From the NCBI GenBank assembly GCA_020722725.1, contig DYKG01000006.1:1-64000 (forward strand): DNA of 64,000 nucleotides. The letters run 5' to 3'. A program made the position numbers and the translations under genes. The DNA is from Candidatus Methylomirabilis sp. Its GTDB lineage: Bacteria > Muiribacteriota > Ozemobacteria > Ozemobacterales > Ozemobacteraceae. Positions 1-64,000 of this stretch are shown here, piece after piece. Within the stretch, counting starts at the first letter, position 1. Each line of letters begins with the position of its first letter. Below the pieces are notes generated by a model that ran no database searches, was not told where the DNA came from, and saw only the letters and a list, made by a program, of their open reading frames with translations.

Positions 1-179
1 AAACTCTGCTTAAATACTGGATAGCACAAACGATCCCGACGAAACCATTGCCGGAGGCTGCACCAATCCGCATACCGAGAATTGCTGCAGGGTACCTAAA
101 TTCCTTGACTTAGAAAAGCTGTTGGGATATAATTAACGTTCCATCTCATGTTCTAAGGTATTGAAAAGGAGTCTGGATA

Positions 180-1520
180 ATGTTTCAGAGTCTTTCTGCG
201 AAGCTTTCTGCGGTTTTCGACAAGTTGCGAAAATCGGGCAAGCTTACGGAAAAAGATATTGATGCTGCGCTTAACGAAGTTAAAATGGCATTGCTTGAGG
301 CAGATGTCAATTTTAAGGTTGTCAAAAATTTCGTTAAAAACGTCAAAGAAAAAGCGGTTGGCGCAGAAATCTTATCCAGTTTAACGCCGACTCAGCAGGT
401 AATAAAAATTGTTCTCGATGAATTGACCTCCCTACTGGGAAAAGAACGGTCCAAAATTCAGATCTCCCCTAAAAAGCCCACAGTTATCATGATGGCCGGC
501 CTGCAGGGTTCCGGTAAAACTACCACCACGGCCAAGCTTGGCCTTTACATGAGAAAAGAAGAAAAGAAAAATCCGATTCTGGTTGCCTGCGACATCTATC
601 GCCCCGCTGCAATCAAGCAGTTGCAGGTTCTTGGCGACCAGCTGAGCATGAAGGTTTATGCCGGCGAAGCCGGAACCAGGCCGGCAGAAATTGCCCGCCA
701 GGCCATAGAGCATGCCCGCGAGCATGATTTCGATGTGGTAATTCTTGACACCGCCGGTCGTCTGCACATCGACGAGCAGATGATGGGTGAGATCAAAGAG
801 CTTAAAGAAGTCGCTCAGCCTCACGAAGTGCTTCTGGTGGTCGATGCAATGACCGGCCAGGATGCGGTTAACATGGCCAAAAGTTTCAACGAAATGCTTG
901 AACTTACTGGGCTGGTGTTGACCAAGCTCGACGGTGACGCAAGGGGTGGCGCGGCTCTTTCCATAAGAGAAGTTACAGGCAAGCCCGTGAAATTTGTTGG
1001 TATTGGTGAAAAGGCATCGGCACTTGAGCCCTTCTACCCTGAGCGCATGGCTCAGCGAATTCTGGGTATGGGCGATGTTCTAACCCTCATCGAAAAGGCT
1101 CAGGCCAACATGGATGCCGAAAAGATGAAGGAAATGGAAAAGCGGGTTCTTGAAGCGGAATTCAACTTCAACGATTTCCTTTATCAGCTCACTCAGATCA
1201 AAAAAATGGGGCCGCTCGATCAGCTTCTCGGCATGATTCCAGGCCTTTCCAGCCTAGGGAGTTCTCTCTCTGAATTTTCCTTTGATGATAAAAGATTCAA
1301 AAAATTTGAGGCAATTATTCTTTCAATGACCAACATTGAAAGAAATAATCCCGATATTATTGATGGTTCACGACGAAAACGCATTTCTGAAGGCAGTGGC
1401 AACGATATCCAGGATGTCAACCAGCTGCTCAAACAGTTTGCTCAGATGCGCAAAATGATGAAGCAGCTCGGCAGCCTGGGCAAAAAGCGTTCGAAAATGT
1501 CAAAATTCTTTGGAATGTAA
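180..1520 (+). CDS. ffh: Signal recognition particle protein Ffh
   Basis: 446 aa; P-loop GLQGSGKTTTTAKLG, DTAGRLHID, TKLDGDARGGAALS, Met-rich C-terminal M domain; SD aaaaggag upstream. Confidence 0.98.
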   Translation: MFQSLSAKLSAVFDKLRKSGKLTEKDIDAALNEVKMALLEADVNFKVVKNFVKNVKEKAVGAEILSSLTPTQQVIKIVLDELTSLLGKERSKIQISPKKPTVIMMAGLQGSGKTTTTAKLGLYMRKEEKKNPILVACDIYRPAAIKQLQVLGDQLSMKVYAGEAGTRPAEIARQAIEHAREHDFDVVILDTAGRLHIDEQMMGEIKELKEVAQPHEVLLVVDAMTGQDAVNMAKSFNEMLELTGLVLTKLDGDARGGAALSIREVTGKPVKFVGIGEKASALEPFYPERMAQRILGMGDVLTLIEKAQANMDAEKMKEMEKRVLEAEFNFNDFLYQLTQIKKMGPLDQLLGMIPGLSSLGSSLSEFSFDDKRFKKFEAIILSMTNIERNNPDIIDGSRRKRISEGSGNDIQDVNQLLKQFAQMRKMMKQLGSLGKKRSKMSKFFGM

Positions 1521-1564
1521 GCACCGCGTAATGCGGTTTTAGTATTAGAAAAGGAGTTATAACA

Positions 1565-1864
1565 ATGGCCGTTTCAATCAGACTAAAAATGCTTGGAACA
1601 AAACATCGTCCCTGTTACCGCATTGTGGCTCTCGACAGCCGCAAGACCCGTGACGGGAAAACCCTCGAAAATCTTGGACAGTATGCTCCCCTGAATGAGC
1701 CTGCCGGACTCGATATTCGTGAAGATGCGGTTCTCGAACTGCTCAACAACGGTGCTGTTCCCTCTGAAACCGTAAAGAACCTTCTCAGACAGAAGGGCAT
1801 AGTTAAGGTTGCTCAGAAGAACGAAAGTGGCGAAGTAAGATTCGTTTGGACCAAACGTGCTTGA
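1565..1864 (+). CDS. rpsP: 30S ribosomal protein S16
   Basis: MAVSIRLKMLGTKHRPCYRIVALDSRKTRDGK; position after ffh. Confidence 0.97.
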   Translation: MAVSIRLKMLGTKHRPCYRIVALDSRKTRDGKTLENLGQYAPLNEPAGLDIREDAVLELLNNGAVPSETVKNLLRQKGIVKVAQKNESGEVRFVWTKRA

Positions 1865-1886
1865 TTGCACTCTGGAGAGCTGTTAA

Positions 1887-2126
1887 ATGACAACACTTGT
1901 TCAGGGTATGCTTGAGAAGCTGGTTAAAGCGCTGGTGGAGCATCCGGATGAAGTGATCGTGACCCCTATCGAAGGCGACAGCACAGTGGTCTTCGAGGTT
2001 CAGGTTCACCCCGACGACACCGGAAAGATAATTGGTAAAAAAGGGCGGACAATCAACGCTCTGCGCACAATTATCCGCTCGTCAGCTACTACTGGTGCCA
2101 GGAAGGTAATTATGGAGCTTGTTTGA
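1887..2126 (+). CDS. khpA: KH domain RNA-binding protein (KhpA-type)
   Basis: 79 aa with GKIIGKKGRTINALR KH motif; between rpsP and rimM. Confidence 0.93.
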   Translation: MTTLVQGMLEKLVKALVEHPDEVIVTPIEGDSTVVFEVQVHPDDTGKIIGKKGRTINALRTIIRSSATTGARKVIMELV

Positions 2127-2147
2127 CAGGCTCAGACTGGCAGGAAA

Positions 2148-2729
2148 ATGATGAGCCGTGGAGTCTTCAAATTCAGTGCAGCCTCTGGCCAGACTCAGGA
2201 TCAATCTGAGTGGGTTGCTGTCGGTAAGCTGTTGAAGGCGGTAGGTCTTGATGGGTGGGTCAGGGTTGGCATTCTGACCGACTACCCCGATAGATTTGCT
2301 CCAGGTGCCGAATTTCATTTCCAAACGAGAGCTGGTTCTCCTGTGCCATGCAAAATCGCGGATATCCGCGAACATTACAACGAGACAATCGTCGAAATCA
2401 GGTTCGAAGGCCTTGAAGATCGTGATGCGGTGATGCCTTTTACCGGGGCGTATCTGGTGATACCCAAAAGTGAACGGGCTCCGGCAGACGATCAGAGCTT
2501 TTATCCTGATGAGATTCAGGGACTCGACCTTCTTTCTCCCGAAGGGAAAAAGGTTGGCCGGGTGGTTCGGCTTGAAGCCGATGCCCCCAGCCCGTATCTG
2601 GTGATTGATTCCACCGAATATGGCGAAGTTCTGATTCCGTTTCGCAAAGCTTTTTTTGCTGAAATCAGCAAGAAAAAAGCATTGCTGAAGCTTAAAGATG
2701 ATTTAACCGTGCATGTGCCGGAAGAATAA
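2148..2729 (+). CDS. rimM: Ribosome maturation factor RimM
   Basis: VGKLLKAVGLDGWVRV...SFYPDEIQGLDLLS...VLIPF; synteny with trmD. Confidence 0.94.
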   Translation: MMSRGVFKFSAASGQTQDQSEWVAVGKLLKAVGLDGWVRVGILTDYPDRFAPGAEFHFQTRAGSPVPCKIADIREHYNETIVEIRFEGLEDRDAVMPFTGAYLVIPKSERAPADDQSFYPDEIQGLDLLSPEGKKVGRVVRLEADAPSPYLVIDSTEYGEVLIPFRKAFFAEISKKKALLKLKDDLTVHVPEE

Positions 2730-2730
2730 A

Positions 2731-3462
2731 ATGCGGGTAGATATAATCACTCTTCTACCCGGGATCTTTGACAATGTATTTGCTGAAAGCGTTCTCGGCT
2801 CGGCCATCAGAAACGGCCTGATTGAAATTGTTCTGCACAATTTTCGTGAATTTGGCGATGGTCGGCATAGAACGGTTGACGACACACCTTTTGGTGGTGG
2901 CCCGGGCATGTTACTCAAGCCGGGGCCCCTGATCAGCTGTTTAAACGATGTTCGCCAAGCGGCTCAACCGGCCCCGGTCATTGGTCTGACTCCCCAGGGC
3001 ATCAGATTTGACCAGCAGGTTGCCAGATCGTTAGCGGGTTATTCCCGCATAATCCTGGTTTGTGGCCGTTATGAGGGCTTCGATGAAAGAATAGTAAACG
3101 AATTCGATGTGCAGCTGTCAATCGGTGACTATGTATTAACCGGTGGAGAAATTGCGGCTATGGCAGTTGTTGACGCAGTTTCCCGCATGATTCCGGGAAC
3201 GGTAGGCAGACAGGAATCGGTGGAACAGGATTCGTTCTTTGACGGACTGTTGGATCACCCGCAATATACCCGGCCAGCAACCTGGGAAGGGCAGGTGGTT
3301 CCGGCGGTGCTTCAGCAGGGCAATCATGCTCACATCGAGAGCTGGCGCAGAAGCAATTCGCTTCTTCGCACTGCGGTTGCCAGGCCCGACGTTTTCAGAG
3401 CCGCTGCGGTAAGCGAAAGCGACCGTGAGTATCTTCAAAAAGTGATGAAGAGAAGGCACTGA
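2731..3462 (+). CDS. trmD: tRNA (guanine-N1)-methyltransferase TrmD
   Basis: [55 protein letters not shown] at 2731 preferred over the longer ORF start at 2713. Confidence 0.96.
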
Positions 3463-3505
3463 ATCAATTATTTATTTGAAAATCAATCCGGAAGGAGTTT
3501 TATCA

Positions 3506-3874
3506 ATGAACCCTATTATTGAAAGTGTTGAAAGAAACTATCAGAAAAACAAAAGCGAAATCCCATCTTTCCAGCCAGGTGATACCATTCGCATGGAAAT
3601 CAAGGTTCGCGAAGGTGAAAAAGAAAGACTGCAGGCTTTTGAAGGCGTGGTAATTTCACGTCGTTACGCCGGTCTGCGCGAAAACTTCACCGTAAGAAAA
3701 ATTTCTTATGGTGTTGGCGTCGAAAGAACTTTCCTCATTCACTCTCCCTCAATTGCTACCATCAAGCTGGTTCGTCATGGTAAGGTTGCCCGTGGCAAAC
3801 TTTACTATCTGCGCGACAGAGTTGGTAAAAAGACTCGCGTTAAAGATAAAATCTTTGCCAAGGATAACAGCTGA
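3506..3874 (+). CDS. rplS: 50S ribosomal protein L19
   Basis: [36 protein letters not shown] ggaagga precedes ATG 3506. Confidence 0.96.
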
Positions 3875-3876
3875 TC

Positions 3877-4890
3877 TTGCTAGAATCAACCTCATCCGAC
3901 CGGAATGTCGGATTGTATATCCACGATTTGTCTATCAGATATGCTGAGCAGGTTGTGCCACTAGATGCTCTCGATACTGAAGAAGTGCTTGCTGAAAGGC
4001 ATCTACAGCTTTCGGGGAGTGTCAGCGGAAAAATCGAGGGTGCCGTTGAGGTTTTAATCGACCAGTCTTATCGGCCGGTTTTTAAAGCAGTCAAGGTTCC
4101 CTGTCGGGTAATCGAAGTCAATCGTGGAAGATTCCGGACTGATCTGAAACTGCACAACGGAATCAACAGGCTGCAACTCAGTGTTGTTGATTCCGACGGT
4201 GTTGTTTTAGACATTAAGAGTTTTGAGCTGCACTACAAGGGCTCGTTTCGCGAATGGAACGAGACGATTTTCATTGCCTTTTTTCTGGCAATTGTTATCA
4301 GGAGCCTGGTAATTCAGGCATTCTGGATTCCCACTGGAAGCATGGAGCCAACTCTGCTCGGCGAAAAGCGCGAGCCATTTTCCCACAAACTTGAAAGGAA
4401 TGGTGACCGCATTCTGGTAAGCCGCTTTGCCTATGTAATTGATCTTTCTCTGGATGGAAGACTTCCATTCGGGCCGCGAATCTGGCTGAAAAAACCGGCG
4501 CGGGGTGATATCATCGTTTTTAAATACCCAGACCCCGACAAAACCAATCCACCGAAAGATTATATTAAACGAGTCATCGGTATCGCCGGCGACCACATTC
4601 TTGTCGAAAACGGAATCGTTTATGTCAATGGCGTGGCATTACAGGAGCCCTATATTGCCGAGCCGCCGGTTACCGATTTTGAAACGGTGGTTCCGGCTGA
4701 GACTGTTTTCTGCATGGGTGATAATCGCAACAACAGTGCAGACAGCAGATATTGGGGGCCGATGCCTTTGACCAACCTGAAAGGGCAGGCAATTTTTGTC
4801 TATCTGCCGTTTAACCGTATTCATCCAATTTTGAGTTATCCGCACAATTATCTTGACCAGAAAGCGGAAGCCGGGGGCTCGGAAATCTGA
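3877..4890 (+). CDS. lepB: Signal peptidase I with ~110-aa N-terminal extension
   Basis: FWIPTGSMEPTLL (Ser), DYIKRVIGIAGD (Lys), FCMGDNRNNSADSRYWGP; TTG start; N-terminal beta-rich region precedes the TM segment. Confidence 0.93.
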   Translation: MLESTSSDRNVGLYIHDLSIRYAEQVVPLDALDTEEVLAERHLQLSGSVSGKIEGAVEVLIDQSYRPVFKAVKVPCRVIEVNRGRFRTDLKLHNGINRLQLSVVDSDGVVLDIKSFELHYKGSFREWNETIFIAFFLAIVIRSLVIQAFWIPTGSMEPTLLGEKREPFSHKLERNGDRILVSRFAYVIDLSLDGRLPFGPRIWLKKPARGDIIVFKYPDPDKTNPPKDYIKRVIGIAGDHILVENGIVYVNGVALQEPYIAEPPVTDFETVVPAETVFCMGDNRNNSADSRYWGPMPLTNLKGQAIFVYLPFNRIHPILSYPHNYLDQKAEAGGSEI

Positions 4891-4893
4891 GCC

Positions 4894-5778
4894 ATGAAAA
4901 AAGATCTTCCGGGTCATATCAAAAAAGCATTTAAGTCAATAGACCGATTTCTGCCGGTTATCGACATGGTTGTTGAGCTAGTTGATGCAAGAATGCCGCA
5001 GGGTTCAAGATTACAGGGGCTGGTTGACCGGCTGGAAAAAAAATCGCTGATTGCTCTTGGCAAAGCAGATCTTGCCGAACCGGATGAAACTGAAAAATGG
5101 GTAGAGCGCTATCGTTCTGGTGGGGTGGCCTGTGTTGCTCTCGATTCGCGAAGCAGTGTTTCGGTAAAAAAGGTGGCGCAGCTTATTCAGAACCTGGCTT
5201 CAGCGTCTCAATCAGCTAATCCTGCAAGAAAAGCCCGACGGGTAATGATTATCGGTATTCCAAACGTGGGAAAATCGACGCTGATAAATTCTCTTGCCGG
5301 GCGCAAAGCGGCAAAAGCTGCCAACATGCCCGGAGTTACCCGTGATGTCCAGTGGATCAAGCTGTCTGGACAGCTTGAATTGCTTGATTTGCCTGGAATT
5401 CTTGATTTTTCATTGCTTAAACGGGGTGGAATTCTGAAATTGATCAACACAATGCCTGGTAATGAGGATGACTGCTATGATCAGGCAAGATTGCTCTGTG
5501 AGGTTCTTGCCGCAACGAGCAATGTCGGCATTATTCCGGGCCTGGCTGATTCCGCGGGAAAGTTTGATCAGTTTGTTGCAGATTATGCCCGCCGCATGAA
5601 TTTTCTAGCCAGGGGTGGTGAGGTTGATGAGCATCGTGCGGCAGCCGACATGATAAAAAGGTTTCAATCCGGCGGTTTTGGTGTGGTGACCCTTGAAAGG
5701 GCTGATGAAGCAACGCCGGTTTATGCGATTAAGCGCGATAATCAACCATCTTTAGAGGATACAGATTTCGATGAATGA
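4894..5778 (+). CDS. rbgA: Ribosome biogenesis GTPase (YlqF/RbgA family)
   Basis: Circularly permuted GTPase: DARMPQGSR, GKADL, GIPNVGKSTLINSLAG, PGVTRDVQW, DLPGIL. Confidence 0.93.
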   Translation: MKKDLPGHIKKAFKSIDRFLPVIDMVVELVDARMPQGSRLQGLVDRLEKKSLIALGKADLAEPDETEKWVERYRSGGVACVALDSRSSVSVKKVAQLIQNLASASQSANPARKARRVMIIGIPNVGKSTLINSLAGRKAAKAANMPGVTRDVQWIKLSGQLELLDLPGILDFSLLKRGGILKLINTMPGNEDDCYDQARLLCEVLAATSNVGIIPGLADSAGKFDQFVADYARRMNFLARGGEVDEHRAAADMIKRFQSGGFGVVTLERADEATPVYAIKRDNQPSLEDTDFDE

Positions 5779-6760
5779 AGTTGAAGAATGTCTCGAATTG
5801 AGCGAAGACCTGTCGCGTCACATTCTTGGGCCGGGTGAGCAAAGCGGACTTGAGCTGATAAAGACTTTGCCTGATTTGACGGCGCGGGCGCGTGGCAACA
5901 ACCTTTTTCTTGGCGGAGACCCTGAAAAGATTGCCATGGTTAAAAGGTTTCTGCAGACTTTGCAGCTTCGCTTGAGAAGCAGTCAGGTTCTTGATCCTTT
6001 TGAAGTCAGAAGAGTTTTTGAAACTTTGCAGGATCCTCAATTTATAAAATCCGCAAAAGATAATGGCCTGAGTTTTCCTGAAATCATTCAGACTCACGCC
6101 GGGCGCTCAATTCGGCCAAAAACGCTGATGCAGCAGAGCTATATTGATTCCATCGAAAAGAGCACGGTAGCAATCGTGCGCGGACCTGCCGGTACCGGTA
6201 AAACCTACCTTGCAACCGCGATGGCGGTAAAAGCTTTGAAAGAAAAGCGGGTCAGCCGCATAGTTCTTTCACGGCCAGTGGTAGAAGCGGGTGAGAGCCT
6301 GGGCTACCTTCCTGGCGATGTTAAGGAAAAAGTTGACCCGCATTTCAAGCCGTTGTATGACTCAATTCAAGAATTTATCGGTATGGGGAAATTCGAGCAG
6401 TTTCTTCGTCAGGGCATTATTGAAATTACACCGCTGGCTTATATGCGCGGCCGAACTTTCAATGAATCTTTCGTTATTCTCGATGAAGCTCAGAATACTA
6501 CCTTAGCCCAGATGCGCATGATTTTAACGCGGCTTGGATATGGTTCAAAGATGGTAGTTACCGGGGATCACACTCAGGTAGATCTTCCGCGCCGCAAAGA
6601 CAGTTCTTTGCTTTATCTTCAGGAAATTCTGAGCGAAATCAGTGCGGTAGCCTTTATTGACTTATCTTATAAAGACGTGATAAGGCATGAAGTGGTCAGC
6701 AGAATTATTACAGCATTTGACATCTATTTGAACAGGAACCAGAAAAAACTTGAGCGATAA
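5771..6760 (+). CDS. phoH: PhoH family ATPase
   Basis: GPAGTGKTYLATAMAVKAL, RPVVEAGESLGYLPGD, VILDEAQNTTLAQMRMILTRLGYGSKMVVTGD. Confidence 0.96.
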   Translation: MNEVEECLELSEDLSRHILGPGEQSGLELIKTLPDLTARARGNNLFLGGDPEKIAMVKRFLQTLQLRLRSSQVLDPFEVRRVFETLQDPQFIKSAKDNGLSFPEIIQTHAGRSIRPKTLMQQSYIDSIEKSTVAIVRGPAGTGKTYLATAMAVKALKEKRVSRIVLSRPVVEAGESLGYLPGDVKEKVDPHFKPLYDSIQEFIGMGKFEQFLRQGIIEITPLAYMRGRTFNESFVILDEAQNTTLAQMRMILTRLGYGSKMVVTGDHTQVDLPRRKDSSLLYLQEILSEISAVAFIDLSYKDVIRHEVVSRIITAFDIYLNRNQKKLER

Positions 6761-8927
6761 AACCAACTTGATAATGTCGACCTTTTTTGAATGGCTCAAC
6801 ATTCCGACCAAAGATCAGAAAGGGTTTCTGATCAGGCTTGTCGGTTTTTTCGTGTTGATGGTCGTTCTGATGGCTATCGACCCCAGCGGATTCAGCCCGG
6901 ATGTCATCGAAGGGCGCCCGGCCCCAAAGACAATCAGGTGTCCGCGCATGATGAGTTTTGTCGATGAACAGAAGACTAAAGAGCTGCGAAATCTTGAAAT
7001 GGAAAAGGTTTTGCCGGTATTTTCGACGATTGAACACGCTGAAGCCCAGATGTTCGAGCGCTTTGACCGCTTTACCGATACCCTTAAGCTTTATTGCGAA
7101 GATCTTCGGCAGCTGCCTTCTTCGGAAGAACCTCAGAATCTGATTGCATCTTATTTTTCATCGGAAAGTCTGCTGGAAGAAGAACGGCTGGTTCAGCTGA
7201 AAACTCTCAGACCGGCCCAGCTTGAGCGCCTGATATCGGTTTCCCGCAGAATATTACAGAATATCAGCCAGAAGATTATAACGTCGCAAAACCTTGAGAT
7301 GATCAAGGCAGAAGTTAAAGGGATGGTTGATGCTTACCCGGAAGGTGCAAATTTCAAGCTGTTGATGACCGGGCTTATTCGTAACTCGCTGATGGTTAAT
7401 GCGATTGAAGATGAAAAGCTTACCAGGCAGCGCCGCGAAGCTGCAGCCAGGTCGATACAACCGGTTAAGCGAACTTTTCAGAAGGGCCAGAAAATCATCG
7501 ATGAGGGGGTAATCGTAACCTCAGATGACTACTACGTAATTCGCCATATCGCCAAGCAGTTGCAGAAGAGCAGGGTTCTTTCGCTGAGTGGCAACTTTCT
7601 GCTGGTGCTTATGACTCTGGTCGTTTCGCTGGTATATCTTCGACTTGAAAGACCCAATATTCTCAAAGACAATGATCAATTGCGGCTTCTTGGAATTCTT
7701 TGTATTCTTACTATTCTGATGGCCAAAATTGCCCGTGGCGTGGGTGTAACGTTTGACAAGCCGTATCTTACTATTCTTCTGACTCCGCTGCCGGCAGTAG
7801 CATTGCTGATGACGATGCTTCTCGACTCGACCATCGCATTTTTCCATATTGTATTGCTGGGCATGCTGATGTTTGTAATCGGTGAATCCAATGTCAAATT
7901 TGTGGTTGTCAGCCTTTTTGGCGCAACCAGCGGTATTCTTGCCTGGCGGTCGGCCACGAGAGCAAATGATGTAAGAAATCTCATCGGTTCTTCTGGTTTG
8001 AAAATCGGGTTTGCTTCGAGTGTTGCTCTTATGGCTTTTCTGCTGCTCGATTCAGAGGTCTTTTCAACCATGGATCTGCAGGAAATCATTATGATGGCAG
8101 GCTTTGGCCTGATGAACGGGATCTTTTCGGGAATTCTGGCCAATGGAGTTCTTCCCTATATGGAAAACATGTTTTCGCTTGCTACCAGCTCGAGGCTGCT
8201 TGAACTGGCGGATCTTTCGCAACCGCTGCTCAAAAGACTTGCAGATGAAGCGCCAGGCACATATCAGCACAGTATTGCCGTGGCAACCCTGGCTGAAGCG
8301 GCGGCGAACGGCATCAACGCCGATCCTTTGCTTACCAAAATCTCAGCTTACTTTCATGATATTGGCAAGCTCAAGCGGCCGATGTATTTTGCTGAAAACC
8401 AGAGCGATCAAAACCGTCACGACCAGGTTACTCCCTATATGTCGAGTCTGATTCTGATTGGTCACATCAGAGACAGCCTCGACCTGGGCCGGGAATACGG
8501 CCTGCCGGAGCGGGTGTTGTCGATAATGTCGCAGCACCACGGCACTACCCTGATCAGTTATTTCTTTGAAGAAGCCAAAAAGAACAAAGACGGCGAGGAT
8601 GTCAGCGAGGATCGTTTTAGATATCCCGGTCCCAAGCCCCAGACCAAAGAAGCGGCGATCATTATGCTTGCCGATTCAGTTGAAGCGGCTGCCAGAACCC
8701 TGCCTCAGCACACCCACAGCAAAATTGAAGGTCTGGTGCAGAAAATTATCGAGCACAAACTAAATGACGAGAATCAGCTTGATGAAAGCGATCTGACGCT
8801 GAAAGACATTGAAAAGATCGAACAGATATTCGTCAGAACGATTTCATCGATGTATCACAGCCGGGTTGATTACCCCGGAAAACTATCGAATCAGGCGAAG
8901 GGGGCAACAGATGGAAGTTCTGATTAG
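6750..8927 (+). CDS. pgpH: 7TM-HD phosphohydrolase (PgpH/YqfF family, c-di-AMP phosphodiesterase-like)
   Basis: N-terminal TM and extracellular region, multiple TMs, HD domain APGTYQHSIAVATLAEAAA...YFHDIGKLKRP...QHHGTTLI...ADSVEAAAR; located between phoH and ybeY. Confidence 0.92.
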   Translation: MSDKTNLIMSTFFEWLNIPTKDQKGFLIRLVGFFVLMVVLMAIDPSGFSPDVIEGRPAPKTIRCPRMMSFVDEQKTKELRNLEMEKVLPVFSTIEHAEAQMFERFDRFTDTLKLYCEDLRQLPSSEEPQNLIASYFSSESLLEEERLVQLKTLRPAQLERLISVSRRILQNISQKIITSQNLEMIKAEVKGMVDAYPEGANFKLLMTGLIRNSLMVNAIEDEKLTRQRREAAARSIQPVKRTFQKGQKIIDEGVIVTSDDYYVIRHIAKQLQKSRVLSLSGNFLLVLMTLVVSLVYLRLERPNILKDNDQLRLLGILCILTILMAKIARGVGVTFDKPYLTILLTPLPAVALLMTMLLDSTIAFFHIVLLGMLMFVIGESNVKFVVVSLFGATSGILAWRSATRANDVRNLIGSSGLKIGFASSVALMAFLLLDSEVFSTMDLQEIIMMAGFGLMNGIFSGILANGVLPYMENMFSLATSSRLLELADLSQPLLKRLADEAPGTYQHSIAVATLAEAAANGINADPLLTKISAYFHDIGKLKRPMYFAENQSDQNRHDQVTPYMSSLILIGHIRDSLDLGREYGLPERVLSIMSQHHGTTLISYFFEEAKKNKDGEDVSEDRFRYPGPKPQTKEAAIIMLADSVEAAARTLPQHTHSKIEGLVQKIIEHKLNDENQLDESDLTLKDIEKIEQIFVRTISSMYHSRVDYPGKLSNQAKGATDGSSD

Positions 8928-9414
8928 CAACAATCAGTCTTTGCTTAAACTTGATCTCGACCAGGTCAGACAGATTGCCGAAGAAATCATGATGTTCGAA
9001 GGAAGTCCGGATAAGGCTGAGCTTTCTCTGGTTTTCTGCGACGATGATTTTATTCAGAAACTGAACAAAGACTATCGTGGCAAGAATGAACCCACCGATG
9101 TCCTTTCTTTCCCTATAGAAGAAGAGGCTTTCGAGTCCGAGGTCAGAGTTCTTGGCGATGTAGTAATCAGCACCGAGACTGCAGTGCGCCAGGCAGATGC
9201 CATCAGGCATGAACCATTTCTAGAGATCGTTTTTCTCATGATTCATGGGGTTTTGCACCTGCATGGCTATGAGCATTCAAACAAAATTTTGCGTAGAAAG
9301 ATGCGCGATCGTGAGGTTTCGATTTTTCGGCACCTGTGTGAAAAACAATTGTTGAAATGTGGCAATTGTGATGATTATTCGCCGCTGATCAAGCGGGTAA
9401 CCGAAATTGACTAG
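8911..9414 (+). CDS. ybeY: Endoribonuclease YbeY
   Basis: LNKDYRGKNEPTDVLSFP, GDVVIS, MIHGVLHLHGYEH; ATG 8911 preferred over ORF start 8809, which lies inside the upstream gene. Confidence 0.94.
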   Translation: MEVLISNNQSLLKLDLDQVRQIAEEIMMFEGSPDKAELSLVFCDDDFIQKLNKDYRGKNEPTDVLSFPIEEEAFESEVRVLGDVVISTETAVRQADAIRHEPFLEIVFLMIHGVLHLHGYEHSNKILRRKMRDREVSIFRHLCEKQLLKCGNCDDYSPLIKRVTEID

Positions 9415-9431
9415 AATTTTTACGAAGGTGG

Positions 9432-10754
9432 ATGACTGGTATTTTTATGGATGACTCGTTATCTGGTCTAATTTTCGTGGGCCTTTTGTGCCTTTCAGCT
9501 TTTTTCTCGGCTACAGAAACCGCTTTTTTTGCCCTTTCGCCGCTGCGTTTGAAAAAAAATGAATCCGAGGGCGACGAACGCGCCACTGAAATTCTCGGGG
9601 TACTGGCAGACAAGCAGAAAATGCTGATGACACTGCTGCTGGGCAACACCATGGTCAATGTAACGGCAACTGCTATGGCTACCAGGTTTATTGTTGATTA
9701 TCTGCCTGGATCGCCGATCGCAGAATGGGTCGGGGGCAGTCTGCCGATTGCGGTTGCGCTGGCATCTTTTACCATGACGATTATTCTTCTGGTTTTCGGC
9801 GAAATTACCCCGAAAACCATTGCTATTTATGGTGCATACGGGTATTCTCGCTATGCGGTAAAGCCCCTGCGGCTGGTAATTCTGGTTTTTTACCCGATTA
9901 CCGCCTCGGTAACCTGGATTTTAAGCAGAATTTTCCCGCGTTTTTCTGACTGGAACAGTCATCTTGGATCAACTACGTCGATGGAAGAGATTGACAGCTA
10001 CTTTACGCTTGGTGAGGAAGTGGGAATTATTGAACGCGATGAGAAGGAAATGATTAGCTCGGTTTTTGAATTCGGCGATACACTGGTGCGTGAAGTTATG
10101 ATTCCACGACCCGATATCATTGCCATGCCGATAAATATCGAACTCAATGCATTGCTTGAATTTATCAGAGAAGATGGGCATTCCAGGTTTCCTGTTTTCG
10201 ACAGCAGTCTTGATCGCATTGTCGGAATTCTTTATGTAAAAGATATTCTAATGAAACTCGATGAAATCAAACAATCATATGATCTTTTCAAGATGCTCCG
10301 CCCGCCTTTTTTTGTGCCCGAAACCAAGAAGCTTGATGACCTTCTGAGCGAATTCCAAAAGCGCAAGCAGCACATGGCGATAGTTGTGGATGAGTATGGC
10401 GGAATCTCTGGTCTGGTTACGATTGAAGACCTTCTTGAAGAAATCGTCGGCGAGATTGTCGATGAATACGACCTTGAAGAGCAGGATTCTCTCACTAAAG
10501 TTGATGAAAATCTGTTTAGCGTCGACGCAAGATTCAGTATAAGTGATTTTGAAGAGGAACTGGGCTTTGAATTGAATTATGAAGACTCAGAAACAGTTGG
10601 CGGCTTTGTTCTTGAAAAACTGGGACGCATTCCGCAGAAGGGCGAAGTGTTAACTGAACCCCAGGGAACATTTCAGGTTACCGACATCAAGGGTAATCGC
10701 ATTCTTCGGGTAAGATTCACTAGAAATCCTGAATTTACACCTCCCGCAGCCTGA
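9432..10754 (+). CDS. CNNM-domain/CBS-pair/CorC-HlyC transporter-associated protein
   Basis: [64 protein letters not shown]. Confidence 0.92.
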
Positions 10755-12007
10755 TGGAGATACCCTTATATATCCTGCTGATCGCCGTTTTTCTTGGCTT
10801 GAACGCTCTTTTCAACGGGGCTGAGACTGGTCTTGTAGCTATCGATCCTGATTATCTGCGTTTCAAAGTGCGCTCTGACCCCTCTGCGTGGCGTGAAAAA
10901 AAGCTTCTAAAGATCGTGAGAGTTCCAGAGAACTATCTGTCAGTTACCTTGTTGGGTATCAACAGCTGTCTGGTAGTAGCAACTTCCCTGTTAACGGTGC
11001 TTTTGCAGAAGGCGGGGCCATTGGCTCTGCAGCTTGGAACTCTGGTCGATTCCATTTTCATTTTCCTCGCCTGCGAATTCATTCCTAAAATGCTGTTTAG
11101 TGAAAGACCTCTGAAACTCTGTCTGAAATTTCTACCCGCCCTGATTATCGCAGAGATTATTTTTTATATTCCGGTCAGGGTCGTTACTTTTTTTACCCGT
11201 GTCGTCATGAGTATTCTCAAGATTCCAACCGACAAAACCGAAGGCAGGTTGTCGCGTGAAGAACTTCTTATTCTTCTGATGAACGGCTCTCTTTGCGGCA
11301 CTCTTGAAAAGACTTCAAGCGAGATGGCCAGGGGAATCATCGAGCTGCGTGATACGACCGTAAAAGAGATCATGATTCCGCGCCCGCAGATTGTGGCTCT
11401 TGAGCTTAACACGTCAGTGGATGTTGCCATGAAAACCGTTATTCAATCGGGCTTTTCACGCATTCCCGTCTATCGAGGAGAAATAGATCAGATCGTGGGA
11501 ATTTTATATTTCAAAGATCTTTTTATGAAAAGTGAAAAGATCAGATCACTCAGTGAAATTATGCTGCCGCCGCTTTTTGTGCCGGAAATGAAGCCTGCTC
11601 TGGGGCTGTTTCGCGAGATGCGTGAGAAATCAGCCCAGGTTGCGGTGGTGGTCGATGAGTTCGCATCGGTAGCAGGCATTGTTACATTTGAAGATCTGGT
11701 TGAAGAAGTGGTGGGCGAGATTCACGACGAGTTCGACAAGCCGAAAAATCGCATGAAATTCAATGATGACGGAACGATTTTGGTGCGGGGCGATGTGAAT
11801 CTTTTTGAACTGAACCATATTCCCGAGTTTGAATTCTCTTCTGTTGAAGGAGTTACAACAATTAATGGACTGATACAGGAAAATCTTGGTAGAATACCCG
11901 CTGCCGGTGAAACTTTTATGCTCGATGGCTTCAGATTGAAAATCATTTCCGGAGACGAGCGAAAAGTGGACTGGATAAAGATTATCAGGGAAACCCCAGG
12001 AAAATGA
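10754..12007 (+). CDS. CNNM-domain/CBS-pair protein, paralogue of the upstream gene
   Basis: FNGAETGLVAIDPDYLRFK, VKEIMIPRPQIVALE, VVDEFASVAGIVTFEDLVEEVVGEIHDEFD. Confidence 0.9.
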   Translation: MEIPLYILLIAVFLGLNALFNGAETGLVAIDPDYLRFKVRSDPSAWREKKLLKIVRVPENYLSVTLLGINSCLVVATSLLTVLLQKAGPLALQLGTLVDSIFIFLACEFIPKMLFSERPLKLCLKFLPALIIAEIIFYIPVRVVTFFTRVVMSILKIPTDKTEGRLSREELLILLMNGSLCGTLEKTSSEMARGIIELRDTTVKEIMIPRPQIVALELNTSVDVAMKTVIQSGFSRIPVYRGEIDQIVGILYFKDLFMKSEKIRSLSEIMLPPLFVPEMKPALGLFREMREKSAQVAVVVDEFASVAGIVTFEDLVEEVVGEIHDEFDKPKNRMKFNDDGTILVRGDVNLFELNHIPEFEFSSVEGVTTINGLIQENLGRIPAAGETFMLDGFRLKIISGDERKVDWIKIIRETPGK

Positions 12008-12717
12008 AGCTTCCGATACAGCATGAAAGACTTAATCGAACCCTTGAGCGGGTGTTTTTGCGTCTCGAGGATCTATTGCTGATTCTGCGCAAATACCTGC
12101 TGACCGGGATTCTTGTTCTGGTTCCAATGGCGGTTACCATTTATATCATGTATTTTCTTTTTCAGTTGACTGATGGATTCCTGGGAGTGGCGGTTTCACG
12201 GGCTATCGGTTATCGAATTCCGGGAATGGGGCTGTTTCTGACAATGATGTTTTTTATCATAGCCGGGGTGATTGCTCAGAACTACGTTGGAAGACGCATT
12301 TTGTCAGGGATCGAAGGTTCTCTTGAAGCAATTCCCGTAGTCCGCTCTCTATACAACGGAATCAAGCAGGTTGCGGATGTGGTTGTTCAGAAAAATCGCG
12401 GTGAATTCAAGCGGGTTGTCATGGTTGAATACCCTAAAGAGCACAGTTGGACCCTTGGTTTTGTCACCAATGATTTTTTGGTACCGATTCAATCTGATTT
12501 AATCGATTGCCATAAAATGGCTACAGTCTTTGTTCCTACGACCCCGAACCCCACTTCCGGATTCCTGCTTATAATCGAAAAGGACCGTATCCTTGATACC
12601 AATATGGATATCGAAGATGCCATGAAAATTGTAATCAGCGGCGGACTGGTTCAGCCTGGCCGAATTTCAGAAAAAGTTGAAGAAGCAAAAATTGATGATT
12701 CTACCATACCCCACTAA
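12004..12717 (+). CDS. DUF502 family membrane protein
   Basis: GILVLVPMAVTIYIMYFLFQLTDG...IPVVRSLYNGIKQVADVV...VFVPTTPNPTSGFLLII. Confidence 0.88.
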   Translation: MKLPIQHERLNRTLERVFLRLEDLLLILRKYLLTGILVLVPMAVTIYIMYFLFQLTDGFLGVAVSRAIGYRIPGMGLFLTMMFFIIAGVIAQNYVGRRILSGIEGSLEAIPVVRSLYNGIKQVADVVVQKNRGEFKRVVMVEYPKEHSWTLGFVTNDFLVPIQSDLIDCHKMATVFVPTTPNPTSGFLLIIEKDRILDTNMDIEDAMKIVISGGLVQPGRISEKVEEAKIDDSTIPH

Positions 12718-12733
12718 TCCACGAGGACTACAA

Positions 12734-14662
12734 ATGATAAAAGGCAGATTGATTGTGCTTATGATTGCTCTACTTGCCCTGAATTGCGCTCTCAGGGCTG
12801 AAAAAATAGATGAAATCAAACAGTATTTTGAACTCAGAGATACTCTTGGTCTGGTAAATCTTGAAATGAAGAGGTCTTTGGCGCCGAACTCCAGGTCACC
12901 AATTTTGAATGATTCACAAGCAGAGCAGAATCTAACTCGTCTGGTCATGTTTCTTGAAAACCGTATCAAGAGCTTTGCCGAATTGGATACCCCTCTGAAG
13001 CTCCATTATACGAGAAATTTAAACAGCCTGTTCAATGAAACCCGTTATCTGTATGCCAATGTTCTGGTAAAAATTCGCAGTTCCCGTTTGAACCAGCTGC
13101 CCGAAAAAATTGCCCGGGTGCCGACTGCTTCTGAAACGCTCGAAGCTCAGCCTCGGCCATATTTTAAACCTATCGACCTGAGAACGTTGTTAAGTCCAGC
13201 TTTGCTTAATAAAGCCGACTTGAAAAAGGCAGGGTCAGTATGGGCAAATCAGATGCAGGCCACCGAATCGGCGGTACTTGAGCCGGCAAAAGCCGAACCA
13301 CAAACCAAAGTAGCCCCTGAAGTAATCGGTAAAACACCAATAGTCGTATCTCCACCAGCGGATATGCCAAAACCGACCCCACAGGCAAAGTCGGATTTGT
13401 TGAAGCCAGTTACGATTGCTGTAACAAAACCACAAGACCCGATGCCAGCTGCGGCAGGTAAGCAAAAGCTGTTGGGAAAAAATTTTGAGCCGGTGAAAAA
13501 ACGGGAAACAAAGATCGAAGTTGTTCCACCCCCTCCTGAAGCGATTATTTCACCGGTTGCTTCAGTGTCGGCAGCTGTAGTTGAGCCGGTAAAACCTGAA
13601 ATTCAAGACCCCAGGACAGTTGCAGCAGCATCTCAAACTGCCAGTATCATTCAAACAACGCCGCCGCAGGATCAGGTTCTGGTTGTTCCGCCCGCGACAT
13701 CATCGACAATGATATTTCCGGTGTCGGTTGCTTCTGGCACCGCATTGCGGCCGCTTGCGGTAATGATTGAAAATCACAACAAAGCCAGACCCCAAAGTGG
13801 TTTGATCAACGCTGAAATTGTCTATGAAATTCCGGTTGAAGGTGGCATTACAAGGTTTATGGCCCTGTTTCTGCATACTCCCGGGATTCTTGGGCCGGTT
13901 CGCAGTTGTCGGGAATATTTCGTTGACCGCGCCATTGAAGTTTCTGCTCTCTATGTTCATTGTGGCGGCAGCCCAAAAGGTTATGCCTATATCAGCAAGA
14001 GCAAAATAAACTCAATTGATGAAATCAAACATGGAAAGCCGTTTTTCCGGGATAACACCCGAAAAGCTCCTCACAATCTTTACACTAAAGGCACTGAATT
14101 GGTTAAATACATGGCTGGTTTAATTTCCATGAAATTGCCGCAAAAACCGGTTCCATTGAATTATGGCCCGGTACCAAGCATTGGTGAAAAGCCTGGTCAC
14201 GAGCTGAGAATAAGGTATCATGGCAATTATAAAATGTGTTATAAGTTTAAAGATGGGGTTTATGAGCGCTTTATGAACGGTGAAAAGCATATCGACCGCG
14301 AAAACGGTTGGCAGATTGCCCCAAAAACTGTTATTCTGCAGACTGCCAATATGAAAACTGTCGATGCGGCAGGACGCCAGGAAATCAGTTTTATTGGCAG
14401 CGGTCCGGCATTGGTTTTCTACGGTGGTCGAATGCTTGAAGCTACCTGGAAAAAGAGCAGCGCATCGGGCATGACCGAGTATTTCGATCAAAATCAAAAA
14501 AAAGTTGTTTTTGACCAGAGTGGGTCTGTCTGGGTACAGGTGGTGTCACCAAGCCTGGCAGTTGCCCTCAATGGTTCAGAACTTGAAACAGACAAAAAAC
14601 AAAAAAAGGCCGCCAAGCCAGCTAAGTCTGATAAAAACAAAAATGTTGCGGGAAAGAGTTGA
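12734..14662 (+). CDS. Secreted/periplasmic DUF3048 (YerB-like) domain protein with long Pro/Ala/Lys-rich linker
   Basis: ATG 12734 followed by signal-peptide-like segment; C-terminal RPLAVMIENHNKARPQSGLINAEIVYEIPVEGGITRFMALF...GPVRSCREYFVD; P/A/V/K-rich middle. Confidence 0.82.
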   Translation: MIKGRLIVLMIALLALNCALRAEKIDEIKQYFELRDTLGLVNLEMKRSLAPNSRSPILNDSQAEQNLTRLVMFLENRIKSFAELDTPLKLHYTRNLNSLFNETRYLYANVLVKIRSSRLNQLPEKIARVPTASETLEAQPRPYFKPIDLRTLLSPALLNKADLKKAGSVWANQMQATESAVLEPAKAEPQTKVAPEVIGKTPIVVSPPADMPKPTPQAKSDLLKPVTIAVTKPQDPMPAAAGKQKLLGKNFEPVKKRETKIEVVPPPPEAIISPVASVSAAVVEPVKPEIQDPRTVAAASQTASIIQTTPPQDQVLVVPPATSSTMIFPVSVASGTALRPLAVMIENHNKARPQSGLINAEIVYEIPVEGGITRFMALFLHTPGILGPVRSCREYFVDRAIEVSALYVHCGGSPKGYAYISKSKINSIDEIKHGKPFFRDNTRKAPHNLYTKGTELVKYMAGLISMKLPQKPVPLNYGPVPSIGEKPGHELRIRYHGNYKMCYKFKDGVYERFMNGEKHIDRENGWQIAPKTVILQTANMKTVDAAGRQEISFIGSGPALVFYGGRMLEATWKKSSASGMTEYFDQNQKKVVFDQSGSVWVQVVSPSLAVALNGSELETDKKQKKAAKPAKSDKNKNVAGKS

Positions 14663-14663
14663 A

Positions 14664-15554
14664 ATGCAAAAATTCGCAGCAATAGGGCTTTTCGGTCGTG
14701 CCAACGCAGGCAAATCGACCCTGATAAATGCCATGGTGGGCGAACAGGTGTCTATCGTTTCCAACAAGCCGCAAACTACCAGAAAAAGAATTCTGGGAAT
14801 ATTAACTCATCAGCAGACTCAGCTGGTTTTCTGCGATACGCCGGGGTTGCACCAGATAAAAAACAAGCTCGACGCCTTCATGCATAACGAGATTATGGCC
14901 ACTTTAAAAGGTTTGCAGGCGGGCCTGTATCTAGTCGACCTCTCCGACCAGAGGCCGGATGAAGATCGCTCATATCTTGAACAGATGCGCTCAGAGGGCG
15001 ATTTTCCCCTGTATCTCGTATTTAATAAATCTGATCTGGTCGAAGATGCTGATATTGAAAAGGCGAAAAAAATTTACCGGGAGTTTTTTGATTTTTCCGG
15101 GATTTTTACCGTGGCGGCCCGTCGTGGTAAAACTCTCAACAGTCTGCGCGACCAGTTGATCAAAATTGCACCAGAGGGGGCGCATGCTTACGATGCAGAC
15201 TATTACACCAGCCTTTCCGAACGTGAAATAGTCGAAGAAACGATTCGTGAGGTGGCGTTGGAAAGCTATTTTCAGGAGGTGCCTCACTCGATAGCGGTTC
15301 AGGTCGAGCAGTTTAAAGAGCGTAAAAATGGCAAAACCTTTGTCGAAGCCAACATCTTTGTCGAACGCGATAGCCATAAGCGCATCGTTGTAGGTAAATC
15401 AGGTGCAGGTATAAGAAATCTCGGCAAAGAATCACGAGAGAGGTTGAACCGGTTGCTGGGACGTGATATTTTTTTACAGTTGTGGGTAAAAGTAAGAGAA
15501 AAATGGCGTAGCAGTGAAGAATGGATTCAGAGACTCGGATACCGTCAGGAATAA
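14664..15554 (+). CDS. era: GTPase Era
   Basis: GRANAGKSTLINAMVGEQVSIVSNKPQTTRKRI, DTPGLH, NKSDL, C-terminal KH domain IVVGKSGAGIRNLGKESRERLNRLLGRDIFLQLWVKV; ATG 14664. Confidence 0.96.
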   Translation: MQKFAAIGLFGRANAGKSTLINAMVGEQVSIVSNKPQTTRKRILGILTHQQTQLVFCDTPGLHQIKNKLDAFMHNEIMATLKGLQAGLYLVDLSDQRPDEDRSYLEQMRSEGDFPLYLVFNKSDLVEDADIEKAKKIYREFFDFSGIFTVAARRGKTLNSLRDQLIKIAPEGAHAYDADYYTSLSEREIVEETIREVALESYFQEVPHSIAVQVEQFKERKNGKTFVEANIFVERDSHKRIVVGKSGAGIRNLGKESRERLNRLLGRDIFLQLWVKVREKWRSSEEWIQRLGYRQE

Positions 15555-15584
15555 CTCTCTAAGCTGGGCCAAGAAGGATAAAAA

Positions 15585-17225
15585 ATGAATTCTATTCTGA
15601 TGATTGTTATTGCAATAGTCATTTTACTGTTGGTTTTCGTGATGTTTTCACTCGACGATCGGGAGGAAGAGGCCGATTTTCTTCAGGAAGAAGAACGGAA
15701 AAAAATCGAAGTTGAATCACCGGCTGATGTGGCTTCAAAGCTTTCTTCAGGCGAGTCTTCTTTTGCGGAAAAGATTGAAAATCAGCCGATGCCTTTGGAA
15801 AATACTGCGGCTCCGGCTGCGGTAAAGAAGATCAGAATCGAACCTCAGAAAATTCAGGAATCGGGCACGGAAGAAGACCTGCGTTTCAGAATCCTTCTTG
15901 ATCAGCGTTTCCCGGTCTGCACCGCCCTGGAAGAAATGAAAGGGGTGACAGCTGCAGTTCAGATCAGATTTCCCGAGGAAATCATCACTTCCGGTGATGG
16001 TCTGGTAAAACTTATTCAGCGAGCTGAAGCGGTTTTTGACAAAGATTTTTCTTTTCCGTTTACCAGCTTCCCATCTGCTCAACTTGACCGCATTCTCTTT
16101 TTTGATAAAAGCGATACTCGCGACGACGAGCTCTTTGAAGCGTTGGTTGTCGCATTTGAGGTGGTTTCAAGATTCAAAAAAATGCTTGAATCTGATCAGG
16201 CGTTGCGCGAAGCAAAGGCGCGAATTGCGATAGGTCTGTCGATGGGCAGCATCGTAAAGGTGAAGCGTGGACCGGTTGCCGACCCTTCATGGCTTGGCAA
16301 AGCCATTTACCTTGCAGAAACCTATGCGGAAGCTGCGGCTGATTTTGCTATTAATGTTGACGACCAGATTCACAAGGCGGCTTTGCCCCTTTTCGATTTC
16401 TGCGAGTGGAAACCGGTGAAAATGCGATCGCCATTGCCGCCGCTGCCATTTTACGTGCTGGTCGGCTGGAACAAGCCGGAAGAAATTTCAGCCTATGCTG
16501 CAAGTAAAGATTTAGCCTGCCGGCGGGCAGTAGCGATTGCTTATCGTTATCTTGAGCTTGACGAAATTATTCAGCCATTACTTGAGATGCTTTCAGACCC
16601 CGAAGAGCGCGTAGCCCTTGAAGCGCTTGAAACCATCAAGGTAATCGGCAATGAGTCGGCGCTGGGTCATTTGAAAAGAATCTTTCCTGAGACTCAGGAA
16701 GCCAACTTTCGCAGCGCAATTATTGATGCTTTTTCCAGCATCGGAAAAAGCGAAGTCGTGCCAGTAATTCTAGGCTCAACGAAAGAGTCCAGCTGGAAAG
16801 TCCGATTAAGTGCGGGCAGAGCTTTGTTCCGGCTTTCCGGTCAGGAATCACTGCGTCATCTTGATCATCTGCTCAGTGATGGTGATGCTGCAGTGAAAGC
16901 CGGGGTAAATGGAATTTTCTATCGAGCAACCGGAAAAATTCAGTATTTACAGGCTTTGGGCGAATTGCTGCAGGATCTCTCGGGCCGCGCCAGAAAAGTG
17001 GCAGTTGAAGAGCTTCTGCAAAGCGATTCAGACGAAGTTTTAAAGCTTCTGGTTGATAATTTTATCGATCAGGATTTCGATATGCAGAAAATGATACTGC
17101 GCCGCCTTGAGAGCAGTAGCAGTAAAATTTTATATCAGAGCTTTCTTACTTTATTCAAGATTTCGGGGGAAAGGGTCAGACCGCATATCGTTGAAGCGGT
17201 TCGGCGAGCTGGCCTGGTAAGTTGA
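15585..17225 (+). CDS. Membrane-anchored protein: N-terminal TM, degenerate class III nucleotide cyclase-like domain, C-terminal HEAT-like repeats
   Basis: TM SILMIVIAIVILLLVFVMFSL; ARIAIGLSMGSIV...LGKAIYLAETYAEAAADFAINVDDQIHKA...FYVLVGW resembles the C-terminal half of cyclase domains; repeats such as LSDPEERVALEALETIKVIGNESALGHL. Confidence 0.6.
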   Translation: MNSILMIVIAIVILLLVFVMFSLDDREEEADFLQEEERKKIEVESPADVASKLSSGESSFAEKIENQPMPLENTAAPAAVKKIRIEPQKIQESGTEEDLRFRILLDQRFPVCTALEEMKGVTAAVQIRFPEEIITSGDGLVKLIQRAEAVFDKDFSFPFTSFPSAQLDRILFFDKSDTRDDELFEALVVAFEVVSRFKKMLESDQALREAKARIAIGLSMGSIVKVKRGPVADPSWLGKAIYLAETYAEAAADFAINVDDQIHKAALPLFDFCEWKPVKMRSPLPPLPFYVLVGWNKPEEISAYAASKDLACRRAVAIAYRYLELDEIIQPLLEMLSDPEERVALEALETIKVIGNESALGHLKRIFPETQEANFRSAIIDAFSSIGKSEVVPVILGSTKESSWKVRLSAGRALFRLSGQESLRHLDHLLSDGDAAVKAGVNGIFYRATGKIQYLQALGELLQDLSGRARKVAVEELLQSDSDEVLKLLVDNFIDQDFDMQKMILRRLESSSSKILYQSFLTLFKISGERVRPHIVEAVRRAGLVS

Positions 17226-18625
17226 TTATGGCGATAGACATACTGGTCGTGGATGATGAGGAAATGATTCGCTGGACGCTTAAAGAAGCGCTCGAGGGCG
17301 AAGGATACAGCGTAAAGAGCTTCGAAAATGGTCGGGATTTCATTAACTATTTCAATGCCAATGGCGCAGATATAGTTCTTCTGGATGTCAGGCTTCCTGA
17401 CAGCAATGGTCTTGACCTGCTTCTCGAAGTAACCCGCATTGACCCCGACGCTATTGTGGTTATCATGACTGCTTTCGGCGATGTTGAAACTGCGGTGAGC
17501 GCCATGAAACGCGGTGCTTTTGATTATATTTCGAAACCATACAGCCTCGAAGAAGTCAGTCTGCTCATTAGCAAAATCGTTCAGGCAAATCTTCTTAAAA
17601 GCCAGTTGCATCATTACCAGGAACGACTTGAAACTCAGTTTTCGAGGATTCTTGGGGATAATCAGAAAATGAAGCAGTTGCGCGAACATATTCAGATGGC
17701 TGCACGAACCGATCGTACAACCGTTTTGATCCGCGGAGAATCGGGAACCGGCAAAGAACTTGTTGCCCGCCAGATTCACTTTCAAAGTGCTCGTGCTGAT
17801 AAGCCTTTTATCGATGTTAATGCCGCTGCGGTAAGCAGTACTTTGCTTGAATCAGAACTTTTCGGCCATGAAAAGGGCGCCTTTACCGATGCCCAGAAGC
17901 AGAAAAAAGGGCTTTTCGAGCTGGCAAATGGCGGAACTCTGTTTCTCGACGAAATCGGTGACCTCGACCCTTCTTTACAGGTTAAGCTGCTGAGAGTTCT
18001 GCAGGAGCGAAAATTCAGGCGGGTTGGCGGAACCACTGACATTCACGTTGACGTAAGAATCATTTCAGCTACCAATGCTGATCTTGAGCGGTCTATCGAA
18101 GATGGGAAGCTGCGCCAGGATCTTTTCTATCGTTTGAACGTTTTCACTATAAGTCTTCCGCCTTTGCGCGACCGGCGCGATGATATCATGCTTCTTGGCA
18201 AGTATTTCCTGGAAGAATTCCGAAAAGAGTTTTCCAAAGATATTTCCGGCTTCAGAGAAGATACCTGCAAAGTCCTGGAAAGCTACAATTTCCCCGGAAA
18301 CGTTCGCGAGCTGCGAAATATTGTTGAACGTGCAACCCTGCTTGAAACGTCTAACCAGATCAGGCCATCGAGTCTGCCCGACGAACTCAGGGAAGCCGCA
18401 GGAATAGAAAGTATAACCTATAATCCTTCTGAGAAGAGGCCATGGCAACTTCCGGGTTTTAATTTCAAGGATTACATCGATTCGGTAGAGAAGCAGATTG
18501 TTGTCGAGGTGATGAATGAGGCTAAAGGCAAAAAGAGCCGTGCTGCTGATATTCTTGGGCTGACCAGATTTGCTTTGCGCCATCAGCTGAAAAAGCATGG
18601 CCTCGAAAATGACTATGAAAAATGA
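17222..18625 (+). CDS. NtrC-type sigma54-dependent response regulator (REC-AAA+-HTH_8)
   Basis: ILVVDDEEMIRWTLKEAL, LLDVRLPDSNGLDLL, GESGTGKELVARQIH, ELFGHEKGAFTDA (GAFTGA-like), GGTLFLDEIGDL, C-terminal Fis-like HTH. Confidence 0.96.
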   Translation: MIMAIDILVVDDEEMIRWTLKEALEGEGYSVKSFENGRDFINYFNANGADIVLLDVRLPDSNGLDLLLEVTRIDPDAIVVIMTAFGDVETAVSAMKRGAFDYISKPYSLEEVSLLISKIVQANLLKSQLHHYQERLETQFSRILGDNQKMKQLREHIQMAARTDRTTVLIRGESGTGKELVARQIHFQSARADKPFIDVNAAAVSSTLLESELFGHEKGAFTDAQKQKKGLFELANGGTLFLDEIGDLDPSLQVKLLRVLQERKFRRVGGTTDIHVDVRIISATNADLERSIEDGKLRQDLFYRLNVFTISLPPLRDRRDDIMLLGKYFLEEFRKEFSKDISGFREDTCKVLESYNFPGNVRELRNIVERATLLETSNQIRPSSLPDELREAAGIESITYNPSEKRPWQLPGFNFKDYIDSVEKQIVVEVMNEAKGKKSRAADILGLTRFALRHQLKKHGLENDYEK

Positions 18626-18653
18626 AAAAAATACACTTGGTAGACAGTAATTT

Positions 18654-18665
18654 TGTGTTATATTT
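18654..18665 (+). promoter_or_regulatory. Candidate extended -10 element TGTGTTATATTT upstream of ptsN leader
   Basis: TGnTATAnT-like; shared core with motifs at 32490, 36747, 47073. Confidence 0.4.
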
Positions 18666-18680
18666 CCACATGGGTACCTC

Positions 18681-18730
18681 GAGTGTGTAATTCACACTCT
18701 TGGTGGGTGAGTATGTCCCGCAGAAGCGGG
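18681..18730 (+). other. Leader region with two hairpins upstream of ptsN-like gene
   Basis: gagtgtg-taatt-cacactc (18681-18699) and cccgc-agaa-gcggg (18717-18730), both perfect stems. Confidence 0.5.
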
Positions 18731-18739
18731 CTGAGCTAA

Positions 18740-18755
18740 TGGCATGATTTATGCT
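18740..18755 (+). promoter_or_regulatory. Candidate sigma54 (-24/-12) promoter TGGCATGATTTATGCT
   Basis: GG and GC separated by exactly 10 nt; TGGCA core; ~45 nt upstream of the ptsN-like start and immediately downstream of a sigma54 activator gene. Confidence 0.6.
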
Positions 18756-18799
18756 TTAAATTATACTATGATTTATTAGTTAGCCAAGGAGTAACAGCT

Positions 18800-19249
18800 A
18801 TGATATCAGAATTACTACAAGACAGTTTTATTGAGCTTCAACTCGATGCAAATGACAAGGCAGCCGCAATAGATAAGCTTTCAGGACTGCTGTGCACCTC
18901 TGGCAAAGTCAGTGATCATGGTCATTTTGTAAATGCTGTACTCGAAAGAGAAAAATTAGGCAGCACTGCTATCGGTGCTGGTATTGCAATACCTCATGCC
19001 CGTGCCAATACGGTTAACGAAGTTTCTATCGCTTTTGCCCGCTCTGGTTCTGGCATCGATTTCAATTCAGTTGATGGCGACCCGGTTCACCTCATATTCC
19101 TGCTTGCTGCTCCAGTTGAATCAGGCAGCCTTTATTTGAAGCTCCTGGCAAGGATTTCGCGATTGCTCCGCTACCAGGATCTCATTGAAGATCTCAAAAA
19201 AGCCAAGACCAAAGAAGAAGTCATTAAAATCATTGCTGCCAAAGAATAA
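18800..19249 (+). CDS. ptsN: PTS EIIA (fructose/nitrogen type, PtsN-like)
   Basis: GAGIAIPHARANTVNEVSIAFARS (active His), LIFLLAAPVESGSLYLKLLARISRLL. Confidence 0.88.
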   Translation: MISELLQDSFIELQLDANDKAAAIDKLSGLLCTSGKVSDHGHFVNAVLEREKLGSTAIGAGIAIPHARANTVNEVSIAFARSGSGIDFNSVDGDPVHLIFLLAAPVESGSLYLKLLARISRLLRYQDLIEDLKKAKTKEEVIKIIAAKE

Positions 19250-19287
19250 TAATCTGACCTGCTCCTGAATATGAAAAGGTACCTTCA

Positions 19288-19719
19288 ATGTTAAAATTAC
19301 GCAGGAATGAGCTTTCGCTGCACATGCGTATTCCCGCTGACAGGTGCTACATGGGTAATGCTCTGCTAACCCTTGATAGCATCTGTGAACACTTTTCGGT
19401 TCATTCAAATTCCCGCGAACTGATTAAAAAAGCTCTGGAATCTGCTTTGTCCAAATCCATTGAATTATCACACCAATCATGCTCAGGGTTGTTTGACTTG
19501 AAATTCTTAGTATTTAAAGATAAGCTTCAGATAACTGTTGAGGATTTCATGCTCGCCGATGAACCTACCGGCACTAATACAATACTGCCGATAAGTGAAG
19601 ATGAACTGCGGCAGACTCTTGATACGGTCATCAGCATGGCCGATGATTTCAAGGTCATGAACGAAAACGGACGGCATGCCTGTTATTCGATGCAGTTTAA
19701 TCTTCTACCGGCGGAATAA
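19288..19719 (+). CDS. RsbW/anti-sigma-type HATPase-like protein, apparently degenerate
   Basis: Overall RsbW-like pattern (LHMRIPADRCYMGNALLTLDSICEHF...ELIKKALESALSKSIELSH...VMNENGRHACYSM) but no clear N-box Asn or DxGxG. Confidence 0.45.
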   Translation: MLKLRRNELSLHMRIPADRCYMGNALLTLDSICEHFSVHSNSRELIKKALESALSKSIELSHQSCSGLFDLKFLVFKDKLQITVEDFMLADEPTGTNTILPISEDELRQTLDTVISMADDFKVMNENGRHACYSMQFNLLPAE

Positions 19720-19722
19720 CAG

Positions 19723-20190
19723 ATGGACAACGATCGTAAAGAAAAAACTTTTATTTTACTTAAACCCGATGCCGTTCAGCGCGGGTTAACCGGCAGGATC
19801 ATTGCGAGATTCGAAGATAAGGGTTTGAAGATAATTGCCGCCAAATTGGTGCAGGTAACCCGCGAACAGGCCGAAAAACATTATGGTGTGCACAAGGGCA
19901 AACGATTTTTTGAATCCCTGGTTGAATTTATCACCTCTTCGCCCTGTCTTGCACTGGTTCTTGAGGGGCGCAATGCGATAAAGCTTTGCCGTCGGATCAT
20001 GGGTTCAACTGATCCAATGGATTCTGAACCTGGAACAATTCGCGGTGACTTTTCACTCGATGTCAAACACAACCTGATTCACGGGTCAGATTGCCCAGAT
20101 AGCTATGCACATGAGGTGCAGGTTTATTTCACCCCCGAGGAAATTTTAAATTACCGTCTTGAACTTGAAGGCTGGATATACTACGCTTAA
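19723..20190 (+). CDS. ndk: Nucleoside diphosphate kinase
   Basis: KTFILLKPDAVQRGLTGRII, NLIHGSDCPDSY (active His). Confidence 0.97.
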   Translation: MDNDRKEKTFILLKPDAVQRGLTGRIIARFEDKGLKIIAAKLVQVTREQAEKHYGVHKGKRFFESLVEFITSSPCLALVLEGRNAIKLCRRIMGSTDPMDSEPGTIRGDFSLDVKHNLIHGSDCPDSYAHEVQVYFTPEEILNYRLELEGWIYYA

Positions 20191-20214
20191 TCGGCCCGAA
20201 TATTGGAAATCACG

Positions 20215-20241
20215 ACTCTCCCGTATCGGGAGAGTTTTTTT
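20215..20241 (+). terminator. Rho-independent terminator after ndk
   Basis: actctcccg-tat-cgggagagt followed by T run. Confidence 0.88.
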
Positions 20242-20266
20242 ATTCTACTTCAAGGATTGACGACCT

Positions 20267-21910
20267 TTGGCTGAATCGGAAAAGCAGATGCATTCTGCAA
20301 TGGGAAAAACATATCTGAAGATTTTCATGGTGGTCGTGATTCTTGCGGCTGCCTTTTTGATTTCAGCGATTCTGGCTGCTAATTCTCAAGGTTTTTCCCG
20401 CTTTGCCATCGGGCAGCTTGCCATGAATCTTGAAAAGCAAGGGTATAAAGTAGAAATTGCCTCAATCACCGGCAATCTCTTTGATGGTCTGGATATCCCC
20501 AAAATTGTCCTTAGGCGCGCTTCTCCGGCTTTTCTCTTATCAGCCGGGAATCTCAAGCTGAAGTTTGATTTTTCAGCTCTGCTGACTGCATCGGGGATTT
20601 CTGCCGAACTGGAACTTGAAAAGCTAAGCTTGAACGGTGGTTCCGGCCCAGTCTGGATAAAGAATCTGCCGGGGTTCCCTGAAGTCGGCTGTATTGCCAA
20701 TATTCCGGGCAATTTCAAGTTGAACCATGCTTTAATTCACAAGGTTGAGGTAAGGCCTTTCAACGATGATCAGTTATGGTTCAAGCTGAATCAACTTAAT
20801 CTGGAACCTTCCCTGAACGGTATGCAGCCGCTTAAGCTCAGCCTTGAGGGCTTTCTGCGCGACCGCCGGTTTTTCGACGGAAAATTTTCGGCAAATTTTT
20901 CTCATAAAGCTCAGAAGATAGAAGGTCGCCTGGAGGGTTGTCTGGCTGGTCGCACTCTTTCAACTGAAATTGTTGGTGCGGTTAAGGGTGGAAAGCTCGA
21001 GCTGAGCGGCTATTTTGCCGAAGCGGCAATCGATCTGGGGATTCTTTCGCGCTGGTTGATTTCATTGTGGCAGACATCTTTTCCATTTGGATTTGACGGG
21101 ATTCTTACACTTGGAGGTTCATGGGTTTACAGTGCAAAGACCGGGCTCATCGGCAATCTCAACGGGGATTTCAATAAAATTCACATGGTGGCTCAGGGGC
21201 TGTTTCTTACCATTTTCGAATTAAATGGTCATTGGAAATTTTTTGATGGTGCTCTTGAAGTAAGCGATTCGGGCAGCTTTTTTGCCGGGTTTCCTGCGGT
21301 AATAAATGGGCGAATTGAACAGGCATTTGCTTTAAAACGAAGGTGGAATTTAATTTTTGCCGCTGACCATATCGATACGCATAAGTTCTATAAAGACCTG
21401 CCCTGGGGAGTGAAATACGGCTCAGGTATCCCGGCTATGAGAGGACCAGCGTCTTTCAGCCTGAAGATTAGGGGAAATGTTCCGACCATTTCGGCTTCGG
21501 TGTTTGCAGAAAATCTTGATATTTCAACTGATTCTTCAACTCATCAGCTTACCGGGCAAATCTTCTTCAATTCTGAAAATCAGCCAGATTCTCTGTGGAA
21601 AATCAATTTGAAACACAAATTTTCCGGTGGCGGGCTTCCTTTGTTTCATCGCTTCAGTCGCCTGGATTCAAAACTTGACACGGTTGTTGCAGCGACGGGC
21701 ATCGATGAATGTCAATGGAACTGCATTGGCCACGACCTTGCCAATTTTGTCGTTCAGGGAAAATTAGTTCAGGGAGAAAGCATCAAGGCAGAATTAAATG
21801 GCAAATTCTCTGATGGGAGGGCTTCAATTCTAAGTGTGTCAGAAGACAGCGCTTTAAATGGTTTAAAGTCAGAGGGCATGACTTTTCTGCAATTTCTGCT
21901 TGGTTTTTAA
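20267..21910 (+). CDS. AsmA/TamB-like membrane-anchored protein
   Basis: N-terminal TM then GYKVEIASITGNLFDGLDIPKIVLR-type beta-rich sequence characteristic of AsmA/TamB N-termini. Confidence 0.5.
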   Translation: MAESEKQMHSAMGKTYLKIFMVVVILAAAFLISAILAANSQGFSRFAIGQLAMNLEKQGYKVEIASITGNLFDGLDIPKIVLRRASPAFLLSAGNLKLKFDFSALLTASGISAELELEKLSLNGGSGPVWIKNLPGFPEVGCIANIPGNFKLNHALIHKVEVRPFNDDQLWFKLNQLNLEPSLNGMQPLKLSLEGFLRDRRFFDGKFSANFSHKAQKIEGRLEGCLAGRTLSTEIVGAVKGGKLELSGYFAEAAIDLGILSRWLISLWQTSFPFGFDGILTLGGSWVYSAKTGLIGNLNGDFNKIHMVAQGLFLTIFELNGHWKFFDGALEVSDSGSFFAGFPAVINGRIEQAFALKRRWNLIFAADHIDTHKFYKDLPWGVKYGSGIPAMRGPASFSLKIRGNVPTISASVFAENLDISTDSSTHQLTGQIFFNSENQPDSLWKINLKHKFSGGGLPLFHRFSRLDSKLDTVVAATGIDECQWNCIGHDLANFVVQGKLVQGESIKAELNGKFSDGRASILSVSEDSALNGLKSEGMTFLQFLLGF

Positions 21911-21927
21911 TGCTCTGAAAAATGATC

Positions 21928-21992
21928 AGGGGCCGTTTCATCAGTTCGCTGAGCAAGTTTTCACCTGTCTCGCAATCTATGAAACAGCCCCT
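21928..21992. other. Long imperfect inverted repeat in convergent intergenic region
   Basis: aggggccgtttcat (21928-21941) pairs with atgaaacagcccct (21979-21992), one mismatch; internal tcag-ttcg-ctga hairpin. Confidence 0.6.
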
Positions 21993-22015
21993 TTATCAAA
22001 AGACTGTTTGAATTT

Positions 22016-24352
22016 TCAGCCCTTGTTAAGCTTGCGTACTTTCATTTCTACCTGTTGCAGATTAACGCCCTGTTTGGAAAGAAAAGATTCGAACCATTGG
22101 GTATTAACCGCACATGATTTAAGTTCGGGTCTGAATTCAACGATCAACTGCTGTAGTTCAACCATGTCAGCAATTTTCAGTTTTGGTTTTGATGACATGT
22201 GCTGCATTGACTTGAGGTTGCTCAGCGCCGAATTGATTGCGTTTGCAAATTCATAGCGAGTAACGCTGTCAGTATAGACAAAGGGGAAGGTATTAAGGAT
22301 GCCTTTGTTGGTAATGTGTCTTACCGATCTGAAAGCCCAGTGTTTTGATTCAACGAAATTGAAAGCGGCATTTGAATTTGCTCCGCTTTTTAAGCGGGCA
22401 GCGCCTTGACCGGGCTCTTTCTTCAGCTTGCTGTCTACCAGCGGTATGTAGAATGCAGCATCGGCTTCAGTGGTCTGTCTGGGATTATAATTGTGTTTCA
22501 GGCCTTCAGAGGTTGCAAATTCCCATGAGAAATTGCTGGCAAGCTGTTCGCCCATTTTACTTCTGATCTTGTCGCTTACCAGAACTTTATATTGGGTATT
22601 TGCGTCGAGAGGTGAAGCTGGTTCAAAGATTGCCCGATTTTTTCGGCGGTCAAAGATTACTTTGCCTTCAACTCTCGTCTGCTTGCCGAAAACCGATATG
22701 TTGATACTGTTAACTGTCTTGGGATCGGCAGGTTCAGAGAAGTGCACGGCTATTTTGCTTTTTCGTGAAACATTCTGGTTGTCGGCAGCTGGGAAAATAG
22801 CGGTTACTTTGAAGGGGTTCAGTCCCGAGGGTTTTTCCTGAACGATGGTTCTGACGTTTCGATCAGCTGGGGCAATTGCAGCCATGGCACTCACTCCTGA
22901 ATTCACATTTTTTCTTTCAGGCTGTCTTGCTGTTACAGGGGCTTGGGTAGTAGTTCTGGCAGGCCTGGGGGCCGGTTGATCGAAGCTTTCTATTTCAGCG
23001 GTTTCCTGTTCGGGGTCAGCGGTTTCTGTCATCGCCATCATTTCAGGCATGGCAGGCGATGCTGCAGGGGAAGAGGTGGAGAACATCGAATTGATGCCGC
23101 TGCGAATTGGCTGGCCATTCAGATCGGTGATTCCCTGAGTAACCACAACGCGATAATTTTTGTTGCTGTCGAGCAGGCCGACCGGAGTAAGGGTAGCCTG
23201 TTTGTGTCCTTTGAAATAATGAATTTTGGCTGGAACCGGGCCGAAGTCGTCTTCAAGTCTGAAGGTGAATTCATTAAGAGTTTCGGGTCTGATTTCTTCG
23301 CTGAAACCGATGGTAACCGGCTGAGTCAAATTTGTTACCCGGGCACCATTTATTGGTGAAAGGCCTACAAGCTGCACTGGTGCAGACTGTCGCCGTGGCT
23401 CCTGGTGCTGAGCCGGTCTGATGGCAGTTGCCGGACGGGCTGCAACCTTCTGGCGTATGGTCTGGGTTTCTTCGAATGGATTATCGTAAGATGCATTTGC
23501 CGGAGCCGGGCTTTCTTCAATTTCATTTTGTGCCACGTCATGCTGTTCGTTGGCAACCCCGAGTCTGAAAGGAATCAGGGTCTTTTTGCGCAATCGCTCA
23601 CCGGTGGTGGCGGCAAGATTCTGATCAACCGCAACGGCATAAGCCGCATTTGCCTTCAGGCCGTTTCTTGGGCTGATGGTAAGGGTCTTGAGATCGCGTG
23701 AAAGCTTATAATCGACGCCGATTGGCTGGTTGTTTTCATAGAGTTTGACCGGAGCGGTTTTTAAAGAAACGATGTCAAGTGGCTTGGTAAAGGTAACTTC
23801 AAGCGCAGTTGTGTTGCTGATTTTGCCAGAGCCCATGCTGGCGTTGGCAATGTTGAGGAAGTTCTCAGGCGCTGGAGTCTGAACTGCAGCTGGAGTCGGA
23901 GCTGGAGCAGGCTGCCGGGCAGGCAATGGCTGAAAGCTGGTTTCCTGGCCGGTTGTCTGAAAGCTCCAGACTTTCTCTGAGGTGCGTCCAAGACCATCAA
24001 AATAGCTGAGCTGGGCAGTATAGGTTTGCCCTTCTTTTAGCGGCTGTTTTGATTTGAACATGATCTGCCGGGCTGAAGGGTTATAGAACAGCTCGCCTTC
24101 AACAGGATCAGTGCCGTTAAACAGATTGAGGTTAACCGTCTGATAGAAAGACTGATTGACTGATCCGGCAAATTCAACGGTCAGTGGTGTTTCTGGCGAT
24201 ACATCGGCTGCCAGATTGGCAGGGAAATGATTGCTAATTCTAATTGCGGCCGATTCGGCCGTTACGGTATTGCGATCCAGACCAGCAAAAACCGGTGTGC
24301 CCATGGCAGCCAGCAGCGCACAAAATATCGCTGCCCGTTTCCAACGGTTCAT
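22016..24352 (-). CDS. Secreted multi-Ig-like (SbsA/Big_5-type) surface protein with C-terminal SLH domain
   Basis: Signal peptide; repeated 'P....V...t.i.v.Fse.........' Ig-like repeats (SNHFPANLAADVSPETPLTVEF; GLSPINGARVTNLTQPVTIGFSEEI; FPAADNQNVSRKSKIAVHFSEP); SLH-like HWAFRSVRHITNKGILNTFPF...VTRYEFANAINSAL. Confidence 0.78.
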   Translation of the reverse strand: MNRWKRAAIFCALLAAMGTPVFAGLDRNTVTAESAAIRISNHFPANLAADVSPETPLTVEFAGSVNQSFYQTVNLNLFNGTDPVEGELFYNPSARQIMFKSKQPLKEGQTYTAQLSYFDGLGRTSEKVWSFQTTGQETSFQPLPARQPAPAPTPAAVQTPAPENFLNIANASMGSGKISNTTALEVTFTKPLDIVSLKTAPVKLYENNQPIGVDYKLSRDLKTLTISPRNGLKANAAYAVAVDQNLAATTGERLRKKTLIPFRLGVANEQHDVAQNEIEESPAPANASYDNPFEETQTIRQKVAARPATAIRPAQHQEPRRQSAPVQLVGLSPINGARVTNLTQPVTIGFSEEIRPETLNEFTFRLEDDFGPVPAKIHYFKGHKQATLTPVGLLDSNKNYRVVVTQGITDLNGQPIRSGINSMFSTSSPAASPAMPEMMAMTETADPEQETAEIESFDQPAPRPARTTTQAPVTARQPERKNVNSGVSAMAAIAPADRNVRTIVQEKPSGLNPFKVTAIFPAADNQNVSRKSKIAVHFSEPADPKTVNSINISVFGKQTRVEGKVIFDRRKNRAIFEPASPLDANTQYKVLVSDKIRSKMGEQLASNFSWEFATSEGLKHNYNPRQTTEADAAFYIPLVDSKLKKEPGQGAARLKSGANSNAAFNFVESKHWAFRSVRHITNKGILNTFPFVYTDSVTRYEFANAINSALSNLKSMQHMSSKPKLKIADMVELQQLIVEFRPELKSCAVNTQWFESFLSKQGVNLQQVEMKVRKLNKG

Positions 24353-24525
24353 AGATTACCTCCTCAAAGCTAATGCTCTTCGGGTAAATCATCGGCAGTC
24401 AGCAATCGATCAATTAGCAGAAATTTCAGCTTCTCCTTAAAAGCGGTGTGTAATAGGTTGAAAAAAAGGCGGGTTAGTGATACAAATGACGGGTTATTGA
24501 AAATTGGTCGGGTAACGCTTCTAAC

Positions 24526-24534
24526 TGTTATCCT
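24526..24534 (+). promoter_or_regulatory. Candidate extended -10 (TGTTATCCT) of V-ATPase operon
   Basis: TGnTATnnT 20 nt before atpE start. Confidence 0.3.
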
Positions 24535-24554
24535 GATATTACTAAGGAGCCAGT

Positions 24555-25151
24555 ATGGGAACGGATGTTGCAGCATTTGCAAAACAACTAAAAGAAGACG
24601 GCATCGACGCGGCGAAGAAAGAAGCAGAAAGCATTCTTGCTGAAGCCAGAAAAGAAGCCAAAAAGCTTCTCGACAGCGCCAAAGCCGAAATCGAAAAAAT
24701 GGAAAAGGACGCAGAAGGCCGGATTGCCCAGAAGCGTGCCAATTCTGAAGCAGAAATTCACCTTGCAGCCCGCGATCTGATGAACAGTTTCAGAAAGCGT
24801 ATTGAAGATGTAGGCAGTCACCTGCTTAAAGGCAAAGTCGCCGAAGCCCTGAACGATAAGGATATCGTTAAGAGCGCAATCAGCGACCTGCTTAAAACCC
24901 AGAAAACCGGCCAGGAATGGGAACTTGCGCTTGGTGCCAGGCTTGGCAGGTCTCTGGCAGATGTGGTTGTAAACCTGTTCAAAGCTGAAGGCGCGACGGT
25001 TAAGCTTGGTGAAGAACTGAAAAAAGCCGGTTTTGAAATCAAAGCCGGAAAAGGTAACGAAGTAATTGAAGTTACCGAAGAATCCATTACTGACAGTTTC
25101 AAGAAGTTGCTTTCGCCTGAACTCAAAAAAATTCTTGAAGCAAAAAAGTAG
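24555..25151 (+). CDS. atpE: V-type ATP synthase subunit E
   Basis: Alanine/lysine/glutamate-rich coiled-coil N-terminus; first gene of V-ATPase operon. Confidence 0.85.
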   Translation: MGTDVAAFAKQLKEDGIDAAKKEAESILAEARKEAKKLLDSAKAEIEKMEKDAEGRIAQKRANSEAEIHLAARDLMNSFRKRIEDVGSHLLKGKVAEALNDKDIVKSAISDLLKTQKTGQEWELALGARLGRSLADVVVNLFKAEGATVKLGEELKKAGFEIKAGKGNEVIEVTEESITDSFKKLLSPELKKILEAKK

Positions 25152-25163
25152 CGGAAGATAAAA

Positions 25164-25880
25164 ATGTCGAGAAAACTTTTTTACCTGATGACCTATCTTC
25201 CGGCATTGCCGGCTAATATCGGTGATGTGCCTGCTGAAGAAGATGCGGTGGCAAAAATCAGAGATGAAGCTGACAAAAACCTGCTGCTGCTTGCCGATCT
25301 GCTCGATGTTGAAAACCTTATTGAACAGACGGGAATGCAGTTTTTTGTTCTGAAAAATCAGGATTTTAAAGTCGAGCTCTCTGAAAGGCTTCCTGCCGGG
25401 TTTCGTGAAACTTTTTACAGTTTTCGTGAAGTTCCTGAGGCAGTCTGGCTTACCACTGTATATGCCGCCTGGTTTGATCTGATCATCGAAATGAGTCGCA
25501 AGGCCGGTTCAAAAATGCTGGCCGACTGGGCTAAGTGGGAGTATTCGCTGCGCACAGCTCTGCGCATTGAGAGAATGCGTGCGGCATCCGGGCAGGCACC
25601 AGACCTCTCAGGCATAGTTCCCGAATTCATGAATGACCCTGATTTCTGTATCGATCACAGTCCGCTGATCGAGGCCTGGAAATCCACCGCTGATCCGATG
25701 ACGGCTGAAAAGCTTCTCGATCAGAATCGTATCGATTATCTGCGCAGTTTTTGCGGCAATTTTACCTTTGCGGTTGAAGAGCTGATCGCTTACATGCTTG
25801 AACTGCGCATTCACAAAAGGTATGCACGCTTGAGCCCTGAACAGGGGCGCAGAATTTTAGAGGAGGTTACCGCACTGTGA
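25164..25880 (+). CDS. DUF2764 family V-ATPase operon protein
   Basis: MSRKLFYLMTYLPALPANIGDVP; location between E and A as in Chlamydia and Borrelia operons. Confidence 0.78.
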   Translation: MSRKLFYLMTYLPALPANIGDVPAEEDAVAKIRDEADKNLLLLADLLDVENLIEQTGMQFFVLKNQDFKVELSERLPAGFRETFYSFREVPEAVWLTTVYAAWFDLIIEMSRKAGSKMLADWAKWEYSLRTALRIERMRAASGQAPDLSGIVPEFMNDPDFCIDHSPLIEAWKSTADPMTAEKLLDQNRIDYLRSFCGNFTFAVEELIAYMLELRIHKRYARLSPEQGRRILEEVTAL

Positions 25881-27610
25881 GTACCACCGGTCGAATCGTT
25901 ACCGTATATGGCAACATGGTTACTGCAGAATTTGAAGGCGCAGTTCGACAGAATGCGGTTGCCTATTGTCAGCGTTCTGACGGCGTCAGACTGATGTCCG
26001 AGATTATCCGCATACGCGGTAAACTTGCTGACATGCAGGTTTTTGAACTGACCCGCGGCCTGAAAGTAGGTGACTCGGTAGAAATTACTGATGAATTGCT
26101 TTCGCTCGAACTTGGGCCTGGCCTGATCGGCATGGTTTATGACGGGTTGCAGAACCCGCTTCCGGAAATGGCTGAAAAAATCGGCAAATTTCTCAAACCC
26201 GGCAATTATCTGAAAGCCCTTGATCGCAACCGTGACTGGGAATTCACCCCGGTTGCATCAGAAGGCGATGTGGTTACCGCCGCCGAAAACCTTGGCAAAG
26301 TCAAAGAAAATATCTTCGACCACTTCATAATGTCGCCGTTCACCCTCGATGGTGAATGGAAGGTAAAGAAGATGGCAAAGGCTGGTAAATACAAAATTGA
26401 AAACGAAATTGCCGTTCTTGAAAAAGATGGCAAGACCGTTTCAGTTAATATGATTCAACGCTGGCCGGTGCGCCTGCCGCTCGGTGTTTATCGCGAGCGC
26501 CTGCTGCCGACCCAGCCAATGGTTACCAAGCAGCGCATTATCGACACCTTTTTCCCGGTCATGCTAGGCGGAACCTATTGTATTCCCGGCCCCTTCGGTG
26601 CAGGTAAAACGGTTTTACAGCAGATTACCAGCCGCCATGCCGAAATCGACCTGGTTATCGTTGCCGCCTGCGGTGAACGCGCCGGCGAAGTTGTTGAAAC
26701 CCTGCGCGAATTTCCGCATCTTAAAGATCCGCGTACTGGCAAGACCCTTATCGAAAGAACAATCATCATCTGTAATACTTCAAGTATGCCGGTCGCAGCC
26801 CGCGAATCATCGGTTTATACCGCAATTACCCTCGGCGAATACTATCGTCAGGTCGGCCTGAACGTTCTGATGCTTGCCGATTCAACTTCACGATGGGCTC
26901 AGGCGCTGCGCGAAATGAGCGGCCGCCTCGAGGAAATTCCCGGCGAAGAAGCATTCCCCGCTTATCTCGAAAGTTCAATCGCCCGTTTCTATGAACGCGG
27001 CGGCATCGTTGAGCTGAAAGACGGACGCAAAGCTTCGCTGACCATTGGCGGCACCGTAAGTCCCGCCGGCGGAAACTTCGAAGAACCGGTTACCCAGGGC
27101 ACTCTGAAGGTTGTCGGCACGTTTCTCGGTCTATCTTATGCCCGTTCCTATGCCCGACGCTTCCCGGCCATCGACCCGCTTGAATCCTGGTCGAAGTATT
27201 CGGGAATTATCGATGGCAAGAAGGTCAGCTGGGCTCACAATTTCCTCAGACGTGGCAAGACCATCTATGAAATGATGCAGGTTGTTGGTGAAGAGGGCAC
27301 TTCGATCGACGATTTCGTAACCTATCTGAAATCAGAATTTCTTGATAACGTTTATCTACAGCAAAACTCATTCGACGAAGTCGATGCAGCCTGCCCGACC
27401 GAACGGCAGCAGTATCTTTTCGAAATGGTTCTTGATGTTCTCAAACATGAATTCACGTTTAAAGACAAGCCTCAGGCTCGCGACATGTTTTTCTCTCTTA
27501 CCGAACAGTTCCGCGACTGGAACTATTCACCCTGGCAGAGCGACAAGATGAAGGAAAACGAGAAGAAAATACGAAGCACTTTAAACAGCAGGGAGGCCGC
27601 ACATGCGTAA
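25877..27610 (+). CDS. atpA: V-type ATP synthase subunit A
   Basis: [12 protein letters not shown]-loop, [45 protein letters not shown]. Confidence 0.97.
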
Positions 27611-28901
27611 GTATTATTCAAAGATCGACAATATTGCCGGTAACGTTGCAACGTTGAAGGCAGACAATGTTGGTTATGAAGAACTCGCTGTAGTCGAAGG
27701 CTCTTGGGGAAAATCGCTGGCGCAGGTAATCAGAATTTCGGGCGATAACGTGGCTCTGCAGATCTTTGCGGGCACCCGCGGCGTTTCTACCGGTGACAAG
27801 GTATCGTTTCTTGGCTCTTCAATGCGGTTCAGTTTTTCTGATGATCTGTTTGGCCGGGTTTTCTCAGGCGGCGGAGAACCACGTGATGGTCGCACTGAAT
27901 TGACCGATAACCTCATCGAAGTTGGCGGCCCGGCGGTTAACCCCGCCATTCGTCTGATGCCTCACCGCATGATTCCCACCAACATTCCGATGATCGATGT
28001 TTTCAATACCCTGGTCGAAGGGCAGAAGCTGCCGATTTTCTCGATTCCGGGCGAACCATATAACGAACTGCTTTCGAGAATCGCATTGCAGGCCGAAGCC
28101 GATGTAATTGTTTTTGGCGGCATGGGTCTCAAATATGATGAATACCTATATTTCCGTCGACAGCTTGAAGAAGGCGGCGCAATGTCGAGAACGATCATGT
28201 TCATTCACACTGCCGCTGACCCGGTTGTTGAATGTCTGCAAACCCCCGATATTGCTCTTACCGTTGCCGAACAGTTTGCCATTCAGGGCAAAAGGGTTCT
28301 GGTTCTGCTGACCGACATGACCAACTTTGCCAATGCGCTGAAAGAAATTTCGATCACCATGGAACAGATTCCTTCTAACCGCGGTTACCCGGGCGACCTG
28401 TATTCACAGCTCGCTTCGCGTTATGAAAAAGCCGTCGTTTTTGAAGAAGGCGGGTCAATTACTCTGATGGCGGTTACCACCATGCCAGGCGACGACGTGA
28501 CTCACCCGGTTCCCGACAATACCGGATACATTACCGAAGGTCAGTTTTATCTCAAGAACGGTGTAATCGACCCCTTCGGTTCTCTGTCGCGTTTGAAACA
28601 GCAGGTAAACGGCAAAACCAGAGATGACCACCGTGCCATCATGGACGGCTGCATTCAGCTGTATTCAAAGTGTCGTGAAACCCGAGAAAAACGTGCAATG
28701 GGTTTTGAAATGTCCGACTGGGATAACAAGCTGCTCAAATACGGCGAAAGCTTCGAAAACGAAATAATGGATTTCTCTGCGAACGTCGGGCTCTATGATG
28801 CCCTGGCCAAGTGCTGGGAAATTCTCGCCCGCCATTTCGAACCTCGTGAAACCGGTATCAGATCAAGCCTTTGTGACCAATTCTGGCCGAAAAGGGATTA
28901 A
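27603..28901 (+). CDS. atpB: V-type ATP synthase subunit B
   Basis: [66 protein letters not shown]-like. Confidence 0.97.
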
Positions 28902-28909
28902 TCATTAAT

Positions 28910-29512
28910 ATGGCTGATAAAATCAAGAAAACCAGACCTGAGCTGCTGCGCCAACGTCGTCAGCTGTCGATGTTCCAGCGGTTTCTGCCCACTCTGGTCT
29001 TGAAGAAACAGCAGATTCAATCTGAAATCCTCAAGGTCAGGGCCGAAGTTGAAAAGCTCGACCAGCAGCTGGCCGGGCGAATCAGGCAGATTAGCTCCTG
29101 GTCCTCTCTGTTCAGTGAATCTTTGCCAGGCCCGCTTACCAGGCTGGTTGCGGTCAAAGATATTCAGCGCGGCATCAGAAATGTTGCCGGTATCAAACTG
29201 CCGGTAGTCAAAATCGTGCAGTATGAAGTTAAAGACTTCAGCCGCCTGGCGACCCCGCCATGGATTGATGCCGGTCTGCGACTGCTGAAAGAACTGATGG
29301 AACTGCGGGAAACCGTTAAAGTTCTGCATGAGCAGGAAGCCCTGCTGCAGCAGGAATTGCGAAAAGTTACCCAGCGTGTCAATCTGTTTGAAAAAGTTAA
29401 AATACCCAGCGCAAAAGAGAATATCAGGCTTATTCGCATTGCGCTTGCCGAAGAGCAGACAGCAGCCGTTGGCCGGTCGAAGATCGCCAAAGGCAAGTCT
29501 GCTGCAGCGTAA
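28910..29512 (+). CDS. atpD: V-type ATP synthase subunit D
   Basis: Coiled-coil; C-terminal ALLQQELRKVTQRVNLFEKVKIPSAKENIRLIRIAL. Confidence 0.93.
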   Translation: MADKIKKTRPELLRQRRQLSMFQRFLPTLVLKKQQIQSEILKVRAEVEKLDQQLAGRIRQISSWSSLFSESLPGPLTRLVAVKDIQRGIRNVAGIKLPVVKIVQYEVKDFSRLATPPWIDAGLRLLKELMELRETVKVLHEQEALLQQELRKVTQRVNLFEKVKIPSAKENIRLIRIALAEEQTAAVGRSKIAKGKSAAA

Positions 29513-29529
29513 AGGAGGTCGATGCATAG

Positions 29530-31299
29530 ATGATCAGTCCAATGAAGAAACTCCTGCTGGCTGCCAGAAACTCTGATCGTGACAGGGTTCTTGAGGTGCT
29601 TAAAGCGGTCGAGGCGGTTCATGTCGAACCGGTTGATCCGACCACGATCAGGCTTCCCGAGGGACTTTCTCTCGAAATAGACAACTGCACCCGGGCAATT
29701 GCATTGCTCGAACAGGTGCGCCCACCGGATAACAGCAAGCTGGTTCCGCCCGGTACGCCTTCCAGAATTGTCGAAGAAGTTCTCAATCACGACAGGGCCA
29801 TTCCTCAAATGCGCGAGAAACTGTCTCAGCTCCGCCATGAGATCGAAGAACTGACACCATTGGGGCCGCTGGGTATCAAAGATATTAAATATTTGATTGA
29901 AAATGGTCTGAAGGTGAAGTTGCTCAAAGGCCCCGCCGACGATTTTTCGCAAATTGTCGCTGAAGCCTCTTCGATGATTTCTAACGATGGTGGAGTTGCT
30001 TTTGCAGTGGTCGCATCGCGAAATGAAATTTCGATTCCGGCAAGTTATGTGGAAATAGGCCTTCCTTCAAGAGATGTTAATACGATCGACACCGAAATTG
30101 TTAACTTCGAACGGCAGATCGAAGAGCATTTAGATGCTCTGTCATGCTTTTCTCTGCGACTCGATGACCTGCGAAAGCATTATGTCAAGCTGATCAATCG
30201 AAAAGCTCATTCTCAGGTTGCCACCGGGGTTTACGTCGAAGATGCGATTTTCGTTCTAACCGGATGGTGCCCGGCCCATCGATCTGAAGAGCTTGGCAAT
30301 GCCTTTGAAAGCGAAGGCATTGCAGTTGGTCTTCAGTTCTCTGAACCAGCCGAAGATGAAACTCCCCCGACGCTGCTGAAGAACTCCGAGTGGGCCAGCT
30401 CCATCGCGCCATTATATGAATTCATGGGGGTTACCCCAAGTTATACCGAAATGGATATCAGCGGCATGTTTCTTATCATGCTCACGATTTTCAGCGCTTT
30501 TCTGCTGGCCGATGCGGGGTATGGGTTTCTGATTCTGATTACTCTCGTTATAGCATACATGCCGCTGGTAAAAAAAGGCGTTGACAAAAATGTCATGCGG
30601 CTCGGCATTTTTCTCGCAGGCGGCGTTTCAATTTACGGTCTGTTAACTAACACCTGGTTTGGTGAAGATTACAAGATTTTTGAAAGCTATCGGTTCGACC
30701 CCAACAGCAAAGATGGGATGATACTTCTTCAGGGCATATGTTTTCTGATGGGAACGCTTCATCTGAGCGGTGCTCATATCGTCAAAGCGCTGCGCCGGAA
30801 AATCGATATAACCATTCTTTCTGAAGTCGGCTGGGTCATGTTTCTTTGGGCCATGTATGGAATAATCTGCGGACTGATTCTGAAACAGGATTTTTTGATG
30901 CCTTCGTCGTGGATAGTTCCTTTGCTTGAGGCTTCCGGCATTCTGATCCTGCTTTTTTCAACCGCTTCGGGCGGTATTTTTGCCCGGATCGGTGCCGGAG
31001 TGGGTGCAATTCTGCAGAATGCTTCGGCCTGTTTTTCAGATATCGTCAGCTATATCCGCCTTTGGGCTGTCGGGCTGGCCGGCGGAAAAGTTGCGGCGGC
31101 TTTCAACGACATTGCAGCAATGCTGCCGATTTTTGTTCTGAAACTTCCCGTGTATCTGCTGGGCCACACAATCAATATTATTCTGGGTGTAATTGCCGTT
31201 CTTGCACACGGTGTTCGTTTGAATCTTCTTGAATTTTCGAATCACTTCGAGCTGGAATGGGCGGGTCGAAAGTATGATCCTTTCAAGGAAATCAGGTAA
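29530..31299 (+). CDS. atpI: V-type ATP synthase subunit I
   Basis: MISPMKKLLLAARNSDRDRVLEVLKAVEAVHVEPV; C-terminal TM half with DIVSYIRLWAVGLAGGKVAAAFN. Confidence 0.94.
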   Translation: MISPMKKLLLAARNSDRDRVLEVLKAVEAVHVEPVDPTTIRLPEGLSLEIDNCTRAIALLEQVRPPDNSKLVPPGTPSRIVEEVLNHDRAIPQMREKLSQLRHEIEELTPLGPLGIKDIKYLIENGLKVKLLKGPADDFSQIVAEASSMISNDGGVAFAVVASRNEISIPASYVEIGLPSRDVNTIDTEIVNFERQIEEHLDALSCFSLRLDDLRKHYVKLINRKAHSQVATGVYVEDAIFVLTGWCPAHRSEELGNAFESEGIAVGLQFSEPAEDETPPTLLKNSEWASSIAPLYEFMGVTPSYTEMDISGMFLIMLTIFSAFLLADAGYGFLILITLVIAYMPLVKKGVDKNVMRLGIFLAGGVSIYGLLTNTWFGEDYKIFESYRFDPNSKDGMILLQGICFLMGTLHLSGAHIVKALRRKIDITILSEVGWVMFLWAMYGIICGLILKQDFLMPSSWIVPLLEASGILILLFSTASGGIFARIGAGVGAILQNASACFSDIVSYIRLWAVGLAGGKVAAAFNDIAAMLPIFVLKLPVYLLGHTINIILGVIAVLAHGVRLNLLEFSNHFELEWAGRKYDPFKEIR

Positions 31300-31319
31300 A
31301 ATCTTCTAAGGAGAAAAAT

Positions 31320-31808
31320 ATGTACACATTTCTGGGAAAATTATCTCTTGGTCTTATAATGGGTCTGGGTGGCCTTGGCAGCAGTCTCGGCATTCAGGCC
31401 GCAGGTACGGCTGCCGCAGCCGGTTGGGCAAAAGAAGGCAAAGAAGGCAAACCGCTTTCTGGTAAATTCAGCGGTCTCGTTGGAATGCCCGTCAGCCAGA
31501 CTCTTTACTGCATGATTCTTTACTTCCTGATGAGCCCTTATGCTTCTGTCGAAGCTAATGGCGGCGTTCTTCTGGGTATTGCCATTGGTGTTGGCCTGTG
31601 CGAAATGATTTCTGCCTGGGTTCAGGGTGTAATCGGCGGCGCCGGGGTTCGAGCTCTGGTTGATAATGGCGGCAAGGGTTTCGGTAACATCATCGTTGCC
31701 ATGGGTATCGCCGAATCAATCGGTCTATTTGCAATGGTAACCGGAATTTTGATTCTGAATTCAGATGTAATGGTTAGGGTTGCTGAAGTTGCTGCAACCA
31801 CTCCATGA
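31320..31808 (+). CDS. atpK: V-type ATP synthase subunit K (proteolipid)
   Basis: Four TMs; MPVSQTLYCMILYFL, WVQGVIGGAG, MGIAESIGLFAMV. Confidence 0.95.
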   Translation: MYTFLGKLSLGLIMGLGGLGSSLGIQAAGTAAAAGWAKEGKEGKPLSGKFSGLVGMPVSQTLYCMILYFLMSPYASVEANGGVLLGIAIGVGLCEMISAWVQGVIGGAGVRALVDNGGKGFGNIIVAMGIAESIGLFAMVTGILILNSDVMVRVAEVAATTP

Positions 31809-31823
31809 TAAGTAATTAAAATT

Positions 31824-31898
31824 TCAGATTAAAAAAATCTGATTGAAAAAGCGGCATGAATAATTGTTTTTGCATTTATTCATGCCGCTTTTCCAATT
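31824..31898 (+). terminator. Tandem hairpins/terminator after V-ATPase operon
   Basis: tcagatt/aatctga stem at 31824-31842, then 17-bp perfect stem aaaagcggcatgaataa / ttattcatgccgctttt at 31847-31892. Confidence 0.85.
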
Positions 31899-31953
31899 TT
31901 TTCAGCTTTTTCAAACTCAAGAGGCAATAGTTAGGTGAAAATGGGGGAAAACG

Positions 31954-32397
31954 ATGTCAGAGAAAACCAGGGGAAAAGTGTCGGCGGTCTGTATTTCTGA
32001 AACGGTTGGAACATCAAAGAGAGAGGTTTCGCAATGCCGTTTCATCGCCGGTCGTGGCATAGAAGGTGACGGTCACATTGATACAATCAGACCGGTGAGT
32101 CTGCTGATGATTGAAGATATTGAAGAATACAATTCTGTTCACGAAAAAAAGGCGGGTTTCGGTGATTTTGCCGAAAACCTGGTAACCCGGGGAATTGATC
32201 TGAGAAAAGCCCGGGTTGGTGACCGGATAAGGGTTGGCGATGCGCTGCTGGAAGTCTGCCAGATAGGCAAAGAAGTGCTGCCACAGCACTATTCTTTTCA
32301 CGGTGATCGCCTTCTGCCTACACGCGGCGTTTTCTGTCGGGTAATCGATGGCGGAACCACCACTGCTGGCAGTGAAATTGAACTTCTGCAATCTTGA
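31954..32397 (+). CDS. MOSC domain protein
   Basis: RFIAGRGIEGDGHID...VSLLMIEDIEEYN...FAENLVTRGIDLRKARVGDRIRVGDALLEVCQIGK. Confidence 0.88.
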   Translation: MSEKTRGKVSAVCISETVGTSKREVSQCRFIAGRGIEGDGHIDTIRPVSLLMIEDIEEYNSVHEKKAGFGDFAENLVTRGIDLRKARVGDRIRVGDALLEVCQIGKEVLPQHYSFHGDRLLPTRGVFCRVIDGGTTTAGSEIELLQS

Positions 32398-32489
32398 ACC
32401 GCGCTTGTATTTTCCTGATGGCTCCAGCTTTTCTGCTGGCATGGTTTCAGCTTCGGTGGGGAAATGTGTTGAATCAATCTCATGAAAAA

Positions 32490-32500
32490 TGTGTTAAAAT
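32490..32500 (+). promoter_or_regulatory. Candidate extended -10 TGTGTTAAAAT
   Basis: 41 nt upstream of ATG 32541; same core as other motifs. Confidence 0.4.
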
Positions 32501-32540
32501 TCGGTGCAAGCAGAATCTGGAAAACAGTTTGGAGGCAAAA

Positions 32541-33683
32541 ATGAATAAAATAACGAAGCCGTTCAGGCTCAGATACATGGTGGCAATTTGTTTTCTGATG
32601 GCGGCCATGTCGTGTTTTGCCGCCGAAAACCCCGACTTTCCAGGTAGTGACTCCGGTGAAGTTCATGAGGATTATTTTTCTGATGATTCATCTGCCGGTT
32701 ACTATGACTCCGAAACAAGTTCCAGCGATTTTTCCAGCGGTGAAAGCTACTGCGACGAGGGAAGCAGCGGTGAATCGTCTGGATATTATGATGATCAGGG
32801 CAGCTATGATTCTGAGGGTCAGGGCTACGAAAGCTATGGCGAGGAACAAGTTGAGCCGCAGCCTGCTCCTGAACCGGAAAAACCGAAAATTGAGGCGCAG
32901 CCTCCGATTAAGCTTGAGGAAAAGACAGTAAGAGTTGGACGAATTCCTTATATGAGCATTCGTCAGATGATGAAACGGGCAGTGCCGTTGTTGCGAACCC
33001 TGAAAAAGAAAACCGGTACTAAAGAAGTGCGGCTTTTTTCGAGTGGTACCAGCTATGCCAGCATCATTGAAGCTCTGTCGCGCGGCAACCTTGATTTTGC
33101 CTGGGTTGGGCCGACTGCCTATATCAAGCATCGTGATGAAAAAAATCTGATGGCGATTGCCAAAGCCAAATTTGGCAATGAGACGTCTTATCGCGGAGTT
33201 TTTATTGCCCCCGTCAAAGGCAGAGTTCAGGGGCTCGAAGACCTGCAGGGCAGCAGTGTGGGTTTTGTTGACCCCGAATCGACTAGTGGTTTCATTTATC
33301 CGATGTATCTGCTCAAAAGCCTGAAAATAAAGGTTAACCCAAAGACATCAAGATTTCTTAAAAGCCACGATAACGTGCTTCAGGCAGTTCTTAACGGCAA
33401 AGTCGATGCCGGCGTTTGCCTTGAACAAACATTGAAATCTTCGTCGGTAAAGGATCTTGATAAAAAAATCATCATTCTGGCCAAGACTGAAGAAATTCCA
33501 TCAGACGTTATAATCTGCCGGCAGGATTGCCCGATTAACCTTCGAGAAAGCTTTCAGCAGGCGCTTACCAGCATTAAAGACGGTGATCTTCCCGCCGGGT
33601 CTCAAACTTTCTTGTCTGCTTCAGATGAAGAGTTTTCTGAAGTTGAAGCGATAATGAAGGCGGTCGGCGCTTTGAAAAAATAA
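32541..33683 (+). CDS. PhnD-like phosphate/phosphonate substrate-binding protein with S/D/Y/G-rich acidic linker
   Basis: ATG 32541 + signal peptide; RLFSSGTSYASIIEALSRGNLDFAWVGPTAYI, DLQGSSVGFVDPESTSGFIYPMYLL; start 32394 rejected because promoter-like motif and SD (ttggagg) lie before 32541. Confidence 0.82.
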   Translation: MNKITKPFRLRYMVAICFLMAAMSCFAAENPDFPGSDSGEVHEDYFSDDSSAGYYDSETSSSDFSSGESYCDEGSSGESSGYYDDQGSYDSEGQGYESYGEEQVEPQPAPEPEKPKIEAQPPIKLEEKTVRVGRIPYMSIRQMMKRAVPLLRTLKKKTGTKEVRLFSSGTSYASIIEALSRGNLDFAWVGPTAYIKHRDEKNLMAIAKAKFGNETSYRGVFIAPVKGRVQGLEDLQGSSVGFVDPESTSGFIYPMYLLKSLKIKVNPKTSRFLKSHDNVLQAVLNGKVDAGVCLEQTLKSSSVKDLDKKIIILAKTEEIPSDVIICRQDCPINLRESFQQALTSIKDGDLPAGSQTFLSASDEEFSEVEAIMKAVGALKK

Positions 33684-33689
33684 GTTCTT

Positions 33690-36581
33690 TCAGGCTACTG
33701 GCCTTACCCCCTGATCGGTCCGGGGAAAATGCCGATTCAGCTCTTTCAGCCAGGCGAGAAAGTCTTCGGCCTCTTCGCCGATTAAAGCGGTCAGTTCCAC
33801 TGCGTCATGGCCATCAAAGTGTTTCAGGGCATAATCGGTGAGAATGTTGAGCATTCCAGGGTTACTGAACATTTCAAGTAATCGCTTGAAATAGTTGCGG
33901 AATTTCAGTGCCCGGGCCTCAATCTCATCGCGGGTTTCACGGCGCCGGCGCCAGATTCGTTCGCCAAGAGAAGCCTGGTTAAGCAGAAGCAGGCGCAGAC
34001 AGGTTTTCCCCCGCGGGGCTCTCGACCAGACATAGAGAACGTCAAGCATGGCGGTAATTCTCTCTTCACGATCTTCTGAATGAAGTCTCGGCAGAATTTC
34101 GGTAAGATCGCGTTTTCGCAGCACAAAACGATTGCTGAACTTGTTGCTACCCTCGATGAAGCCAGCGACAACATCAGACCAGAACTTTGCCTGAACGATG
34201 CTGGGTATGCCAAAAAGATTGCCGACCGGTGAAAAAACTGTAACCACCGGCCATGAAAGCACCGAACGGAAAAAGTTGCCGCGAATTACGCTTTTGTCAA
34301 AATTGCGCAAGGTGTTATGAGTCGAAATGTAGATACCGTTGGCAAGGCAGATAAAGAAAAACTTGCTGCTTTCAAAAAGAACTCCCGCCTTCAGACCCGG
34401 GTATAACCAGTCGAAATTGTTTTTCACCAGCCCGAGAACGGGTACGCTGAATCCTGTCCAGAATACGGATTGATAAGCGTTGTCAAAGTTAACGTTTTTA
34501 AGGCTGTAATTCTTGAAATCGGTACCGGAAGAGGCAACCAGATCTACCAGCACATTGCGGAAAAATGTGACGAATAACCAGATCGTCGCAAACACTGTTC
34601 CTACAAACAGATCTCCGTCAAATTGAATGATGAACATCCAGTAAAGGGCGACGACGAAACCGCCTGCAAGGCGAAAAAAATTCTTTATCTCCGGATTCAT
34701 GTATTGCCAGAACCGTGAAAAGTTGATGAGCTCGACGATTTCTTCATCTCCCACCTTGTTGCCGGGAATGGGAATCTGTTTTCCCATGCAGACTATGGTG
34801 TCGTGGTCGCCACTGTGGTCATTCTGCAGTTCTCTGGTCCAGCGACCCTGATTCAAATAAAGAGTTGAAATAGGCTGCGGAAGAACCACATGTTTTTCGA
34901 GAAATTCTTTCTTAATTTTGGGGCAGATTTGGGATGATCTGACAAACCCCATGCCGGGAATCAGCTTGTTGCGTCCGGTTGAATCGCTGCCACAATTTGG
35001 AATGATACCGCGCTGGCTTGCAGCTAGTTTTGCTTTTTCCAGATGGTTCTGTGAAACTCCGGTAATATCATTCTGTTCAAGAAATTCAGCGATTTCTTCG
35101 ATTGGCCGGTTGTTCAGGTAAAAAATGAATTTGTTGAACAAAATAATGTCAGAAGGGTTTCTTGAAGCGCTGTCGCGCAAGTTCATGATTTCAACATGGG
35201 TAAGTTGCCCGGCAAATTCAATTATATGCCTGATTGCCTTTTTTAAGCCAAGTTCGAGGGGGTGAATCATCACCAGCTTTCCCGGAAGTCTGGCTATCGT
35301 ATCAAGCAAAGGCAATTCATCTTCAAAAACACTGTCATAGTCGACTGAACTGCGGGTTGCCAGATATTTTCCGGCCAGCTCAGATCTTGAAAGAGTTTCA
35401 AAGGTGGTGCGGGTGCTTTCATAGCGACTGTTAACCGCATCCATTTCCCACTGGGTATAAGCGCCTCTTTTAAAACGGTCTTTGGCGGCGGCAACCATGG
35501 TTTTGTAGAGCAGAACTCTCTTGTGAAATACTTTGGTGAAGCGATCCTTGAGCAGTTCGCTCAAATGTTCGCGCGAAGCCTGACCACTGGCCACCACTTT
35601 TTTGAATTCTTCTTCGGTTATCGCCGGAAACCAGCATGGACTTTCGGGAGAAAAGTCTTCGTTTAACCTTGGCAGATGGATGTCATTGAACTGTTTGATA
35701 ACTGAAAGCAATGACTTATAACGGTTAGCCTGGTTTTTTTTCAGGCCTTCTCTAAAGTCTTCAAGTTCATGGCGGTGTTTTTCGAGAAAGTTGAAAAATT
35801 CGTGACTGCGCGAAAACAGAGGTGGAACATACATGTAATGCCGGCGATTGCCGCCTTTTCCAACGCTGAATTCAATGCCGATCTCGACGTCGATTCCAAG
35901 AATCTGCCCGGCACTGATTGCTTCATGAATCATTCTTTCTTCTTCAATGTTGTTATATACCAGTGTGATGCGTGACATTCCCTTGATAAAGGCATCAAGA
36001 AGCACCTGGGTTGGGGTTTTTCGGCCTTCTGAAACCGAATCGTGAACATGGTCGTCCCAGCCAAGATCAAGCTTGTTGAGCGCTTTACCAACTTCTGGAA
36101 CTTCTACCAGCGCGAGATCCTTTAAATAAGATCTGATGACGGCTTCGTGCCCGAATGATGCAAGTCCGAAGTCGGCAATGTGTTCCATCTGGCGGCGACG
36201 GTTGCCCTGGGCTTTTACAGTGTCTTTCATCAGCTGAATCTGTACTCGTGCCGTATTAATTGGCATTGTCACAGTTTTTGCATGTAAAGACTGCTCGATC
36301 ATGATTCGCAGGGCCTGTAGTCGGTTATCCGCGTGCTCTGGGCTGTGATGTCTGGCAATAATCAGGTAAGCTTCGGCAATGCTCAGGCGTCGTCGGCCGA
36401 ATTCCCGCCCAAAGCCACCCGGATGGGAAATGTGGCGGTTTGCAAGCCTGATGGGTGGTTCATCGAGTTTCTGATTCAACCGGTCAACGATGGTGTGAAT
36501 TTCATCACTGAAGCTCAGCCATTCAATTATGCCGTTGATGAAGCCTTTCAGGCTTACGAATCCATTTTCCTTGCCAGACAT
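33690..36581 (-). CDS. Large protein: divergent PHP-like metalloesterase region plus C-terminal membrane domain; function unknown
   Basis: 963 aa; DDHVHDSVSEGRKTPTQVLLDAFIKGMSRITLVYNN...GIEFS...VMIHPLELG...VEIMN...CGSDSTGRN resemble PHP motifs; several hydrophobic segments in the C-terminal third. Confidence 0.55.
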   Translation of the reverse strand: MSGKENGFVSLKGFINGIIEWLSFSDEIHTIVDRLNQKLDEPPIRLANRHISHPGGFGREFGRRRLSIAEAYLIIARHHSPEHADNRLQALRIMIEQSLHAKTVTMPINTARVQIQLMKDTVKAQGNRRRQMEHIADFGLASFGHEAVIRSYLKDLALVEVPEVGKALNKLDLGWDDHVHDSVSEGRKTPTQVLLDAFIKGMSRITLVYNNIEEERMIHEAISAGQILGIDVEIGIEFSVGKGGNRRHYMYVPPLFSRSHEFFNFLEKHRHELEDFREGLKKNQANRYKSLLSVIKQFNDIHLPRLNEDFSPESPCWFPAITEEEFKKVVASGQASREHLSELLKDRFTKVFHKRVLLYKTMVAAAKDRFKRGAYTQWEMDAVNSRYESTRTTFETLSRSELAGKYLATRSSVDYDSVFEDELPLLDTIARLPGKLVMIHPLELGLKKAIRHIIEFAGQLTHVEIMNLRDSASRNPSDIILFNKFIFYLNNRPIEEIAEFLEQNDITGVSQNHLEKAKLAASQRGIIPNCGSDSTGRNKLIPGMGFVRSSQICPKIKKEFLEKHVVLPQPISTLYLNQGRWTRELQNDHSGDHDTIVCMGKQIPIPGNKVGDEEIVELINFSRFWQYMNPEIKNFFRLAGGFVVALYWMFIIQFDGDLFVGTVFATIWLFVTFFRNVLVDLVASSGTDFKNYSLKNVNFDNAYQSVFWTGFSVPVLGLVKNNFDWLYPGLKAGVLFESSKFFFICLANGIYISTHNTLRNFDKSVIRGNFFRSVLSWPVVTVFSPVGNLFGIPSIVQAKFWSDVVAGFIEGSNKFSNRFVLRKRDLTEILPRLHSEDREERITAMLDVLYVWSRAPRGKTCLRLLLLNQASLGERIWRRRRETRDEIEARALKFRNYFKRLLEMFSNPGMLNILTDYALKHFDGHDAVELTALIGEEAEDFLAWLKELNRHFPRTDQGVRPVA

Positions 36582-36618
36582 TTTTTACCTGTGAGTTATG
36601 CTTTGAAGACGATAAAAC

Positions 36619-36657
36619 AGGGGCTGCCTCAAATTCCTGAAATACGAGACAGACCCC
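36619..36657. other. Imperfect inverted repeat upstream of divergent genes
   Basis: ggggctgcctc / gagacagacccc; arms similar to the 21928-21992 element. Confidence 0.35.
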
Positions 36658-36746
36658 ATGTCCTTTTGGCGATTATAACTCTTTTGTTCATAGGCTTCAA
36701 GGGTATTTGAAAATCAATTTCCGGGTTTCTGGCAGAACAGAGAAAA

Positions 36747-36760
36747 TGTGTTATACTTTA
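36747..36760 (+). promoter_or_regulatory. Candidate extended -10 promoter TGTGTTATACTTTA before glmM
   Basis: Identical 14-mer at 47073-47086, each ending the same distance before its start codon. Confidence 0.55.
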
Positions 36761-36791
36761 CCGCAAAACAAAATTTTCAGGAGTATTTCGT

Positions 36792-38141
36792 ATGGGCAAA
36801 CTTTTCGGAACAGATGGAGTTAGAGGACTTGCCAATCGCTTTCCTCTCGATGCAAGCACGGCTTTCAGAATTGCACAATCAGCAACCAGACAGTTGCTGC
36901 TCAATCACAAAAAGCAGGGTCGCCCGTTCTTCATCGGCAAAGACACCCGACGTTCCGGAGATATGCTGGAACACGCAGTTGCAGCCGGTATAGCATCAGT
37001 AGGTGCCGAGGCCAGGCTTCTTGGCGTGGTTCCCACCCCTGCTGTTGCATTTATCACTCGCGAGTTGCAGGGCATGGGCGGCGTAATGATAAGTGCATCG
37101 CACAATCCCTTCCCTGACAATGGCATCAAAATTTTTGGTGCCGATGGCTATAAAATCAGCGATAGCATCGAAGAAAGCATCGAACAGGAACTTCTTTTAA
37201 AAGAAAAAATGGATTTGCCTACCGGCGAAGAAGTCGGGCGCATAATCCCTGATGAAAATTCAGTTGCTTTCTGGCTCTCCAATCTTGGAAAGATTGCTGG
37301 CGAAAATGTTGGCGCGCGTCGCCTGAAAATAGCTCTCGACTGCGCCAATGGTTCAGCTGCCAGTTGGGCGCCCAAATTTTTCGCAGATCTCGGTTACAGT
37401 GTTGATGCAATCGGAGTTGACCCCGATGGCATCAACATCAATCACGGAGTGGGTTCAACCTGTATCTCTGCGATTCTCGAAGTAATGAAAAAAGAACATT
37501 TCGATGTGGGATTCTCTTTTGATGGCGATGCAGACCGGGTTATTGCGATTTCAAGCGACGGTGATGTTATCGATGGTGATTTTATTCTTGCGATTACCGC
37601 GAGATTTCTGAAAGATCGTGAAAAATTGCCGGGAAATTCTCTGGTAACCACGGTCATGGCCAATTTAGGTCTGGACCTGGCGATGAAGAATCTCGACATC
37701 AAAGTTTTCAAAACCAGGGTTGGCGACCGCTATGTTCTTGAAGAAATGCAGAAAACCCAGACTATCGTTGGTGGTGAACAGTCGGGCCATATAATTCTTT
37801 CTGACCATGCGACTACAGGTGATGGGCTTTTAACTGCCTGTTACCTGCTTAAGATTATGCGAGAAACCGGAGCCAGCCTGAAAGAACTCAGCGGGGTCAT
37901 GAGCAAATTGCCTCAAGTTCTGGTTAACATTAGAGTAAAAAATAAGAACTTCGATTCTATTCCTGAGATTGTCGATGTTATCAGAACCACCGAGAAGCAG
38001 CTTTCAGGGCGCGGGCGCGTTCTGGTTCGACCATCAGGTACCGAAGACCTGGTCAGGGTCATGGCTGAAGGCCCCGATGAAGGTGAAATCAAGGGTCTGG
38101 TTGACAGCATAGCCCGTACTATTTCTACGCACCTGTGCTGA
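36792..38141 (+). CDS. glmM: Phosphoglucosamine mutase
   Basis: GKLFGTDGVRGLAN, ISASHNPFPDNGIKIFG, FDGDADRVIA, RPSGTEDLVRVMAEG. Confidence 0.97.
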   Translation: MGKLFGTDGVRGLANRFPLDASTAFRIAQSATRQLLLNHKKQGRPFFIGKDTRRSGDMLEHAVAAGIASVGAEARLLGVVPTPAVAFITRELQGMGGVMISASHNPFPDNGIKIFGADGYKISDSIEESIEQELLLKEKMDLPTGEEVGRIIPDENSVAFWLSNLGKIAGENVGARRLKIALDCANGSAASWAPKFFADLGYSVDAIGVDPDGININHGVGSTCISAILEVMKKEHFDVGFSFDGDADRVIAISSDGDVIDGDFILAITARFLKDREKLPGNSLVTTVMANLGLDLAMKNLDIKVFKTRVGDRYVLEEMQKTQTIVGGEQSGHIILSDHATTGDGLLTACYLLKIMRETGASLKELSGVMSKLPQVLVNIRVKNKNFDSIPEIVDVIRTTEKQLSGRGRVLVRPSGTEDLVRVMAEGPDEGEIKGLVDSIARTISTHLC

Positions 38142-38150
38142 AGAGGTGTC

Positions 38151-38735
38151 ATGAAAAAAACAACCCTGCTGCTGGGAATTCTTCTATCTGCGCTATTCTT
38201 CAATACCGGCTGCTGTAAACAGCAGCCGGATTCGCAAACGTCTTCGGGCAACACGGCGAAAAACACCGAATCCGGGAAAGCTGGTTCTGCAGATCAGAAA
38301 GAAAATGTCGTTGACCGGCCGCTCGATATTTTGTCTCAGACCGGGCTGAATTATTCGCTCGACAGTGCGCGTCAGAAGTCGCAAATGAAGTCTGATACAC
38401 CGGGGGGCTTCTTTGAAACTCAGTATCTTGAGGGTATTGCGCTGATGGAGAAAGGCGAATACACTAAGGCTGTAAGTTTGTTTGAAGCTATTGTTCAGCG
38501 CTATCCAAATTCTGAGGAAGCCAGCGTTGCCGAACTGTGTATTGCTGAGCTTTACTTTCGTAACAAGTCGAATGACCGGGCACTTGAAGCCTATAGGCAG
38601 ATAGTTGATAAATACCCGAATTCGCATGCTGCTGAGAATGCCAGAGCCGGCATCAGATACCTTGAAGATTTCGAAAAATACGAGCATGAATATGTGCCTG
38701 CAGATGTGGAAGATAGAAAAAGACGGGGGTTTTGA
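38151..38735 (+). CDS. TPR lipoprotein (BamD/YbgF-like)
   Basis: Lipobox-like LFFNTGC; TPR-like FEAIVQRYPNSEEASVAELCIAELYFRNKSNDRALEAYRQIVDKYPNSHAAENA. Confidence 0.78.
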   Translation: MKKTTLLLGILLSALFFNTGCCKQQPDSQTSSGNTAKNTESGKAGSADQKENVVDRPLDILSQTGLNYSLDSARQKSQMKSDTPGGFFETQYLEGIALMEKGEYTKAVSLFEAIVQRYPNSEEASVAELCIAELYFRNKSNDRALEAYRQIVDKYPNSHAAENARAGIRYLEDFEKYEHEYVPADVEDRKRRGF

Positions 38736-39206
38736 GTGATTCGCAGAACTGACGGCTTTTCGCTGATAGAAGTGTTGATGGCGGTTTTTATAATCGGTGT
38801 CGGAGTTGTGCCGGTTATGATGCTTTTTCTTACCGGCACCAAAACGGTAGAAAAAGGCGGGGTGATACTTGAGGCTTCGATTATTTCCCAGAATATTCTC
38901 GACCTGGCCCGCAGTGATTCTTTTATCTGGAAGCGTGAGCAACAGACGATCAATATCCCCGATCCCAAATTTCCCGAATTCAAGATTCCTGAATTTTTTA
39001 AAAAGAAATATCAGGCTTCAGCTACTCTAACGGTCGAAGAAGCTCCTGAACATACAATTCTTGGTACCGGGGCCAAAGAAACCAACCTTTTGCAGTTGAC
39101 GGTTATTCTGCACTGGCTTGAGAGCGGCATTCCAAAAGAGTATCGCATGCTTGCCTATCGCGCCAATACCAACTCGGTAAATCTGAAGACTTCGGCAAAA
39201 TTCTGA
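38736..39206 (+). CDS. Type IV pilin-like minor pilin (PilV/GspI-like)
   Basis: DGFSLIEVLMAVFIIGVGVVPVM prepilin motif with Glu+5. Confidence 0.82.
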   Translation: MIRRTDGFSLIEVLMAVFIIGVGVVPVMMLFLTGTKTVEKGGVILEASIISQNILDLARSDSFIWKREQQTINIPDPKFPEFKIPEFFKKKYQASATLTVEEAPEHTILGTGAKETNLLQLTVILHWLESGIPKEYRMLAYRANTNSVNLKTSAKF

Positions 39207-39829
39207 TGAAAAAACTTTTAAAAAAGGGTTTTACTCTGGTTGAACTGAGCATTTCATCATTTATCGTGGCGCTGATTGCTCTGATTTTGATCATGGTTTT
39301 TCGCAGCAATCTGAATACCTGGCAATGGGGTCAGAAGCACATGGAATTCAACCAGCAGGTGCAGCTGGTCATGAAGCAGATTTTTACCGATCTGAAGACG
39401 GTTAACCCAATCGTGAAATTCGATGCCGACGGCAATATGATGTTTCAGGGTGAAAAAATCAATGATCTTTTTCCGAATCTGGTTACCATTTATGACAAAG
39501 ATAAAAATCCAGATAATGGCGGCGAAGAAATTGTGTTTTTTCTGACTTCTTTTAACGATGAGACAAGAAAAGATCGAATTAAATATTTTATTGAAAAAAA
39601 TAAGCTGATTCGCGAAGAAGAAGATTATAACGGCAATAAAAAGCGCCGGGTAATCGCTGAAAAGGCTAAAGACCTGTTTTTTAACGACGACCCGGGCGAT
39701 ATCAGGCAGGTTCAAATTAAGGTAACCCTGATCGATGAAAAGAACGAACAGCATACAGAAAACCTCGATTTTGCAGTACGCCTTGAAACCGACCTGGTTT
39801 GTGTAAAGGTGGTAAAAAACTATGATTGA
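39206..39829 (+). CDS. Type IV pilin-like minor pilin (PilW/GspJ-like)
   Basis: KKGFTLVELSISSFIVALIALILI prepilin motif. Confidence 0.82.
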   Translation: MKKLLKKGFTLVELSISSFIVALIALILIMVFRSNLNTWQWGQKHMEFNQQVQLVMKQIFTDLKTVNPIVKFDADGNMMFQGEKINDLFPNLVTIYDKDKNPDNGGEEIVFFLTSFNDETRKDRIKYFIEKNKLIREEEDYNGNKKRRVIAEKAKDLFFNDDPGDIRQVQIKVTLIDEKNEQHTENLDFAVRLETDLVCVKVVKNYD

Positions 39830-40316
39830 TCATCGATTTTCTGGCCGCCGCGGTTTCATCGCGATGATAACCTTTATACTGCTGGTAATTTTCGGTATTC
39901 TTGGCATCTTTTACTGGCTTTCCTCAAGATTGAGCACCGACATGATTCTGACCGAAGCGCACCGCATCAAGGCTAGAAGCTTTGCCCAGGCGGCGATTGA
40001 AAAGGTGAAAATCAATATCTGTAATCAGTACAACATGAACAATCACGATCTGAATTTCCCTTCAAAGTATGTGCAAAGCGCGGTTGATAAAGAGTATCAC
40101 AAAACTTTTCCCGACGGGGAATACCAGGTTATTAGCGTTAAACCTTACGAAAACAGCAACATGACCTATTATAATGTTCCGCATTTCCAGAAGGGTGTGG
40201 CGATCGGCCATTACGACATCTGGGAAGTCAAGGCTGCCGGTCGGGTAAAACCCACTGGCATCGAAGCCGAAATGACTTCTCTGGTGAAGATCTATCGCGA
40301 TTACGTTACCTATTAA
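39822..40316 (+). CDS. PilX/GspK-like minor pilin (no Glu+5)
   Basis: RRGFIAMITFILLVIFGILGIFYWLSS; adjacency to two prepilins. Confidence 0.65.
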   Translation: MIDHRFSGRRGFIAMITFILLVIFGILGIFYWLSSRLSTDMILTEAHRIKARSFAQAAIEKVKINICNQYNMNNHDLNFPSKYVQSAVDKEYHKTFPDGEYQVISVKPYENSNMTYYNVPHFQKGVAIGHYDIWEVKAAGRVKPTGIEAEMTSLVKIYRDYVTY

Positions 40317-40348
40317 ACCGGTAATCAGCTGAGGGGGGGGCAAAGGCA

Positions 40349-41620
40349 ATGAAGAAAAAGATTTTAACCGCTCTGGGTCTGATTTTAATCGGGTGTTGCG
40401 CTAATCTTGGTGCAGCAGAATTTCAGGCGCAGGTGCATGGCGATATTTACGGCCAGCCAAAAGTTATTGATGATTTCGATGGAGATGGTCACAAAGATAT
40501 TATTTTTGGCGCAACTGATGGAAAAGTGCATATTTTTTCGTCGACTGGCCGCGAGATTTTCAGGCCGCCTTACTGGCCTAAGCAGACCGGGGGACCGATT
40601 CTTTCAGATGTTCAGCTGGCTGATCTTGATGGCGATGCAAGAACTGAAGTTATCGTTGCGTCGCAGGATGGCAAAGTCTATTGCCTTAACAGCCTGGGCC
40701 GCGAAAAATGGATTCTTGATACGCGTGGAAAAATCCTGGTTTCCGCACCCGAAATCGCTGATGTTGATGGCAGCGGGCAACAGAATGTTTTTGTCGGTTC
40801 AAAATCCGGCACAGTAAGCAGAATTGGCCCTGACGGACACCTGGTCTGGGAAGTAAAGATGGATAAGTCGGTTTCTGCGGCAATTGTTACTTCTGACCTT
40901 GATGGCGACGGGGTAAAAGAAGTGGTCTGCAAGGATGACGGCGGTCGAGTTACCCTTTTGAGGGTGGGTGGTTCGAAAATGAATGGCTGGCCGCAGGAAA
41001 CGGCTGCCAACCTGACCTGGCCTTTTAACGTCGATGCAAACGATATCGACGGCGATGGCATCAAAGAGGTTTTTACAACAACACCGGATAAAAAATTTAT
41101 CATGTGGAATATGACCGGCGAGAAACTCTCTGAATTTGGGCTAAGTGATGGTGCTCATACCGCGCCCAGACTTGCTGATCTCAATGGCGATGGAAAAGAT
41201 GAATTCATCATTGGCCAGGCCGATGGAACCATTACGGTTTGCGATAAAAACGGCAATTCTCTGCCGGGCTGGCCCTTTGCTACCGGTCATGCAATTTATC
41301 ATGCTCCCAGAATTATGGACATCGACGGCAATGGAACGCTTGACCTGGTCTTTACCGCCTGGGACCCCAAAGGCATCGGCGAACGTGCCGGTTATGTAAT
41401 GGCATTGTCGCGAAACGGGGTTAAACTTGATGGCTACCCGAAATACATTGGCAAGACCGTTGCTCCGCTAACCTTTGCCGATCTTGATAACGATGGTTAT
41501 CTTGAAATGATTGCCGCTGGTGGAATCAATTATACCGGCAAACAGCTTCATGTGATCAAGACACGGGCAAGAAATAAAATCAAAGTGGCAATTATCGGGC
41601 AGCAGATTAATTTTGACTGA
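40349..41620 (+). CDS. Secreted FG-GAP/VCBS beta-propeller protein
   Basis: Signal peptide ILIGCCANLGAAEF; repeated D.DGDG.KE.. motifs (DFDGDGHKDIIFG, DLDGDARTEVIVA, DIDGDGIKEVFTT, DLNGDGKDEFIIG). Confidence 0.88.
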   Translation: MKKKILTALGLILIGCCANLGAAEFQAQVHGDIYGQPKVIDDFDGDGHKDIIFGATDGKVHIFSSTGREIFRPPYWPKQTGGPILSDVQLADLDGDARTEVIVASQDGKVYCLNSLGREKWILDTRGKILVSAPEIADVDGSGQQNVFVGSKSGTVSRIGPDGHLVWEVKMDKSVSAAIVTSDLDGDGVKEVVCKDDGGRVTLLRVGGSKMNGWPQETAANLTWPFNVDANDIDGDGIKEVFTTTPDKKFIMWNMTGEKLSEFGLSDGAHTAPRLADLNGDGKDEFIIGQADGTITVCDKNGNSLPGWPFATGHAIYHAPRIMDIDGNGTLDLVFTAWDPKGIGERAGYVMALSRNGVKLDGYPKYIGKTVAPLTFADLDNDGYLEMIAAGGINYTGKQLHVIKTRARNKIKVAIIGQQINFD

Positions 41621-42960
41621 TGATTAAAATTATTTTTAAAATTTTTATTTTAATTGCCTGGGTCGTCGCTGGCCAAACGCCTGTTCTTTCCCAGTCTGAT
41701 GATGATGTGGAAGGCTTTTTGAAGGCCGGGCGGCAAAGCTATGAAAAAAACGACCTGGCCGGGGCGGCTCTTGAATTTGAAAATGTGCTGATGATTGACC
41801 AGGCGAATTTTTCTGCCCGGGTCTGGCTGGCTCAGATTTATGCCGATCTTAAAGATATGGAAAAGGCCCGGAAATTCCTGCGGGAAGCAGCTCTTCAGGC
41901 TCCCGATCACCCGAAAGTCATTCAATTGCAGAAGCTGATTGGCGAAAGCAAAGAAAACAAACCGGTAAAAGAAAGTGATCCGGTGGTTCATGAAACGATG
42001 ACCCTGCTGGGCAAAGATACCAGATTGAGAAAATTCGGGCTGGTTATACCAGAAAGCCGAATTGCCGGATTTGATGAAGAAAAGAAACTGCTGGTTTTCG
42101 ATGACCTGGTGGTTGAGGAAAAGAAACCGGTCGAAAAAGAGATTGATCTGAGTATTTTTGAAGAAAACACTGAAAGCCCGATTTTACCGGCCCTCAAAGC
42201 CTGGGAAAATCAGGGGCTTTCTCAGGGGCTTGATTCATATTTTGAGTTGCTGCTCGCCAACCCGGGCCTGGCTTCGCAAAATGATAAGGGTCTGGTCGAA
42301 AAAGGGCGTGAGACCTATGTGCCCAGGCTGAAAAACAACGATAAAGATCCCGAGGCCATGTTCTACTGCGGAATGCTTAGCTTTATCAATGGCCAGTATG
42401 AAGAAGCCGACCTGCTGCTCGGTGCGGTTCGCAAAGACGCCGGTGCGCATTCCGGTCAGATTGAAAAGGCTTACAAAGTTATCGACAGCTGGAAAGAGCA
42501 GGAAAAACAGCGACTTCTGGCAATCAAACGGGCCGAAGAAGAGCGTATTGCTGCAGAGTTGGCCGAGAAAGAGCGTCAGGAAAAGCTCAAGGCTAAAAAA
42601 GAAGTTTGGGCTTCACTGAAAACCAATAAAGACAAAGACGAAAAATCCGGTGAAAAGGGCAATGCCGAAGCCTTGAATCTTCACGAAGAAGGCTATGAGC
42701 TTTACAAAAAAGGCAAGCTTGAAGAAGCAATCGAAAAATTTGAAGCCGCTATTGCCAAAGACGGCAATAATGGTAAATTTCATTACCATCTGGGCCTTGC
42801 CTGGACCGATAAGGGGCTTGCCGGCGAATCTGTTGCCTTCGACCGTGCAATTGACGAATTTCAAAAAGTTATCAGTCTTATGCCCGATGATAAGCTGGCA
42901 AAAGATGCCCAATCAATGATTCGTGACATCGATTCGGCAAAAAAATCGCTGGGGAATTAG
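41620..42960 (+). CDS. Secreted TPR-repeat protein
   Basis: Signal peptide; TPR-like stretches GRQSYEKNDLAGAALEFENVL and GYELYKKGKLEEAIEKFEAAIAKDGNNGKFHYHLGLAW. Confidence 0.82.
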   Translation: MIKIIFKIFILIAWVVAGQTPVLSQSDDDVEGFLKAGRQSYEKNDLAGAALEFENVLMIDQANFSARVWLAQIYADLKDMEKARKFLREAALQAPDHPKVIQLQKLIGESKENKPVKESDPVVHETMTLLGKDTRLRKFGLVIPESRIAGFDEEKKLLVFDDLVVEEKKPVEKEIDLSIFEENTESPILPALKAWENQGLSQGLDSYFELLLANPGLASQNDKGLVEKGRETYVPRLKNNDKDPEAMFYCGMLSFINGQYEEADLLLGAVRKDAGAHSGQIEKAYKVIDSWKEQEKQRLLAIKRAEEERIAAELAEKERQEKLKAKKEVWASLKTNKDKDEKSGEKGNAEALNLHEEGYELYKKGKLEEAIEKFEAAIAKDGNNGKFHYHLGLAWTDKGLAGESVAFDRAIDEFQKVISLMPDDKLAKDAQSMIRDIDSAKKSLGN

Positions 42961-43196
42961 TTTTCTTTCATCAACGCAAGTTTTATAACCCGAGTTTGCC
43001 AATGAATTCCGTCGATGCAGTTAGCGAGTTCTTTATAGAGATCGGGTGAAACATCAAGTTTTCCGAGATTTAAAATGAGCCGCTGTCTCGGTTCTTCCGG
43101 GGTTCTAACGTTTTCTACGAGGTGAAGATATTCGTAGGTTTTGTCATAATCTTTGTTGTGTCTGGTAACTTTTTTGATATACATGCAAACAAGCAT
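42957..43196 (-). pseudogene. N-terminal remnant of an IS1634/IS4-type transposase
   Basis: MYIKKVTRHNKDYDKTYEYLHLVENVRTPEEPRQRLILNLGKLDV resembles the conserved N-terminus of these transposases; frame ends after 79 aa with no DDE domain. Confidence 0.72.
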
Positions 43197-43338
43197 ATCG
43201 CATGGCGCGACGTTTGTTAATAAAATAATTTTTATGGGTCACTATAAATTTGTTTTTAAAAATAAAAGTGTCATTTGGCGAGGGTTTGACTTTTAAAAAG
43301 CAAAAAATTAATAAAATTCTGGAACGATTTGGCAAACT

Positions 43339-43347
43339 TGGTATAAT
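43339..43347 (+). promoter_or_regulatory. Candidate extended -10 TGGTATAAT
   Basis: Perfect TGnTATAAT 38 nt before ATG 43386. Confidence 0.5.
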
Positions 43348-43385
43348 GTGTTTTGTAGCTGAATAAATTCTTTGAAAGAGGACAT

Positions 43386-44879
43386 ATGAATCCTTTTTTT
43401 CCTGTCAATTTTTCGTTTCATCCAAAAGCCCTTTTTCTTGGTCTGATTATATTCCTTTTGCCGGGATCTACTTCTTCTGTCGATGCAATCACGGAGGAAC
43501 AATCTGGAAAAGACAGGTTTTCACAAAAAACGGCGGTGGAAGAACCAAAAGATAAAATTGAGAAAAAGGCTCGTCCCGAGTGGAAATTGTCGGGGCGTTT
43601 GAGAACGAATTCCTTTTTCTGCGAAAGAACCGGTGCAAAAGAAGATTACGGAACCAGTTTTAATCGCTTTGCGCCAGACAAAGCGGAACTGTATGATCCT
43701 CGCGGGTTCGTCAGTATTCTTTCTCTTGATCTGCAGTCTCCGGCGTTCAATCACTTTTCATTTTTTGCTTCTCATCACCTGGGGACTGACTTTGGAACGC
43801 TGGTTCCGAATGATTTTCGAATGGGCAAGTCTGGTAAAGATACTTTTGTTCCGGATACCACCACTGGGGAACCAGGAAATTTCAACATAACAGCTCAACT
43901 CTTATTGAAATATGAAATAGAAAATTTTGAAGTTAAGGTCGGTCGTTTTATTTTTGATACGATTCTTACTCATTCGAATGACACCAAGGCTGTTCCAAAC
44001 ACGTTTACCGGGTTAGCAATAAAACAAAAATTTGAAAATAATGGGGTTCTTGCTTTTGCTTTTCTTTCTTCACAGAAATTGAGAAACAGAAATTCCTTTC
44101 ATGACCTGCTGACTTTCGGAACAACCGAAGATGACAATGATGACAGCGGAATGCATAAGGGTTTGACCCGAGTTCGCCTGGATGCGTCTGGCAAACCGGA
44201 ACAGCGTTTGCTTGTCCTGGGCTGGGAAAAATTCGAAAAAAGACGTCATTCAAGGAATTTTCTGTATGTCGTGCCACAGATGCTTTCAACTGCTGTAGTG
44301 GAAGGAAAATGGCAGCTAAATAGAGCTAAAGGAAAAGACTCGCCAAAAATTACCGGGTGGGCGAGACTGATTGAACAAAAGGATCAGGGGGCCGGAGCGG
44401 TTGGCGGTGGAAAACTGGACGGAACGGCCGCGCCATGCAATGGCTCGCTCGATGGCAGGATATGGATGATAAAGCTCCAGGCCAATTGGAGTATTCAGGA
44501 AGCGTGGCTGGGTTATTCCCATGTCGCTGACCGGGGTGACATCGTCGCGCCCTGGCGTGGCTTTCCAACTCATGGGTTTACCCGCAATATGACAGAAGTT
44601 AACTGGACTGCTGGTACCAGTTCGAAGATGGTTGCCTGGAATATCAATCTGGACAAAGCACGACTTCTTAAGGGTGCAAGGCTTTTGACAGATTTTTCGA
44701 TACATGATCGCCCGGAGCAGGCTGGAAAGACCTCCAGTGATGCAAGGGCCTGGCATTGCGATTTGATTTATAAAATTCCGGGAACCGATGTAGAAATGAA
44801 AATTAGGTATCTTGCCCATTTTGGCAAAGCAGAACAGGATTTTCGAGATTCACGGCTTGAATTCAATTATTTTTTCTAA
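43386..44879 (+). CDS. Predicted outer-membrane porin-like beta-barrel protein
   Basis: N-terminal hydrophobic export signal; alternating amphipathic strands with terminal aromatic residue ([10 protein letters not shown] end); [13 protein letters not shown] opening. Confidence 0.5.
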
Positions 44880-44892
44880 GTGGGAGAGGGCG

Positions 44893-47016
44893 ATGAAAAT
44901 AAGCACCAGATTCATTGTTTCGATTTCTTTTGTAGTAGGTGTTTTTTCATTGGGTTTGGTTTATGCACAGAGATTCTTCATCGATGAACTGTCAGCCGAC
45001 CAGCAGAAATCTTTTGAAGCATTCGCCGAAGATGTTTTTCTTAATGAAGCAAAGTCCAGAGAAAAGGCAATAATTGATGGATTTCGACAGCTTGGGCAAA
45101 AAGCGCTTGGAGAGGCTTCTTTTTTCTCAAGATTGCCAGAGATTCAAGAGATATATCGGTTTTGTGCTACTGGCAACATGGATGATGAGACAGACCCTGT
45201 AGTTCAGGAAGGTCGCCAGAGATTGCGCGGGTTTATGAAGCCATTTATAAAAGGCTATTGCACTCAGACAGGGTCAGAATTTTTTAAGATTCATTTTCAC
45301 CTCCCCGACTCTCGCAGCCTTTCCAGGCTTTGGCGCGATGGCTGGCAGGTTAAAAGAGATGGACAGAAACTTGATGTTTCAGACGATTTGAGTTCATTTC
45401 GCAAAACGGTTGTTGAAATTAATCAGCCCCCACACAAACCAATTGTTGGCATAGAAGTCGGAGAAGCTGGCTTTGCTCTTCGAGGAATCTCGCCGGTTAC
45501 AGCTGAAAATGGCGGCCATCTTGGGTCTTGCGAAGTTTTGGTTCTTTTCGAGGATGTTATCGAGGCAAATCACGTTGATTCCAGCTATGAAATAGCTGTT
45601 TATCTAAAGTCTGAATTTTTACCAATCGCCAAAGACCTTCAGGATTCCGTTCGGTTCCCGGTTCTTGACGGAAAATATGTCTTTACCTCTTCTACAGCCA
45701 GAGCAATCACTGATCCGGTTATAAGTTCTGCTCTATTGGCGCGCGGAGAGAAAAAATCCTGCTTTGAAGTGCTTGGCGGCAAAATGGTTTATGTCTTTCC
45801 AGTGAACGATTATAGAGGTGCTGTGGTAGGTGTAATGGCACTTGTTTATGATCTTGCAAAAGTCAATTTCACTCGTAATGCATTTATCGAGGCTGGTCAA
45901 AGGGCAGTGTCCCACATTAGTTCCAAATTTGTTGCCGGTACTATTCTGGTGCTTTTAATAGTTATTTTCATTCTTAAAATTCTTATAAACCGCATTCTTG
46001 GGCCATTGTATGGTTTGGTAAAACTGGCAAATCAGGTAGCAATTGGTGATCTGACTGAAGAGCTCAATTTTACAAGCAAGGATGAGATTGGTGACCTTGT
46101 AAAATCAATCAACCTGATGATCCAGAGTTTGAGGTTGAAAGAAAACGAGGCGAGGGAAATTGCTTCGGGCAACCTTGGAATAGAAGTTAAGGTTCAATCG
46201 GAAAAAGATTCCATGGGGGCTGCATTCAGGACTATGGTTAAGAACTTAAATGAAATTCTCGGCAAAATTAAAGAAGTTGTGAACAAAATTAATATCGAGA
46301 GCAATGCATTAAAAGATTGCTCTGTAAGCTTATCCAACCAGGCGATTGAATCTGCGTCCTCGATTGAAGAGATCAGCAGTTCAATGCATGAAATAGACGG
46401 GCAGTCACAGCAAAATTCAAGCAATGCTACAGGTGCCATAGATCTGGTAAATCAGACAAAACTCCTGTCTGAAAAGGGATTGATTAAAATGAAAGAAATG
46501 AATGCCGCCATAAACAGCATTCATGAATCCGGTCAGAACGTCAAGAAGATAATCAAGGTCATCGATGACATAGCTTTTCAAACAAATCTTCTTGCGCTTA
46601 ATGCGGCGGTTGAATCTGCCAGAGCTGGTAGACACGGAAAAGGATTCGCAGTGGTGTCTGAAGAGGTTCGAAATCTTGCAGCACGAAGTGCAAATGCGGC
46701 AAAAGAGACTTCTGATTTGCTTGAGGAATCATTCAGATATGCCAATAGCAGTGTCGAAATAGTGCAGAAAACCAGTTTGTCTTTCGATGAGATAAACGCT
46801 TCAGTTCAAAAAGTGGCAGTATTGGTCGAAGAAATAGTTATCGCAAGCAAAGAACAATCTACTGGAGTTTCAATGATAACCCAGGGGCTGAGTCAGGTTG
46901 ACCAGAGCGTTCAATCTGTTTCGGCAATTTCTGAAGAAACTTCTTCTGCTGCCGAAGAATTGGCAGAAAAGGCAAAAGAGCTTAGCCGGCTTCTTGAAAG
47001 ATTCAGGTTTTCATAA
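44893..47016 (+). CDS. Methyl-accepting chemotaxis protein
   Basis: Two TMs flanking a periplasmic sensor, HAMP, signalling tip [46 protein letters not shown] 44893. Confidence 0.95.
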
Positions 47017-47072
47017 AATAGAATTTTTTGAATTGTTTTGCTGCAAGCAGTACCTTCTCGTACGGCAAAGCT

Positions 47073-47086
47073 TGTGTTATACTTTA
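47073..47086 (+). promoter_or_regulatory. Candidate extended -10 promoter TGTGTTATACTTTA
   Basis: Identical to 36747-36760. Confidence 0.5.
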
Positions 47087-47117
47087 ATTGCATTAGATAA
47101 CAGAAAGAAAAAGGTTC

Positions 47118-47861
47118 ATGACCAGCAACGGCGAAATTGCGGTACAGCGCAAGGCGGATAATTCGACCCGGGATGCCAGGGGTGCAGCACTTGACGCGCC
47201 ATTTACCCGGCCTTTCGAGGGCTTTTCCTATGTCAAGAAAGACTGGGTTGACTACGAAGATGGCATAGAGGCCGTCATTCTAAATTCGACCTTTGGGCAA
47301 ATCAATTTGCCCGCAAACTGGAATCATGTGGAAAGCTTTAACATGATGCCAGAGTGGGGCAGTGCTCCTCTCAGACGCTCATGGGTTCTCCGCCTTCCAA
47401 CCCACCTCAACGGTGAAGAACGCTATCTGTATCATTATTATTTCCAGGTTCGATACGATGATGGCTCTGAAAAATTCAGTGACACGTTCACTCAACTTAT
47501 CATGCCTCGCGATATTGAGTATATTGATCATTCCGGAACCTGTTCCCACATAGTTCTCCACTGGAGTATCGACGGTTGGAGTTACCCTCAGAATACCGAA
47601 TTAGAGGTCGAAGGTATCGAATGGGGTGAGGAATTCTCGGTCAGCCAGGCACCATATCGTTCTGGTGACCGGCTTTATGAAAGAGGTCGTCTTTTTTCGA
47701 TGCAGCGCCTGCCTTCACCCAGAAGATTTTTTGCAACAATCTGGGCTCCCAGGGGTTCGGTGCTGAATTATTGTTTTGTTCTGGTGAATACCGATGCTGA
47801 TGGAAATATTTACAAGCGCTGGGATAACAACTGCGGCAACAATTTTAAAATGACTATTTAG
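47118..47861 (+). CDS. Hypothetical protein, possible Ig/CBM-like beta-sandwich domains
   Basis: 247 aa with promoter motif upstream; two beta-rich aromatic segments (YYFQVRYDDGSEKFSDTF; IVLHWSIDGWSYPQNTELEVEG); no signal peptide. Confidence 0.45.
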   Translation: MTSNGEIAVQRKADNSTRDARGAALDAPFTRPFEGFSYVKKDWVDYEDGIEAVILNSTFGQINLPANWNHVESFNMMPEWGSAPLRRSWVLRLPTHLNGEERYLYHYYFQVRYDDGSEKFSDTFTQLIMPRDIEYIDHSGTCSHIVLHWSIDGWSYPQNTELEVEGIEWGEEFSVSQAPYRSGDRLYERGRLFSMQRLPSPRRFFATIWAPRGSVLNYCFVLVNTDADGNIYKRWDNNCGNNFKMTI

Positions 47862-47880
47862 ACAGGAGAAAGTCAGACAA

Positions 47881-48450
47881 ATGAGACACCCCGACATTCT
47901 TGCCCGTGAAGGAAGCGTGCTACTGATTGCAGACGTGCAGAAAAAGTGCATCAAACCGATTTACAAAAAAGAGGCGATGATCAATAATATCAAGACCCTT
48001 GTGTCATTCGCAGGTATGATCGGCCTTCCAGTGGTTCTAACCGAACTTGCTCCGGCAAAATTCGGCGGCACCATCGAAGAAATTCAAAAACTGGTTCCAA
48101 GACTGGAGCCAATTAAAAGAAGCCGATATAGCGCTTTTGCCAACGAAGATCTCACCCTGCGTTTCGAGGCAATGAACACGAATACCATCATTGTTGCAGG
48201 AATGGAAGCGCACATTTCCGTCTGTCAGACAGTTCTCGATGCAATAACCAGAGGTTTCAGGGTGCATGTGGTTCTTAATGCCACCAGCGCCCGCAAGAAA
48301 GTCAACTGGAACACGGCAATTGGAAAAATGCGTGCTGCCGGTGCAGTTATCACCACCATGGAAATGCTTATGCACGAAATCATCGGTCGGGTTGATGATC
48401 CGCAGTATGAAAAGATTGCCGAACTTGCCAGGCGGGAATTTGACCTTTGA
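47881..48450 (+). CDS. Isochorismatase-family hydrolase
   Basis: LLIADVQKKC, IIVAGMEAHISVCQTVLDAITRGFRVHVV. Confidence 0.92.
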   Translation: MRHPDILAREGSVLLIADVQKKCIKPIYKKEAMINNIKTLVSFAGMIGLPVVLTELAPAKFGGTIEEIQKLVPRLEPIKRSRYSAFANEDLTLRFEAMNTNTIIVAGMEAHISVCQTVLDAITRGFRVHVVLNATSARKKVNWNTAIGKMRAAGAVITTMEMLMHEIIGRVDDPQYEKIAELARREFDL

Positions 48451-49187
48451 TGATTCCCTCATTTTTCTCCGGTCCGGCACCGGTAACTTTTCTGATCGGC
48501 GGTGCCGGCGCCGGCAAAACGGAACTTTCACTGAATCTTGCCACCTGGGAAGCATCCCGGTTCAAGCAGGTAAGTCTGGTTGACCTTGATATTGTTAACC
48601 CGTTTTTTCGGGTGCGAAAACTGAAAGACCAGATTGAAAAGCTGGGGGTGCACATTATTTTCCCCGACCTTCGGGTTGCCTCTGGCGATATTCCCGGGTT
48701 ACCAGGAGCGGCCTGGGGTGCTATGGAAAATCTTGAAACAGCCGTGGTTTGCGATATTGGGGGTGGCGAGCCTGGTTTGCGACCGCTTGGCCGCATGAAA
48801 GATCATGCTGATCAGCGTCAGGCCAATGTTTTTTTTGTGATCAACCCGTATCGCCCTGGATTTTCAACGGTTGCTGAACTTGAAAAAAGCTACAGTCTTT
48901 TAAGTGAATTGAGTGCCATGAAAGCCACTTGTCTGGTCGCCAACCCCAATATTTCCGGTGAAACTTCGCCAGAGATTTTTCGTGAAGGAATGGCCGTTAT
49001 TCGCGAATTCTCGCAGCATAAAAAGGTTAAAATCGCCTTTTCCATTGCTGATGCAGGCCTTGCCGAAATTTTCAAGAGCGCACCAGTAAAAGCTCCAGAA
49101 TTTTTTGATGGTTCCGAAGGGCTTATGTTGGCCATTAGACGCTATTGGGATGTTCCATGGCAATTCGGCGATAATGCAAACCATTGA
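48447..49187 (+). CDS. P-loop ATPase (MinD/CobQ-like) adjacent to 2-oxoacid oxidoreductase genes
   Basis: FLIGGAGAGKTELSLNLATWEA, VSLVDLDIVNPFFR, VVCDIGGGEPG. Confidence 0.82.
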   Translation: MMIPSFFSGPAPVTFLIGGAGAGKTELSLNLATWEASRFKQVSLVDLDIVNPFFRVRKLKDQIEKLGVHIIFPDLRVASGDIPGLPGAAWGAMENLETAVVCDIGGGEPGLRPLGRMKDHADQRQANVFFVINPYRPGFSTVAELEKSYSLLSELSAMKATCLVANPNISGETSPEIFREGMAVIREFSQHKKVKIAFSIADAGLAEIFKSAPVKAPEFFDGSEGLMLAIRRYWDVPWQFGDNANH

Positions 49188-49284
49188 AATTTTCCCGCCA
49201 CGGTAGTATTAATTTATAAGATAAAGGCTTTTATCGGGCATTTTGCCCAAATCAACATGGAAGCCTATACAAGGAGACAAGATA

Positions 49285-49839
49285 ATGAGAAAGGAAACCG
49301 AAGAAATCATCATGGCGGGCTTCGGTGGTCAGGGCATACTTTTTCTCGGAAAAGTCCTGGCCGAGGTCGGATTGGCCAGTGGCAGCAAGGTTTCATGGAT
49401 TCCATCTTACGGTCCGGAAATGCGTGGCGGAACCGCGAACTGTTCGGTCGTGATTTCTCAGCATGAAATTGCTTCCCCGATCGTATTGGAACCTGATACA
49501 CTGATTGCTATGAACCGTCCATCGGTGACCAGGTTCGAGCCAAAAGTCAAGGCTGGTGGAACGATGATCTACAATTCATCGCTGATCGATGTGAAAGATT
49601 TCCGCAAAGACATCAGGGCTTTTGCGGTTCCGGCCAGTCAGATGGCTATCGAAATGGGTAACGATAAAGTGGCGAATGTTATAATGGCAGGGGCGTATGC
49701 AAAGCTGAGTGGCCTTTTCAATTACGATCAGGTGATCAGCGCTTTTCCAAATTTCATGCCTTCATCCAAGAAAGAATTACTTGATATAAACATCAATGCT
49801 TTCAAAAAAGGATATGAATACGCAGCAACTTTAAACTGA
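49285..49839 (+). CDS. 2-oxoacid:acceptor oxidoreductase gamma subunit (copy 1)
   Basis: EEIIMAGFGGQGILFLGKVLAE...PSYGPEMRGGTANCSVVIS; ATG 49285 with SD aaggaga. Confidence 0.93.
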   Translation: MRKETEEIIMAGFGGQGILFLGKVLAEVGLASGSKVSWIPSYGPEMRGGTANCSVVISQHEIASPIVLEPDTLIAMNRPSVTRFEPKVKAGGTMIYNSSLIDVKDFRKDIRAFAVPASQMAIEMGNDKVANVIMAGAYAKLSGLFNYDQVISAFPNFMPSSKKELLDININAFKKGYEYAATLN

Positions 49840-49885
49840 CTTTTGTTACCGGGCAACTGGAAAAATCACTGGAGGAATTAATCAA

Positions 49886-50098
49886 ATGTCCAAATGGGTT
49901 ATTAATGAGAATCTCTGCAAGGGCTGCGGCATCTGTATTGCCCGCTGTCCGCTGAAAATCCTGGGTTTTGCTGACCATCTTACTCCCAAGGGAATTCACC
50001 CGGCAACGATTTTGAACGAGGAAAAATGTACCAGTTGTGCAATCTGTGCCAGAAGCTGCCCAGACGTCGCAATTGAAATCTTCAAAGAAGAAAAATAA
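49886..50098 (+). CDS. 2x[4Fe-4S] ferredoxin-type delta subunit
   Basis: CKGCGICIARCP and CTSCAICARSCP. Confidence 0.95.
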   Translation: MSKWVINENLCKGCGICIARCPLKILGFADHLTPKGIHPATILNEEKCTSCAICARSCPDVAIEIFKEEK

Positions 50099-50108
50099 GG
50101 AGACAAAA

Positions 50109-51191
50109 ATGGCAAAGGTACTGATGAAAGGAAATGAAGCAATCGGCGAAGCAGCTGTGTTGGCCGGTTGTCGTTATTATTTTGGTTATCCGATTACTCC
50201 ACAGTCTGAGCTGCCGGCATATTTGTCCAAGCGCCTTCCTCAGGTCGATGGCGTTTTTGTTCAGGCCGAAAGCGAAGTTGCTGCAATCAATATGGTTTAT
50301 GGTGCCGGCAGCGCCGGTGCCCGAGTTATGACTTCGAGCTCAAGCCCTGGTATCAGCCTTAAACAGGAAGGCATTTCTTACATTGCCGGTGCTGAAGTTC
50401 CATGTCTGATTGTCAACGTTGTGCGTGGCGGTCCCGGTCTTGGAAATATTGCTCCAGCCCAGTCCGATTACTGGCAGGCAACCCGCGGTGGCGGCCATGG
50501 TGATTATCGAACTCTGGTTCTTGCCCCCAATTCCGTCCAGGAAATGGCTGATATGACCATTGAAGGTTTTGAACTGGCTGACCGGTTCCGAAATCCGGTG
50601 TTGCTGCTTAGCGATGGCGTTCTTGGCCAGATGATGGAGCCAGTCAATCTGCCCGAACCCAGGGATTATGATGTTAACAGCAAAAAGTGGGCTCTGGGTT
50701 ACCCCGGCAAGGATAAAGCCGAGCGCAATCTGTGCTCATCCATCTTCCTGGATGTGGAAGAACTTGAAGAGCATAACTGGCATCTCTATCAGAAATATCA
50801 GGTTATGACAGATCTGTTCAGTGAAGGCCAATACAAAGACTTTGCAGTTGAAGAGCATCTTTGTGATGATGCTGAAATTATTCTCGTCGGCTACGGCATT
50901 ATTTCGAGAATTCTCAAAACGGTTGTGGAAAAATGCCGCAAACGTGGTATTAAAGCAGGCCTGCTGCGCCCCAAAGTTCTCTGGCCATTCCCGACTAAAG
51001 CAATTCAGCGTCTGGCTGATAAGGCCGCAAACTTTCTTTGTGTCGAAATGTCATGCGGACAGATGGTCGAAGATGTCAAGCTTGCAGTAAATGGCAAGAA
51101 ACCTGTATATTTCTTCGGCCGCACCGGCGGAACAATTCCTTCTGACTTTGAAATTCTCAACGAAGTTGATAAAATAGTAAGACCCGACTGA
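50109..51191 (+). CDS. 2-oxoacid:acceptor oxidoreductase alpha subunit
   Basis: KGNEAIGEAAVLAGCRYYFGYPITPQSELPAYLSKRLP; ATG 50109 preceded by aaggagac. Confidence 0.95.
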   Translation: MAKVLMKGNEAIGEAAVLAGCRYYFGYPITPQSELPAYLSKRLPQVDGVFVQAESEVAAINMVYGAGSAGARVMTSSSSPGISLKQEGISYIAGAEVPCLIVNVVRGGPGLGNIAPAQSDYWQATRGGGHGDYRTLVLAPNSVQEMADMTIEGFELADRFRNPVLLLSDGVLGQMMEPVNLPEPRDYDVNSKKWALGYPGKDKAERNLCSSIFLDVEELEEHNWHLYQKYQVMTDLFSEGQYKDFAVEEHLCDDAEIILVGYGIISRILKTVVEKCRKRGIKAGLLRPKVLWPFPTKAIQRLADKAANFLCVEMSCGQMVEDVKLAVNGKKPVYFFGRTGGTIPSDFEILNEVDKIVRPD

Positions 51192-51208
51192 AAGGAGCCA
51201 GGGATAAC

Positions 51209-51961
51209 ATGAAACAGGTTTTTAAAAGACCGGAAAGCTTGAGCAAAACTCCGTTCCACTATTGCCCCGGCTGCGATCACGGGGTAGTTCATCGCCTTGT
51301 TGGCGAAGCGATTGACGAACTCGAACTCAAGAACCGGGCGATTGGTGTTGCACCGGTTGGTTGCTCGGTTTTCGCCTATGATTATTTTGATTTTGATTTC
51401 AATCAGGCACCCCATGGGCGTGCTCCGGCAGTTGCAACCGGCATTAAGCGCACTCGACCTGACGCAATCGTTTTCACTTACCAGGGCGATGGTGATCTTG
51501 CTGCAATTGGCACCGCTGAAATCATTCATGCAGCCAACCGTGGCGAAAATATTACGGTAATCTTTATTAATAACGCAATTTACGGCATGACTGGTGGTCA
51601 GATGGCTCCAACCACTCTGATCGGCATGAAGACAGCTACTTCGCCCTATGGCCGCGATGCTTCTACTGCTGGCAACCCGATCAGGATGAGTGAAATAATC
51701 GCAACTCTCGAAAGCCCGGCTTATGTAACCCGCGTTGCGGTAAACAATCCTGCCAACCTGATGAAAGCGAAAAAGGCCATTTACAATGCTTTTAAACTTC
51801 AGAAAGAAGGCAAAGGTTTTTCTTTCGTTGAAGTGGTTTCGATCTGCCCGACCAACTGGGGCAAGAAACCGGCAGATTCGCACAAATGGTTGGCCGAAAA
51901 CATGTTGCCGGTATTCCCCCCGGGAACTTTCAAAGACGTTCATGGCGTTGAAAAAGCGTAA
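51209..51961 (+). CDS. 2-oxoacid:acceptor oxidoreductase beta (TPP-binding) subunit
   Basis: HYCPGCDHGVVHRLVGEAIDEL, TYQGDGDLAAIGTAEIIHAANRGENITVIFINNAIYGMTGGQMAPTT. Confidence 0.95.
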   Translation: MKQVFKRPESLSKTPFHYCPGCDHGVVHRLVGEAIDELELKNRAIGVAPVGCSVFAYDYFDFDFNQAPHGRAPAVATGIKRTRPDAIVFTYQGDGDLAAIGTAEIIHAANRGENITVIFINNAIYGMTGGQMAPTTLIGMKTATSPYGRDASTAGNPIRMSEIIATLESPAYVTRVAVNNPANLMKAKKAIYNAFKLQKEGKGFSFVEVVSICPTNWGKKPADSHKWLAENMLPVFPPGTFKDVHGVEKA

Positions 51962-51968
51962 AAATCTG

Positions 51969-51993
51969 CGCGGCTTTCACGGTGAAAGCCGCG
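51969..51993 (+). other. Intercistronic hairpin between beta and second gamma subunit
   Basis: cgcggctttcac / gtgaaagccgcg, near-perfect 12-bp inverted repeat, no T run after it. Confidence 0.7.
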
Positions 51994-52023
51994 TAATTGT
52001 AATAAATTCCGAGGAGGCATTTT

Positions 52024-52620
52024 ATGTCGTCAAAAGTTGAAAGAATTATTCTCGCTGGATTCGGTGGCCAGGGCATTCTCTTTCTAGGAAAGGTGCTGGC
52101 GGAAACCGGAATGCGAGCGGGCAAGAACGTTTCCTGGATCCCCTCATACGGACCGGAAATGCGGGGTGGAACCGCAAACTGCACCGTAATTCTTTCGGAA
52201 AATGAAATTGCGTCGCCGATGGTTACCGTTCCCGATACGGTTATTGCCATGAATCGCCCCTCGGTCGCCAGGTTCAACCTGAAAATAAAAGCCGGCGGCA
52301 TGTTGATGTATAATTCGTCGCTGATTGAACGCCAGGAATTTCGCGATGATATCAGACTTGTCGAAATTCCCGCGAGTGATATTGCCGAAGAACTGGGCAA
52401 CGGCAAGGTTGCCAACTTGGTCATGGCTGGGGCCTATGCCAAGTTCAGCAAGTTGTTTACCGTCGAAGATTTGTATAAGGCTCTTCCAGATTTTATGCCT
52501 GGCAGTAAAAAAGAGCTTCTCGAAATCAATCATACTGCCGTCGAAAAAGGCTTTAACTACGTTGAAGAAAAGAAATACATGTTCGGTCGTTATGTGTATT
52601 CCGTCTTCAAAGGTATTTAA
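52024..52620 (+). CDS. 2-oxoacid:acceptor oxidoreductase gamma subunit (copy 2)
   Basis: VERIILAGFGGQGILFLGKVLAETG...IPSYGPEMRGGTANCTVILS; clearly paralogous to 49285-49839. Confidence 0.93.
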   Translation: MSSKVERIILAGFGGQGILFLGKVLAETGMRAGKNVSWIPSYGPEMRGGTANCTVILSENEIASPMVTVPDTVIAMNRPSVARFNLKIKAGGMLMYNSSLIERQEFRDDIRLVEIPASDIAEELGNGKVANLVMAGAYAKFSKLFTVEDLYKALPDFMPGSKKELLEINHTAVEKGFNYVEEKKYMFGRYVYSVFKGI

Positions 52621-52649
52621 CCGTTTGTTTAAAATTTAAGTTTGAATGT

Positions 52650-52676
52650 CGGGGCGCATTGTGCGCCCCGCTCTTT
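52650..52676 (+). terminator. Terminator-like hairpin before rsfS
   Basis: cggggcgca-ttg-tgcgccccg followed by ctctttt. Confidence 0.78.
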
Positions 52677-52695
52677 TAAGGTTCGGAGGTTGAAA

Positions 52696-53046
52696 TTGGC
52701 TGCCAAGAAAAAGATTCCTGAATTGATGAAAATTATTGTCGATTCATTACGTGAAAAAAAGATCGAAAACCTCAGGGTTCTCGATGTTACCAGGCTCGTT
52801 AGTTACACAGATTATCTGGTAATCGGCACTGGAAATAATGGTCCTCATATTCAGGCGCTTGCCGATGCGGCCGCCGGCCTGATAAAAGTTCCCAATCAGC
52901 CTGGAGTACGCATTGAAAAAGATGCGGTTTCAAGCTGGGTTCTCATTGATGCTGATGATTTTATCGTTCATCTTTTCCAGCCAGAAGCAAGAAAGTTTTA
53001 CAAGCTCGAGCAACTCTGGGAAGACGCTGCTGACGTTGAGGTCTGA
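52696..53046 (+). CDS. rsfS: Ribosomal silencing factor RsfS
   Basis: IVDSLREKKIENLRVLDVTRLVSYTDYLVIGTGNNGPHIQALADA...DFIVHLFQPEARKFYKLEQLW; TTG 52696 after SD ggagg, since the 52642 ATG is upstream of the hairpin. Confidence 0.92.
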   Translation: MAAKKKIPELMKIIVDSLREKKIENLRVLDVTRLVSYTDYLVIGTGNNGPHIQALADAAAGLIKVPNQPGVRIEKDAVSSWVLIDADDFIVHLFQPEARKFYKLEQLWEDAADVEV

Positions 53047-53048
53047 TT

Positions 53049-53759
53049 TTGTCTTTCAAGGTGCGAATTCACCAAACTGAACCTGGCGGCAGCCTGAACA
53101 AAGACAACCGTCATCGCCTGGAGCGGGTCATGCGGCTGCGGCCGGGCGATGTTTTCGTTGTTACCGATGGTTGTGGGCATGAGGCCGAAGCGGTGCTTGG
53201 CGAGGGTGGCAGTTATTCGGCTTCCGCATGGCAAAAACCCGGTCGCGAACCGTCCAGAAAAATCTCTCTATATGCCGGCCTTACCAAGGGTGAGAAATTT
53301 GACTGGCTGGTTGAAAAAGCGGTTGAGCTTGGCGTAGAGAGAATTGTGCCGGTAATCTCGCAGAACTGCGTGGTTAAAAAAACATCTGAGGCAAAGACCG
53401 AGCGCTGGCAGAAAATAGCTTTGGGCGCCATGCTGCAGTGTGGTGGCTGCGTTTTGCCGGAAGTCTCTCCGCCGGTATATCTGAAAGACCTTCCTGAAAT
53501 CGACGATGAGTCTGCACTGGTTCTTTATGAGCAGGGTGCGAACGTCGAGGCCGCCTGTTTTGCAGATTTTGCCGCCCTCAAAAAATATCGGATTCTTACT
53601 GGCCCCGAAGGCGGGTTTTCACCTGAAGAAATCGTTGGGTTACAGAAACGCGGCTGGCAGACCGTCTGGCTTGGGCCAAGAATATTCAGGGCTGAAACTG
53701 CGCCCCTGATCGTTCTTTCTGTTCTTCTTTGCGGCAGCTGGGGAAAGGTTAAGCCATGA
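53049..53759 (+). CDS. rsmE: 16S rRNA m3U1498 methyltransferase
   Basis: KGEKFDWLVEKAVELGVERIVPV, GPEGGFSPEEI, LGPRIFRAETAPLIVLSVL. Confidence 0.94.
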   Translation: MSFKVRIHQTEPGGSLNKDNRHRLERVMRLRPGDVFVVTDGCGHEAEAVLGEGGSYSASAWQKPGREPSRKISLYAGLTKGEKFDWLVEKAVELGVERIVPVISQNCVVKKTSEAKTERWQKIALGAMLQCGGCVLPEVSPPVYLKDLPEIDDESALVLYEQGANVEAACFADFAALKKYRILTGPEGGFSPEEIVGLQKRGWQTVWLGPRIFRAETAPLIVLSVLLCGSWGKVKP

Positions 53760-55012
53760 GAAGCTTGAGATTTGTCCTGAAGTCTCTTGGCTGCAAGGTC
53801 AGCCAATACGATGGCGAGCGTCTTGCCGAAAAATTGCAGATTCTTGGATTGAAGCCAGATGAAAAAGAACCTGATATATTTATTTTAAATGGTTGTTCGG
53901 TTACCGGGCGGGCGTCGCAAAAAGTTCGTCAGACCCTGCGTGCGGCCAGAAAACGCTGGCCTGAAGTGAAAATCGTTCTGGCCGGTTGCGAAGCCAGATT
54001 GCGCCGCCAGCGCAATGAGGAAAGCCTTGAAGCAGACTATGTGCTGCCTTTTTTCGGGGAATTTTCGGCAGTGCTGGCAATGGTTCAGCATCTTTTTGCT
54101 GATTTTGCTTGTGATCCGCGCCGGGTCGCCTTTGAAGAGCCGGTTTTAACCGCAAAAACCCGTGCATTTCTTAAAATTCAGGATGGCTGCAACCAGTTCT
54201 GCTCTTATTGCATCGTTTCGCATCTGCGGGGCGAAGAATGGTCCCGGCCCATTGATGAGGCAATTGAAGAAGCACGCAGATTGGCAGCTGAAGGGCATAA
54301 AGAAATCGTTCTTACCGGCATTCATCTCGGCCATTTCCGGCCTTCATTGATCGATCTGCTGCGTCAGCTGGAAAAAATTCCAGAGCTGGCAAGAATCAGA
54401 CTCAGCTCGATCGAGCCGGTTGAGGTCGATGAAAAACTGATCGACTGGGCTGCTTCATCAGAAAAAGCCTGTCCGCATTTTCATCTTCCTTTGCAATCAG
54501 GCTGTGATTCAATTCTGAAAATGATGCGCCGGCCTTATTCCACTCAAGATTTCAGAAAGGTGGTCGAGCGAATTCGTCAACGAATGCCCCTGGCAGCCAT
54601 AACTACCGACCTGATTGTCGGTTTCCCTGGTGAAACTGATGAATTTTTTGCTGAAACCGTGAAGTTTATCGAAGAAATTCAGTTTTCGCGCATTCATATT
54701 TTCAAGTTTTCACCCCGGGATGGCACTCCTGCCGCCACAATGCCTGATCAGATCGGAAACCATGTAAAATCGATGCGATCAGATGAAGTTGAAAGAATCT
54801 GGCATAAGAGCGCCGCTGCTTTTTACCGAAAATTTGTCGACAATAGAGTTGAGGTTCTGTGGGAAACTTTTGCAGGAACCAGCTTGCAGGGTTTTTCCCG
54901 TGAATATGTTACTTGTTTTTGTGAAGGGAAATCCGAGGGTTTGATAAATTCAATTGCTCTGGCAACCGGTGTTTCCAGCGATGACAATGGGTTAGAAGTC
55001 TTTTTCGATTAA
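53756..55012 (+). CDS. mtaB: MiaB-like tRNA methylthiotransferase (MtaB-like)
   Basis: LGCKVSQYDGERL, NGCSVTGRASQKVRQ, radical SAM IQDGCNQFCSYCIVSHLRG, TDLIVGFPGETDEFF. Confidence 0.92.
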   Translation: MRSLRFVLKSLGCKVSQYDGERLAEKLQILGLKPDEKEPDIFILNGCSVTGRASQKVRQTLRAARKRWPEVKIVLAGCEARLRRQRNEESLEADYVLPFFGEFSAVLAMVQHLFADFACDPRRVAFEEPVLTAKTRAFLKIQDGCNQFCSYCIVSHLRGEEWSRPIDEAIEEARRLAAEGHKEIVLTGIHLGHFRPSLIDLLRQLEKIPELARIRLSSIEPVEVDEKLIDWAASSEKACPHFHLPLQSGCDSILKMMRRPYSTQDFRKVVERIRQRMPLAAITTDLIVGFPGETDEFFAETVKFIEEIQFSRIHIFKFSPRDGTPAATMPDQIGNHVKSMRSDEVERIWHKSAAAFYRKFVDNRVEVLWETFAGTSLQGFSREYVTCFCEGKSEGLINSIALATGVSSDDNGLEVFFD

Positions 55013-55050
55013 TTTTATAGATTAAATTTTGCCAGCCCAGGCTTAGCCTA

Positions 55051-55059
55051 TGCTACAAT
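55051..55059 (+). promoter_or_regulatory. Candidate extended -10 TGCTACAAT before second minor-pilin module
   Basis: TGnTAnAAT, 31 nt before ATG 55090. Confidence 0.4.
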
Positions 55060-55089
55060 TAAAGCGAGACTGGTTTTTGGATTAAATCG

Positions 55090-55614
55090 ATGCTGAAAAA
55101 AAGTGGTACCACGCTTATTGAGATAATGATCGCTTTATTCGTTCTTGCTTCTGCCATGATTCCGATCGCTTCAATTATGGGATACGGCGGTCGAGCAACC
55201 AGTAAAGATGCGAGACGTATTCTTGCGATGCAACTGCTCGACAAAACTTTGCGCCAGATGTTGCAGGCTGATTATGACGAGATACCCATCGGAAAAAATA
55301 TCCAGAACGGCTTTGAAGGCATAGCCCTTGGCGATGTTACAGCTGGCCAGGATAAGGGGTTCTCCTTCAATATCTCACTGGACAGTGAGTATGTTAATCC
55401 GGTGAAATTCAAATACCGGGGAGTAGGGGTAAATCGCCCGACTTTCAAGGCAGATAGCCCGGTCGGAGACGACTTTTTACCTGAAGAGACAATTTCTCTC
55501 AATGATGTGGTCATCAAATTAACGGTTACCGTGACCTGGAATGAGCAGCAGAATCTGCCGGTTTCGGTTTCAGCGATGACTTACCGGGCAGATTTTCAGA
55601 GGAGAACCGGTTGA
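55090..55614 (+). CDS. Type IV pilin-like minor pilin (PilV/GspI-like)
   Basis: KKSGTTLIEIMIALFVLASAMIPIASIMG; Gly-1, Glu+5. Confidence 0.75.
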   Translation: MLKKSGTTLIEIMIALFVLASAMIPIASIMGYGGRATSKDARRILAMQLLDKTLRQMLQADYDEIPIGKNIQNGFEGIALGDVTAGQDKGFSFNISLDSEYVNPVKFKYRGVGVNRPTFKADSPVGDDFLPEETISLNDVVIKLTVTVTWNEQQNLPVSVSAMTYRADFQRRTG

Positions 55615-56090
55615 TGCATTATCTTGACGCAAAACGATCTGGAATGGCCCTGATTATTGTGCTGACACTGGCTACCGGCATTCTTATACTTGGCATTTCT
55701 TATATTAATACGATCAGAAAGCAGTCCGGGCGCAATACCATCGAGCTTGGGGCAATTCAGGCTGATCTTCTTGCCGAGGGCTTGACTCAGATTGCCATGC
55801 TGAAATTCAAAGAAATTCCCGGGCCGTTGTATTACGCCTATATTGCACACGTAAAAGGAAACACCTCGCAACCCTATTCGGTTTATCACGGCGACGCTAT
55901 TCTTGGGGGCAAGCTTGACAGCCCTTTCAATGCCGAGTTTCGCACCACATTTCAGCTGCTTTCGTCGAAGATGTATCAGGATATGAACGTTAAAATTACA
56001 GTGGAAGTTGAAGTCAGCCGGCCAGATGGTGAAAAATACCAGCGTCTGATTGAACGTACGGTTTCTGGTTCTCGTCGACCAGCATTCTGA
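55614..56090 (+). CDS. PilX/GspK-like minor pilin (no Glu+5)
   Basis: KRSGMALIIVLTLATGILILGISYINTIRKQ; TTG/ATG start at 55611-55614. Confidence 0.65.
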   Translation: MHYLDAKRSGMALIIVLTLATGILILGISYINTIRKQSGRNTIELGAIQADLLAEGLTQIAMLKFKEIPGPLYYAYIAHVKGNTSQPYSVYHGDAILGGKLDSPFNAEFRTTFQLLSSKMYQDMNVKITVEVEVSRPDGEKYQRLIERTVSGSRRPAF

Positions 56091-56100
56091 AGGAGCCTGC

Positions 56101-56880
56101 ATGAGATTGAAAACTGACTGTCGCAGAGGCTTTACTTTAATAGAAATTCTTATTGCCGCCGGCGTTCTTTCGCTTTTCATGACCGGAGTATTTTCTTTAT
56201 ACCGCTCAGGTTCAAAAGGCTTTGTGGCCGGCACCTGGCGTGCTGAAGAACAGAAACGCGCACAACTTTTCCTTTCAGCCCTTTCCCGTGATTTGAGTAT
56301 GGCAAATCCGGCTTTGTTGAGAATTGAAGATGACGGGGCGCGGACAGTGGTTCAAAACACCCCCATCTATGTTAATAAAGATATGTTCAGATTCAATGCC
56401 AACCCGGTTTTTATGGATGCCAACACCAAAAACTGGACCTGCCTGCTCGCATTTTCCATTTCTTACCCTTACCTTGAAGCCAACGCCACCTTTGCCACTC
56501 CGCTTGAAAATGGAAAATGGTCTGGTGTGGCGATCTGGGTAAAAGAGCGCAAGGTGCGCTATGTAAGAACCAGTGACCCGAATTTTTATTCTTCGCACCC
56601 GGTGGGTATGCCCGGTGCCATCGTTCAGTTTCCTGGCCCGGGAATTGTGGGTCCCGGTGCAGATTTTCGGCCAGATCCAGATCAAAACCGCAATCGTGAT
56701 TTCGACTTCAATCTGGACCAGATTGCCTGCGTGGCCACTGGCACCAGTCTTGCTAGTCCAAGAGTGATGGAGTTTATTTGTCGTTTTGCCAGGATTGAGG
56801 GCGGTAAAAAAACCGACGCAGAAATCGTGCAGAACGTCACGGTAAAGCTGGCCTCGATGACTCCTATAGTAACCTTCTGA
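56101..56880 (+). CDS. Type IV pilin-like minor pilin (PilW/GspJ-like)
   Basis: CRRGFTLIEILIAAGVLSLFMTGVFSLYRSG. Confidence 0.82.
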   Translation: MRLKTDCRRGFTLIEILIAAGVLSLFMTGVFSLYRSGSKGFVAGTWRAEEQKRAQLFLSALSRDLSMANPALLRIEDDGARTVVQNTPIYVNKDMFRFNANPVFMDANTKNWTCLLAFSISYPYLEANATFATPLENGKWSGVAIWVKERKVRYVRTSDPNFYSSHPVGMPGAIVQFPGPGIVGPGADFRPDPDQNRNRDFDFNLDQIACVATGTSLASPRVMEFICRFARIEGGKKTDAEIVQNVTVKLASMTPIVTF

Positions 56881-56890
56881 CAGGAGAGAT

Positions 56891-57667
56891 ATGAAAAGAT
56901 TTTTTACAACAATGATAGTTTTTTTTACACTGGTATTTATGGCATCTTCACTTCAGGCAGGCAAGCCAGAGTGGGGTGTCGTTAATTCTTCGGTTTTGAT
57001 TCGACTTCATCCGTTGATGCAGCAATTTGACCCGGCGACCCGGCGGTTCAGAGGCACTCTCTCAGAGCCCGGCCCTGAAGAAGGTCAGGCTGATTATAAT
57101 GCCAGGCTGCAAAGTCGTCTGCAGGCCATGGAAAACACTATTCGGCAGCTTGACCTGAATTATGCCGGTCAGATAACCGGTAGCGGTATGTCTGCTAAAA
57201 AGTCATACCTTCTCTACTGGAAAAAGCGGGAGAGCCTGCGTTTTTACGCGTATTTGCTCAAAGAAGCGCTAAGTCTCGCTTCAAAGCAGGGTAATTTTTA
57301 TCTCAATATGCCCTCAGACTGGACTTTAATGCCGGTTGTGAGGGGTATTAGCTCAACGATAAATGAAGTCTGTATGATTCTGGCCAAAAGAAACGAGTTG
57401 ATCGGGGTTCTCGACAGTTCTGTGTTCGATTCTCCAACTACTGCCATGGCGACCGGGGTAAATCAGCACTGGGGTGTTTGGCGCGGCGATGAGAAGGCCA
57501 TGAGTCAGATAAGCCAGTCATGCGGGCAATTAATGTTCAGTGTCAGACAAAGTTTCCCTGAAAGAAGCCACCGGCCATTCGTGGCGGGTGTGGTTGATCT
57601 TCAGGTTCCAGCGATCGAGATGTTGAAAAGCATATCATTGCCGAACGCAGATGTTCCCGAAGAATAA
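56891..57667 (+). CDS. Secreted protein with divergent Skp/OmpH-like features (copy 1)
   Basis: Signal peptide; WGVVNSSVLIRLHPLMQQFDP...NEVCMILAKRNELIGVLDSSVF. Confidence 0.5.
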   Translation: MKRFFTTMIVFFTLVFMASSLQAGKPEWGVVNSSVLIRLHPLMQQFDPATRRFRGTLSEPGPEEGQADYNARLQSRLQAMENTIRQLDLNYAGQITGSGMSAKKSYLLYWKKRESLRFYAYLLKEALSLASKQGNFYLNMPSDWTLMPVVRGISSTINEVCMILAKRNELIGVLDSSVFDSPTTAMATGVNQHWGVWRGDEKAMSQISQSCGQLMFSVRQSFPERSHRPFVAGVVDLQVPAIEMLKSISLPNADVPEE

Positions 57668-57685
57668 GGCATTCGAGGATAATAT

Positions 57686-58639
57686 ATGAAAAATATTTTT
57701 AAAAAAATTGTTTTAATTTGGGTATGCTTCTTTCCTTTGGCCGCTTTTGCTGTGCCGCCGATGTACACCGTTGATTACAAGCTTCTGGTCGGCCTCCATC
57801 CGAAGATGGGTTCATACGATATCGTTCTTGAAAGACATCTGCGATCAGATATTAACTTCAGCGATTCAAACCGTATTAATGAACTGAATCTTCAAATTGC
57901 CAGCGCCAGCATGCAGGCAAATCGGCGTATAGAAGAACTACAACGTGATCTTGATCGCCTGCTGGCCGAAAAAGCAAAAGTGGAAAACCGAATGACCGGG
58001 GTTGTTGAGTTCGATGAAGAGCTTGGAAGATATGATGGAGACAGCAGTAGAAAGCATCAGGCCAGAAAGATTTCAGAAATTGAGATGGACATTGTTGCGG
58101 TTCAGGCAAAAATAGATGCGATCTGGGATGACGTGATGAACCCACTTTACCTGAGTCGTCAGCAGTCGCGAAAAATAGTTGAATCGGTGCTTGCGGAGAT
58201 CGATCTGATGCTTGAGCAATTCTCGACGCAATTGGGGAATGCGGTTATTGTTGACCGGGATTTTCTTGGTTCACAGATACAGCCTGATAAAGTTACATCT
58301 GCTCCATCAGTAGGCGCAGACCCTTTGAGTATCAGGCTTTACCAGTCTCTTTTGCACTCTGACCTCGTTGGTGATGTTCCAGATGTTTATAAGCGTGACC
58401 CTGAACTGCGAAAATATGCTTCACAAATGCGCCGCGATATTGAAGACAGTTTCGACCGCAATATTTCAATGCAGATTTCCAAACAGCCTTTATATGGAAA
58501 TCTGCCTAAATTTCGCGGGCGACTATTTCTGGCCGGTGCTCAAAATCTCGACATAACCCGCCAGGTTCTTGAAAAGATTTTTGTAAAACATGCGGTTAAA
58601 GCTGATATTGCCGCCCGTATTCTTGCCCAGGTCAAATGA
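57686..58639 (+). CDS. Secreted coiled-coil protein with divergent Skp/OmpH-like features (copy 2)
   Basis: Signal peptide; YTVDYKLLVGLHPKMGSYDIVLERHLR, long coiled coil, LAEIDLMLEQFSTQLGNAVIVDRDFLG. Confidence 0.5.
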   Translation: MKNIFKKIVLIWVCFFPLAAFAVPPMYTVDYKLLVGLHPKMGSYDIVLERHLRSDINFSDSNRINELNLQIASASMQANRRIEELQRDLDRLLAEKAKVENRMTGVVEFDEELGRYDGDSSRKHQARKISEIEMDIVAVQAKIDAIWDDVMNPLYLSRQQSRKIVESVLAEIDLMLEQFSTQLGNAVIVDRDFLGSQIQPDKVTSAPSVGADPLSIRLYQSLLHSDLVGDVPDVYKRDPELRKYASQMRRDIEDSFDRNISMQISKQPLYGNLPKFRGRLFLAGAQNLDITRQVLEKIFVKHAVKADIAARILAQVK

Positions 58640-58653
58640 CCAAGGAGGATTGT

Positions 58654-61600
58654 ATGCGACGATTTATTCTGTTGTCTGTCCTGGTGCTGGTTGCGTTTAC
58701 CGGTCCGGTTTACGGTCTGGCAGTAGAATACATGCGCAATGGCGAGTGCTACCTGTTGATTGGCCACAGTGATGCCACTTTCCGTGGGGTTTACCGTCTG
58801 AACAATCCTTCGAGCGAACCCGATGGCAATCCTGTCGGCGTCAAGCTTTTTGACCCCAGAGATTCGTATGGTATTGCGGTTAATCTAAACCGCAAAGTTT
58901 ATACTTTTTCTGAAAATGTTGCACCTTCTTATGTCAAAATTACCGACCCAATCAAACGTTTGCTTAAAAAGCCAGGCGGAGTAGGTCTCTGGGGCGCTCA
59001 TTGCGATACCCGCAAAAGCTATTATGTCAGTACTGAAAATACTACATATGATGAGTCTAATCGTCCGATTTACACTACTACCGGTCCGATGGGCAGCAAC
59101 AATGAAAACCTTTCAGACGATCCGACCAATGTTTCCTGGACCTGGAGCGGTATTGTAAAACCAACAATCAAGCATACCGACAAGTGGTATTTTCAAAAAA
59201 CTGCGGTTTATTGCCATAACAACTGTATTTATACCAATGGATCATCCGACGCCTACTGGTGCCATTTTGTCAATGTTGACAGCTCTGGTTATGGCTCGAT
59301 TCCCAATGATTCCTGGTGGCAGTCACGCGATGCTGACCCGCATGGCCGCAAAGGAAACATTTTCTACTGGGATCGTGTTTATCGAAAATATACCTACTAT
59401 GATCTCAATTCCTGGGATAAAACGATGGGTATCTGGAAACCATGGGCTCCGGTTTACAGCAAGTCTGAAGGGATTGCTGACAAAATCTATGACGAAATTG
59501 TAAAACGCTCGCAAATTTCTGCCTGCATGAACGTTGTCTGCGTTAATGGCAGTAACGAGCAGAATTTTTCGGCGAAGCCCAAATTTACCTGCCTGGCCAT
59601 GTCACCGTTCGGCCGCATGTATCTCTATACCAGAACACAATCCAGCGCCTCTGATGGTGAAGTCAGACTGAATGGTACGGCAATGTCTCCAACCAGTTCA
59701 AATATTCGTGGCTATCTGAATGACCTGACCACGGAATGGGTAGGGGTTTCAGCAAAAAGCAAGACTGATGATTTCGTTTATCTGCTTGGAACCAATCTGA
59801 TTAAAGACTGGTTGAAAAAGTTCAACATCAAACCCTCATCGCTGAATATTACTTCGGTCGCCGTTTCTGACCAATGGTGGCTTGACGGTGGTATCGTGTA
59901 TGCCTACGATGCTGATGAAGGCGCAGCTTATCAATTTATTCGCTTTGATAAAGATGGTAACGATACCTGTAAGGCGATTCCCAAGAAAATAGTTATTGGC
60001 GCAGGGGTTGATGCTTTGAAAGCGGATGGTTTCGGTAACCTTTATTTTGCCAAAACCACACAGGAGCCTGAATCCTCAGCCAAGATCAGCTGGCCAGAGC
60101 TGTATACATTCTACGGCTACAGTTTCTACAGTGGACGGGCCTACGCAATTGCCTATTATCGACAAAAGGTTTTTAAAACAGTTTTCTGCCAGGAGTTGGG
60201 CGCAACCGGAAACTATCAGGTCGGCAAAATCCATATCGGCAATAACATCTATCGGCGCTATTTCAGTGTTCCGCTGGCCACCTGGCCCACTTTGACCCTG
60301 GCTAATCTTAAATCAGCGGCAGCATTGCCGGGCTGGACCTGGATGACAGGGCTTCAGGTAAACACGCTGGTAGCAGATCCCAAGCTTACTCAGCTGGGAG
60401 TCATCAACGTTGCCACCCCGCCGAAAATGACTCTTCTCAACGGTCAACTTGGCGTGGTTGACATTGTTGGGGTCGAAGACGTTTCCCCTGGTTTTAAATT
60501 CCTTACCGATGAAGTTGACCAGGCCATGTATACCTTCAGAATTGAAAATGCCCCCTATTGGGAAGGCCGAAACAACATTGCAGTTCCCGGCAAAACCAAG
60601 TGGGAGGGCGATCGCAACTACAACGGCACTGAGGGCGGTTTTGTTTCTTCCCTTATGAATACCTCTTCATATGTCGATTCATCGCCTGAAGTACTCTATA
60701 CCTGGAAAATTTATAAAATTCAGGATGCTTTTGGTAACCCACTTCCTTCGCCGCAACTGGTCAAAGAAATGGTCGATAGCCCAAGCGCTGCGATTAAATA
60801 CTATTTCCGTTCAGGAACATATCAGATCATGGCTTCTGCCAAATTCAAATATTATGATTTCAACAGTCTGCCTTTTGGTTCGACCGTCGACGACCTGAAT
60901 GATTCGATTCGACCTGCCACTGGTTATGAAATTGCAAAGGCTGCGCCGGTCGATCCGGGAATAAACAAAAAAGCTTTTCCAGGCTTGGAAACTTCAATTC
61001 CTGCGAACACTGCAGTGACGGTTCTTAAAGTTAATCGCCAGATTCCGATTCCGGCCGGAAAATCTGTTGATATTCAGCGCCTGATTGGGACCAAATGGAC
61101 TGATCCCAAGCTATACGGAAGCGTCAAATATCACGGAGTATGGGAAGACGAAGATAACAAGTGGCGTTTAAAAGAAGATTCAAAAGATCCTGTCGGGGAT
61201 TACCTGCATGATCTTTATTTCCTGCCCAAGGTTAATAACAGCAATATGGTTCCGGGCACGTTGAAGTGGAAAAACAACATGCCGGTTCAGTATGAATGGA
61301 CATTTAATCTGACTCTTCCTGATGGAACCGTTTATCCTGCCCAGGAAATCTCAAAGCAGAGCTGGAGCCAGACAGATTTCGCCATCAATCTGAAGCAGGA
61401 TTTCCCAACTGACCCGACAATGGGAAAACTGGTCTGCAAAGCTTACCGAGACTGGGAATATCTTGAAAATACTTATGACAGCGATGGCAACTATATTGGC
61501 CAGGAGAAAATAGTAGGCACAATTGAATATGCCGGTGATGTTGATATTCTGGTAAAAGATCAGACTGCCCCCAAGGTTATTGCCATTAATGGAAAATCTC

Positions 61601-62817
61601 TGGTGACAGGTTCGCCTCTTGACCCCATATTACTTGGAACCACAGCCGGTTCGGTTAATGCAGCCCTTTCACACAATGATTACAGCAATCCCGCCAGTTT
61701 CTCTATTCTGGTTGAAGACAACAATATCTACGCTAATATGAATATGGTTGCCCCGGTCGCTGCTGCAGATCGACTGCATAATCGAGGCAGCAAACAGGTG
61801 GGCACTTTCATGTTTGAACGTGGTTCTGGCAAGGAACTTTATCCCTCTAATCCAGCCACTGCACAATTCAAGCATTATACAAGCCCTGGTGCAAGCCTGG
61901 TTGCCGATATTACGACCATCTGGACTCCCGATGAAACCTATAAGGTTATGCGCAAACCTCAGCCTTACAAGGCCGGTGATACAAGCAGTTTCATTCTTTA
62001 TGTTTTTAGAGTTCAGGACTGGAAACATCTTCAGGATGGAACACCCGACGATATAATGTCAGACCCACAGCGCTGGCCCATCGATTTCGCCAACAACAGC
62101 CCGGGATACAATGCTAACGGTGCTCTTGGAGCCAAGCATTCCGGGTATGCAATATTTTTCGCACCCACAGACAGTTCGGGCAATGCCAGCACCAAAGCCC
62201 ATCTGGGCAATGTCTGGATTCGTGATGACCTGTTGCCGATCGTCTATTCTGAAACCAATGACTACATCAATTCTTTCAAAGAGCTGCAGCCGTTCGGCAT
62301 CGAGAAATACCTGGTCAAACATCCATTTGACAAAAAAAAAGATTACCCATGGTATGGCAAACTGCCGAACAATCAGGGTGACTGGGCATGTGAAGATACC
62401 GGCACCTGGCCAGTTCTCAACGATCTGCTGGGTATTCCCTGCGGCCTGAACAAAAAGCTGGCAACCTACCATCCACCAATCATTCAGGAAGGCATGGAAA
62501 TATTCATGCAGGTCAGAGCGATGGATAACATTGCAGTTTCTGCAACGGTCAAACCATACATTGAAGTATCTGGTCCAGGCGGCTTGTACACCGAGGGAAC
62601 TCCGGCCCAGATCAACGAGAATTCGGGCAGTCGCGAAAATATAAGGTTGATGTTGCAGAAATCAGGGGTTTACGACGTGATGCTTACCGCACAGGATAAT
62701 GCTCTTGACTTCTTTAATAATCCCAAACCGAACCAGAGAATCATCAGGTTTGGCATTGTTGTCGGCCCTGCCCAGATGGAAATCAGGGTAATCGACAAGA
62801 AAAATTCAGACCTGTAA
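58654..62817 (+). CDS. Very large secreted protein of unknown function
   Basis: 1387 aa from ATG 58654 with signal peptide MRRFILLSVLVLVAFTGPVYG; SD aaggagg; low similarity to families I know; beta-rich, aromatic-rich. Confidence 0.8.
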   Translation: MRRFILLSVLVLVAFTGPVYGLAVEYMRNGECYLLIGHSDATFRGVYRLNNPSSEPDGNPVGVKLFDPRDSYGIAVNLNRKVYTFSENVAPSYVKITDPIKRLLKKPGGVGLWGAHCDTRKSYYVSTENTTYDESNRPIYTTTGPMGSNNENLSDDPTNVSWTWSGIVKPTIKHTDKWYFQKTAVYCHNNCIYTNGSSDAYWCHFVNVDSSGYGSIPNDSWWQSRDADPHGRKGNIFYWDRVYRKYTYYDLNSWDKTMGIWKPWAPVYSKSEGIADKIYDEIVKRSQISACMNVVCVNGSNEQNFSAKPKFTCLAMSPFGRMYLYTRTQSSASDGEVRLNGTAMSPTSSNIRGYLNDLTTEWVGVSAKSKTDDFVYLLGTNLIKDWLKKFNIKPSSLNITSVAVSDQWWLDGGIVYAYDADEGAAYQFIRFDKDGNDTCKAIPKKIVIGAGVDALKADGFGNLYFAKTTQEPESSAKISWPELYTFYGYSFYSGRAYAIAYYRQKVFKTVFCQELGATGNYQVGKIHIGNNIYRRYFSVPLATWPTLTLANLKSAAALPGWTWMTGLQVNTLVADPKLTQLGVINVATPPKMTLLNGQLGVVDIVGVEDVSPGFKFLTDEVDQAMYTFRIENAPYWEGRNNIAVPGKTKWEGDRNYNGTEGGFVSSLMNTSSYVDSSPEVLYTWKIYKIQDAFGNPLPSPQLVKEMVDSPSAAIKYYFRSGTYQIMASAKFKYYDFNSLPFGSTVDDLNDSIRPATGYEIAKAAPVDPGINKKAFPGLETSIPANTAVTVLKVNRQIPIPAGKSVDIQRLIGTKWTDPKLYGSVKYHGVWEDEDNKWRLKEDSKDPVGDYLHDLYFLPKVNNSNMVPGTLKWKNNMPVQYEWTFNLTLPDGTVYPAQEISKQSWSQTDFAINLKQDFPTDPTMGKLVCKAYRDWEYLENTYDSDGNYIGQEKIVGTIEYAGDVDILVKDQTAPKVIAINGKSLVTGSPLDPILLGTTAGSVNAALSHNDYSNPASFSILVEDNNIYANMNMVAPVAAADRLHNRGSKQVGTFMFERGSGKELYPSNPATAQFKHYTSPGASLVADITTIWTPDETYKVMRKPQPYKAGDTSSFILYVFRVQDWKHLQDGTPDDIMSDPQRWPIDFANNSPGYNANGALGAKHSGYAIFFAPTDSSGNASTKAHLGNVWIRDDLLPIVYSETNDYINSFKELQPFGIEKYLVKHPFDKKKDYPWYGKLPNNQGDWACEDTGTWPVLNDLLGIPCGLNKKLATYHPPIIQEGMEIFMQVRAMDNIAVSATVKPYIEVSGPGGLYTEGTPAQINENSGSRENIRLMLQKSGVYDVMLTAQDNALDFFNNPKPNQRIIRFGIVVGPAQMEIRVIDKKNSDL

Positions 62818-62822
62818 AGGAA

Positions 62823-63539
62823 ATGCTGTTGATTCGCAAAATTCTGTCGGTGCTGATTCTTTTCAGCGCCGGCTTTTCTTTTTCTGCCGTCGAAGCCTGC
62901 AGCGAGTATGTTCATATGTGGCGACCAGTTAAAGAGGAAACATCTGCAAGCCTGTCTTCTGAAGGTCTGGCAGTTTTTCTGCGTCGGCTTGAAAAGCTTT
63001 TGCCACAGAATGAAAAAAGCTGGTTCATCTGCTTGAATCCTGCTTCAGAGACATTGAATGAGCTTTCATTGCCACTGGCTTCTGCCGTTTCATTACTAGA
63101 CAACCGCAAGCTGATCTGGCATCATGAGTTGTCGCCGTTTTCCGGGAAAGCCGGAAAAATAGCGGCGATCTGGCTTGATTTTGTCGAGCCGCTTCGGCAA
63201 AAATACTGGTGGTATGATGACAATAAACCTCCCTTGGCCATGTTTCGTGTCGGTGAGCTTGAAAGCTCAGTAGTGCGGGTTATGGTGCGCGATTCAACCG
63301 GAAAAATATTTTTAATTGAAGAATTTAAACATTTGTTTTTAATCGAGAGTGATTTCATGGTGCCCGCCTGGTTCGGCAATGGCGGTGCCTGGTTGCGTCG
63401 TCTCTCATATCAGGTCGATCCGAAAGAAAAAAGGGTTGAATATACCTTTTCCATTCCACCGGATCAGGAAACCATCAATGCTACTCCTGAAGATATCGAC
63501 CGTTTTTATTTTGGTGATACTCCACCGAAAAGCTTTTGA
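62823..63539 (+). CDS. Hypothetical secreted protein
   Basis: Signal-peptide-like ILSVLILFSAGFSFSAVEA; follows giant gene by 5 nt. Confidence 0.65.
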   Translation: MLLIRKILSVLILFSAGFSFSAVEACSEYVHMWRPVKEETSASLSSEGLAVFLRRLEKLLPQNEKSWFICLNPASETLNELSLPLASAVSLLDNRKLIWHHELSPFSGKAGKIAAIWLDFVEPLRQKYWWYDDNKPPLAMFRVGELESSVVRVMVRDSTGKIFLIEEFKHLFLIESDFMVPAWFGNGGAWLRRLSYQVDPKEKRVEYTFSIPPDQETINATPEDIDRFYFGDTPPKSF

Positions 63540-63622
63540 AAATCTTTTCGCTGTTTTGACTTCGGGGCTTTTTTTTCAAAAAAAAATGTACTAGAATCGA
63601 AAAAAACAATCCGAGGCAAAAA

Positions 63623-64000
63623 ATGCATATTTTAAAAGAATACCTGATTGTGCTCTTATGTCTTTTTACCGCTTTAACCATTACTGGTTGTGGCATTGCC
63701 GGAGATCCAAACGCACCTGAAGAAGATGATTCGGTAACCCTGAAGATGAATGTTGAGGCGCCAGAAATTAATTCTGAAGGAATTCTTGCGGCGAAATATT
63801 CTTCCGATCTGGTATTGCGTCAGTTTTCAAGCAGTGGTGTATGCATGATCAACAATACACCGGTAAATTTTACCCTGAATACACAAAGCAGTTTATTGAC
63901 CATAGAAAAATTGCCACCCGCCGATTCTTATGAAATTGCACTGAAAACCGGTGCTCTCGAATTACGCGGTGTTGCCCAGTATAGTGGCCGAATCATCAGC
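63623..64000 (+). CDS. Lipoprotein, truncated by window end
   Basis: MHILKEYLIVLLCLFTALTITGCGIAGDPNAPEEDDSVTLKMNVEAPEIN; lipobox ITGC; open to 64000, absent from ORF track because no stop is reached. Confidence 0.72.
   Translation, partial: MHILKEYLIVLLCLFTALTITGCGIAGDPNAPEEDDSVTLKMNVEAPEINSEGILAAKYSSDLVLRQFSSSGVCMINNTPVNFTLNTQSSLLTIEKLPPADSYEIALKTGALELRGVAQYSGRIIS

Follow-up and report, generated by a model that had tools for sequence, protein, structure and literature searches.

The locus at positions 33690-36581 of the window, i.e., the whole stretch of 64,000 nucleotides that was analyzed, encodes a protein in which a barrel resembling the PHP phosphoesterases is joined to a hydrophobic region, and the metal-binding motifs of this barrel are altered. 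This raises the question of whether the protein is an enzyme held at the membrane or whether the barrel serves another purpose. The preliminary description of the locus had correctly reported a 963-aa open reading frame, leaving the strand unstated; it lies on the minus strand, with its ATG at 36581 and its stop codon at 33692-33690. Conservation of the frame is far beyond chance: named genomes contain 30 loci with full-length homologues (36-77% identity), 24 of the 57 relatives give matches, a few of which are weak and restricted to the PHP part, and 105 columns are invariant among 34 aligned family sequences. The encoded protein comprises the following parts:

33690..36581, minus strand: whole open reading frame (P0001), 963 aa, stop codon counted in; full-length homologues are known
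36087..36581, minus strand: N-terminal helical domain, residues 1-165; no Pfam match
35820..36068, minus strand: first half of the PHP barrel, residues 172-254, with motif I (HxHD), the lost motif II, E237, and H248
35292..35819, minus strand: lid (insertion) domain of enlarged size, residues 255-430; R337-x-H339 corresponds in the alignment to the R-x-H of RNase AM, CV1693, and BAD_1165
34884..35291, minus strand: second half of the PHP barrel, residues 431-566, with H440, E464, N467, D533, T535, and PGMGF
34698..34883, minus strand: linker, residues 567-628, poorly conserved, pLDDT of 48 around residues 581-590
34137..34697, minus strand: hydrophobic domain of six helices, residues 629-815
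33693..34136, minus strand: C-terminal helical tail, residues 816-963, weakly conserved

Fold of the barrel and its lid

By computation, the central part of the protein is a PHP barrel of the RNase AM type whose lid is enlarged, and it is flanked by an N-terminal helical and a hydrophobic helical domain. All motifs from which a PHP domain had been proposed are found in the expected order, which applies to the string DDHVHDSVSEGRKTPTQVLLDAFIKGMSRITLVYNN at residues 176-211, GIEFS (235-239), VMIHPLELG (437-445), VEIMN (463-467), and CGSDSTGRN (530-538). The full-length AlphaFold2 model reached a mean pLDDT of 82. Most ten-residue blocks of the barrel had values of 83-94, and lower values were obtained for the motif I loop (77 for residues 181-190) and the GSD loop (69 for residues 531-540). 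Foldseek comparison of the model with the PDB revealed four matches at E ≤ 0.001, namely 3e0f (8e-6), 3o0f, 9etk (5e-5), and 2yb1 (2.5e-4), all of which are PHP phosphoesterases of one subfamily (target-normalised TM 0.58-0.64). Residues ~172-566, where a TIM-barrel fold had been anticipated, thus match only PHP phosphoesterases at this threshold and form a distorted (beta/alpha)7 barrel with the motifs in order. The curated profiles gave less: P0001 remained below the Pfam gathering cut-off and did not match PF02811, the profile suggested earlier for verification, for which the best family member reached an E-value of 0.016. Searches of Pfam and NCBIfam with single proteins, 28 family members, and separate domains yielded weak PHP matches alone, including NF041661 in 24/28 and NF041577 in 22/28 members. 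Matches to phage-integrase SAM and RHH_4 were rejected as weak and inconsistent. The fold of the model and the order of the motifs support an assignment of residues ~172-566 to the PHP superfamily, with a predicted position near RNase AM, CV1693, and BAD_1165. The Foldseek result and the NCBIfam PHP matches also support the initial proposal, in which a divergent PHP domain is joined to what is probably a membrane domain.

The closest comparison is provided by RNase AM (YciV, Rnm; PDB 7ug9 and, for the Vibrio enzyme, 9etk), which has the same barrel, the same order of motifs, a lid with R-x-H at the same place, and alpha- and beta-metal ligands identical to those of the window protein. What had been described as a large insertion is present, and can be specified as this known type of lid: it occupies residues 255-430, between the motif II region and the HP motif, retains R-x-H, and is enlarged to ~176 aa, compared to ~70 in RNase AM (107-176, disordered in 7ug9). 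Unlike RNase AM, the window protein lacks both gamma histidines and the phosphate arginine, carries Glu in place of D20, and has additional N-terminal and membrane domains. The putative metal-dependent phosphoesterase BAD_1165 (3e0f, 3o0f) is the best fold match (TMt 0.63) and, with 3e0f, the best profile-to-sequence match (E = 0.0078), and GWDxHxH is common to both proteins; however, BAD_1165 comprises only ~300 aa, its nine metal-ligand positions are canonical by alignment, and it lacks the flanking domains. Compared to the 3',5'-nucleoside bisphosphate phosphatase CV1693 (2yb1, TMt 0.58), the window protein has lost the gamma site, and with the CV1693 model NF041577 it scores 15.6, far below the cut-off of 400 bits. 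Finally, the same genome (G000) encodes a 288-aa RNase AM-like protein of the same subfamily (L084; 985-1851, minus strand), in which the nine ligand positions are canonical by alignment, the lid is not enlarged, and a membrane domain is absent.

Metal sites across the family

The active site was mapped by aligning the published ligands of RNase AM onto the family, with clustering of the ligands inferred from homology. RNase AM holds three manganese ions via H13, E72, and D255 (alpha), E72, H83, and H198 (beta), and D20, H45, and H257 (gamma), and its R201 contacts a sulfate (PMC9410882); H15 was counted with the alpha ligands by alignment. In the window protein, the equivalents of all alpha ligands (H178, H180, E237, and D533) and all beta ligands (E237, H248, and H440) are present, and the gamma positions are taken by E185 (D20), N210 (H45), and T535 (H257), i.e., the gamma ligands are not retained. 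Judged by alignment, the window protein is predicted to have complete alpha and beta sites and to have lost the gamma site. For comparison within the family, a tree of 77 sequences was built from the flanking domains only, without the PHP columns. It splits into clade A, which contains the window protein (n = 44), and clade B (n = 33), with an SH-aLRT value of 100; SH-aLRT from a quick search is the only support measure, and one long branch (L036) was flagged. Three motifs are listed below, with A and B denoting these clades:

36039..36050, minus strand: H178-V-H180-D181, alpha-metal histidines; H178 in 43/44 (A) and 31/33 (B), H180 in 43/44 (A) and 25/33 (B)
35949..35960, minus strand: V208-Y209-N210-N211, replacing TDHD; gamma His lost, His at position 210 in 0/77
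34977..34991, minus strand: G531-S-D533-S-T535, replacing GSDxH; alpha Asp retained, gamma His lost

The exchange of TDH for VYNN, pointed out in the preliminary description, amounts to the actual loss of a ligand in all homologues, and the loss extends further than described there. The second gamma histidine is missing as well, with His in 0/77 homologues at both positions, and the beta and alpha sites are eroded in other parts of the family. H248 and H440 of the beta site are each found in 37/44 sequences of clade A compared to 2/33 and 0/33 in clade B, D533 of the alpha site in 42/44 compared to 22/33, and the D20 position is occupied by Lys in 29/33 sequences of clade B. The tree requires at least seven changes for the alpha-site label and at least six for the beta-site label, and 8/8 copies in one sub-clade of a Desulfovibrio-like genus lack the alpha site. 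Other positions of the barrel and the lid are kept: E464 and N467 in 77/77 homologues, K188 in 75/77, R187 in 73/77, H339 of the lid in 75/77, R337 in 41/44 sequences of clade A, and D181 and the GMG of the PGMGF loop nearly throughout the family. K188 is new, as canonical PHP proteins have a non-basic residue there by alignment.

With its two remaining metal sites complete, the window protein makes a two-metal hydrolase a serious rival explanation. Such a membrane-anchored phosphoesterase would cleave a phosphoester at the surface of the cytoplasmic membrane, with its hydrophobic domain serving as an anchor or as a guide for a lipid-linked substrate; paralogues without the alpha site would be secondary pseudoenzymes. 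This would agree with the 32/77 sequences that keep alpha and beta ligands together, all of them in the window's clade, with the observation that members with site loss are often second copies (e.g., L077 in G006, and L075/L076 beside intact copies), and with the proposal that the alpha and beta metals of RNase AM hold the attacking water (PMC9410882). However, the exchanges D20A, E72A, and D255/H257A disrupt the activity of RNase AM (PMC9410882), both gamma histidines are replaced in 77/77 sequences, and clade B lacks the beta site altogether, single-copy genomes included. The replacement of R201 by E443 points in the same direction, but means little alone, since an equivalent of R201 is also absent from BAD_1165 and L084. 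On balance, we regard an active two-metal enzyme as possible, but rather unlikely.

Paralogues were observed in two genera. Genus g115, which looks like Desulfovibrio, carries at most three copies of the gene per genome; among its two to three paralogues per genome (L114-L125), one type has the alpha ligands and the other mostly shows H180Y and D533S/N. In genus g6, which belongs to the window's own family, a second copy (L077, G006:C9) carries H180R and D533G, and the main copies (L007/L008) carry H440N, i.e., metal ligands are lost locally among close relatives.

Flanking and hydrophobic domains

The ~170 aa preceding the barrel had been considered unknown sequence. They indeed lack a Pfam match, but form a domain conserved across homologues, in which N109 and R112 (both in 76/76 covering rows), K119, F138, G144, and R150 are invariant or nearly so (n = 77). 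Both flanking domains are without a match in Pfam and NCBIfam, and outside the full architecture we found the N-terminal domain in none of 57 genomes and the hydrophobic domain in none of 95 genomes.

The hydrophobic region itself is real, as had been claimed, but only moderately hydrophobic on the Kyte-Doolittle scale. Its six modeled helices span residues 630-653, 658-685, 699-726, 734-758, 763-789, and 794-834, and the domain folded alone reached a pLDDT of 86. The best 19-residue windows score 1.62 and 1.75 in helices 1 and 2 and 0.94-1.47 in the remaining ones, with helices 3 and 6 being marginal. On average, Lys and Arg are enriched in loops 2-3 and 4-5 and downstream of helix 6, and sparse in loops 1-2, 3-4, and 5-6, a pattern consistent with the positive-inside rule for a protein with both termini inside. 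The model and the moderate hydrophobicity together suggest at least two membrane helices, and probably six; the exact number of passes is uncertain, since hydrophobicity is moderate and strongest in helices 1-2. Residues 629-815 could instead form a bundle of helices that is hydrophobic yet soluble, or a patch peripheral to the membrane, considering that a Kyte-Doolittle mean of 1.6 is exceeded by helices 1-2 only and that the neighboring soluble GlmM reaches 1.56. Such a non-membrane protein is very improbable in our view, as the model contains six successive helices of 24-41 residues with short loops, several windows of 1.3-1.75 fall into one 180-aa stretch while those of the first 600 residues never exceed 1.18, and the charges obey the positive-inside rule.

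Residues 629-815 are the part of the protein densest in fixed residues, with 23 of the 52 family-wide fixed columns. R675 and N676 are fixed in 77/77 homologues, and H755, N756, R759, N769, R772, K799, S802, and E810 in all 76 covering rows. In the predicted topology, the invariant polar residues would sit in loop 4-5 and in those halves of helices 2, 4, 5, and 6 that face the cytoplasm. This density, and the lower conservation of the PHP metal ligands, would also be expected if the membrane domain itself were an enzyme or a transporter, with R675-N676, H755-N756-x-x-R759, R772, K799, and E810 as an active or gating site on the cytoplasmic side and the PHP barrel as a scaffold only. However, the domain resembles no solved fold, enzyme or transporter (best E = 0.23), and has no family match: the AI-2E transporter family (PF01594) was rejected as weak and inconsistent, matching 3/28 members (best E = 4.8e-4) and not the window protein. 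Since the persistence of R187-K188 and the lid histidine is left unexplained as well, we consider an enzyme or transporter with a mere scaffold barrel improbable.

Distribution and proposed role of the family

The window stems from a Riflebacteria-type genome, with Ca. Ozemobacter and other Ca. Riflebacteria as its closest named relatives, and further homologues in named genomes belong to the Myxococcales/Bradymonadales, other delta-type MAGs, and Spirochaetes/Treponema. Among the whole genomes sampled, we obtained matches in 18/284 genomes of the phylum centered on a Myxococcales genome, 5/298 of the phylum centered on a Treponema MAG, and 25/247 of the phylum of G647. As dsrA was above the cut-off in all eight genomes tested from the latter, these apparently are dissimilatory sulfate reducers, probably of the Desulfobacterota (name inferred). 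The family is conserved in full length across at least four phyla, i.e., Riflebacteria, Myxococcota, Spirochaetota, and the dsrA-bearing sulfate reducers. A membrane-fused PHP protein, regarded as unusual in the preliminary description, is hence supported as a fusion, but is no one-off and represents a broad and old family, of which a literature search found no description. A search of plasmids and phages returned no match to the window protein, nothing significant was found among viral structures, and an origin from mobile elements is unsupported. The long N-terminal extensions of L033 and L094 were rejected as domains; by eye, they look like frame that happens to stay open ahead of the actual start codon.

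The gene usually stands alone, so no partner is expected to supply a missing activity; relative to adjacent genes, it is often oriented convergently or divergently. No operon is conserved across phyla, and candidate operon partners vary by locus. Synteny with the V/A-ATPase and glmM is common to Riflebacteria only, with those genes on the opposite strand, and same-strand neighbors are unrelated (TPR, pyruvate kinase, CbiA/ParA-like, calcineurin-like, GDPD, and radical SAM proteins). A sigma-70-like site at 36700-36672 scored no better than shuffles. In the window, an apparent V/A-type ATPase cluster (24555-31808, plus strand; by eye) adjoins the gene, as in several Riflebacteria loci. The frame at 32394-33683 (plus strand) encodes a PhnD-like phosphate/phosphonate-binding protein (by eye) with a long S/E/D/G/Y-rich low-complexity stretch in its N-terminal part, and related frames lie upstream on the same strand in L026 and L029.

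Throughout the family, the gamma site is absent, the beta and alpha sites were lost repeatedly, and selected basic and polar flank residues are fixed. PHP catalysis therefore cannot be the function selected family-wide. We tentatively favor, at a little short of even confidence, a self-contained inner-membrane protein whose PHP barrel has turned into a ligand-binding, probably regulatory module that controls the membrane domain. The polypeptide would cross the inner membrane about six times, with the N-terminus, the PHP barrel, and the C-terminus in the cytoplasm. Its PHP pocket would bind a phosphorylated, nucleotide-like ligand with the help of the lid histidine and of the nearly invariant pair R187-K188, and this binding would in turn control the membrane domain, the invariant residues of which are on the predicted cytoplasmic side. 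Since its alpha and beta sites are intact, the window protein may also bind two metals and hydrolyze the ligand. A binding or sensing barrel acting on a membrane domain would be the simplest reading of the conservation pattern. As a counterpoint, the mostly intact alpha and beta sites in the window's clade would fit retained catalysis, conservation of K188 and H339 may be structural instead, and an enzyme site, rather than an effector coupled to the PHP barrel, may be what the invariant residues of the flanks make up. That the family represents a broad class of inner-membrane receptors or gates, in which a ligand sensor, derived from a nucleotide-processing PHP barrel that lost its metals one site after another, is coupled to an unsolved membrane fold, is a bolder proposal that we hold with less confidence.

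The family is old and conserved in full length across these phyla, yet no curated model names it; neither of its flanking domains has been described, and the Desulfovibrio-like genus maintains two or three copies. Its members keep the same surroundings while the enzyme barrel loses metal sites to differing degrees, a natural gradation that makes the transition from enzyme to sensor testable. If the membrane domain is what its pattern suggests, it would add a new fold to those of membrane proteins, and its compact group of invariant residues would lend itself to mutagenesis.
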